NCBI GenBank assembly: GCA_913065025.1
Contig: CAJYAP010000008.1
Span: 1 to 40,120, forward strand
DNA: 40,120 bases
From: an uncultured Gammaproteobacteria bacterium
Lineage (GTDB): Bacteria > Pseudomonadota > Gammaproteobacteria > Poriferisulfidales > GCA-002705445
Reading direction: 5' to 3'
The notes under the pieces were generated by a model, which did no database searches, was not told the origin of the DNA, and saw only the letters and a list, made by a program, of their open reading frames with translations. How positions within the stretch are numbered: the first letter of the stretch is position 1; each line of letters starts with the position of its first letter. The position numbers and the translations under genes are program-made. Positions 1 through 40,120 of the stretch are shown here, piece after piece.

Positions 1-392
1 GTGAAAATAATTTCTGCTCTATCCAGAAATCCTGCTTTTAAATAATCTTTTGCTAATTCTATAGAGCACTCCTGTCTTATCCTGGGTTGCAATTCGGGTC
101 TTGCAATTAGATTTTGGTGAATTCTTATTGCTCTATCTACCTCCCCTCTATTTCTGAACATATTACCGAGAATTATATGTGTTTCAGCTGTGTCCTTACT
201 GACTTTAACCATTGACATAAAAGTATCAAGCGCTTTATCATGCTGATCCGTCATAAGATAATTCATACTTTGCAAGAATTCAACTGGTATTGGGTTTGAT
301 TTTTTCTTGAGAAACGATTTTATTGCAATATAGAATAATACTGCTGATATTATTATTATAAAGAAAATTATGATTGATATTGCTGTATACAT
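1..392 (-). CDS. lapB: LapB (YciM) lipopolysaccharide assembly protein, N-terminal part
   Basis: This gene runs off the left edge, so only about the first 130 codons are present and the ORF track omits it. Translating the minus strand from the ATG at 392 gives a hydrophobic N-terminal anchor (about residues 3-22), then helical repeats with the stretches NYLMTDQHDKALDTF and RNRGEVDRAIRIHQNL. These are characteristic of LapB, an inner-membrane TPR and rubredoxin-like protein that guides FtsH degradation of LpxC and so controls LPS synthesis. It begins two bases after the lapA stop, the usual lapA-lapB arrangement. The TPR start and the anchor are seen directly; the C-terminal metal-binding domain lies outside the window. 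The LPS role is known for the family. Confidence 0.93.
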   Translation of the reverse strand, partial: MYTAISIIIFFIIIISAVLFYIAIKSFLKKKSNPIPVEFLQSMNYLMTDQHDKALDTFMSMVKVSKDTAETHIILGNMFRNRGEVDRAIRIHQNLIARPELQPRIRQECSIELAKDYLKAGFLDRAEIIF

Positions 393-394
393 TT

Positions 395-694
395 TTACTC
401 TTGAATAGGCATTCTTCTTAAATTCTGTACTTCTTTACTTATTAATTCATGTTCCTTTTTTAAAATTTTGTATTTTTTCCTTATGTTGAAAATAATCCCT
501 AATATGAAAAAAGTAGATACTAATACTCCAAAAAGCATAGATATGAATAGCACTATTCCTAATGGCACATCAGAGAATTGAATAATATAAAAGTCTATTG
601 GATAGGACGTATTATTATAGTAAACGGCTACTACACTTATTACACACATTACTACTGCCAATAATAAAGCTATAAATTTAAACATATAATTCAA
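395..694 (-). CDS. lapA: LapA-domain inner membrane protein (DUF1049)
   Basis: A 99-residue protein with two hydrophobic segments (about residues 5-24 and 45-69) and a charged, helical C-terminal tail rich in Lys and Glu that could form a short coiled coil. The pattern of a short N-terminal segment, a YYNN-type loop, a second segment and a basic tail matches LapA (YciS), which works with LapB in LPS assembly. It sits between ihfB and lapB, the standard gammaproteobacterial order, and almost touches lapB. The ORF start is kept; a second Met at codon 4 is possible. Family and position support the call; the sequence is too divergent to claim details of function. Confidence 0.87.
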   Translation of the reverse strand: MNYMFKFIALLLAVVMCVISVVAVYYNNTSYPIDFYIIQFSDVPLGIVLFISMLFGVLVSTFFILGIIFNIRKKYKILKKEHELISKEVQNLRRMPIQE

Positions 695-730
695 ATATTT
701 GTAAAATATGATTATATTATATGGTTTTTA

Positions 731-1045
731 TTAATCCATGTCGTGCAAATTATTAATTTTATTGCGTAAAACCTTCCCAGGCTTAAAATGAGCTGCATTT
801 TTACCTGGTAATGATACTGAGTCACCAGTTTTTGGGTTTCTACCAATTCTTGGCTTTCTATAATGAACCGAAAAGCTTCCAAAACCTCTTACTTCCGTTC
901 TATCCCCTTTCGCTAAAGAATCTATAACCTTATCAATTAAAGTTTTAACTGATAGCTCTACGTCTTTACTACTTAATTGTGGTATTTTAGTTGAAATCTT
1001 TTCTATTAAGTCAGATTTTGTAATCGATTGTCTCTTTTCTTCCAT
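731..1045 (-). CDS. ihfB: Integration host factor beta subunit
   Basis: A 104-residue DNABII-family protein. The motif [13 protein letters not shown] and the DNA-contacting arm [10 protein letters not shown], followed by HFKPGK, are the hallmarks of IHF-beta. It pairs with IHF-alpha to bend DNA at specific sites for recombination, replication and transcription. The N-terminus carries about eight residues before the usual TKSDLIE start, and the C-terminus has a short extension ([10 protein letters not shown]). It follows rpsA by about 37 bases, the conserved rpsA-ihfB arrangement. The alpha subunit is not in this window. HU is unlikely because of the [11 protein letters not shown] stretch and the neighbours. 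Confidence 0.95.
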
Positions 1046-1082
1046 GTCACTATACCGTGATATTAATTTTAATTAGCTAATA

Positions 1083-2741
1083 TTATTTGTCCATTTGATC
1101 TTTTAAAATATCGCCTAAAGATGCTCCGACAGATTCATTATTTTTATTATATTCATCAAGCGCCTTATTCTCATTCTGTTTTTCTAAAACTTTCATTGAT
1201 AAGCTAATCGCTTGATTTTTCTTATCTATATTTGTGATTATTAAATCTAATTCATCTTCAACTTGCATTGAATCAATATTTTTATCTGATGCAAGTTCAG
1301 ATAATTTTAATGTTCCGATAACTGACTCGTTAAGTTCAATTGACAAGGACTTTGCTAATTTTTCTACTATTTTTCCTTTTACAACTGATCCTTTCTGAAT
1401 TGTTTGGACGTATTCTTGAAATTTGTTTACTGTTAATTGTTTAACTCCTAACGATATTCTTTCTCTATCAATATCTGCTGAAATTAGGATTGTTTTTAGC
1501 TCATCTCCTTTTTTATAATTCCTTACCGCGGTATCACCACTTTCTGTCCAAGATAGATCTGATAGGTGAACCAATCCATCAATACCGTTATCAAGGCCTA
1601 TAAAAATACCAAAATCTGTTATTGATTTAATTTTACCAACTATAATATCTCCAACTTTATGATTATCTATAAATTTAGCCCAAGGGTTTGGTTGACACTG
1701 CTTTATTCCCAAAGATATTCTTCTTCTTTCTGGATCAATATCTAATATTAATACTTCAATTTCTTGACCAATAGTAACTAACTTTTCTGGATTAGCGTTT
1801 TTATTTGTCCAGTCCATTTCAGAAACGTGAACGAGGCCTTCGACTCCGTTATGGATTTCAACAAAACAACCATAATCAGCAATATTTGTAATTTTCCCTT
1901 TTAATTTAGAACCTTCAGGATGGTCCTTACTAATTTCAAACCAAGGGTCTTCATTTAATTGCTTTAACCCAAGTGAAACTCTAGTTTTTTCTTTATCAAA
2001 TTTTAAAACTTTTACATCTATTTCATCACCAATATTTATAAGCTCTGATGGATGCCTAACTCTTTTCCATGCCATATCAGTAATATGGAGCAGTCCATCA
2101 ACTCCACCTAAATCTAAAAATGCTCCATAGTCTGTAATATTTTTAACTATACCTTTTACGACAGAGCCTTCCTCTAAATTAGCTATCAACTCATCTCTTT
2201 CTTCACTGTTTTCTGATTCCAAAACTGCTTTTCTTGAAACAACAACGTTGTTTCTCTTTTTATCTATTTTAATAACTATAAACTCTAAATCTTTACCTTC
2301 TAAGTAAGTTGTCTCTCTTACTGGCCTAACATCGACCAAAGAACCAGGCAAGAAAGCTTTTATATCAGCAAGATCCACTGTGAAACCACCTTTTACTTTA
2401 CCGGTAATTCTTCCTTCGAGAATTTTCTTTTCATCATAAGCTTCTGATAATGAGACCCACGCTCTAGCTTTTTTTGCTTTTTCTCTAGATAATTTTGTTT
2501 CCCCAAAACCGTCTTCTATTGCATCAACCGTTACTTCAACAGTATCACCTTCTTTGACCTCAACTTTTCCGTCAAAACCAATAAATTGATCGATAGGAAT
2601 CATTCCTTCTGATTTAAGACCTGCATTAACGACTACTAGATCTTTTTTCACGTCTATCACTGTACCATTAATTATAGTACCAGCTTTGACTTGTAGTTTA
2701 GAAATACTCTCTTCTAATAAAGTTGAAAAATCTTCGCTCAT
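1083..2741 (-). CDS. rpsA: 30S ribosomal protein S1
   Basis: A 552-residue protein, close to the roughly 557 residues of E. coli S1, with six successive S1/OB-fold RNA-binding domains (about residues 18-84, 102-168, 189-257, 274-344, 361-431 and 448-515). Repeats such as [20 protein letters not shown] and [21 protein letters not shown] are plain. The first two divergent repeats bind the ribosome and the rest bind mRNA, which matters for messages with weak ribosome sites, as many genes here have. The start ATG overlaps the cmk stop (ATGA), implying translational coupling. The cmk-rpsA-ihfB order is conserved in gammaproteobacteria. Confidence 0.98.
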
Positions 2742-3421
2742 ATATTTTTTAAATTATCTCTTATAATGTTTATGGTTCTATTGAATACTTCAGAAGCATC
2801 AATATCGCTTGTATCAATTATTATTGCATCTTTTGCTGGTATCAAAGGAGAAATTAATCTCTCTGTATCAGCTTTATCTCGTAACAAAAGTTTTTGTATG
2901 AGAGCCGGCAAGTTAGCACTAATTCCTTGATCTTTCAACTGATTTAATCGTCTTTCTGCTCTTTTTTCTATAGAGGCTGTTAAATAAAATTTAGTATTTG
3001 CATCAGAAAAGACTTTTGTACCCATATCTCTTCCATCAGCTACCAACCCTGGTGCAGAAAGGTACTTTCTTTGGTATTTTTCAAGCATATCTCTTGCTAT
3101 CGGGTCTTTGGCAATATTTGATGCAAGTATTGCAACTTTTTCTGTTCTTATTTTATCTGTAAAATCTTCATTATTGACAAATATTTGAGCTTTCTGACCG
3201 TCTTTATATCTAAAATCTATAGCTATATCAGAGATCCAATAATCTAAATTTTTTAAAACTTCATCAAAATTATTATTTTTTTCGTATAGTTTTAATGCCA
3301 ATGACCTGTAAAGTGAACCACTATCTAAATAGTTATACCCAAGCTCTTCTGCAATCATTATAGCTATAGTTCCTTTTCCAACACCGCTCGGACCATCAAT
3401 TGTAATTACTTTATGATTCAA
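2738..3421 (-). CDS. cmk: Cytidylate kinase
   Basis: A 227-residue nucleoside monophosphate kinase that phosphorylates CMP and dCMP using ATP. The P-loop GPSGVGKGT lies at residues 10-18, and the CMP-kinase motif [10 protein letters not shown] lies in the middle. Length matches E. coli Cmk. The start is TTG, not ATG: the codon at 3421-3419 reads TTG and overlaps the aroA stop as TTGA. The stop in turn overlaps the rpsA start as ATGA, so aroA, cmk and rpsA form a chain of four-base overlaps. This is a core operon of nucleotide and ribosomal functions. Confidence 0.97.
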
Positions 3422-4728
3422 ATATTTTCCCTCTTAATTTTTAACCCCATCTTACGCATTAAATTATCAAACCCAGGAAAAGATGTTGAAACATTCTCGG
3501 TATTTAAAATAGTTATTGTACTTGATGAAGCTATTCCAGCAATTGCAAATGACATTGCTATTCTATGATCATCATAACTGTCTATAGTTGCACCTGATAT
3601 TTTGCCACCTTCTATCTCTATACCATCATCGAGTAAGGTATTATTTATATTGCATTTTAGTAAGCCTTTTGACATTGAAGCAAGTCTATCGCTTTCTTTA
3701 AATCTTAGCTCCATGGCATTTTTAAGTATTGTTTTCCCAGAAGCATTTGCAGCAGCAATAAATAATATTGGAAATTCATCAATTGCGTTCGCAATATATT
3801 TTTCAGGGATATTAATACCTTTTAATTCTGAAGAATAAATTATTATATCTCCAATCTTTTCAGGGCCATATTTTTTTATATTATCAATTTGAATATTTGC
3901 GCCCATTAACTTTAATATCTCTATACCACCTGTACGTAATTCATTTAGTCCAACATTTTTGATTGTAACTTTTGATTTTCTTGATATTAGGCAACCTACG
4001 ATAATAAACATAGCTGAGGATATATCTCCTGGAATATCTATATCATTAGAGACTAATTTCTTTTCAGGATTAACAGTAATTTTATTATTTATTATAGTGA
4101 TACTTCCTCCTAAATAATTAATCATATTTTCTGTATGATCTCTACTTTTAATATTTTCAATAATATTTGTTTTTTCTGAAGAATATAGACTTGCTAATAT
4201 TATAGATGATTTAATTTGCGCGCTATCAATTGGCATTTTATATTCGATTCCAGATATCTTTGTTACAGGACTAATACTTATTGGTGCTGTATTATTTTTT
4301 GATAAATTTATATTAGCTCCCATCATTCTTAGTGGCGAGGATATTCTCTCCATTGGTCTTTTACTTAACGAGCTATCTCCAATTAAATAACTAGGAAATT
4401 TTTGCCCACATAGTAATCCAGAAAGTAACCTCATACTTGTTCCTGAATTACCGCAATCTAAGCTATGGTTTGTGCCTTCTAGACCATGAATACCTTTACC
4501 TATTATGGTATATATATTTTCATCATTCTTAGTAATTTCTACACCAAGCATTCTAAAAATATTTAGTGTGGCTAAACAATCATCAGATTCTAAAAGACCA
4601 GTAATTTTACCAATGCCATCAGATATAGATAATAAAATCAATGATCTATGAGATATTGACTTGTCCCCCGGGACAGAAGTTATGCCACTTATGTTAGTAG
4701 ATGGATTTACGGTATATTTTTCTGACAT
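3418..4728 (-). CDS. aroA: 3-phosphoshikimate 1-carboxyvinyltransferase (EPSP synthase)
   Basis: A 436-residue enzyme joining shikimate-3-phosphate and PEP in the sixth step of the shikimate pathway. Visible motifs are PGDKSISHR (residues 20-28), GNSGTSMRLLSGLL, SAQIKS, SRDHTE, and the C-terminal KESDR and DDHRIAMSF. The RDHTE and SAQIK forms resemble the EPSP synthase domain of Pseudomonas tyrA-aroA fusions and the so-called class II enzymes more than E. coli AroA. Here the tyrA and aroA genes are separate, with six bases between them, instead of fused. It lies in the gyrA-pheA-tyrA-aroA-cmk-rpsA run. Confidence 0.97.
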   Translation of the reverse strand: MSEKYTVNPSTNISGITSVPGDKSISHRSLILLSISDGIGKITGLLESDDCLATLNIFRMLGVEITKNDENIYTIIGKGIHGLEGTNHSLDCGNSGTSMRLLSGLLCGQKFPSYLIGDSSLSKRPMERISSPLRMMGANINLSKNNTAPISISPVTKISGIEYKMPIDSAQIKSSIILASLYSSEKTNIIENIKSRDHTENMINYLGGSITIINNKITVNPEKKLVSNDIDIPGDISSAMFIIVGCLISRKSKVTIKNVGLNELRTGGIEILKLMGANIQIDNIKKYGPEKIGDIIIYSSELKGINIPEKYIANAIDEFPILFIAAANASGKTILKNAMELRFKESDRLASMSKGLLKCNINNTLLDDGIEIEGGKISGATIDSYDDHRIAMSFAIAGIASSSTITILNTENVSTSFPGFDNLMRKMGLKIKRENI

Positions 4729-4734
4729 ATATTA

Positions 4735-5601
4735 TTATTTTTTAGGTGTTGCTCTATTTAAAAAAGAAACTATATCATCATGATTTTTTGAACTTATTTT
4801 AGATTTTAACTCTTTTAATTCTTCAAGATATTTATTTATATATTCAATCATATTATCCTCATTGTCACTGAAAATATTAGCCCATGATTCAGGATCACTA
4901 TTTGAAATTCTAGTCATATCAGAAAGACTTCCTTTAGAATAAATCCATGGAAATTTTTCATTCGTATTAAGGTCATTAATCATTTTAGATAATGAAAAAG
5001 AAATAGCATGTGGAGCATGACTTATTGCAGCTAAAATTTTATCATGTTTAAAAGCATCAATCTCAACTATATTGCAATTTACTGATTCCCACAAATATTT
5101 AACAGAATTAATATTATCTAATTTTGAAGAATGTAGCGAGCTGATAAAAGTTATTGCTTCATCATAAAGATTATCTAAAGAATTTTTTATACCAAAATTT
5201 TCTGTACCTGCCATTGGATGAGAAAGAATGAAATTATTTACATCTTGAAATTTATTGTCTTTTATAAAATCTAAAACTGTTTTTTTTGTGCTTAGTGTTT
5301 CTGTGAATACTTTATTGCCATTAAAAAATGATTTTGCTATTTTTAGTAAATTTTTAATTTGGTCTACTGGCACACAAAAAACTATTATGTCTGAATCTTC
5401 TATTGCATTCCCAAGATCTAATTCAAAATTGTCTATATAATTATTATCAAGAGCATATTCCATGACTTCTTTGCTAATATCATGGCCATTTATATTATCG
5501 TAACTATTATTTTTTCTTAAAGATCTGCATAACGAAGAACCAATTAATCCTAGGCCAACTACTAAGATTTTTTTATTTTTATTATTTACTTTATTTGACA
5601 T
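4735..5601 (-). CDS. tyrA: Prephenate/arogenate dehydrogenase (tyrosine branch)
   Basis: A 288-residue NAD(P)-dependent dehydrogenase. The Rossmann motif GLGLIGSS lies at residues 16-23 and the active-site motif SHPMAGTE at 127-134. It converts prephenate (or arogenate) to the tyrosine precursor. It is a single-domain protein with no chorismate mutase or ACT domain. The usual GSxK-type motif before the catalytic region reads TETLSTKK here, a divergent form. The start overlaps the end of pheA by 11 bases and the stop lies six bases before aroA. In Pseudomonas this dehydrogenase is fused to AroA; here it is not. Whether it prefers prephenate or arogenate cannot be read from sequence. Confidence 0.93.
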   Translation of the reverse strand: MSNKVNNKNKKILVVGLGLIGSSLCRSLRKNNSYDNINGHDISKEVMEYALDNNYIDNFELDLGNAIEDSDIIVFCVPVDQIKNLLKIAKSFFNGNKVFTETLSTKKTVLDFIKDNKFQDVNNFILSHPMAGTENFGIKNSLDNLYDEAITFISSLHSSKLDNINSVKYLWESVNCNIVEIDAFKHDKILAAISHAPHAISFSLSKMINDLNTNEKFPWIYSKGSLSDMTRISNSDPESWANIFSDNEDNMIEYINKYLEELKELKSKISSKNHDDIVSFLNRATPKK

Positions 5602-6685
5602 TTTTTGTATTTACCGCAGCAGGATATGAACCTAGAAATCTATATAAACTTGCTTCCCTTTTTATATCCTCATTAGCTTTTTCTAAAGACTTATCTTTTA
5701 TATGCCCAATTAAATCTAAGTAAAAAATATATTCCCAATTATTATGCTTAGATGGTCTTGATTCTATTCTTGTCATGCTTACATTATTTTTAGATAGTGG
5801 TTCTAACAAACTATATAATGCGCCAGAATTATTTTTTGCAGATACAATAATACTAGTTTTATCGTTCCCAGAGGGTTCTGTGTCTCTTTCACCTATTACT
5901 AAGAATCTAGTTGAATTATTACGGTTATCTTCAATATTTTTACTTAGCGTTTGTAATTGATATATTTCAGCTGCTACTGTACTTGCTATAGCTGCAGAAT
6001 TATTTTCTTTTGACGAAATCAAAGCAGCCTCAGCATTACTAGAAGAGTTTATTTTTTCTGATTTTGGAAGATTTTTATCTAACCACTCTTTACATTGAGA
6101 AAATGATTGCGGATGTGCATAAATCTTTTTTATTTCGTTTAAGTTATTAGATTTCGATAAAATGTTATGGTTGATTGAAATTTCAATTTCTCCAGAAATT
6201 CTTAAATTTGACCGCATAAACATATCAAGAGTTGATGCAACAATTCCTTGTGTAGAATTTTCTACTGGAACTACTCCATAGTGTGTATCTCTTTTTTCTA
6301 CTGAGCAAAAAACTTCTTCAACATCAGAATACGGCATAGATAATACAGAAGATCCAAAATGATTTTGCGCTGCTAGCTGTGTATAGGTTCCTTCGGGACC
6401 AAGATATGAAACTTTTAGTGGCGCCTCTAAAGAAAGGCATGCTGACATTATTTCTCTATATAGTCTACAAATATTATCTTCTGACAACGGTCCTTTATTT
6501 AATTCTTTGATACGTCTAATTACCTGCGCCTCTCTTTCAGGATTATAAAAATTATCAGAACCTTTAGATTTTTGTTTTTCTTTAGATATATTTACAGCCT
6601 GCTGAGCTCTTTTATTTAATAACTCAAGGAGTTCATTATCTAATGAATCAATATTGTCTCTAATTTTCTTAATATCTTCTGTCAT
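5591..6685 (-). CDS. pheA: Bifunctional chorismate mutase / prephenate dehydratase (P-protein)
   Basis: A 364-residue P-protein of the phenylalanine branch. An AroQ-type chorismate mutase covers residues 1-88 (IRDNIDSLDNELLELLNKR and PEREAQVI motifs). Prephenate dehydratase covers about 91-270 (YLGPEGTYTQ at 94-103, catalytic TRF at 259-261). A C-terminal ACT regulatory domain covers about 277-355, with the Phe-binding ESRP at 308-311, so feedback inhibition by phenylalanine is likely. The ORF track starts 25 codons earlier with a Lys-rich stretch inside gyrA. I place the start at the ATG at 6685, which matches the usual MTEDIKKIRD beginning and leaves a 10-base gap after gyrA. Confidence 0.96.
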   Translation of the reverse strand: MTEDIKKIRDNIDSLDNELLELLNKRAQQAVNISKEKQKSKGSDNFYNPEREAQVIRRIKELNKGPLSEDNICRLYREIMSACLSLEAPLKVSYLGPEGTYTQLAAQNHFGSSVLSMPYSDVEEVFCSVEKRDTHYGVVPVENSTQGIVASTLDMFMRSNLRISGEIEISINHNILSKSNNLNEIKKIYAHPQSFSQCKEWLDKNLPKSEKINSSSNAEAALISSKENNSAAIASTVAAEIYQLQTLSKNIEDNRNNSTRFLVIGERDTEPSGNDKTSIIVSAKNNSGALYSLLEPLSKNNVSMTRIESRPSKHNNWEYIFYLDLIGHIKDKSLEKANEDIKREASLYRFLGSYPAAVNTKNVK

Positions 6686-6695
6686 TTTTTTTAAT

Positions 6696-9254
6696 TTATA
6701 TTTCTTCGACTTTTTCTTCTTCAACTTTTTCAATTTGAGATAGTTTTTCATCTTTCCCAAGTTTTTGCAATCTTACTCCTTGTGTATTTCTTCCTAACTG
6801 AGATATATCTTTAATGGATGTTCTTGCTAAAGTACCATGATCAGTAATTAACATTAAATCATCATTTTCTTTAACTTTTAGAGCCCCTATGACATTACCA
6901 TTACGATCTGAAGTTTTCACAGCTATGTTTCCTTTACCTGCCCTTTTTTGAAGAGAAAACTCATCTATTTTTGTTCTTTTTCCATAACCGTTTTCAGTTG
7001 CAATTAAAATATCGTCTGTATCACCTTCATGACTTATAATCATACTAATTACTAACTGATCTTTTGCAATAGTTATTCCTTTAACCCCTGAAGCACTTCT
7101 TCCTACACAATTTACATCCGATTCATTAAATCTAATAGTTTTCCCTGCGCTAGAGAAGAGCATGATTTGTTTTTTTCCATCTGTAACGCTAGCTTCTATT
7201 AAGTTATCACCATCTTTCAAATTTATTGCTATAAGCCCTGATGGCCTTGGTCTTGAAAATTCTGTTAATTTTGTTTTCTTAATTATTCCTTTGCTTGTTG
7301 ACATCAATACAAATAAATCTTCATCATAATTACTAATTTTTTGTATTGCAGTAATTTTTTCAAACTGCGCAAGAGATAATATATTCACAATAGCTTTTCC
7401 CTTTGCAGATCTTCCAGATTGCGGAATATCATAAACTTTTAACCAATAGACTTTTCCCAGACTTGAAAAGCATAAAATTGTATCGTGAGAGTTAGCAACA
7501 AATAATTTCTCAATAAAGTCTTCTTCTTTTACTGTAGCTGCAGTCTTTCCTCTGCCTCCTCTTTTTTGAGAGCTGTATGTATCTACAGGTTGTGCTTTTA
7601 CGTAACCAGCATTTGATAATGTCACAACTAAATCTTCTTCTTTTGTTAGATCTTCTTTTGAAAAATTAATAAGCTTTTGAAATTGCGTTCTTCTTTTATC
7701 TCCATATATTTTTTTAATTTCTTCAAGTTCTTCTCTAATTAAATTCATTAAAATTTTATTATCACTTAAAATGAGTTGATAATGCTTAATAGCATCAATA
7801 AGCTCCTTATAATCTAATAGAATTTTGTCTTGCTCTAGGGCTGTTAGCCTGCTCAATTTCATTTCTAATATAGCTTGAGCTTGAATTTCTGATAGCAAAT
7901 ATTTGTCTTTAGTTAATCCAAGATTGGTATTTAAATCATCTGGCTTTGTGATAGAGCTTTTTGAAGAATCTAACATCTTTAGAATAAGGCCAGCTTTCCA
8001 TTTTATAGATAATAATTTTATCTTAGCTTCTTGAGAATTTTTTGATTCCTTAATAAGTTTAATTATTTCATCTATATTTGATAGTGCGACAGCCAGACCT
8101 TCCAATATATGGGCTTTTTCCCTAGCTTTTTTTAGCTCAAATATTGTCCTTCTTGTTACAATCTCTTTCCTGTGTTGTATGAATGCTGATAATATCTCTT
8201 TTAAATTTACTGCTCTTGGTTTCCCATCTATCAATGCAACCATATTAATACTAAATGATGTTCTCATTTGAGTTTGTTGAAATAGATTATTTAAAAGAAC
8301 GCCAGAAATTTCAGATTTTTTTAATTCAATTACCACCCTCATACCATCTTTATCTGACTCATCTCTTAATTCAGAAATTCCCTCTATTTTTTTATCTCGA
8401 ACTAGCTCTGCTATTTTTTCTATTAACCTAGCTTTATTAACTTGATAAGGAAGTTCTGTAATTATTATTTTTTCTCGTGATGTTTTTTTATCTATCTCGA
8501 TATTTGTCATTGCTTGCATGATGACTCTGCCCTTACCTGTTTTATAAGCTGACTCAATTCCATTTATTTCATTCTTATCTGTAGTTATAATTCCTGCTGT
8601 TGGGAAATCAGGCCCAGGTATATATTTCATTAAATCTTTAATATCCATATCAGCTTTTTTACTTAATTCTATAACAGCATTAATTACTTCTGTTAAGTTA
8701 TGAGGTGGTATATTTGTAGCCATACCAACAGCTATGCCAGAAGAACCATTAACTAATAAATTTGGAACTCTTGTTGGAAGAACAACAGGTTCAATTTCTG
8801 TTTCATCATAATTGGGTCTGAAATCAACTGTCTCTTTATCTAAATCTGAAAGAATTTCATGTGCGATTTTAGCCATCCTAACTTCTGTATATCTCATAGC
8901 TGCTGGCGAATCGCCATCAATAGAGCCGAAGTTACCTTGCCCGTCAACTAAAACATATCTCATTGAAAAGTCTTGTGCCATCCTTACGATAGTATCGTAT
9001 GCAGCAGTGTCGCCATGAGGGTGATATTTTCCAATCACGTCTCCAACTACACGTGCAGATTTTTTATAAGGTTTGTTTGAGTAATTGCCCATCGACTCCA
9101 TTGCATACAAAACTCTTCTATGAACTGGCTTTAATCCGTCCCTAATATCTGGCAAAGCTCTTCCGATAATTACACTCATAGCATATTCTAGATATGCTTT
9201 ATTTGTTTCTTTTTCAATTGAAACTGGTAATAATTCTTTCGCAAATTCTGCCAT
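6696..9254 (-). CDS. gyrA: DNA gyrase subunit A
   Basis: An 852-residue GyrA. The catalytic tyrosine is Tyr122 in AAMRYTEVR. The quinolone-resistance region reads [10 protein letters not shown], giving Thr83 and Asp87 in E. coli numbering; Thr83 is the wild-type form in Pseudomonas aeruginosa, so no resistance change is implied. The GyrA box QKRGGRGK, needed for DNA wrapping, opens the C-terminal beta-pinwheel. The tail ends in an acidic VEEEKVEEI. The ORF track starts 15 codons upstream; the ATG at 9254 ([11 protein letters not shown]) matches the family start. It is the first gene of the left-hand minus-strand run, divergent from ubiG. Confidence 0.98.
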
Positions 9255-9389
9255 TATGACTCTATAAATTAAATGTTTGGAATGTTTATATTCTAACATG
9301 AGTGGGCTTTTTTCACTAGATTATCGTCTAAAAATTGGTAAATTATAGGCGCTATTAATGCTAATTTATAATAAATGGGATAATATGTA

Positions 9390-10091
9390 ATGATGAATGT
9401 AGACGATAAAGAAGTTCAAAAATTTGATGATATTTCATATAGTTGGTGGGATCCTGAAGGGCCATTTAAACCACTGCATATGCTAAATCCTGTAAGGATA
9501 AATTTTATAAAAAAAAACATTGATCTTGAGAATAAATCATTAATAGATGTTGGTTGTGGTGGTGGCCTCCTTTGCGAAAATTTAACTTCTAAAAATACAA
9601 AAATAAAAGGTATTGATATGTCAAATGAAGCTATAGAAATAGCCAAAGCTCATCAATCTCTAAATAACCTAAATATAGATTATCAAAAAATAAGCTTGGA
9701 AGAATTAATAAAAGAATCAAAGAAAAAATATGATGTTTTAACATGCCTTGAGTTAATTGAACATGTGCCTGACCCCGAAAAACTAATTCAAGATTGCATA
9801 AAAATTACTAAAAAGAATTCTGAATTATTTTTTTCTACACTAAATAGAAATTTAATTTCATACTTAGTTTCTATAATAGGAGCTGAATATATATTCAATA
9901 TTTTGCCGCGTGGCACTCATGATTATAAAAATTTTATAAAACCTTCTGAATTCTGCAGTCTACTAAGAAAAAATTCTTTAGAAATTAAAAATATAAAAGG
10001 TATTAATTATAATATACTTAATAAGAGTTTTTATGAATCCAGTACTCCAAATATTAATTACATAATATATTGTAAAAAGAATAATGATTAA
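9390..10091 (+). CDS. ubiG: Ubiquinone biosynthesis O-methyltransferase
   Basis: A 233-residue class I SAM-dependent methyltransferase. The SAM motif DVGCGGGLLCE starts at residue 53, and the family signature near the start, FDDISYSWWDPEGPFKPLHMLNPVR, is typical of UbiG/COQ3. It carries out both O-methylation steps of ubiquinone synthesis. The position next to and divergent from gyrA, followed by gph, is the order seen in many gammaproteobacteria. Its last eight bases overlap gph, so the two are probably cotranscribed. Met1 and Met2 are adjacent ATGs; either could be used. Confidence 0.95.
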   Translation: MMNVDDKEVQKFDDISYSWWDPEGPFKPLHMLNPVRINFIKKNIDLENKSLIDVGCGGGLLCENLTSKNTKIKGIDMSNEAIEIAKAHQSLNNLNIDYQKISLEELIKESKKKYDVLTCLELIEHVPDPEKLIQDCIKITKKNSELFFSTLNRNLISYLVSIIGAEYIFNILPRGTHDYKNFIKPSEFCSLLRKNSLEIKNIKGINYNILNKSFYESSTPNINYIIYCKKNND

Positions 10092-10743
10092 TAGAAAAAT
10101 TGATGCAATGCTTTTTGATTTTGATGGAACACTTGCTGATACATCTTTCGATATGGTGAATTGTTTAAATATTTTACTTAATCAACATAATAAAAAAGAG
10201 GTAGAATTAGAATATGCTAAAAAATATATTTCAAGAGGTGCTGGTGGTTTAGTAGATTTTTCATGTCCTGAGTTGTCTAAGGATGATAGAAATAATTTTA
10301 TATCTGAATACTTAGAAATTTATAAAAATAATTTATTTATTAACACTCATTTATTTGATGGAGTTGAATACATTATTAACACTTTAGTAAAAAAAAATTA
10401 TAAATGGGGTATTGTCACAAACAAGCCTAGTTTTCTTGTGTTACCAATTATTGAGATGCTTAACTTTACCCATACACCTAATTGTATTGTTGCTGGAGAT
10501 ACTCTTAATGTGAAAAAGCCAAATCCAGAGCCGTTGTTGTATGCTTCTAAACAAATATCATGTGACCCTATTTTTTGCGCTTATGTTGGAGACGATATTC
10601 GCGATATTACCGCTGCTAATTCAGCAAATATGTTCTCTGTCGCTGCAGCTTATGGGTTTATCGATGACATGAGTAATGTAAAAGAATGGGGAAGTGATTA
10701 TATAATCAATTCCCCATTAGATTTAGAAAAATTTATTAATTAA
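10084..10743 (+). CDS. gph: Phosphoglycolate phosphatase-like HAD hydrolase
   Basis: A 219-residue HAD-superfamily phosphatase with a helical cap. Motif I is FDFDGTLADT (nucleophile Asp12, acid/base Asp14), motif II is TNKP, and motif IV is GDDIRDITAA. The placement right after ubiG is the known ubiG-gph (mupP) pairing. In Pseudomonas this neighbour is MupP, N-acetylmuramic acid 6-phosphate phosphatase of peptidoglycan recycling; in E. coli the similar Gph acts on 2-phosphoglycolate. Sequence alone does not decide between them, so substrate is open. It ends tail-to-tail with pntB, overlapping by four bases. Confidence 0.85.
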   Translation: MINRKIDAMLFDFDGTLADTSFDMVNCLNILLNQHNKKEVELEYAKKYISRGAGGLVDFSCPELSKDDRNNFISEYLEIYKNNLFINTHLFDGVEYIINTLVKKNYKWGIVTNKPSFLVLPIIEMLNFTHTPNCIVAGDTLNVKKPNPEPLLYASKQISCDPIFCAYVGDDIRDITAANSANMFSVAAAYGFIDDMSNVKEWGSDYIINSPLDLEKFIN

Positions 10744-12161
10744 CTAAGATTTAATGCTTGAACAATTTCTTCTGTAGTTTTCTTCGCATCACCTAACAAC
10801 ATCATTGTTTTATCTCTAAAAAATAAATCGTTATCAACACCTGCATAACCAGAAGCCATAGATCTTTTTAAGAATAATGTTGTCGCGGCTTTCTCTACAT
10901 CTAATATTGGCATTCCATAAATTGGGCTTTGGGGGTCTGTTTTTGCTAATGGATTTGTAACATCATTAGCACCTATTACGAATGCTACATCAGCTGTTGC
11001 GAACTCGTGATTAATTTCTTCAAGTTCAAAAACTTCATCATATGGGACATTGGCTTCAGCTAACAACACATTCATATGCCCTGGCATTCTTCCTGCTACA
11101 GGATGAATTGCATATCTTACCTCAACACCTTTTTCTTTAAGTATGTCACACATTTCTCGCAATGCATGTTGAGCTTGCGAAACAGCCATACCATACCCTG
11201 GAACAATAATTACCTTTTGTGCATTACTCATAATGAAAGACGCATCATCTGCACTTCCTTGCTTAACATTCCCTTTTGGTCCACCTGCTGCTGCTGCTGC
11301 TGCTGCATCGCCATCACCACCGAAACCACCAAGTAGAACGCTTACAATTGATCTATTCATTCCTTTACACATGATATAACTTAAAATGGCCCCAGAAGAA
11401 CCAACCAGCGCACCAGTTATAATTAATGCTGTATTTTGAAGTGTAAATCCAATTCCACATGCTGCCCATCCAGAATAAGAATTTAACATTGATACAACTA
11501 CTGGCATATCTGCGCCACCAATTGGAAGAACAACTAAGAAACCTATAAAGAAAGATAATCCAACAATCATCCAAAAATATTGTTCTGTAGAAGGACTCAT
11601 AGGATCTACAGCTGTCATATAAATTAAAGTTAATATTCCTAAAAATATAATAAGGTTAATTAAATGCTGACCCTTAAATACTAATGGGTTTCCACTAACC
11701 AAGCCTTGCAGTTTTGCAAAGGCAATAACCGAACCAGAAAATGTTATTGCTCCAATTGCTAAACCTAGACTCATTTCTATCATACTGCCTGTGCTTATTA
11801 TTCCGCCATCAAAAAATGCAGCTGGATTCTTATATGCTCCGATGGCAACAAAAACAGCTGCTAATCCAACCAAACTATGAAATGCAGCAACTAATTGCGG
11901 TAAAGCTGTCATGCTAATTTTTCTAGCAAGCACAGATCCAAAGAGACCACCTATTGCCACCGCTATAATAATATTTGTGTAACTTGATAATTCTAAGCCT
12001 GATCCTGCTCCATAAAGAGTAGTAGCTACAGCTATAGTCATTCCAAGCATCCCGTAAGTATTTCCCTTTCTAGCTGAAACAGGTGAAGAAAGACCTTTTA
12101 ATGCTAAGATGAAAAGTACTCCAGAAAGAAGATATGCAAAACCAATTATTGTTGTATTCAT
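10740..12161 (-). CDS. pntB: NAD(P) transhydrogenase beta subunit
   Basis: A 473-residue subunit. The N-terminal part (about residues 1-265) has multiple membrane helices forming the proton channel (domain II). A Gly/Ala hinge (GDGDAAAAAAAGG) follows, then the NADP(H)-binding domain III with GYGMAVSQAQH, HPVAGRMPGHMNVLLAEA and GANDVTNP. The enzyme uses the proton motive force to reduce NADP with NADH. It is the last gene of pntAA-pntAB-pntB, the three-subunit form also found in Rhodospirillum. The seven-alanine hinge is encoded by a perfect GCA repeat. Function is confident. Confidence 0.97.
   Translation of the reverse strand: MNTTIIGFAYLLSGVLFILALKGLSSPVSARKGNTYGMLGMTIAVATTLYGAGSGLELSSYTNIIIAVAIGGLFGSVLARKISMTALPQLVAAFHSLVGLAAVFVAIGAYKNPAAFFDGGIISTGSMIEMSLGLAIGAITFSGSVIAFAKLQGLVSGNPLVFKGQHLINLIIFLGILTLIYMTAVDPMSPSTEQYFWMIVGLSFFIGFLVVLPIGGADMPVVVSMLNSYSGWAACGIGFTLQNTALIITGALVGSSGAILSYIMCKGMNRSIVSVLLGGFGGDGDAAAAAAAGGPKGNVKQGSADDASFIMSNAQKVIIVPGYGMAVSQAQHALREMCDILKEKGVEVRYAIHPVAGRMPGHMNVLLAEANVPYDEVFELEEINHEFATADVAFVIGANDVTNPLAKTDPQSPIYGMPILDVEKAATTLFLKRSMASGYAGVDNDLFFRDKTMMLLGDAKKTTEEIVQALNLS
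11285..11305. repeat. (CTG)7 / (GCA)7 trinucleotide microsatellite inside pntB
   Basis: Seven perfect CTG units on the plus strand read as seven GCA alanine codons in pntB, at the hinge between the membrane domain and the NADP-binding domain. Perfect codon reuse suggests slippage-driven growth. Each unit keeps the reading frame, so length changes would alter only hinge length. Confidence 0.85.
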
Positions 12162-12175
12162 TTATATTTACCTAT

Positions 12176-12460
12176 TTATTTTTTCTTTTTAAACATTGCT
12201 AGCATTCTTTGTGCAACCATAAAACCGCCAAAAATATTTACGGATGCTAGAAGGACAGCGATTAATCCCATTGTGCTAGATAAATCTATAATACCTTTAC
12301 TAGCGACTGCAGCAATAAGGCCTCCAACGATGATTACTGATGATATTGCATTTGTTACAGCTAACAAAGGAGAATGTAATGCTGGAGTTACACCCCACAC
12401 TACATAGAACCCTACAAAAACTGATAACACAAAAATTGAAAACAAACTTAAAAAATCCAT
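12176..12460 (-). CDS. pntAB: NAD(P) transhydrogenase alpha subunit, membrane part (PntAB)
   Basis: A 94-residue protein made mostly of three hydrophobic helices (about residues 5-24, 32-51 and 59-82), ending in a Lys-rich tail. It corresponds to the C-terminal membrane portion of E. coli PntA, here a separate polypeptide. The motif LLAVTNAISSVIIVGG is characteristic. Its ATG shares one base with the pntAA stop, and pntB starts 14 bases after its end. All three subunits are needed for the proton-pumping transhydrogenase. Confidence 0.94.
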   Translation of the reverse strand: MDFLSLFSIFVLSVFVGFYVVWGVTPALHSPLLAVTNAISSVIIVGGLIAAVASKGIIDLSSTMGLIAVLLASVNIFGGFMVAQRMLAMFKKKK

Positions 12461-13611
12461 TATGAAACTCCTTTAACGATTTCACTTACAATACTTCCAC
12501 CTTTAGTAACTAAAGTATTTTTTACTGTCTCATCTTCCCAATCTAACTCTAGTTTGTTTGTTTCATTGTTTACATGCGGAGAAAGAAAATTAAGTAAATT
12601 TTTTGCAAACAAAGTGCTTGCGTCTTTTGGTAGCTCGCCAGGTAAATTATCAAATCCGACAATTTTTACACCGTCAGCATCAAAAATTTCATTTCTTTTT
12701 GTCAACTCACAGTTACCACCCATCTCTGCTGCCAAATCAACTACAACTGATCCTGTTCTCATTGAATTCACCATTTCTGCTGTCACTAATTTTGGAGCAG
12801 GCCTTCCTGGTATTAAAGCTGTTGTTATTACTATATCCTGATCTTTGATATGCTTTTTAATAACCTCTTGCTCTTTTTTCTTATATTCCTCGGTCATTTC
12901 CTTAGCGTAGCCACCTGAAGTTTCTGCTTCTTTCATAGCCTCTTCATCAACAATAAGAAATTTTCCACCTAAACTCTCAACTTGTTCTTTTGTTGCGGCC
13001 CTAACATCATATGCGGTGACTATTGCACCCATTCTCTTTGCGGTTGCAATGGCTTGCAGTCCTGCAACACCTACTCCCATTATAAAAACTTTAGCTGGGG
13101 CCACAGTTCCTGCAGCTGTCATCATCATTGGGAAAGCGCTATTAAAGCTACTTGCTCCTTTTATAACTGCTTGATATCCAGATAAATTAGACTGCGATGA
13201 TAAAACGTCCATTGATTGTGCTCTTGTTATTCTTGGCATTAGATCCATAGCAAAAGTTGTTAATGAAGCTTTTGCATATTCCTCAGAATCTTTCTTTGAA
13301 ACTAATGCTGACATATGTGCAAGTACCATTGCATCTTTCTTACACATTGAAATTTCATCAATTTCATCATTTGATGTCATTAAACGCTGTATTTTAAATA
13401 TAATATCCGCATTACTTAATGTAGATTTTGTATCGGACGCAATTTTAGCACCTGCCTCTTTAAATATCTCATCTGTAAAACCTGAATTTTGCCCTGCACC
13501 ACTCTCTACAGTTACCTCAAAGCCCATTGCCGTAAATTTTTTGACTACTTCTGGAGAAGCTGCAACCCTGGTCTCTCCAACCCTATTTTCTTTTGGAATT
13601 GAAATTTTCAT
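12460..13611 (-). CDS. pntAA: NAD(P) transhydrogenase alpha subunit, NAD-binding part (PntAA)
   Basis: A 383-residue soluble domain I protein related to alanine dehydrogenase. It starts with KISIPKENRVGETRVAASPEVVKKF, typical of the family. It carries the NAD-binding GVGVAGLQAIATAKRMGA and the motif IPGRPAPKLVTAEMV. It binds NADH and passes hydride to domain III of PntB. The operon has its own promoter-like sequence in the 130-base gap after scpB. The only other plausible reading, alanine dehydrogenase, is excluded by the pntAB and pntB neighbours. Confidence 0.97.
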   Translation of the reverse strand: MKISIPKENRVGETRVAASPEVVKKFTAMGFEVTVESGAGQNSGFTDEIFKEAGAKIASDTKSTLSNADIIFKIQRLMTSNDEIDEISMCKKDAMVLAHMSALVSKKDSEEYAKASLTTFAMDLMPRITRAQSMDVLSSQSNLSGYQAVIKGASSFNSAFPMMMTAAGTVAPAKVFIMGVGVAGLQAIATAKRMGAIVTAYDVRAATKEQVESLGGKFLIVDEEAMKEAETSGGYAKEMTEEYKKKEQEVIKKHIKDQDIVITTALIPGRPAPKLVTAEMVNSMRTGSVVVDLAAEMGGNCELTKRNEIFDADGVKIVGFDNLPGELPKDASTLFAKNLLNFLSPHVNNETNKLELDWEDETVKNTLVTKGGSIVSEIVKGVS

Positions 13612-13655
13612 GTTATTACCGTTTGTTTAATAATTGTTCGTCTTGATGGTACGAC

Positions 13656-13684
13656 AATATATTCTAATATTCCGAATTACTCAA
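13656..13684 (-). promoter_or_regulatory. Predicted sigma70-type promoter of pntAA-pntAB-pntB
   Basis: On the minus strand TTGAGT (13684-13679) and TATATT (13661-13656) are separated by 17 bases, a good match to -35 and -10 boxes, about 45 bases upstream of the pntAA ATG. It lies in the 130-base gap after scpB, the only sizeable gap in this stretch. AT-rich DNA gives chance matches, so this is moderate evidence. Confidence 0.5.
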
Positions 13685-13741
13685 GAAAAAATACCCAAAA
13701 AGAGCTATAAAGGTCGAAAAAAGTAATAAATCTTAGTATTT

Positions 13742-14377
13742 TTAATGAATATTATCTTCGTTATATTCTTCTGCCTTAGGATCAATTAAATCATTATCTT
13801 TTTCATTATTTAAATTTGTATCTAACAAGCCTAGTTGTTGTTTTTCTTGCTCTGAAAGCTCTATAATATCATCAAGTTTGGGCAACTGATTTAGAGTTGT
13901 TAGATTATGTGAATCCAAAAATTCTTTTGTTGAGCCAAAAATTGCAGGCTTACCAGGCACATCTTTATAACCCAAAATTTTTATCCATTCTCTTTCAAGA
14001 AGAGTTTTTATAATATTGCTACTTACGCTAACACCGCGAACGGCTTCAATTTCAGTTCTTGTTATAGGCTGTTTATATATAATTAATGCTAAAGTTTCCA
14101 TTAATGCCCTTGAATATTTTTGAGGTTTTTCGGGATAGAAATTTGTAACCCACTCGTTACATTCTTCTGAAACCTGAAATCTATATCCAGTAGAGACTTT
14201 TTTTAAATTAACACCTGAATTTAAATATTGTATTTGGAGCTCAGAAATTAATTCTTCTAATAATTTTAAAGAGATTTTCTCGTCAGAAAAAAAGTTTCTT
14301 AGCTCTTTTATAGATATCGGCGAGGAAGACGAAAATATTAAAGATTCAATAATTTTTTTTAATTTAGAATTTTTCAA
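13742..14377 (-). CDS. scpB: Segregation and condensation protein B
   Basis: A 211-residue ScpB with two winged-helix domains. The motif ALMETLALIIYKQPITRTEIEAVRGVS is a strong signature. ScpB dimers bind the kleisin ScpA and help the SMC complex compact and separate chromosomes. An acidic tail (EEYNEDNIH) ends the protein. scpA lies 19 bases upstream. Genomes with ScpAB usually carry Smc rather than MukBEF; an smc gene is not in the window. Confidence 0.95.
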   Translation of the reverse strand: MKNSKLKKIIESLIFSSSSPISIKELRNFFSDEKISLKLLEELISELQIQYLNSGVNLKKVSTGYRFQVSEECNEWVTNFYPEKPQKYSRALMETLALIIYKQPITRTEIEAVRGVSVSSNIIKTLLEREWIKILGYKDVPGKPAIFGSTKEFLDSHNLTTLNQLPKLDDIIELSEQEKQQLGLLDTNLNNEKDNDLIDPKAEEYNEDNIH

Positions 14378-14396
14378 AAGATACTCTCTTAAGTTT

Positions 14397-15209
14397 TTAT
14401 TTTAATTTGATAAATATAGCAGAATCATTATTTGCTTGAGCACAGTCTATTAATGTTAGTTTTATTAATTCTAGTATAGCTAAGAAAGAAACTATTAATC
14501 CTGACTTACCTTCACTTGAATTCAATAAATCTTTAAAATCGATAAATTCATCTTGTTTTAATATGTTTAAAATTAATGTCATTTTTTCTCTTACAGATAA
14601 AAAGTCTTTTTTGACATCATGTGGAGTTAAAAATTTTGTTTGCTCCATTAACTTATGAAAAATAATTACAAGTTTATCCAAATCAATATTTTGATAAGCT
14701 TCATCTTTTTTTACAGTCTCATAAGGAACCTTATTTAGAATATAAAAGTCCCTGTCTATTCTAGGTAAAGCATCAAGATTAAAACTTGCTTTCTTATATC
14801 TTTCATATTCTTGCAACCTTCTTATTAATTCTGCCCTAGGATCGTCTTCCTCCCCCAGCTCTTCCTCAATTGATGGTAGTAATAATTTAGATTTTATCTC
14901 GGTTAATGTGGCAGCCATTAACATGTATTCTGCCGCTAACTCTAATTCTAAGTCTTGCATTAAATCTATGTACTGAACGTATTGCTCGGTTATTTTTGCT
15001 ACTGGTAATTCAAGAATATCAAAGTTTTGACTTTTTATTAAATAGAGCAAAAGATCTAAAGGACCTTCAAATGACTCAAGAACAACTTCTAGAGCATCAG
15101 GTGGTAGGTACAAATCTTCAGGTATATTTAGATATGGCTCACCTTTTACATAAGCTAAGGGAATATTAATATTCTCTAAATCTTTAAGCTCACCAGGTTT
15201 TGTATCCAT
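14397..15209 (-). CDS. scpA: Segregation and condensation protein A (kleisin)
   Basis: A 270-residue kleisin. The N-terminal motif FEGPLDLLLYLIKSQNFDILELPVAKITEQYVQYI is diagnostic and forms the part that binds the SMC neck. The C-terminal winged-helix region (about 190-270) contacts the SMC head. An N-terminal extension of roughly 45 residues precedes the kleisin motif, longer than in Bacillus ScpA but common in gammaproteobacteria. It is the first gene of scpA-scpB, divergent from yciB with a gap of about 86 bases. Confidence 0.95.
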   Translation of the reverse strand: MDTKPGELKDLENINIPLAYVKGEPYLNIPEDLYLPPDALEVVLESFEGPLDLLLYLIKSQNFDILELPVAKITEQYVQYIDLMQDLELELAAEYMLMAATLTEIKSKLLLPSIEEELGEEDDPRAELIRRLQEYERYKKASFNLDALPRIDRDFYILNKVPYETVKKDEAYQNIDLDKLVIIFHKLMEQTKFLTPHDVKKDFLSVREKMTLILNILKQDEFIDFKDLLNSSEGKSGLIVSFLAILELIKLTLIDCAQANNDSAIFIKLK

Positions 15210-15295
15210 TCACTTATATTATGTTATTATTTAATAAATATTATATCATTATATGAAATTAACTTAACATATTTCTAATTTTTTTGGGGTTTATT

Positions 15296-15898
15296 TTGAA
15301 AGCATTTATTGACTTTATTCCTGTCTTTTTCTTTTTTCTATCTTATATTTTTTACACAGATATACCAATCAGTTACATAAATGATGTAAATAATATATTT
15401 GGTATTTCATTAAATTCAAATAAATCTAACGGAATATACTTTGCAACTTTAGTTTTAATGATTACTTATTCTGTACAATTTTTGGCGCTATTTATTACCA
15501 GTAATGTTAAAAAAATACACTACATAACATTATTTATAATATTAATTGCAGGTTTTAGTACGCTATATTTTAAAAATCCTTATTTTATTAAAATAAAACC
15601 ATCTATAGTTTATTGGGGCTTTGCAATATTTTTTATACTTAACAATATTTTTGGAAAAGAAAATATAATTAAAAAATTACTTCAAGAGCAAATAATTCTT
15701 GATGATAAAAAATGGTCCCTACTATCAAATTCGTGGATAGTATTTTTCATACTGTGTGGCTTTTTAAATCTGTATGTTGCAAATTTTTATTCTGAGGTAA
15801 AATGGGTTGAGTTTAAGTTCTATATATTAGGAATAATATTACCAGTAGTATTTATAATACTAAATGGTGTTTACATCGGATTTAATACGAAAAAATAA
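15296..15898 (+). CDS. yciB: Inner-membrane septation protein YciB/IspZ family
   Basis: A 200-residue, highly hydrophobic membrane protein with about five or six helices. The start FIDFIPVFFFFLSYIFYTDI and the later stretch NSWIVFFILCGFLNLYVANFYSEVKWVEFKFY match YciB (IspZ, septation protein A), an inner-membrane protein linked to cell-envelope synthesis and division. The ORF track uses a TTG at 15284. I prefer the TTG at 15296, giving MKAFIDFIP as in homologues, with GGGG about six bases ahead as its ribosome site. It converges on mlaA with only seven bases between stops. Confidence 0.88.
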   Translation: MKAFIDFIPVFFFFLSYIFYTDIPISYINDVNNIFGISLNSNKSNGIYFATLVLMITYSVQFLALFITSNVKKIHYITLFIILIAGFSTLYFKNPYFIKIKPSIVYWGFAIFFILNNIFGKENIIKKLLQEQIILDDKKWSLLSNSWIVFFILCGFLNLYVANFYSEVKWVEFKFYILGIILPVVFIILNGVYIGFNTKK

Positions 15899-15905
15899 AA
15901 AATTA

Positions 15906-16631
15906 TTAATCGGCAATATCAGAAGTTAAACTAGAATCGTCTAAGTCTCCATCAGCAATATCAAATTCTCTTTGCTCTAAATATGCATCTTTGTACAATG
16001 TATATTTATCATCTGATATTTCACTAGCTATGTCTTCCTTGGCAAGTAAATTTGATCTCGAATCAACCGCATTTACTCCTACCATAATATTTCTAAATGA
16101 AACATCATCTAACCAAGCCAATGGATTTAGATACATAGACAATATCCTGCCAGGCATATCTCTGACACTACTTGAACCAAGAAGTGGTAAAACAACATAT
16201 GGTCCTGCCCCTGCTCCAAGAGCTCCAAAAGTCTGTCCTAGATCTTCTGGCGCGTGAGTTAATCCCATATGTGACGCAACATCAATTATTCCGGCCAATC
16301 CTATAGTCGAATTTATAGCAAGTCTTCCGATAGAAGTTCCGAATTGATTTGGTTTACCTTGAAATAAATTATTTAAAGCATTATCAATTTCGTTAAGATT
16401 TGAAAAAAAGTTTGTCACACCAGTTTTTACTGGTTGAGGCGTAATTGCATCGTAACCTTTTGCGAGAGGCTTGAATAAAGCCTGGTCAAAAGCATCGTTA
16501 ACTGCGAAAACAGGTCTGTTGACAGTCTGCCAAGGGTCATTTGAATCAGACATAGAATTTCCAGAATAAGTAGCACATCCACTTAATACTAATGAAGCTA
16601 AGGCTAAAGATAGTACTCTTAAATTTCTCAT
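15906..16631 (-). CDS. mlaA: MlaA (VacJ) outer-membrane lipoprotein
   Basis: A 241-residue lipoprotein. The signal peptide ends in the lipobox LSGC with Cys19 as the lipidated residue. The body has the MlaA signature DPWQTVNRPVFAVNDAFDQALFKPLAKGYD and later LGQTFGALGAGAGPYVVLPLLGSSSVRD. MlaA sits in the outer membrane and removes misplaced phospholipids for retrograde transport by MlaC and MlaFEDB. An acidic tail follows the domain. A clear AGGAG ribosome site precedes the ATG. No other mla genes are nearby, which is usual for mlaA. Confidence 0.96.
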   Translation of the reverse strand: MRNLRVLSLALASLVLSGCATYSGNSMSDSNDPWQTVNRPVFAVNDAFDQALFKPLAKGYDAITPQPVKTGVTNFFSNLNEIDNALNNLFQGKPNQFGTSIGRLAINSTIGLAGIIDVASHMGLTHAPEDLGQTFGALGAGAGPYVVLPLLGSSSVRDMPGRILSMYLNPLAWLDDVSFRNIMVGVNAVDSRSNLLAKEDIASEISDDKYTLYKDAYLEQREFDIADGDLDDSSLTSDIAD

Positions 16632-16713
16632 TTTCTCCTCTCAACTGCCTTTTAAAAGCAATATTTCATTTTTATGAACTAATAATAAGCTGGATAAGAA
16701 AATAAGTACAGTA

Positions 16714-17925
16714 TTAGTTTTTTAACTTATTTTTTAATCTTAAAGCGTTTAGTGCTATAAAACCTTGCGCATCTTTATGATCATAAGATCCCTTGTCATC
16801 ATCAAATGTTGCAAGATTCTCTTTATACAAGCTATTATTTTCAGACTTTCTTCCCTCTATAATAATATTCCCCTTATATAAGGATAATCTAACAAAACCG
16901 TTAACAGTTTTTTGAGTGGCATCAATAAATGTTTGTAAATTTTCTCTTTCTGGGCTCCACCAAAAACCATTATAAATAATATTAGCATATTTGGGCATTA
17001 GTTCTGTCTTTAGATGAGCTACTTCTCTATCCAGAGTAACTGACTCTATAGCTCTTCTTGAATGGAGTATAATTGTACCACCTGGAGTTTCATAACAGCC
17101 TCTTGATTTCATACCCACATATCTATTTTCGATTATATCTAGCCTTCCTATAGCATGTTTTGCACCCAAATTGTTTAGAGCCTCCAAGATAATGGCAGGA
17201 CTCATCTTCTTTCCATTTAATGCTACAGGATCTCCTTCGCAAAATTCTATTTCTATTTCTTCAGCTTTATCTGGAGCATTATGTGGGGCAGTGGTCCATC
17301 TCCACATACTCTCTGGAGGAGAAGCCCATGGATCTTCTAAAACTTTACCCTCGTAAGATATATGAAGAAGATTCGCGTCCATTGAATATGGGGGAGCATT
17401 TTTTTTATCCATATCAATTGGGATATCATTTTCGGCAGCATAAGATAAAAGTTTATCTCTAGAATTTAAATCCCATTCTCTCCAAGGCGCAATAATTTTT
17501 ATTTTTGGGTTTAAAGAATAAGCTGATAATTCAAAACGAACTTGATCATTACCTTTCCCTGTTGCCCCATGAGAGATAGCATCAGCATTACATTTTTCAG
17601 CGACCTCTACTAATTTTTTTGAAATCAACGGACGAGCTATTGCGGTACCTAATAGATACTGTTCTTCATATAAAGCATTTGCTCTAAACATTGGAAAGAT
17701 AAAATCTTTTGTAAACTCTTCTTTTAAGTCATCTAAAAATATTTGAGATACACCAAGTTCCTTTGCTTTTTTCTTTGCGGATTCAATTTCACCTTTTTGT
17801 CCTAAATCGGCTGTGTATGTTATTACTTCACACTTATAATTGTCTTGCAGCCACTTAACTATAATAGAAGTGTCTAAACCTCCAGAATATGCCAAAACAA
17901 CTTTCTTAATATTTTTATCTTTCAT
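16714..17925 (-). CDS. argG: Argininosuccinate synthase
   Basis: A 403-residue enzyme joining citrulline and aspartate with ATP in arginine synthesis. The PP-loop AYSGGLDTS lies at residues 12-20; [11 protein letters not shown] and the C-terminal signature [12 protein letters not shown] are also clear. Length fits the short (type I) ArgG family. It follows grxD by six bases and precedes mlaA by 82. The pairing with grxD and the amidotransferase may be simple genome compaction. The other arginine genes are elsewhere. Confidence 0.98.
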
Positions 17926-17931
17926 TATTTT

Positions 17932-18246
17932 TTATGAGTTAGCTTCATCTATCATTTTTTTTAATTCACCTTTTTCATGAAGCTCAAGAGTGATATCACA
18001 TCCACCTATAAATTCACCATTTATATAAACTTGAGGGAAAGTTGGCCAATCAGCAAATTTAGGTAAATTTTGAAATATTTCTGGATCCATTAATATATTT
18101 ACATACGCAAATTCTGATCCACATTGTTTTAGAGCCTCGGAAGTTCTACTTGAAAATCCGCATTGTGGCATTTGTGGCGTACCCTTCATATATATGATTA
18201 CCTTATTACTCTCTACTTGCTCTTTTATTCTTTCTAAAACGTCCAT
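17932..18246 (-). CDS. grxD: Monothiol glutaredoxin (Grx4 type)
   Basis: A 104-residue monothiol glutaredoxin with the CGFS active site at residues 29-32 and the family stretches KGTPQMPQCGFS and WPTFPQVYINGEFIGGCDI. These proteins bind a shared [2Fe-2S] cluster with glutathione and deliver it to other proteins. It lies 21 bases after the upstream amidotransferase and six bases before argG. Length is close to E. coli GrxD. Confidence 0.96.
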   Translation of the reverse strand: MDVLERIKEQVESNKVIIYMKGTPQMPQCGFSSRTSEALKQCGSEFAYVNILMDPEIFQNLPKFADWPTFPQVYINGEFIGGCDITLELHEKGELKKMIDEANS

Positions 18247-18267
18247 AATTTCTCCTGATTATATATC

Positions 18268-20028
18268 TTAGTCTAAATTTTCCTGAAACCATAATTCGGT
18301 AGCTGCAGCATGCCACAACTTATTTCCATCTATAGCGGTCTTATAATTATTAGGCATCTTTAATAATTTTTCTATATATTTCCTATTATAAAGATTCCTA
18401 TTATTACATTTTCTAGAGTTAAGAATATCACAAACAAAATCATAATATTCGCCCCTTATATACTTTAGTGCCGGCATTGGAAAGTAGCCTTTTTTTCTGC
18501 TAATTATATCTCTGGGTAAAAGATTATCAGAAATCGCTTTTAATATATTTTTTCCATTTCTTTTTAAATGCAACCTAGGGTCTATTTTTGCAGATGCCTC
18601 AATTAAATCATGATCTAAAAAAGGTACTCTTGCTTCTAGCCCCCAAGCCATAGTCATATTATCCACTCTTTTTACAGGGTCATCTACAACTAGAGTTGTA
18701 ATATCAAGATTTAAAACATTTCCTATTAACGTTTTAGAATTAATCAAATTTAATTTATCTTGTACCAGTCTAGATGTGTAGTCATTTTTAAATTTTATTT
18801 TCAAGAATTCTTTTAATTCTGCATCACTTCTATCGACATAGTGTTTTAAGAAATTATTATAGTTATTTTCTTCTAAAGCAATTTTCTTGTACCAAAAATA
18901 TCCCGCAAATCCCTCATCAGCGCCTTGTCCAGATAGAATAACTTTTACATCTTTACTGACTAGCTCGGATAGCATATAAAAAGCTACTGCATCTTGGGCA
19001 ACCATTGGTTCTGACATAGACTTAAATGCATCTGGCAACTTAGATAAAACGACAGCATTATCAATAATATATTTTTGGTGATTAGTGTTAAATTTTTTTG
19101 CCACTTGATCAGAATAAAAGAATTCACTTCCTTTTTCCTCTTTGTCGTCTTCAAAACCTATACTGAAAGTTTTTAATTTGGGAAATTTATCTTTAGCTAA
19201 AGCAACTATTAAGCTTGAATCCAAACCCCCTGAGAGTAAAACTCCAACATCTATGTCAGATGCTGATAATCTTTTTTCAACAGACTTTGATAATAAGTCT
19301 CTAATTAAACTTATCGCTTCATTTTCGTCTTCAATAAGATTATTGTCTTTACTATCAAGTTCCCAATATTTTTCTAATATTACTTTTTTTTCTTCGTTAA
19401 TTATTAAATAGTGCCCAGGTGGAACTTTTTTTATATTTTCAAATATAGTATTTGGTGCAGGTACTACAGCATGCAAAGAAAAATGCATATGTAAAGACTT
19501 AGGATCTAACTTCATATCAATATCTTTATTTACAATAATTGATTGTAGCGTTGAGCCAAATCTAAAAAATTTTTTAGAATACGAAAAATATAATGGCTTT
19601 ACGCCAAATCTATCTCTTGCAAGAAAAAGACTTCTTTTTTTTATATCCCAAATAGCCAAAGAAAAATCTCCTTCAAACATATTCAAACATTCTTTACCCC
19701 ATTCTATATAAGATTTTAGAACCACTTCTGTATCTCCAGAGGTTTTAAAAGAGTGATTTTTTTTAATTAGTTTATTTCTTAGATCTACATAATTATATAT
19801 GCAGCCATTATAAACCATACTTAAATCTGCTTCTTTGTCTTCAAATGGTTGGTTAGAAGCGCTAGAAAGATCAATTATAGATAATCGTGAGTGACCTAAA
19901 CAAATATGATCTTTTATTTTAAATCCTGAATAATCTGGCCCTCTGGACTTAATTTTGTTGAGCATTAGTTCAATATTGTGATCACCACATTTATTATTAA
20001 AAAAATATTCGCCTACAATTCCACACAT
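18268..20028 (-). CDS. Asparagine-synthetase-family amidotransferase, resembling N-acetylglutaminylglutamine amidotransferase (AsnO)
   Basis: A 586-residue class II glutamine amidotransferase fused to an asparagine-synthetase ATP-pyrophosphatase. Cys2 (MCGIVGEY) is the nucleophile of the N-terminal glutaminase, and LLSGGLDSSLI is the PP-loop. Several stretches (VYNGCIYNY, HAVVPAP, YSDQVAKKF, SEPMVAQDAVAFYMLSELVSKDVKVILSGQGADEGFAGY) match what I recall of the AsnO branch that amidates N-acetylglutaminylglutamine, a dipeptide osmolyte, better than E. coli AsnB. Its usual partner, an ATP-grasp N-acetylglutaminylglutamine synthetase, is not next to it. It could therefore simply serve as the cell's asparagine synthetase. 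Family is certain; substrate is inferred. Confidence 0.8.
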   Translation of the reverse strand: MCGIVGEYFFNNKCGDHNIELMLNKIKSRGPDYSGFKIKDHICLGHSRLSIIDLSSASNQPFEDKEADLSMVYNGCIYNYVDLRNKLIKKNHSFKTSGDTEVVLKSYIEWGKECLNMFEGDFSLAIWDIKKRSLFLARDRFGVKPLYFSYSKKFFRFGSTLQSIIVNKDIDMKLDPKSLHMHFSLHAVVPAPNTIFENIKKVPPGHYLIINEEKKVILEKYWELDSKDNNLIEDENEAISLIRDLLSKSVEKRLSASDIDVGVLLSGGLDSSLIVALAKDKFPKLKTFSIGFEDDKEEKGSEFFYSDQVAKKFNTNHQKYIIDNAVVLSKLPDAFKSMSEPMVAQDAVAFYMLSELVSKDVKVILSGQGADEGFAGYFWYKKIALEENNYNNFLKHYVDRSDAELKEFLKIKFKNDYTSRLVQDKLNLINSKTLIGNVLNLDITTLVVDDPVKRVDNMTMAWGLEARVPFLDHDLIEASAKIDPRLHLKRNGKNILKAISDNLLPRDIISRKKGYFPMPALKYIRGEYYDFVCDILNSRKCNNRNLYNRKYIEKLLKMPNNYKTAIDGNKLWHAAATELWFQENLD

Positions 20029-20030
20029 TG

Positions 20031-20040
20031 TATAATTATA
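20031..20040. promoter_or_regulatory. Shared -10 palindrome between the amidotransferase gene and queG
   Basis: TATAATTATA is a palindrome giving a TATAAT box on both strands in the 36-base gap between the divergent genes. On the plus strand it lies about 28 bases before the queG ATG. On the minus strand it ends six bases before the amidotransferase ATG, so that transcript would be nearly leaderless. No good -35 box was found for either. Confidence 0.35.
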
Positions 20041-20064
20041 ACAATATTATTTAAAAAGACTTGT

Positions 20065-21120
20065 ATGAAATCACAATTATTAAAAAGTAAAATTAAAGAT
20101 TGGGCGCATGATCTTGGATTTAATGATGTTGGTTTCACAGATATTGATCTTAAAGAAGATGAAACCCATTTACTAAATTGGTTGGAGAATAAGTTCCATG
20201 GTGAAATGCACTACATGGAAAAGCACGGGGTTAAAAGATCACGGCCTAATAAATTAATGCCTGGTACTGTTAGAGTAATTTCATTCAGAATGAACTACTT
20301 GCAAGAAAATACATATGATTCAAAAAAAGTCTTAGAAAATAAAAATCTTGGCTATATATCTAGGTATGCCCTAGGAAAAGATTATCATTCAGAAATGAGA
20401 GATAGGCTTCATATAATTGCTAAAAAAATTAATAATGAAGTTGATGATTTTAAATATAGAGCATTTGTTGACTCGGCGCCTGTTCTAGAGAAAGCAATTG
20501 GTCAAAAATCTGGTTTGGGGTGGATTGGTAAAAATACTTTATTAATTAATAAAAAAAATGGATCTTATTTTTTTCTTGGCGAAATATATACCAATATTGA
20601 ATTTGATATAGATAAGAAATCAGAAAACTTTTGTGGCCAGTGCTCAGAATGCATAGACAAGTGTCCAACAAACGCAATAATATCACCATATGTTTTAGAT
20701 GCTAAAAAATGTATTGCATATTTAACAATTGAATTAAAAGGCTCAATCCCGAATGAGTATAGAGATAGCATTGGTAATAGAATATTTGGTTGCGATGATT
20801 GCCAATTAGTTTGCCCATGGAATCGATTTAGCGAAGAAACAAGAATCGAAGAATTCACTCACAAACATGAATTAGATTCCCCAACACTGATAAATTTATT
20901 TAACTGGACTGAAAAAGAATTTAAAGATAACACTAAAGATACTCCTATTAATCGGATATCATATTTTCAATGGCTAAGAAATATAACGATTGGTTTAGGG
21001 AATTCTGAAAAGAGCCAAGATATAATTCAAGCTCTCAAGAAAAAAAAGAAAAATCAAAACAGTGAAATATTAAACGAGCATATTGATTGGGCTATAAGAA
21101 AACTAGAATGCTCTAGCTAA
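20065..21120 (+). CDS. queG: Epoxyqueuosine reductase
   Basis: A 351-residue cobalamin-dependent iron-sulfur enzyme that makes the last reduction to queuosine in tRNA. Ferredoxin-like clusters are visible: CGQCSECIDKCP (Cys190, 193, 196, 200), plus Cys216 and CDDCQLVCPW (Cys243, 246, 250). The active-site FVDSAPVLEK has Asp136. The ORF track begins 29 codons upstream, inside the divergent gene; the ATG at 20065 (MKSQLLKSKIKDWAHDLGF) matches family starts. It converges on pgi with an eight-base overlap. Cobalamin, or its salvage, is implied for the cell. Confidence 0.95.
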   Translation: MKSQLLKSKIKDWAHDLGFNDVGFTDIDLKEDETHLLNWLENKFHGEMHYMEKHGVKRSRPNKLMPGTVRVISFRMNYLQENTYDSKKVLENKNLGYISRYALGKDYHSEMRDRLHIIAKKINNEVDDFKYRAFVDSAPVLEKAIGQKSGLGWIGKNTLLINKKNGSYFFLGEIYTNIEFDIDKKSENFCGQCSECIDKCPTNAIISPYVLDAKKCIAYLTIELKGSIPNEYRDSIGNRIFGCDDCQLVCPWNRFSEETRIEEFTHKHELDSPTLINLFNWTEKEFKDNTKDTPINRISYFQWLRNITIGLGNSEKSQDIIQALKKKKKNQNSEILNEHIDWAIRKLECSS

Positions 21121-22708
21121 GATATTTTTTTATTGTTTCATTATTTATTTTTTTATTTTTATTTTTTGCCAATTTTATATCTTGATATATTTCCTTAGCT
21201 TTAATTTTCCCAATTTCAACAGCCCATTGATCAAATGAATTAATTCCATACAATAAGCCTAAAACATAAGTCTTGTGTTCATAAAATGCTAATAGCTCAC
21301 CGAGCGATTCAGGAGATAGCTTATTTAACAAAATTGCGTTAGCAGGTTTGTTACCTGATAGTATTAAGTTTTTAATAACTAAATTTTTATCTAAACCAAG
21401 TTTTGAAAATTTTTTCTCATACAACTCTTTTGCTTGTGATTCCGAAAAACCCTTATTTAAAATTTCTAGATGACTTAAAAAATTAGAAAACAGCATGTTA
21501 TGATTATCTTGGCTACCAGAATCAGTCTTTTTAGAAATTATAAAGTCAGCTGGTATTAATAAATTACCTTGATGTAGCAATTGATAAAAAGAATGCTGAG
21601 AACAACTTCCTGAACCACCCCAAACTATATTTCCAGATTTACTAAAAATATCTTTACCAAAAATATCTAAGGATTTTCCGTTACTTTCCATTTCTACTTG
21701 CTGAATATGATCGTGCAAAAATCTCAGTCTAAAATTATATGGTAAAATTAGATGACTTTGTGTGCCAAAAAAAGATGTATAGTAATAAGACAATAAAGCC
21801 ATAATCACAGGAATATTTACGCTATATTTGTTTTTATAAAAATGTGCATCCGCATTTTCAGCACCTTTTAGAAATTTAGAAAAGTTACTAAACCCAATAG
21901 ATATGATAAGTCCAATACTTACTCCTGACCAAATAGAGTATCTACCACCTATCCATTCCCATATTTTGATTATATTATCACTACAAATACCAAGCTTTAA
22001 AGCTTCTGCTTCATTCTCTGTAACGGCTAAAAAATTACCCATAATATTCTTCCCATTAAAATCCTTATTTAACCAATATTTAATTTTTTTTATATTTTCT
22101 AGCGTTTCAATCGTTTTAAAACTTTTAGAAACAACAATAAATAAAGTTTTTTCAGGATCTAATGAAGAAAGCAAATCTTTATTTTCTGTGAAATCTAAAT
22201 TGGAAATAAAATGAAGATTAATTTTTTTTGAACTATAATTTTTTAAACCTTCATATGCAGCTTTAATTCCAAAATATGAACCTCCAGTGCCTACTGACAC
22301 AATATCGGTAAATTTCTTCCTGCTAAATGATTTTTTTTTACCTGAACGAATATCATTTGATATTTTTTTTAAGATTTTTTTATGGCTATCAATATTTTTG
22401 ACTATACTTTTATCAAGAGATTTTGTAACGCCTCGCAGTGCTGGATGAAGAACTTTTCTTTGTTCTGACGTATTTATTTGATAACCATTGATTAATTTTT
22501 TATAGCTATTTTTTATGTCAATAATATTAGCTAATTTTAATAATTCACTTAAAGTTTTTTTATCAACAATATTTCTTGAATAATTAAAATATAAGTTATC
22601 TGTTTCTAAAAAAAAATTTTTATTGTTTTTTAATGCTTTCTTTGAATTTTTAAATCTTAGAGTTTCTTTTTTTATTTTTCTTGTTTGTTCTAAAAAAATT
22701 TTATTCAT
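21113..22708 (-). CDS. pgi: Glucose-6-phosphate isomerase
   Basis: A 531-residue PGI, slightly shorter than the 549 residues of E. coli. Signatures are VGTGGSYFGIKAAYEGL, VSKSFKTIETL, the WIGGRYSIWSGVSIGL stretch and the C-terminal INSFDQWAVEIGK. It interconverts glucose-6-phosphate and fructose-6-phosphate. Both ends are unusually Lys-rich, reflecting AT bias. It is the last gene of the pcnB-to-pgi run, 19 bases after panD; panC followed by pgi also occurs in Pseudomonas. Confidence 0.97.
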   Translation of the reverse strand: MNKIFLEQTRKIKKETLRFKNSKKALKNNKNFFLETDNLYFNYSRNIVDKKTLSELLKLANIIDIKNSYKKLINGYQINTSEQRKVLHPALRGVTKSLDKSIVKNIDSHKKILKKISNDIRSGKKKSFSRKKFTDIVSVGTGGSYFGIKAAYEGLKNYSSKKINLHFISNLDFTENKDLLSSLDPEKTLFIVVSKSFKTIETLENIKKIKYWLNKDFNGKNIMGNFLAVTENEAEALKLGICSDNIIKIWEWIGGRYSIWSGVSIGLIISIGFSNFSKFLKGAENADAHFYKNKYSVNIPVIMALLSYYYTSFFGTQSHLILPYNFRLRFLHDHIQQVEMESNGKSLDIFGKDIFSKSGNIVWGGSGSCSQHSFYQLLHQGNLLIPADFIISKKTDSGSQDNHNMLFSNFLSHLEILNKGFSESQAKELYEKKFSKLGLDKNLVIKNLILSGNKPANAILLNKLSPESLGELLAFYEHKTYVLGLLYGINSFDQWAVEIGKIKAKEIYQDIKLAKNKNKKINNETIKKYLS

Positions 22709-22727
22709 TTATTTTATATAATAATTA

Positions 22728-23108
22728 TTACACTAGCTGCATTGCTATGCTCGCAGTCTTCTTAATAATTTTATTATCTTCGTCGAGATATATTAAGATT
22801 GGCTTATGTTTTTTTATTTGTTCTTTTGGTACATCTATATATGAGCATATTACTAATTTATCTCCTGGGCTTGCCTTGTGTGCCGCCGCGCCATTTACTG
22901 ATATTATTCCACTTCCTGGTTGAGCTAATATCGTATACGTTGAAAGCCTCTCTCCATTAGTAACATTATAAATATCAATTTTCTCATATTCATGAATTGA
23001 TGCTTGTGCCAAAATATCGCTATCAATAGCACAAGAGCCATCATAATCTAACTCTGAATGTGTAACGCGAGCTCCATGTAATTTTGATTTTAAAAATGTT
23101 AAGTTCAT
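22728..23108 (-). CDS. panD: Aspartate 1-decarboxylase (pyruvoyl)
   Basis: A 126-residue PanD. The self-cleavage site Gly24-Ser25 lies in LDYDGSCAID, where Ser25 becomes the pyruvoyl group. The active-site stretch NVTNGERLSTY and the conserved NGAAAHKASPGDKLVI are present. It makes beta-alanine from aspartate for pantothenate. It follows panC by 31 bases, completing panBCD. A PanZ-type activator is not in the window, which is normal outside enteric bacteria. Confidence 0.97.
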   Translation of the reverse strand: MNLTFLKSKLHGARVTHSELDYDGSCAIDSDILAQASIHEYEKIDIYNVTNGERLSTYTILAQPGSGIISVNGAAAHKASPGDKLVICSYIDVPKEQIKKHKPILIYLDEDNKIIKKTASIAMQLV

Positions 23109-23139
23109 TTAAATGCCTTTGTATATAATTCTATTGATT

Positions 23140-23967
23140 TTAGGATCTAGATTTTATAATCATATTATCAATAAGTCTAACTCCCTCTAAGTAACAAGCT
23201 ATAATTGCTATTAAATCACTATCATTTCCATGCTGCAACGATTTTAAATTTCTTATAGTAAAATACTCTAATTTCAAAGGAGTTTTATCAAAAAAATCAT
23301 ATATGTTTTCAATTATCCTATCTAATGGAACATTATTATCATATAAATCCTTAGACAAGATTAATGATTTAAAGATACTATTAGCAACAATTATACCATC
23401 TTTTGAAAGATGAGAGTTTCTAGAACTTAAGGCAAGGCCTTCTTTATTTCTAACAACTGGAGCAGAAATAACGCTAATATTGTAGTCACAAATTTTTACA
23501 AGTTCTTTAATACAAATAATTTGCTGAAAATCCTTTTCTCCTAAAATAATTTTTTCTGGTTTAATAATTTGAAAAAATCTATGAATAATATCCATAACCG
23601 CTAGGAAGTGGCCTGACCTATATTTACCACATAGATCAGTGGTTAATTTTTTTGGCTCTAATTTAAAATCAAAAGCCTTAGAATATTTATTTATATCTTG
23701 CTTACTGGGAATTAATAAATAATCAACATGTTTTGATTCAAGCTTCTCAATATCTTGCTTTAATGTGATGGGGTAGTTATCGAAATCCTTCTTATCAGTA
23801 AATTGGTTTTCATTTATATATATGCTTACACATACATTACCGTAATCTTTTTTTGCCACATCTATTAATGACAAATGGCCTTCATGAAGATTTCCCATTG
23901 TTGGAATAAATATGTTAACTTTTAATTCAGAACTAATAAATTCCTCTATAGATTTAAAAATCTTCAT
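23140..23967 (-). CDS. panC: Pantothenate synthetase
   Basis: A 275-residue adenylate-forming enzyme that joins pantoate and beta-alanine. The HIGH-like motif MGNLHEGHLSL and the SSRNSHLS loop (KMSKS counterpart) are clear, as are GEKDFQQ and the later IRNLKSL. The usual SIFVNPxQF reads SIYINENQF, so the conserved Pro is replaced by Glu, a small divergence beside the pantoate pocket. It lies seven bases after panB. Confidence 0.95.
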   Translation of the reverse strand: MKIFKSIEEFISSELKVNIFIPTMGNLHEGHLSLIDVAKKDYGNVCVSIYINENQFTDKKDFDNYPITLKQDIEKLESKHVDYLLIPSKQDINKYSKAFDFKLEPKKLTTDLCGKYRSGHFLAVMDIIHRFFQIIKPEKIILGEKDFQQIICIKELVKICDYNISVISAPVVRNKEGLALSSRNSHLSKDGIIVANSIFKSLILSKDLYDNNVPLDRIIENIYDFFDKTPLKLEYFTIRNLKSLQHGNDSDLIAIIACYLEGVRLIDNMIIKSRS

Positions 23968-23974
23968 AAATTAT

Positions 23975-24739
23975 TTAATTCTTAATTGATTTAACATAAT
24001 TATAAAAATCTTTTAGCGCCTTTTTAATACTTCCATTTTCTTTTAAAAAGTCTTTTGAAAATTTTGGAGGGTTATTTGAAACACCAATTAAATCGTATAA
24101 AACTTGGACTTGACCATTACAGAACTCTCCAGAACCAATTCCAATAACCGGTATTTTTACAGAGTTAGTAATATCTTTTGACAACTCTGAATTAACGCAT
24201 TCAAGTAAAATCATATTTGCCCCAAGTTTTTCTAAACTATGGGCTTGTTGGAGTAATTTGTCTCTTTCATCTCTATCTTTCCCATAAATTCTAATATCTT
24301 GTATTGATAAAGCGTATTGAGGCAGTAGTCCAATATGCGCACATACGGGTATATTTTTTGAAATTAAAGTTTTCACTATTTCTGCATGATTATCTTTATA
24401 TTCTATTTTTACAATATCGGCTTTTTTGTCTAATAATTTTTTTGAGTTTGTATATGCAATTTCAGGATCTTTATACGAATTTATAGGCAAGTCAGCCATT
24501 AAGATAAAATTATTTTTGTTTTTTGCTACACACGATGTGTGATATAAAATATCTTCAATAGTTACATTGTGAGTGTTAGTTTCTCCCTTGATAACCATTC
24601 CCAAAGAATCTCCAACAAGGACAATGTCAATACTAAGATCATCTAGAATTTTGCTGAATGATGCGTCGTAACATGTAATACAAACTATTTGATTTTTTTC
24701 ATCAATATAACTATTAAGTTTTTTTTTAATATTACTCAT
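23975..24739 (-). CDS. panB: 3-methyl-2-oxobutanoate hydroxymethyltransferase
   Basis: A 254-residue TIM-barrel enzyme that makes ketopantoate from ketoisovalerate and methylene-tetrahydrofolate, the first step toward pantothenate. Motifs are CYDASFSKILDD, VLVGDSLGMVIKG (metal-binding Asp), the catalytic Glu in ILLECV, and VIGIGSG. The usual GHLGLTPQ reads AHIGLLPQ here, and the VKIEGG loop is VKIEYK, so the protein is rather divergent but keeps the main residues. Its first bases overlap the end of dgk by eight. Confidence 0.94.
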   Translation of the reverse strand: MSNIKKKLNSYIDEKNQIVCITCYDASFSKILDDLSIDIVLVGDSLGMVIKGETNTHNVTIEDILYHTSCVAKNKNNFILMADLPINSYKDPEIAYTNSKKLLDKKADIVKIEYKDNHAEIVKTLISKNIPVCAHIGLLPQYALSIQDIRIYGKDRDERDKLLQQAHSLEKLGANMILLECVNSELSKDITNSVKIPVIGIGSGEFCNGQVQVLYDLIGVSNNPPKFSKDFLKENGSIKKALKDFYNYVKSIKN

Positions 24740-25388
24740 TTATTATACTTGCCAACGGATTAAAGTAGTGTCTTCCTTTATCAATAGAATAAATCTTATC
24801 TAGTAAATTTTTGTAATCAATTGCATTATTAACAAAATCAATATCTTCAGCATTTACAATCAATAAAGGGGATCCATCATAATTACTAAAAAATTTTAAA
24901 TACATAGAGTTTAATCTTTCAAGGTATTCTGTATTAATATATTTTTCAAAATTTCTACCTCTTTTTTTAATTCTTTTCATCAAAACATTTGCTGGCGCTT
25001 GCAAGTAAATTAATAAGTCAGGCTTAGGTATATCTACAGCCATATATGAATATAGTTGATCATATAAATCATATTCCTCATTATTTAATGTAACTTGTGC
25101 AAATAGCCTATCTTTTTGTAACATAAAATCAGAAACCCTAGTTTGTGAAAAAATATCCTGCTGTTTAAAACTTTGAACCTGTCTAGTTCTGGTTAATAAA
25201 AAGTAAAGCTGGGTCTGTAGTGAGACTTCTCTTGGATTTTTGTAAAATTTTGATAGAAATGGATTATCATCAACATTTTCAAGTATAAGCTCTGCATCCC
25301 ATTCAAGTGCTAGCTTATTAGATAAACTGGTTTTACCAACCCCAATAGGGCCTTCAATAACAATATATTTAGAAGTTAAATCTTTCAT
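24732..25388 (-). CDS. Deoxynucleoside kinase (deoxyadenosine/deoxyguanosine kinase family)
   Basis: A 218-residue P-loop kinase. The Walker A IEGPIGVGKTSL occupies residues 11-22, followed by ENVDDNPFLSKFYKNP and the later LIYLQAPANVLMKRIKKRGRNFEK lid region, typical of the dNK family (dGK/dAK, dCK). It salvages deoxynucleosides by phosphorylation; which base it prefers cannot be told. The gene sits between folK and panB, sharing one base with the folK stop, an insertion in the pcnB-folK-panB-panC order that also occurs in other gammaproteobacteria as I recall. Confidence 0.9.
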   Translation of the reverse strand: MKDLTSKYIVIEGPIGVGKTSLSNKLALEWDAELILENVDDNPFLSKFYKNPREVSLQTQLYFLLTRTRQVQSFKQQDIFSQTRVSDFMLQKDRLFAQVTLNNEEYDLYDQLYSYMAVDIPKPDLLIYLQAPANVLMKRIKKRGRNFEKYINTEYLERLNSMYLKFFSNYDGSPLLIVNAEDIDFVNNAIDYKNLLDKIYSIDKGRHYFNPLASIINE

Positions 25389-25897
25389 TATTTCTCTATT
25401 TTTTTAATATTTTTATATAAACAATTTTTCACCAAATCTTTTGCGAAACCTTTATTAGGTATAAATATATCAGGATTTATATCTAAAATAGGAAATAAAA
25501 CAAATGCCCTTTCATGAGCATACATATGTGGGATTGTTAGAAATTCTGATTCATATGTTAAGTCACCATAAAGAATTATATCTAAATCTATTATTCTTTC
25601 GGACCATTTTACTGAACTTTTCTTTCTCCCCATAGAGAACTCTATATCCTTTAATAATTTTAATATATCTTCTGGGGATTCGCTACTTTTAAACATAACA
25701 GCAGTATTTAAGTAATTATTTTGGTCGCTTGGCCCCATTGGAGGGCTTTCATAAAAACTAGAACTTTTAATATCATTTAATTTATCTAGTTGAGATAAAA
25801 ATTTTATAGCTTTGTTTAATTGAAGAATTGGATTGCTTAAATTACTTCCAATACCAATGTATAGATCTCTAGAATTATTTACTTTTTCTTTTTCCAT
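25388..25897 (-). CDS. folK: HPPK: 2-amino-4-hydroxy-6-hydroxymethyldihydropteridine pyrophosphokinase
   Basis: A 169-residue HPPK of folate synthesis, transferring pyrophosphate from ATP to hydroxymethyldihydropterin. The motifs IGIGSNLSNP, SSFYESPPMGPSDQNNYLN and the ATP/Mg site ERIIDLDIILYG followed by IPHMYAHERAFVL are all present. It overlaps the end of pcnB by 23 bases and the start of the deoxynucleoside kinase by one, consistent with the conserved pcnB-folK pair. Confidence 0.96.
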   Translation of the reverse strand: MEKEKVNNSRDLYIGIGSNLSNPILQLNKAIKFLSQLDKLNDIKSSSFYESPPMGPSDQNNYLNTAVMFKSSESPEDILKLLKDIEFSMGRKKSSVKWSERIIDLDIILYGDLTYESEFLTIPHMYAHERAFVLFPILDINPDIFIPNKGFAKDLVKNCLYKNIKKIEK

Positions 25898-27140
25898 TAC
25901 GATTATGCTTTCTATTTATTTTTTTACTCTTAACGCTTTTTTGTATTTCATACCATTTATGAGCATATTCCTTTAAATCTGGTTCAATTAAAGATCTAAT
26001 ATGAAAAAAATCATATGCCGCCCTAAATTTACTTAATTCTTTAACATACTGAATATTTCTAGAGCTCAAATTTAAAAAACTACTTTGCAATGACCATATC
26101 GTGAATATTGTTGATTTAAAAAAATCAGGTATAGATATGTACTTAGCTTGTGATTCAATAACACGCCTAAAAATACTATCAAAATCTTTTACGTCAGGGC
26201 TCGTTTCTTCCATTTCTTTAAAATATGGCCATAGAAAAACTGCATAAATAAATGAAGGATTAACATGAAGTCCGTCATTAATTCTTATGTCAGTATTTTT
26301 TAATGCCGCCATAAAAAAGTCGTTATATTTTTCATCAATAATAAGAATATTATTAGTATAAGGAAATAAATATTTAAATAAATCATGCTCTCTTAATTTT
26401 AGGTATCCTTCTACACCCTTTCCTGAATGCATTATTTTTAATATTTCATCAAAGAGTCTAAAAGGAGAGACATTGTTAATAAGATGCGACATTTTTTTTA
26501 TTGAGCTGCTACATTCTTCAGTTAATCTAATATTTAATTTTGATTCAAACCTAATAGCTCTTAACATTCTTACTGGGTCTTCTTGATAACTTATTGAAGG
26601 CTTTTTTATTAACTTTAATTTTTTATTTTTTATATCGTTAATACCGCCAACATAGTCATGAAGATTTTCACTATCTAAATCTAGATACAAGGAATTAATT
26701 GTAAAATCTCTTCTTTGTGCATCTTGGCTTATAGTTCCAAATACATTATCTCTTTTAATCATTCCATGAGTTTTTTTAAATTTTTTTTCATTATTTTTTT
26801 TTCTTGCATCGGATCTGAATGTTGTGACCTCAAAGTACTTTTTATCAGATACATAAACGTGAACTATTTTAAATCTCCTACCGATTATTCTAGCATTATT
26901 AAATAGTTTACATATTACCGATGGGCTTGCATCTGTAGCTATATCAAAGTCTTTGGGTTTTTTATTTAAAAGAATATCTCTAATGCAGCCACCTACTAGG
27001 AATGCCTGAAATCCATTATTTATTAATATATCAGATACTGTTATAACATCAGGATCAATGTCCTTTTTATATATTCCATGATCCTCTTTAGAGAACTGTT
27101 CTAGGCTAGTTTTCATCTTATCTTTAATGTAAATGAACAT
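25875..27140 (-). CDS. pcnB: Poly(A) polymerase I
   Basis: A 421-residue class II nucleotidyltransferase. LVGGCIRDILLNKKPKDFDIATDASP holds the G-x-x-R-D and metal-binding DFD motifs. GRRFKIVHV and RRDFTINSLY fit PcnB over CCA-adding enzyme, as do the position before folK and the very basic C-terminus (NRKHNRNGKRKSK). It adds 3' A tails that mark RNA for decay. The start at 27140 follows the ORF track; the ATG at 27116 (MKTSLEQF) is an equal alternative, and neither has a strong ribosome site. It is the first gene of a seven-gene run to pgi. Confidence 0.92.
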   Translation of the reverse strand: MFIYIKDKMKTSLEQFSKEDHGIYKKDIDPDVITVSDILINNGFQAFLVGGCIRDILLNKKPKDFDIATDASPSVICKLFNNARIIGRRFKIVHVYVSDKKYFEVTTFRSDARKKNNEKKFKKTHGMIKRDNVFGTISQDAQRRDFTINSLYLDLDSENLHDYVGGINDIKNKKLKLIKKPSISYQEDPVRMLRAIRFESKLNIRLTEECSSSIKKMSHLINNVSPFRLFDEILKIMHSGKGVEGYLKLREHDLFKYLFPYTNNILIIDEKYNDFFMAALKNTDIRINDGLHVNPSFIYAVFLWPYFKEMEETSPDVKDFDSIFRRVIESQAKYISIPDFFKSTIFTIWSLQSSFLNLSSRNIQYVKELSKFRAAYDFFHIRSLIEPDLKEYAHKWYEIQKSVKSKKINRKHNRNGKRKSK

Positions 27141-27217
27141 GATATATTAAATACAATGACATATCACTTTTAGATTACGATTTACTTTGTTAAAGATAGA
27201 AGTAATATCTTGCAGAG

Positions 27218-27793
27218 CTATATAAAGTCTTTTGCTAATTCAAATCTTACACTTTCAGTAATTATATGGGAGGCATCGTACTCAGGATGACTTACTCCAA
27301 TAGAAACAGGACTTCCATTTTTAAAGTCATGAATTTGATTTTTACTAAACTCCCATCTCAAGAAATGAACTGCTGAAGTTTTAGTATCATCTTCTCTCTC
27401 CAAGTCTTCATCTGCAATTGGATACACTAAATCGTTAGTACCAACTTTTATCCAAATTTTCTTTTCTACGCCTTTTAATTTCTGTAATTTTATTTTCCTT
27501 TCAGAAACATCTGAATATTCTATCAACATAGTAGCTTTAAGATTTTTTCCCTCTGGAATTAATGGATTATAGGTGTCAAGTTCTTCTTGAATTAATTCGG
27601 ATTCAAAAATTTTCTCTATCCTTAGCATTTCTTGAATTTGATATTTTATTGTTAAAGAATTTTCAAATAGTAAATTTATATGATTACCAACTAAAATTGA
27701 TCTGTGTTTCTTTGTCGCAAGAACCTCAGATTTAAATTTTTTCCTTTCTATAGAATATTCTTCTAATTTATAAAGATCTTCTTTTTTTAACAT
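27218..27793 (-). CDS. DUF3501 family protein
   Basis: A 191-residue soluble protein of the DUF3501 family. Stretches such as RKKFKSEVLATKKHRSILVGNHINLLFENSLTIKYQIQEMLRIE and FLRWEFS fit the family as I remember it. The function is unknown, but these proteins are found after rubrerythrin and an Fe-S oxidoreductase, as here, suggesting a shared peroxide or redox role. The ORF track starts at 27805; I prefer the ATG at 27793 because GGAGA sits six bases upstream, while the earlier ATG has no ribosome site. No cysteine cluster or membrane segment is visible. Confidence 0.85.
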   Translation of the reverse strand: MLKKEDLYKLEEYSIERKKFKSEVLATKKHRSILVGNHINLLFENSLTIKYQIQEMLRIEKIFESELIQEELDTYNPLIPEGKNLKATMLIEYSDVSERKIKLQKLKGVEKKIWIKVGTNDLVYPIADEDLEREDDTKTSAVHFLRWEFSKNQIHDFKNGSPVSIGVSHPEYDASHIITESVRFELAKDFI

Positions 27794-27810
27794 AATATTC
27801 TCCATGTCAT

Positions 27811-29172
27811 TTAAATTTCGTAAGCAGATTTCAAAATAGATATTGGATGTAACTCTATTTCAATATTATTTTTATTAAGTGCATTTCCTATATGTTTTGC
27901 AGCCATTGGACAATCACTTGTAAAAACTTTATATTCATCTTTTTCAATCCTTGATACTACTGGTTTTCTTATTTTTAAAGATTTTTTGAAAGACTCTAAT
28001 TTTATTGCATATGTTCCATCATGTCCTGAACATCTTTCTATCATTGTAATTTCTGATCCTGGTATTTTAGATAGTATATTTTTTGTTTTAGGGCCAAAAT
28101 TTTGTACTCTTTGATGACAAGCAGTTTGGTATGCTATTTTTCCAGTAGAATTTTTAAATTCAGAATTGAATAAACCTTCCTCATCTCTAAGATTCAAATA
28201 TTCAAATGGGTCAAAAATACTTTTCTGAACTAATTTAACGTCTTCATTATCTGGAAATAGTAAAGGTAACTCTTGTTTAAACATTAGTACGCAAGATGGG
28301 ACTGGGGAAACAATATCATAACCTTCTTTTACCGCTTTTACTAAATTAGGTATATTTTTCTTCATTAGCTCTTCAACAGATTTTAAGTCTCCTAGTTCAA
28401 GTTTTGGCATACCACAACAATTTTCATTATTAAAAATTTCTGTTTGAATATTGTTATGTAAAAAAACTTTTATTAGATCTTCGGCTAATTCTGGCTGGCT
28501 ACTTGTACAATAACATGTTGAGAATAATTTTACTTTTCCATTTGTTTTTTGAGTCTTAGTAATATTTATTTTGTAATTTTTTATTTTTTCAAATCTTTTT
28601 TTAATATTATTAGAATTCATTAATGGTAAGTCAGCATCTCGGTGTATTTTTAGCATCTTTTCCAATATTATTCTTACGATTCTATTTGTTAATAAATAGT
28701 TTATTAGATTTGATATAATAGGGTATGAGCCATTTTTAAAGACTATATCTGTAGAGCTTAGAATATAATTTCTTAACTTCATCATTTTTTTTGTATTGCT
28801 ATTTTGTGTTTTAAATTTTTCTGCTTTGGCTCTCAACATCAAATGAGGGAAATCTATCGCCCATTCATGCGGCGGCACGTAAGGACATTTAGTTTGATAA
28901 CATAAGTCGCACATATAGCATTCGTCCACGACTTTAATAAAGTCTTTTGTATCTACAGATTCTAAATCAAAGTTTTCTGATTCATCTATTAAATCAAATA
29001 AAGTTGGAAATGCCTCGCAGAGACTTACGCATCTTCTACATCCATGACAGGCTTCGAAGACACGACTTAACTCATTATTTATTGACTTTGTGTCGTAAAA
29101 GAGATCTTCTTTCCATCCTATATTATGTCTAGTTGGGGCCGACAAACCGCCTTCTGTTGTATTCACAGACAT
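27811..29172 (-). CDS. Fe-S oxidoreductase with CCG domains (heterodisulfide reductase/GlpC-like)
   Basis: A 453-residue protein. Two [4Fe-4S] motifs sit near the N-terminus: CHGCRRCVSLC (Cys42, 45, 48, 52) and CYMCDLCYQTKCP (Cys85, 88, 91, 96). Two CCG-type domains follow, with NENCCGMP in the first and ERCSGHDGTYA in the second, where CSG replaces CCG. It resembles GlpC and HdrB-like electron-transfer subunits, but belongs to the branch that travels with rubrerythrin and DUF3501. It probably passes electrons to the rubrerythrin; that is inference from context. A GGAG site precedes the ATG. Confidence 0.88.
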   Translation of the reverse strand: MSVNTTEGGLSAPTRHNIGWKEDLFYDTKSINNELSRVFEACHGCRRCVSLCEAFPTLFDLIDESENFDLESVDTKDFIKVVDECYMCDLCYQTKCPYVPPHEWAIDFPHLMLRAKAEKFKTQNSNTKKMMKLRNYILSSTDIVFKNGSYPIISNLINYLLTNRIVRIILEKMLKIHRDADLPLMNSNNIKKRFEKIKNYKINITKTQKTNGKVKLFSTCYCTSSQPELAEDLIKVFLHNNIQTEIFNNENCCGMPKLELGDLKSVEELMKKNIPNLVKAVKEGYDIVSPVPSCVLMFKQELPLLFPDNEDVKLVQKSIFDPFEYLNLRDEEGLFNSEFKNSTGKIAYQTACHQRVQNFGPKTKNILSKIPGSEITMIERCSGHDGTYAIKLESFKKSLKIRKPVVSRIEKDEYKVFTSDCPMAAKHIGNALNKNNIEIELHPISILKSAYEI

Positions 29173-29201
29173 ACTATTACTCCACTCTGATAGATAAATA
29201 C

Positions 29202-29225
29202 TAAAGGAGCTTCCTTTCTCCTTTA
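29202..29225 (-). other. Intercistronic hairpin between rubrerythrin and the Fe-S protein gene
   Basis: TAAAGGAG and CTCCTTTA form a perfect eight-base-pair stem around an eight-base loop in the 65-base gap after rubrerythrin. On the minus strand only a weak run (GTATTTATC) follows, so it may be a partial terminator or an mRNA-stabilising element that keeps rubrerythrin more abundant than the downstream genes. Confidence 0.55.
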
Positions 29226-29237
29226 AATATTATTTTA

Positions 29238-29654
29238 TTAAGCTACTTCATCCAATGCTTTTTGGAATCTATTTGCATGAGATCTTTCAGCTTTAGCTAA
29301 AGTCTCAAACCAATCTGCAATTTCATCAAATCCTTCGTCTCTAGCAGATTTTGCCATTCCTGGATACATATCAGTGTATTCATGAGTTTCTCCAGCTATA
29401 GCTGTTTCTAGATTAGCCACTGTATCTCCAAAAGGTTTACCTGTTGCAGGATCGCCACATTCTTCGAGATACTCTAGATGACCATGAGCGTGACCAGTTT
29501 CACCTTCTGCTGTTGATCTAAATACTGCTGCAACATCGTTATATCCTTCTACATCAGCTTTAGCAGCAAAATATAAATACCTTCTATTAGCCTGTGATTC
29601 TCCAGCAAAAGCATCTTGGAGGTTTTTTTCAGTTTTTGAACCTTTTAAGTCCAT
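29238..29654 (-). CDS. Rubrerythrin-like diiron protein without a rubredoxin domain
   Basis: A 138-residue four-helix ferritin-like protein. Likely diiron ligands are Glu19 (AGESQANRRY), Glu52/His55 (EGETGHAH), Glu89 and Glu92 (GETHEY) and Glu123/His126 (AERSHANRF). It ends at about residue 138 with no CxxC rubredoxin module, so it needs an outside electron donor, probably the downstream Fe-S protein. Such proteins reduce hydrogen peroxide. The ORF track start is ten codons too early; the ATG at 29654 has an AGGAGA ribosome site. A promoter and an OxyR operator lie directly upstream. Confidence 0.92.
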   Translation of the reverse strand: MDLKGSKTEKNLQDAFAGESQANRRYLYFAAKADVEGYNDVAAVFRSTAEGETGHAHGHLEYLEECGDPATGKPFGDTVANLETAIAGETHEYTDMYPGMAKSARDEGFDEIADWFETLAKAERSHANRFQKALDEVA

Positions 29655-29688
29655 GATATTTCTCCTATTAAATTTAAACTTCAATTCA

Positions 29689-29716
29689 ATTATCCTTATT
29701 AGAAGTATTGATTCAA
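29689..29716 (-). promoter_or_regulatory. Predicted promoter of the rubrerythrin operon
   Basis: On the minus strand TTGAAT (29716-29711) and GATAAT (29694-29689) are 16 bases apart and 34 bases upstream of the rubrerythrin ATG. The -35 box directly abuts the predicted OxyR operator at 29717, the geometry expected for an activator contacting RNA polymerase. Match quality and placement support each other. Confidence 0.6.
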
Positions 29717-29753
29717 GACGTTAAAAACTATATTATATATAGATAATAACTAT
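29717..29753. promoter_or_regulatory. Predicted OxyR operator
   Basis: The known OxyR site is ATAG-N7-CTAT-N7-ATAG-N7-CTAT with T and A at fixed inner positions. Here CTAT (29728-29731), ATAG (29739-29742) and CTAT (29750-29753) match perfectly at exact seven-base spacing. All four inner T/A positions also fit; only the first quarter (GACG at 29717) does not. It lies 33 bases before the oxyR ATG and touches the rubrerythrin -35 box, so it could activate rubrerythrin and repress oxyR. Confidence 0.7.
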
Positions 29754-29786
29754 TAATAATTAAACCTTATAAGGTTTTAATAATAT

Positions 29787-30701
29787 ATGAATATACGAGA
29801 TTTAGAATATTTAATTGCAGTATCAAAACATAAAAGTTTTGTAAAAGCTTCGTTAGAATGTCATGTATCCCAACCTACTTTAAGTGGTCAAATAAGGAAA
29901 CTTGAAGGTTACCTTGGAGCTCAAATCTTTGAAAGGACTACCAAGCAAGTGACAGTGACCAGCTTTGGAAAAGAAATTATTAATAAAGCAAGAGTAATAA
30001 TAGATAAGACATATGAGATAAAAAATTTATCGACTGATTATCAAGACCCTTGGCATCAACCAATTAAGATTGGTGTAATTCCATCTTTAGGACCTTATTT
30101 GATTCCTAATTTCATATTGAACTTGAGAAAAAATAATAAAAGCTCAAAAATATTTATAGATGAAGACATTACCGAGAATATTACAAAAAAACTTGAAAGT
30201 AGAGAGCTTGATGTTATTTTATTAGCAACTGACGTTGATAGTGAAAAATTCGAACAAATTAAACTTTTTGATGAGCCCTTCTGGGTGGCATATTCAAAAA
30301 ATAAAGAACTTGATAAGCTCGATGAAATAAAAACAACAGACTTAAACTTAAAACAGATGCTTCTTCTTTCTGATGGCCATTGTCTTAGAGATCAGATAAT
30401 GGAAATTTGGGAGGCTTATGATAAGAATAATATATTGCATCGATATGATACCAAAGCTTCAAGTTTAGAAACATTGGTAAATTTAGTATCTGTAGGAGAA
30501 GGGTTTACATTTGTTCCTGCTCTTGCACTTCAATCAGCATGGACAACTGATAAAGGCATACAGGTAAGAAAATTAAATCACAAGAAAGCCTATAGAAGAA
30601 TAAGACTTGTTTTTAGAAGAAATTATTATAAAAAAGATTTATTAACAAACCTATCAAAAATACTTTTAGAATTTCTTCCTAACACTGTTAAGAAAATATA
30701 A
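29787..30701 (+). CDS. oxyR: OxyR-type LysR hydrogen peroxide regulator with Trp at the resolving-cysteine position
   Basis: A 304-residue LysR regulator, close in length to E. coli OxyR (305). The N-terminal helix-turn-helix reads ECHVSQPTLSGQIRKLEGYLG, nearly the OxyR form, and the effector domain includes PSLGPYLIPNFI, LFDEPF, DGHCLRDQ, SSLETLVNLVSVGEGFTFVPALAL. The peroxide-sensing Cys199 is present at exactly that position. The usual partner Cys208 is Trp208, and the only other cysteine is Cys25 in the DNA-binding domain. The normal intramolecular disulfide therefore cannot form. It is divergent from the rubrerythrin operon, with an OxyR-like operator between. Confidence 0.93.
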   Translation: MNIRDLEYLIAVSKHKSFVKASLECHVSQPTLSGQIRKLEGYLGAQIFERTTKQVTVTSFGKEIINKARVIIDKTYEIKNLSTDYQDPWHQPIKIGVIPSLGPYLIPNFILNLRKNNKSSKIFIDEDITENITKKLESRELDVILLATDVDSEKFEQIKLFDEPFWVAYSKNKELDKLDEIKTTDLNLKQMLLLSDGHCLRDQIMEIWEAYDKNNILHRYDTKASSLETLVNLVSVGEGFTFVPALALQSAWTTDKGIQVRKLNHKKAYRRIRLVFRRNYYKKDLLTNLSKILLEFLPNTVKKI

Positions 30702-30705
30702 ATTA

Positions 30706-31179
30706 TTATTTTTTCTCAAGTTTTAATAAACTTCTTTTTATAAACATCATATCTCCATTTTCTTTTATGTCTTCTCCAGAAAAACCTCCAATATTATTTA
30801 TTCCTACAACTCTGTGACAAGGAACTAATAATTGAATAGGATTATTCCTGCATGCATTACCAACTGGTCTAGGATGAGTTTCATTTAATTTTGCTATTTC
30901 AGAGTAAGTAATTGTATTTCCATAACTTATTCTTGCAACTTCTTTTAAAATTTTAGCTTGATATTTAGTACCTGATACTTTGAAAGGAACATCAAATATA
31001 CTTAGTTTCTTATTAAAGTATGAATCTAACTGCTTACAAACTTCTTTTAGAAATATATTTTTTGGCTTTATCTTCTTTAATTTTTTATCAAACTTTAATT
31101 CATTAATTACTTCATCATAAGTATTAATTCCTATTGGTCCAATTGGACTAATAAAAACCATTTCATAATTTTTTACCAT
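30706..31179 (-). CDS. ogt: Methylated-DNA--protein-cysteine methyltransferase
   Basis: A 157-residue suicide DNA-repair protein that takes the methyl group from O6-methylguanine. The active-site PCHRVVG has the acceptor Cys121, preceded by the DNA-binding GNTITYSEIAKLNETHPRPVGNACRNNP. It lacks an AraC/Ada domain, so it is the Ogt/AGT type. It ends four bases from oxyR, tail to tail, and its start lies six bases after the rplS stop, so it may be read from the ribosomal operon. Confidence 0.95.
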   Translation of the reverse strand: MVKNYEMVFISPIGPIGINTYDEVINELKFDKKLKKIKPKNIFLKEVCKQLDSYFNKKLSIFDVPFKVSGTKYQAKILKEVARISYGNTITYSEIAKLNETHPRPVGNACRNNPIQLLVPCHRVVGINNIGGFSGEDIKENGDMMFIKRSLLKLEKK

Positions 31180-31185
31180 TAATGA

Positions 31186-31536
31186 TTATTTTCTTGGGGC
31201 CAGCTTTTCTTTAATTCTAGCTGCTTTACCTGACAGTTCACGTAAATAATATAATTTTGAACGCCTCACTCTACCTCTTCTTTTAAGCTCTATACTTGCT
31301 ATTAAAGGGCTATGAGTTTGGAAAACTCTCTCAACACCTTCCCCATGAGATATTTTTCTAACTGTAAAAGATGAATTTACTCCACGATTTTTCAATGCAA
31401 TAACAACACCCTCAAACGCTTGAAGTCTTTCTCTTTCACCCTCTTTAACTCTTACTTGAACAACAATATCATCACCTGGTGAAAACTCAGGGATTTCTTT
31501 AATTTGCTCTTTGTTGATTTCGTCAATTATATTCAT
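31186..31536 (-). CDS. rplS: 50S ribosomal protein L19
   Basis: A 116-residue L19, same length class as E. coli L19 (115). [60 protein letters not shown] is nearly canonical. It sits at the 30S-50S interface. It is the last ribosomal gene of rpsP-rimM-trmD-rplS, 45 bases after trmD. Confidence 0.98.
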
Positions 31537-31581
31537 TGTGATTCTCTATTTAGAAAACAGATGATATCTTCTGTTGACCTT

Positions 31582-32280
31582 TTATGAAAGCTTTTTTTTG
31601 ATTAAATCGCTTCTTTTGTTGTTTGTGACCAGCATAGCCTGTTTTTCTCTCCAAACCCTTATTTCTTCATGATTCCCACTCAATAAAACTTTGGGAACAT
31701 TTTTTCCCTCTACTTTCTCTGGCCTTGTGTAATGCGGATATTCTAAGTATCCATTAGTAAAAGACTCCTCTTTATTTGAATCTTCATGTCCTAAAACACC
31801 AGGTATCATTCTTGCTACAGCATCAATTATCACACACGCAGCGACTTCGCCTCCGCTTAAAATATAATCACCAATTGACCACTCTTCATCAACTTCTAGG
31901 TCAATAAACCTTTGATCGACGCCTTCATAACGGCCAGCTATAATTATTAAATTATCATTGTTAGCTGTTTTCACAATCATTTCTTGATTAACTTTTTTTC
32001 CTTTTGGAGATAAGTATATACATTTATAATTTTTTAATTTAGATTTTACGTATCTAGTTGCATCAATCAAAGGTTGTGCTTGAAGAACCATGCCTGCACC
32101 TCCACCATATGGTTTATCATCTACATAACCATTTTTATCTGAAAAATCTCTTAAATTAATAGTTTCAATATTAATTAAAGATTTATCTTGTCCTTTTTTT
32201 AAAACACCATAATTTATAAAATCTCTAATTAATTCAGGAAATACTGATATTACATATATATGTCTCATTTCACTACTCAC
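31582..32280 (-). CDS. trmD: tRNA (guanine-N1)-methyltransferase
   Basis: A 232-residue SPOUT methyltransferase that makes m1G37 in tRNAs, preventing frameshifts. The motifs KPYGGGAGMVLQ, AGRYEGVDQRFID and EWSIGDYILSGGE form the trefoil knot and SAM site. It overlaps the end of rimM by eight bases. It belongs to the conserved rpsP-rimM-trmD-rplS operon. Confidence 0.98.
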   Translation of the reverse strand: MSSEMRHIYVISVFPELIRDFINYGVLKKGQDKSLINIETINLRDFSDKNGYVDDKPYGGGAGMVLQAQPLIDATRYVKSKLKNYKCIYLSPKGKKVNQEMIVKTANNDNLIIIAGRYEGVDQRFIDLEVDEEWSIGDYILSGGEVAACVIIDAVARMIPGVLGHEDSNKEESFTNGYLEYPHYTRPEKVEGKNVPKVLLSGNHEEIRVWREKQAMLVTNNKRSDLIKKKLS

Positions 32281-32776
32281 AATACATCTTATTAATGATA
32301 ATTTTTTTTTCTTCTATGATTACTTCTTTGATAGACTCTCCAAATATATAAGGAATCAAAATTTCCTCATCTCCTTTTATAATTAAAACATCATTTGAAC
32401 CTGTCTCTATTATATCACTAACCACTCCAATTTTTTTTTCACTATCTAAGTAAGCAGTTAAACCGATTAGGTCATCCCAGTAGAATTGATTTTCTCGGAG
32501 TTTATCCAACTGATCTCTTGCTATAAAAATATCTTTTCCAATATAGTCGTTAGAATCTTCCCTGCAATTAAAATCTTTAAATTTTACTTTTATAGATTTT
32601 CCAATCAATATATCTTCTACATATAATTGGATATACTCTCTACCTTTTAAAATATAAAAATACTGGTAGCTTGAAAATTTCTTTTTAGTTTCTGAGAATG
32701 AGTATATTTTTAACCAACCATTTAAACCTTGGTGGGCTTGAATTTTTGCAATGAGAATTTTTTCAGAGTCTTGCAA
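32273..32776 (-). CDS. rimM: 16S rRNA processing protein RimM
   Basis: A 167-residue ribosome maturation factor for the 30S head, with an N-terminal beta-barrel (KIQAHQGLNGWLKIYSFSE) and a C-terminal PRC barrel (FYWDDLIGLTAYLDSEKKIGVVSDIIETGSNDVLIIKGDEEILIPYI). It binds S19. The gene lies between rpsP (eight-base gap) and trmD (overlap), its standard place. The sequence is divergent, as RimM often is, but the PRC motif and position are decisive. Confidence 0.96.
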   Translation of the reverse strand: MQDSEKILIAKIQAHQGLNGWLKIYSFSETKKKFSSYQYFYILKGREYIQLYVEDILIGKSIKVKFKDFNCREDSNDYIGKDIFIARDQLDKLRENQFYWDDLIGLTAYLDSEKKIGVVSDIIETGSNDVLIIKGDEEILIPYIFGESIKEVIIEEKKIIINKMYCE

Positions 32777-32784
32777 CTTTTAAG

Positions 32785-33021
32785 TTAATCTTGCTTTAAA
32801 AGCTTAGCAACTCTATCAGATGTTTTTGCGCCTACAGATAACCAGTAGTCAATTCTTTCGCTATTTAATCGAAGTTTAATCTCTTGCCCAGTTGCCATTG
32901 GATTAAAAAAACCTAATCTTTCGATATAACCACTTCCTCTTCTTTTTCTAGAATCTGTAGCAACCAAATGATAGAAAGGTTTTTTCTTGGCACCACCTCT
33001 TGATAATCTTATTTTAACCAT
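32785..33021 (-). CDS. rpsP: 30S ribosomal protein S16
   Basis: A 78-residue S16 starting [41 protein letters not shown], nearly identical to the family pattern. It is the first gene of the rpsP-rimM-trmD-rplS operon. The ffh gene often found upstream is absent; instead two tRNA genes diverge. A TATAAT (33100-33095 on the minus strand) lies upstream as a possible -10 box. Confidence 0.98.
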
Positions 33022-33094
33022 ATTCTTAACTTCACATTTACTTATTTATTTGTAAGAGTCGCTATTCTACTTGAAAACATATCAATAAGTAAAG

Positions 33095-33119
33095 ATTATA
33101 CTTTCCTAGAGTGTATAAT
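33095..33119. promoter_or_regulatory. Divergent -10 boxes between rpsP and tRNA-Leu
   Basis: A perfect TATAAT at 33114-33119 (plus) lies 11 bases before the tRNA-Leu start, and another at 33100-33095 (minus) faces rpsP. Neither has a convincing -35 box at 16-18 bases, so these are only probable. Confidence 0.4.
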
Positions 33120-33130
33120 ATTTCTAATAT

Positions 33131-33217
33131 GCCGCTGTGGTGGAATTGGTAGACACGTCGGATTCAAAATCCGATTCCCGCAAGGGAGTAACGGTTCAAG
33201 TCCGTTCAGCGGTACCA
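33131..33217 (+). tRNA. tRNA-Leu (anticodon CAA)
   Basis: The 87-base gene folds as a class II tRNA. The acceptor GCCGCTG pairs with CAGCGGT; the anticodon stem TCGGA/TCCGA holds the loop TTCAAAA, giving anticodon CAA for UUG codons. A long variable arm (TTCCCGCAAGGGAGT) and the T arm AACGG-TTCAAGT-CCGTT follow. The CCA end is encoded. The long variable arm and anticodon identify leucine. Confidence 0.96.
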
Positions 33218-33228
33218 TGCGAAAAATT

Positions 33229-33305
33229 GCCCTGATGGCACAACTGGATAGCGCGTCCCCCTCCTAAGGGGAAGGTTGCAGGTTCGACCCCTGCTCAGGG
33301 CACCA
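33229..33305 (+). tRNA. tRNA-Arg (anticodon CCU)
   Basis: The 77-base gene has acceptor GCCCTGA paired with TCAGGGC, anticodon stem TCCCC/GGGGA with loop CTCCTAA giving anticodon CCT (reads AGG), and T arm GCAGG-TTCGACC-CCTGC, with encoded CCA. It lies 11 bases after tRNA-Leu, so both are probably in one transcript. Confidence 0.96.
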
Positions 33306-33329
33306 TTAAATATTTAGAAAATTACATAA

Positions 33330-33896
33330 TTAATAATTATCAATAGTTTCTTTTAGAAAATTTAAGTTTCGATTTATAGTTTTCTTAAAAACTGACTCAC
33401 CAATAAAAGGTGGTAGCGACATTGTTGCTAAAAAATTTGAATAATATGTAACTTTAGATTTACCAATATTTTGACTAGATTTAATAATCCATGAAGTTTT
33501 ACCTGATCTCATTGGACTTTCATCACTGGGCATCACTTCTGAATTAATAACGCAATGACTATTATCTATACAATAACTTAATATAGATTCATACATTATC
33601 ATTTCCCTACAAAAGAAAAGTATACAATCCCTAAATGTACTTTTTAATACTAATCTATCAGAGTCTCGACTTTTTATCTGTGTGCCAACTAACGAAGGAT
33701 TAAATCTATGAATATTTTTAAAATCTGTTAAAAGATTAAAATTTTTTCTTACACTATTAGATGAGTTAAAAGAAAATTTAATATCAAAACTTCTAGAACC
33801 ATCGCTGTTTTTTTTAACAAAAATTTCTTCAGAATATGCGTGTGTACTAAAACCAAAAGAAATTACAGCAATGATTATTACTACAATTCTTTTCAT
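33330..33896 (-). CDS. Secreted SRPBCC/START-like protein, function unknown
   Basis: A 188-residue protein with an N-terminal signal peptide (about residues 1-22, cleavage near HAYS-EE), so it is probably periplasmic. The rest looks like an SRPBCC (polyketide-cyclase/START-like) fold: alternating strands, a stretch with LLTDFKNIHRFNPSLVGTQI typical of such domains, and a C-terminal helix (FKKTINRNLNFLKETI). Four cysteines (CILFFC and YCIDNSHC) could form disulfides. The fold is inferred from pattern only. It follows the cupin gene by six bases. I do not recognise a specific function. Confidence 0.65.
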   Translation of the reverse strand: MKRIVVIIIAVISFGFSTHAYSEEIFVKKNSDGSRSFDIKFSFNSSNSVRKNFNLLTDFKNIHRFNPSLVGTQIKSRDSDRLVLKSTFRDCILFFCREMIMYESILSYCIDNSHCVINSEVMPSDESPMRSGKTSWIIKSSQNIGKSKVTYYSNFLATMSLPPFIGESVFKKTINRNLNFLKETIDNY

Positions 33897-33902
33897 TATT
33901 AT

Positions 33903-34247
33903 TTAACAATTATCTATAACAAAAAATTTCTTAAATGAACTTTTTATAGTCCAGACTGACTTAATGCCTTTATGAAAAAGTACTACGTCTCCTTTATTTA
34001 GATTATAATTTTCTGTTTCCGTTTCTATTAATAAGCTGCCTTCTAAAACATGAATATACTCATCACCCGGAAATTCATAGTCAAATTTCATAGGCTCACA
34101 TCGCCACAGTCCTGAAAAAGTCGGCAGGTCACTTGAATTAGTTGTGCCAAGCCAATGAACTTCTCCTGCCTGCTTATCTCCAATCATGAATGGTTCATAT
34201 TCATTTGCATTAACTGTTGTTTTTAGAAAACCTGTGTTATTAACCAT
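33903..34247 (-). CDS. Small cupin-domain protein (DUF861/EutQ-like)
   Basis: A 114-residue single cupin. GLWRCEPMKFDYEFPGDEYIHVLEGSLLIETE and NLNKGDVVLFHKGIKSVWTI match the cupin_3/DUF861 pattern, in which GDEYIHVLEG forms motif 1 and the GDVV turn motif 2. Metal-binding histidines are fewer than in classical cupins, so it may bind a small molecule rather than act as an enzyme. A good AGGAG ribosome site precedes the start. It lies between pdxH and the secreted SRPBCC-like gene; no pathway link is evident. Confidence 0.8.
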   Translation of the reverse strand: MVNNTGFLKTTVNANEYEPFMIGDKQAGEVHWLGTTNSSDLPTFSGLWRCEPMKFDYEFPGDEYIHVLEGSLLIETETENYNLNKGDVVLFHKGIKSVWTIKSSFKKFFVIDNC

Positions 34248-34274
34248 TATTACTCCTATTTTTTATTTTTGTTT

Positions 34275-34874
34275 TTATGGGGAAAGTCTCTCAACTTTCC
34301 AATCTGAACTATCCTTATGAAATTTTAATCTATCATGAATACGACCTTCATGTCCTTGCCAAAATTCTATTGTCTTAGGAACTATGATGAACCCTCCCCA
34401 ATGGTCTGGTCTAGGTATTTTTTTGTTTTCGAATTTTTTTTCTAATTCTTCTAGTTTTTTGGTAATTACCTCATAATCCTCAATAACTTGGCTCTGGTTT
34501 GATGCGTGTGCACCTAATTGGCTTAATCTTGCACGCGACGAAAAATATTCATCTGATACTTTTGAATCAATTTTTTTGATTTCACCCTCTACCCTTACTT
34601 GTCTTTCTAACGCGTCCCAAAAAAAATTAAGAGCAACATTAGGATTTTCAATAATTTCTTTCGATTTTCTACTTGTGTAATTCGTATAAAATATAAAGCC
34701 ATTTTCGTCGAAAGATTTTAAAAGAACCATTCTTGATGACGGAATACCATCTTTTGAGGCAGACGCAACATTCATTGCATTAGGATCTTTTAGTCCAATT
34801 TTTTTAGCTTCATTAAACCAAATTTCAAACTGCTTGAAAGGGTTACGATCTATGTTTTCTTCAGTTAGGTACAT
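34275..34874 (-). CDS. pdxH: Pyridoxamine 5'-phosphate oxidase
   Basis: A 199-residue FMN enzyme that oxidises pyridoxine or pyridoxamine 5'-phosphate to pyridoxal phosphate. Signatures are SRMVLLKSFDENGFIFYTNYTSRKSKEI, the FMN-binding RQVRVEGE, and the C-terminal EFWQGHEGRIHDRLKF ending in ERLSP, as in E. coli PdxH. It is a little shorter at the N-terminus than the E. coli enzyme (218). It is divergent from a small unknown gene. Confidence 0.97.
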   Translation of the reverse strand: MYLTEENIDRNPFKQFEIWFNEAKKIGLKDPNAMNVASASKDGIPSSRMVLLKSFDENGFIFYTNYTSRKSKEIIENPNVALNFFWDALERQVRVEGEIKKIDSKVSDEYFSSRARLSQLGAHASNQSQVIEDYEVITKKLEELEKKFENKKIPRPDHWGGFIIVPKTIEFWQGHEGRIHDRLKFHKDSSDWKVERLSP

Positions 34875-34953
34875 ATTTTAAGTTTATACTAGATACAATT
34901 AAAAATTAAGTTTATAATGACCTATACATTTCAATCACACAAAATAGAATAAA

Positions 34954-35166
34954 ATGGCAGAGACACTACTAAGAAAAAATGAAGATGCTGGCTACATAAT
35001 AGCTTGGAAACATAAACAAAATCACGATGATTTAGGAAAATTTGACAAAGAAATGACTTATGGCGAAGCTCTGAAAGAATGCGATAAACTCATTAGTGAA
35101 AATAGCGAGAAAACTTTTTGGCCTGAAAAGTCAGAAGAATCAAAAGAAGGATTTGCTTTTCCTTAA
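34954..35166 (+). CDS. Small acidic hypothetical protein
   Basis: A 70-residue soluble protein with no recognisable domain. It has a helix-like middle (KFDKEMTYGEALKECDKLISEN), a WKHKQNHDD stretch and an acidic end before GFAFP. No signal peptide or membrane segment is seen. The ATG lacks a clear ribosome site. It is divergent from pdxH and its stop lies one base from the msrA stop, so it fits snugly between real genes; codon use looks like the neighbours. It is probably real, function unknown. Confidence 0.65.
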   Translation: MAETLLRKNEDAGYIIAWKHKQNHDDLGKFDKEMTYGEALKECDKLISENSEKTFWPEKSEESKEGFAFP

Positions 35167-35167
35167 T

Positions 35168-35785
35168 TTATATATCTAAATTTAATCCTAATCCCTGAAT
35201 TCCACAATATCCTTGCGGATTCTTCGCCAAGTATTGTTGGTGATAATCTTCTGCATTAAAGAATCTTTCGTTCATTTTTATTTCTGTGGTAATCAATTTA
35301 TTAAAATTATTTTTTTCTAAAGTATCTTGGTATTCTTTTAGTAAACTAATCGACAAGTCATGATAAACATCATTATTAGTATATATGCATGATCTATATT
35401 GTGTTCCTATATCGTTACCTTGCCTCATACCTTGTGTTGGGTCATGATTTTCAAAAAAAACTTTTAATACTTTTTTAAAGATATTTTGCTGTTTCTCAAA
35501 TACAACTTTTACCAACTCAGCATGTCCTGTTTTTCCAGAGCAAATATCTTGATAGGTTGGATTTTTTGTAAAACCTCCACCATAACCAACCGAAGTTATA
35601 TGGACATATGGCAATTCCCAAAATAATCTTTCAGCTCCCCAAAAACAACCAAGACCAAGAAAAACTTCCGAATAATTATCAGTATGATAATTTTTTACAC
35701 TATTCTTATTTACATAATGATATTCATTTATTTGAATTTCATTTTCTCTGTCAGGCAATGCACTATTTTTATTTACCTCTATCAT
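35168..35785 (-). CDS. msrA: Peptide methionine sulfoxide reductase A
   Basis: A 205-residue MsrA. The catalytic GCFWGAERLFW holds the active Cys; ENHDPTQGMRQGNDIGTQYRS, EDYHQQYLAKNPQGYCGIQGLG and a resolving Cys in GYCG follow. It repairs oxidised methionine (S-sulfoxide). About 45 residues precede the catalytic motif, like the long E. coli-type MsrA rather than the short form. It fits the oxidative-stress flavour of this half of the window but is not joined to the oxyR module. No strong ribosome site is seen. Confidence 0.97.
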   Translation of the reverse strand: MIEVNKNSALPDRENEIQINEYHYVNKNSVKNYHTDNYSEVFLGLGCFWGAERLFWELPYVHITSVGYGGGFTKNPTYQDICSGKTGHAELVKVVFEKQQNIFKKVLKVFFENHDPTQGMRQGNDIGTQYRSCIYTNNDVYHDLSISLLKEYQDTLEKNNFNKLITTEIKMNERFFNAEDYHQQYLAKNPQGYCGIQGLGLNLDI

Positions 35786-35813
35786 TTTTTTATTTTTAAC
35801 ATATTAATTTACA

Positions 35814-35840
35814 TAAAACAAAGGCCGCAAAAGCGACCTT
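35814..35840 (-). terminator. Rho-independent terminator after the DUF1326 gene
   Basis: On the minus strand AAGGTCGC-TTTT-GCGGCCTT forms an eight-base-pair stem (one G-U pair) with a four-base loop, followed by TGTTTTATG. It lies about 38 bases after the DUF1326 stop and before the start of msrA. Confidence 0.75.
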
Positions 35841-35857
35841 AAGAGCTCAACATATAT

Positions 35858-35875
35858 ATTATTATTATTATTATT
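35858..35875. repeat. (ATT)6 microsatellite
   Basis: Six perfect ATT units lie in the 3' untranslated stretch between the DUF1326 stop and its terminator. This is a simple repeat with no evident function. Confidence 0.8.
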
Positions 35876-35877
35876 CT

Positions 35878-36498
35878 TTAGTTAGGACCATATGCGAATG
35901 GTGATGCTAAACCAACCTTCCCTGTTTGAGAGAAGTTTTTACCATTACCTGTATATGTATTCTTAACAGATTTGAATACTTGAATATCGAATGGAGGTGC
36001 AACTGCTAATGGCATGTTACTAACTTTAACAGCACCGCCATCCATTCCAGTTACAGCAACAAGTTCTTCGTGACCTACATCACCTATTTTGAGAAGTTTC
36101 TTTTCACTAGAATCTTCTATAGTGATTGGAGCTTTCTCAGCACTCATTACTTCTCCTACTAAACTAGCTATTACGGCTAAGTGGCCGCCATGATTTCCGC
36201 TCCACAATTCGCATATTGCATTGAATTGCTCGTCTGAAGCACCGTCATCAACATATAAAGCCAATGACCATCCACCATCAGTTAAATTTCCTGTTTCCCC
36301 TTTACATGGGGCATGTAGCCAAGCAGCAACTTTTCTTCCACTTAAATCTACGCCATCTAAGTTACCCTCATCTATTGTCCATCCCACTTGAGCTTCACAA
36401 AAACCTTCTGTTGGTGGCTCTAAAAATATGCATGGACAAACTAAATCACAATTACATGATTCAAAATAATTACCCTTTACGCTCCAATTGTCTGACAT
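35878..36498 (-). CDS. DUF1326 family cysteine-rich protein
   Basis: A 206-residue protein. The N-terminal motif ESCNCDLVCPCIF gives Cys15, 17, 21 and 23, with Cys34 soon after and His62/Cys65 in LHAPC, a likely metal site. Later stretches GWSLALYVDDGASDEQFNAICELWSGNHGGHLA and the C-terminal DIQVFKSVKNTYTGNGKNFSQTGKVGLASPFAYGPN match the DUF1326 pattern as I recall it. Function is unknown. DUF1326 and DUF2182 genes often sit together, and here they are divergent, with a copper-chaperone domain in the DUF2182 protein, so copper handling is a reasonable inference. GGGGAG precedes the ATG. Confidence 0.88.
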   Translation of the reverse strand: MSDNWSVKGNYFESCNCDLVCPCIFLEPPTEGFCEAQVGWTIDEGNLDGVDLSGRKVAAWLHAPCKGETGNLTDGGWSLALYVDDGASDEQFNAICELWSGNHGGHLAVIASLVGEVMSAEKAPITIEDSSEKKLLKIGDVGHEELVAVTGMDGGAVKVSNMPLAVAPPFDIQVFKSVKNTYTGNGKNFSQTGKVGLASPFAYGPN

Positions 36499-36735
36499 TA
36501 TCTTCTCCCCTAGTTAATTCAATTTTTTATACATACAATTACTATCAATGATTAATACTTTATCTTTCCTGTTAATAATGTCAATCTTTTAGATAAGCCA
36601 ATAAAATCATATATTTAAGATACATAATTTTTTTAAAAGTATGATTTATAAAGAAAAATAAACATTCAGCATGTTGAAAAAATACTTACAAAGTATAGAA
36701 TTCTACGAAATAAAAAAAATAATTAAGGGACTTGC
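36499..36735. other. Divergent intergenic region between the DUF1326 and PCuAC-DUF2182 genes
   Basis: These 237 AT-rich bases must hold both promoters. An imperfect palindrome TTCAGCATGTTGAA (near 36665) and a perfect TAGAATTCTA (near 36697) lie close to the plus-strand gene and could bind a regulator. I see no CueR- or CsoR-type operator and no promoter I would defend. Confidence 0.4.
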
Positions 36736-38037
36736 ATGTCTAGTCAAGAAAATTTAAGCAGAATACAAAAAAATACTGTTATCGCAGGAATACTAGCTGT
36801 TTCATTAGCTGGCTGGTACTTTCTTTTTGCTATGGATGCGAATATGAAAAGTATGAATATGGATATGTCTAGCGGCATGCACATGAATATGAAAATGGAA
36901 CAAAAATCCAAAACAAAAATGGAAATATCTGCATCTGAAATGAAAATATCAAGACCTGTCGTTAGACTTGTGCCTCCAAATTTAGGCATGACAGCTGGCT
37001 ATATTACATTGGAGAATTTATCTAATGAAAATGTAAGCTTAATCGGAGCTTCATCTAAGGACTATAATAGTATTGAGATTCACGAAACTATCATTGATAA
37101 CGACAAAGCAATGATGAATGCCATTGAATCACTTGAAATAAAAGCAAAGAGTAAATCAGAATTAAAGCCTTTAGGATATCATTTAATGTTAATGGGCCCA
37201 TTAAAAGTATTTAAGGAAGATGACAATGTAATAATCAATCTTATCTTTGCTAATGGAAAACAAATGAGTGTTGACTTTACTGTTAAAAGAAATGTTATGG
37301 ATATGGAAATGGATATCGATATGGATCACGGTGATATGGGAATGATGGATGTAGATACCTGGTTACCAAACACATGGTGGATGCCACCAATGCACAATGT
37401 GTGGAGCTCAAATGACTTTTATCAGCTTGTTATAATGTGGTCAATAATGATGGTGGCAATGATGAGCCCAAGTATTATTCCCACAGTTTTAATGTTTGCT
37501 ACTGTCAATAAAGCAAAACAAAAAAATAATTTACAATACACCCCAACCTACATTTTTTACTTTGGCTACCTGATTGCATGGATATTATTTTCAATTGCAA
37601 TTTCTATTATTCAATATCCTCTCCACCAGATCAGTCTAATAAATCCTATGATGGCATCGATGAATAATTATTTCTCTGGTCTAGTTTTAATACTTGCTGG
37701 AATATATCAATTAACTCCTTACAAAAATGCTTGTCTAGATAAATGTCGATCACCTTTATCACTAGTTATGTCTAAATGGAAAGATGGTAATTTTGGTGCA
37801 TTAAGAATGGGGCTTGGACATGGATTTTATTGTGTATTTTGTTGTTGGTTCTTAATGGCTATCTTACTAGTAGCCGGTGTTATGAATATGTACTTTGTAG
37901 TTGCTCTTACGGTTTTTGTTCTTTTAGAAAAACTAATTTTGACTCCAGAATCTTTTGAAAATACTTTTCAGAAATTAATTACAGTAGTTCCAGGCATAGC
38001 CTTTATAATAGGCGGTATATACTATTTATTTAGCTAA
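36736..38037 (+). CDS. DUF2182 membrane protein with an inserted PCuAC copper-chaperone domain
   Basis: A 433-residue protein. TM1 spans about 15-33. A Met-rich linker (about 33-62, MDANMKSMNMDMSS) follows, then a PCuAC (DUF461) domain (about 63-186) with His116, Met127, His149 and Met151, exactly H-X10-M-X21-H-X-M. A second Met/Asp/His linker (188-206) leads to the DUF2182 core: MWSIMMVAMMSPS (234-246), further helices, CLDKCRSPL and GHGFYCVFCCW (361-371). DUF2182 proteins usually run from TM1 to TM2 through a short loop, so the chaperone is inserted there and probably faces the periplasm. It likely handles copper; direction is unknown. AAGGGA precedes the ATG. Confidence 0.88.
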   Translation: MSSQENLSRIQKNTVIAGILAVSLAGWYFLFAMDANMKSMNMDMSSGMHMNMKMEQKSKTKMEISASEMKISRPVVRLVPPNLGMTAGYITLENLSNENVSLIGASSKDYNSIEIHETIIDNDKAMMNAIESLEIKAKSKSELKPLGYHLMLMGPLKVFKEDDNVIINLIFANGKQMSVDFTVKRNVMDMEMDIDMDHGDMGMMDVDTWLPNTWWMPPMHNVWSSNDFYQLVIMWSIMMVAMMSPSIIPTVLMFATVNKAKQKNNLQYTPTYIFYFGYLIAWILFSIAISIIQYPLHQISLINPMMASMNNYFSGLVLILAGIYQLTPYKNACLDKCRSPLSLVMSKWKDGNFGALRMGLGHGFYCVFCCWFLMAILLVAGVMNMYFVVALTVFVLLEKLILTPESFENTFQKLITVVPGIAFIIGGIYYLFS

Positions 38038-38133
38038 AAATATTTTCTTGCAAAAACTATAAATACTGGTTTATCATAGAAATACGTATAAAGTTTCTCT
38101 TTATACAGCCATAAAGCATGGGGAAAAAGCTTA

Positions 38134-38156
38134 CCTTAAGTTACTTTATAAGGAGG
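38134..38156 (+). promoter_or_regulatory. Ribosome site of the 33-aa gene, partly in a possible hairpin
   Basis: AAGGAGG (38150-38156), a perfect Shine-Dalgarno sequence, lies four bases before the ATG. CCTTAAG (38134-38140) can pair with CTT and AAGG across a TTA loop and a three-base bulge, covering the first four bases of the site. This could restrain translation, but the stem is weak. Confidence 0.45.
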
Positions 38157-38160
38157 CAAT

Positions 38161-38262
38161 ATGTATAAACTTGCAAAAATAATGGCGGCACATCCAAATA
38201 GGAAAATCAATGGCCAGTACAGAAGATTGTACTATCGTGGAGTAATGCCACACAAGCTGTAA
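38161..38262 (+). CDS. Small basic 33-aa protein, unlisted in the ORF track
   Basis: A 33-codon frame, MYKLAKIMAAHPNRKINGQY followed by RRLYYRGVMPHKL, then TAA. It has eight Lys/Arg and no Asp or Glu, with several Tyr, so it is strongly cationic and could bind RNA, the ribosome or membranes. It lies between the copper-protein gene and a convergent unknown gene, in a 275-base gap otherwise without genes. A TTGCAA-N18-TATCAT promoter-like pair (38048-38077) lies upstream. The perfect AAGGAGG site, rare in this window, argues that it is translated. I do not recognise the family. Confidence 0.7.
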   Translation: MYKLAKIMAAHPNRKINGQYRRLYYRGVMPHKL

Positions 38263-38288
38263 GCTATACTTAACCTAATGTTAAGAAA

Positions 38289-38314
38289 GAGTCCATCTAT
38301 TTATAGATGGGCTC
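38289..38314 (-). terminator. Hairpin terminator overlapping the stop of the 209-aa gene
   Basis: GAGTCCATCTA-TTTA-TAGATGGGCTC gives an 11-base-pair stem (one G-U pair). On the minus strand TTTCTTAA follows, fitting termination of the 209-residue gene whose TGA lies within the stem. It may also end the plus-strand 33-aa transcript, though no T-run follows on that strand. Confidence 0.7.
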
Positions 38315-38942
38315 ACTTAGGTTCATTAGTTATAAAAAAATTTTCTACTCTTTTTTTTAAATATAATTCAGATAAATAAAACGGTAACATGTCACGACAT
38401 TTTAATCCTAATTTCTCAGCTGCATTTACATCTTTTTCTTTATTTTTTTTTGTTACTTCTTTAGCCTCTAAAACTTGAGGATCTTTTTCTTGAATCTCTT
38501 TTTTTAAAACCCCACCTAATAAAAAAATTACTCTGCTAGCATGTCTGTTACCAAGTAAAAATTCGTCTATGTCATTAGATACCTCTTTTGAAGTATGGTT
38601 TCCTAAGCTATCAAAATTTAATTTACCTTCTTTTTTGGCTACAAACTCTTTATTAATTAAATCAAATAATTTTTTTTCAAATTTTTTAAATTCATTGGGG
38701 CAGATATGATTCTCAAAGCATAATTTCAATATTGTTTGATCTGGCGATGAGCTATAAGGTTTTTTATTTGTAATCAACTCTGATAAAGCAACCGTTTTAA
38801 AAAAGTATCCTATCATATATGGATCTGTCCACATTTTTTCAGGTACTTTTTTTTCTGGTGACCATTCTTCTATAGAACTTAATAAAGTAGATAGAGATTC
38901 GTAAATTTTTTTTGCCTTTGAAGCTTTTGATAATCCAAACAT
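38313..38942 (-). CDS. Hypothetical soluble protein, unknown family
   Basis: A 209-residue protein with no signal peptide or clear membrane segment. It is mostly helical in pattern, with a Lys-rich region about 150-172 (EAKEVTKKNKEKDVNAAEK) and a hydrophobic end (LPFYLSELYLKK). Phrases such as WTDPYMIGYFFKTVALSELI suggest a conserved helical core, but I do not recognise it. It starts 12 bases after the yjbQ stop on the same strand, so they are probably cotranscribed, and it ends in a hairpin. Codon use matches the neighbours. Confidence 0.75.
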   Translation of the reverse strand: MFGLSKASKAKKIYESLSTLLSSIEEWSPEKKVPEKMWTDPYMIGYFFKTVALSELITNKKPYSSSPDQTILKLCFENHICPNEFKKFEKKLFDLINKEFVAKKEGKLNFDSLGNHTSKEVSNDIDEFLLGNRHASRVIFLLGGVLKKEIQEKDPQVLEAKEVTKKNKEKDVNAAEKLGLKCRDMLPFYLSELYLKKRVENFFITNEPK

Positions 38943-38954
38943 ATTTTTATTATA

Positions 38955-39374
38955 TTATTCGCCCATTATATTAACAATTACTTTTCGACTGTAACCACGA
39001 TTTCTATGTTCATATAAATACAAACCTTGCCATGTCCCAAGCTCTAGCTTCGAATTAATTATTGGTATAGAAAGACTTGTGTTTGTCAAAAGGCTTCTTA
39101 TATGTGCTGGCATATCATCAGGTCCTTCAGAGTTATGCTCGTATAGATTTTCATCTTCAGTTACCAGCCTTTTAAAAAATGATTCTATATCTCTTAAAAC
39201 AGATGGGTCTGCGTTTTCTTGTATTATTAATGAAGCGGAGGTATGTTGTATAAATAAAGAACACAATCCATTTTGGACTTTTGAGTTTTCCACTTGTTGA
39301 GAAATTTCATAAGTAATATCAATTAAGCATTTTGGTTTAGTATTGATGTTGAGATTTAAATTAATAGTCTTCAT
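38955..39374 (-). CDS. yjbQ: YjbQ family protein (UPF0047)
   Basis: A 139-residue protein. FIQHTSASLIIQENADPSVLRDIESFF, HNSEGPDDMPAHIRSLL and LGTWQGLYLYEHRNRGYSRKVIV are the three signature blocks, including conserved His residues of the metal-bound site. Some members have weak thiamine-phosphate synthase activity, but the natural role is not settled. It is divergent from the dienelactone hydrolase gene and is followed by the unknown 209-residue gene. Confidence 0.95.
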   Translation of the reverse strand: MKTINLNLNINTKPKCLIDITYEISQQVENSKVQNGLCSLFIQHTSASLIIQENADPSVLRDIESFFKRLVTEDENLYEHNSEGPDDMPAHIRSLLTNTSLSIPIINSKLELGTWQGLYLYEHRNRGYSRKVIVNIMGE

Positions 39375-39446
39375 AATTTATTTAAAGTATTATATAAATA
39401 ATATTTTTGCAAATTCGTTTAACATAGTTATATTTTATAAAGACAT

Positions 39447-40120
39447 ATGATCGTTAAAGAACAATATGATTATCAAATTGGTACTGATACATTTCAGGGA
39501 TTCATTTGTTATGATAATGAAATTGAAAAACCCCTTTCTGGAATTTTAGTATCTCATCAATATTCAGGATGCTCTAAGTTAGAAGAAAGAAAATGTGAGT
39601 TTTTAGCAAAAGCTGGATATTTTGCATTTGCTGTCGATCTTTATGGAAAAGGGATAAGAGGAAAAACACCAGAAGAGTCTTTAGATTTAATGAATGAACT
39701 ATCGAAAGATAGAACTGTAATATCAAAAAGATTAAATCATTGCTTAACTTTATTAAAAGATCAAAAGCTGGTTGACAGCAATAAAGTCGCAGCAATTGGA
39801 TACTGTTTTGGCGGGAGATGTGTTCTTGATTTAGCTAGATCTGGTGCAGAATTAAATTTAGTTGTTTCTTTTCATGGAATATATGACAGGCCAAATATAG
39901 GTAACCCTAAAAATATAAAAACTCCAGTACTAATATTGCATGGTGACGAAGATCCTTATGCAACAGAAAATGATCTTAAAAATCTCCTAACTGAATTAAA
40001 AGAAAAAAATACAAAATGGTTTGTGCATATCTTTGGTGGTGTTGCGCATGCTTTTACTAATCCAGATGCCAATGACGAATCAAATGGTCTTAAATATGAT
40101 AGGGATGCAATGCATATGTC
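39447..40120 (+). CDS. Dienelactone hydrolase family protein, partial at the right edge
   Basis: The frame from ATG 39447 stays open to the window end (224 codons) and is missing from the ORF track for that reason. It is an alpha/beta hydrolase with GYCFGG (nucleophile Cys120), Asp169 in HGDEDP and His201 in VAHAF, matching the Cys-Asp-His triad of dienelactone hydrolases (Cys123, Asp171, His202 in Pseudomonas). Most homologues of this general type have unknown substrates, and no catechol-degradation genes are nearby. Only the last residues are cut off. Confidence 0.92.
   Translation, partial: MIVKEQYDYQIGTDTFQGFICYDNEIEKPLSGILVSHQYSGCSKLEERKCEFLAKAGYFAFAVDLYGKGIRGKTPEESLDLMNELSKDRTVISKRLNHCLTLLKDQKLVDSNKVAAIGYCFGGRCVLDLARSGAELNLVVSFHGIYDRPNIGNPKNIKTPVLILHGDEDPYATENDLKNLLTELKEKNTKWFVHIFGGVAHAFTNPDANDESNGLKYDRDAMHM

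Follow-up and report, generated by a model that had tools for sequence, protein, structure and literature searches.

In the textbook description of Escherichia coli OxyR, the regulator is switched by the formation of a disulfide bond between Cys199 and Cys208. Whether such a disulfide or the modification of Cys199 only drives OxyR signalling is debated in the literature, mostly on the basis of engineered mutants. Published substitutions of Cys208 support both a single-cysteine switch and a lost response to peroxide. In Pseudomonas aeruginosa, the C208A protein sustains wild-type basal expression of katA and ahpC but no longer responds to H2O2, the C199A protein is unresponsive to H2O2 and devoid of DNA binding, and a persulfide on Cys199 has been described as a single-cysteine activated state (PMC13295329). 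The C208A form of Neisseria meningitidis OxyR represses and does not activate (PMC2881104), and induction by H2Sn is lost in the C208S mutant of the E. coli protein (PMC6831875). A C208 mutant of Kim et al., to the extent that this work is cited in PMC2225504, was not hypersensitive to peroxide; this mutant and the persulfide state speak for single-cysteine function. Loss of induction, the usual outcome when Cys208 is replaced by engineering, tells against a single-cysteine switch; the same mutants may also be compatible with a persulfide sensor. The only natural OxyR with one sensing cysteine that the literature searched yielded, DR0615 of Deinococcus radiodurans, has been proposed to use sulfenic acid (PMC2225504). 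It has lost the equivalent of Cys199 and retains that of E. coli Cys208, namely C210 (PMC2881104), in agreement with the mutagenesis primer for C210A, which encodes FDQVMHW[C]ADAG (PMC2225504).

The window, by which we mean the whole 40,120-nucleotide stretch of DNA analysed here, from an uncultured gammaproteobacterium, carries an oxyR gene that translates at full length with no internal stop [Table 1]. Its product matches the Pfam domains HTH_1 and LysR_substrate, the LysR helix-turn-helix and substrate-binding domains, and OxyR is the nearest family by profile (top NCBIfam model, 236 bits, E 4e-70), by structure library (closest PDB entry P. aeruginosa OxyR 4x6g, E 3e-42) and by tree. The score falls short of the equivalog cut-off of NF008361 (329 bits), which is a naming threshold and not a mechanistic feature; since the Cys208-bearing relatives L118 (225 bits) and L017 (265 bits) are likewise below it, the shortfall reflects divergence of the lineage from the model and not the loss of Cys208. 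Translation and reading of the codons bore out the preliminary description in that Cys199 is present, Trp occupies position 208 and Cys25 is the only other cysteine. Cys199, the single redox cysteine of the regulatory domain, sits in a conserved pocket in which His198, Arg201, Thr129 and Gln203 are all present; at position 100, Thr is replaced conservatively by Ser, as it also is in the Cys208-bearing sister genus.

Table 1. Coordinates of the oxyR gene, its divergent neighbours and the predicted binding site in the window.
Feature	Position	Strand	Remarks
oxyR	29787..30701	+	304-aa LysR-type regulator with Cys25, Cys199 and Trp208; uninterrupted translation
Cys199 codon (TGT)	30381..30383	+	Peroxidatic position, motif GHCLRDQ
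Trp208 codon (TGG)	30408..30410	+	Sister genus and TMED78 have TGT (Cys)
Predicted OxyR-box	29717..29753		Between oxyR and rbr; ATAG-N7-CTAT-N7-ATAG-N7-CTAT on the - strand
rbr	29238..29654	-	Rubrerythrin lacking a rubredoxin domain at its C terminus; runs divergently from oxyR; ATG at 29654, preceded by AGGAG, is the probable start (a longer ORF begins with TTG at 29684)
CCG/4Fe-4S protein gene	27811..29172	-	GlpC-like; directly after rbr, same strand
DUF3501 protein gene	27218..27805	-	Final gene of the block

This protein resembles the two-cysteine OxyRs of E. coli, P. aeruginosa and N. meningitidis in its LysR architecture, its motif with Cys199, its pocket, the spacing of its box and the presence of a divergent regulated gene; it differs from them in having Trp208, no intramolecular disulfide and apparently a single target block. 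With DR0615 it shares the possession of one sensing cysteine, but the cysteine kept is Cys199 and not the one at the Cys208-equivalent position. Like the engineered C208A and C208S variants, it has Cys199 and lacks Cys208; unlike these single changes made in proteins that evolved with the disulfide, it is natural, has long been kept and carries a bulky Trp. Descent and locus both identify it as an OxyR, yet it belongs neither to the two-cysteine disulfide-switch type nor to the Deinococcus type. The literature that we searched yielded no previously described natural OxyR with Cys199 only, an absence which is not proof.

Cys208 in close relatives would, according to the preliminary description, have made Trp208 a sequencing error or a one-off. 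The alignment of related OxyRs that it called for refutes this view, as Trp208 is conserved in three species of the genus, that is, in all three that bear the block. The two congeners concerned (L003/L015 from SI034_bin82, 84%; L004/L016 from ERR598965_bin.33, 82%) share an identical GHCLRDQIMEIWEAYDK segment with the window, and Cys208 begins at the sister genus, whose OxyR (L098/L118, 62% identical) reads GHCLRNQIIEIC and has TGT at the TGG codon of the window, such that a single base change suffices to account for the difference. Each of the 78 OxyR rows that genome contigs yielded from outside the Trp208 clade, among them that of TMED78 (49% identical), carries Cys208, and in the tree the Trp208 clade (support 100/99) is nested inside the Cys208 OxyRs. 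Pairwise dN among the three Trp208 species is approximately 0.09-0.11, with dS at least 1.6 or saturated; oxyR is under purifying selection and is not decaying. Without Cys208, the intramolecular Cys199-Cys208 disulfide is excluded. A substitute resolving cysteine elsewhere in the protein was considered and rejected, for only Cys25 and Cys199 are common to the three species, none of whose other regulatory-domain cysteines is shared (Cys120 of L003 has no counterpart).

Other OxyRs without Cys208 were found upon surveying 369 sampled genomes of the class with two complementary DNA patterns extending from GHC[LF][RS]DQ through residue 208. The T-start pattern gave 106 matches, 97 of them with Cys at 208. 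Altogether, Cys208 is missing in 11 of about 108 OxyR-motif matches, a share of some 10% that is approximate because the 97 Cys matches were not individually checked and the patterns exclude TNA codons and OxyRs devoid of the motif. Residue 208 is Trp in G000 and G003, Phe in G298, G093, G220 and G358, Tyr in G313 and G209, Leu in G151 and G263, and Ile in G044. The Phe, Tyr, Leu and Ile proteins (L103-L105, L123-L131) come from other gammaproteobacterial lineages, and the window's OxyR is like them in retaining Cys199 and in having a bulky side chain, hydrophobic or aromatic, at position 208. Cys199 is kept in all 11 cases, as the pattern itself required. No second strong OxyR match (E <= 1e-25) was detected in the Cys208-less genomes, G044 excepted, and the weaker second match in G044 is not OxyR-like at position 199. 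Matches in G027, G066 (contig 100) and G314 and the second match in G381 were discarded as not being OxyR after ORF reading or homology search. The minimum number of changes at position 208 on a tree of 35 rows is five, although the GHCFRDQ branch is weakly supported internally; most of the non-Trp proteins lacking Cys208 fall in this branch, and their origin on the tree is separate from that of the Trp208 clade. Judged from these sequences, Cys208 has been lost by several independent events in the Gammaproteobacteria.

The predicted OxyR-box between oxyR and rbr, whose - strand sequence is ATAGTTATTATCTATATATAATATAGTTTTTAACGTC, agrees with the consensus at 13 of 16 bases; three of its half-sites are perfect and the rubrerythrin-proximal one is degenerate. 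Out of 500 shuffled versions of the region, not one equalled its score, and its core is conserved in relatives with Trp208 and with Cys208 alike. This is the only site in the searched genome with a perfect CTAT-N7-ATAG-N7-CTAT. A scan of the genome for a wider regulon, allowing at most one mismatch, returned 12 sites versus 24 in the reversed control, and no further OxyR targets are therefore claimed; a sigma-70 promoter scan of the oxyR-rbr intergenic region performed no better than shuffles. The rubrerythrin is 96-99% identical in both Trp208 congeners. The divergent order of oxyR, rubrerythrin, Fe-S protein and DUF3501 genes recurs in L017, L018, L021 and L118, which have Cys208, and in all Trp208 species. 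The Fe-S protein of this conserved block could donate electrons to the rubrerythrin that lacks a rubredoxin domain.

Three of the 11 genomes of the genus have oxyR and rbr together and eight have neither; no congener has one gene without the other. The four genes sit between pcnB and ogt and are present or absent as a unit, pcnB and ogt being adjacent and the whole block missing in five of the eight oxyR-less congeners (the five in which the site was read). As the block occupies the same position in the sister genus, it is probably ancestral and was lost as a unit, a deduction that goes no further because the within-genus species tree is too poorly resolved for losses to be counted. A second LysR regulator (L002; G000:C10:32738-34077), 21-25% identical and without Cys199, lies within a few hundred bases of, and convergent with, an AhpC/TSA-family peroxiredoxin gene in all 11 genomes of the genus searched.

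On the basis of these comparisons, we consider it slightly better than an even bet (probability of about 0.52) that the window's OxyR is a selected ortholog acting as a dedicated local regulator that switches through modification of the single thiol of Cys199. It would regulate the divergent rubrerythrin, Fe-S protein and DUF3501 genes as well as its own gene from one shared box. Cys199, the only regulatory-domain thiol common to the three Trp208 species, would act as the switch. On reaction with peroxide or with a sulfane-sulfur species, it would become a sulfenic acid, a mixed disulfide with glutathione or a persulfide; the modified residue, without any disulfide to position 208, would change the tetramer on the box such that rubrerythrin is induced. 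All three modifications are chemically possible given that the genome encodes gshA, for glutathione synthesis, and seven AhpC/TSA-family matches, and that a monothiol glutaredoxin gene lies within the window; glutathione made by the gshA product, together with the glutaredoxin, could form and reset the Cys199 adduct. The preliminary description had gone further, proposing that sensing in this OxyR must proceed through sulfenic acid, glutathione or another mixed disulfide, unless the protein is held constitutively in one state. Its premise, that a Cys199-Cys208 disulfide cannot form, stands; its "must" is too strong, because published C208 mutants can retain basal activity or repression yet lose peroxide induction (PMC13295329, PMC2881104).

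These same mutants lend substance to a second reading, doubtful in our judgment and still a serious one, whereby the regulator is frozen: it would occupy the box in a reduced-like state, hold the expression of rubrerythrin and oxyR at a fixed level and not respond to peroxide, with Cys199 serving a structural or DNA-binding role. The Neisseria C208A protein represses and cannot activate (PMC2881104), and the Pseudomonas variants, basal-only for C208A and without DNA binding for C199A (PMC13295329), behave in kind. Retention of Cys199 alone is no proof of sensing, because some of these OxyRs lose binding or repression when the residue is changed to Ala or Ser. The loss of the block from other congeners might be read as if the value of regulation were declining. 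The AlphaFold2 model of the protein (mean pLDDT 85, pTM 0.68; approximately 55-80 in the blocks just after residue 200) is suggestive in the same sense, as it has a single helix spanning residues 199-211, with Cys199 at its start and Trp208 inside, that resembles the reduced form; its full-length structural match is 4x6g, and the best regulatory-domain structures among the matches listed are reduced OxyRs. AlphaFold2, however, yields one state irrespective of biology, and the model is for this reason not evidence on switching. Against a frozen regulator, Cys199 and its pocket are kept here and in every examined lineage without Cys208 (Cys199 being a requirement of the survey pattern), and a regulator that merely fixes a level would be odd under purifying selection in a genome of about 1 Mb.

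Less probable again, and in our view unlikely, is a switch between polypeptide chains, in which Cys199 would be resolved by the Cys199 of another subunit, by Cys25 or by a partner protein in a redoxin or peroxiredoxin relay. Modelling of the Neisseria tetramer places Cys199 near the dimer-dimer interface (PMC2881104), and the AhpC/TSA-family proteins of the genome provide conceivable partners. A redoxin gene is nonetheless absent from the block, no intermolecular OxyR disulfide was found in the literature searched, and Cys25 is not a special replacement partner, as it lies in the DNA-binding domain and almost all of the OxyRs compared possess it. An error of sequencing or assembly at codon 208, or an oxyR gene decaying into a pseudogene, might be suspected in a draft genome of 36 contigs that is about 83% complete, but is scarcely credible given that three species, each assembled separately, share the Trp codon, and given the intact frames, the low dN/dS and the conserved promoter box.

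Extending the single-thiol switch (SOH, S-SG or SSH) from the window to the survey, we suggest, tentatively and at somewhat less than even odds, that a natural class of Cys199-only OxyRs with a bulky hydrophobic residue at 208 has arisen repeatedly in the Gammaproteobacteria. Were this class to exist, it would be evolutionary evidence that OxyR signalling can dispense with the Cys199-Cys208 disulfide. OxyRs naturally kept without Cys208, the Trp208 protein of this marine bacterium among them, constitute an independent test of the need for the disulfide: induction of their target by oxidant would mean that the disulfide is not obligatory, whereas a locked state would reveal what OxyR is worth as a regulator that simply binds DNA. 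Such a test is simple here because the regulon is small and has a single box.

Elsewhere in the window, a single protein (36736-38037) is a fusion of a copper chaperone domain, PCu(A)C, with a PpoB2 domain, and the gene encoding it is adjoined, on the opposite strand, by a DUF1326 gene (35878-36498).
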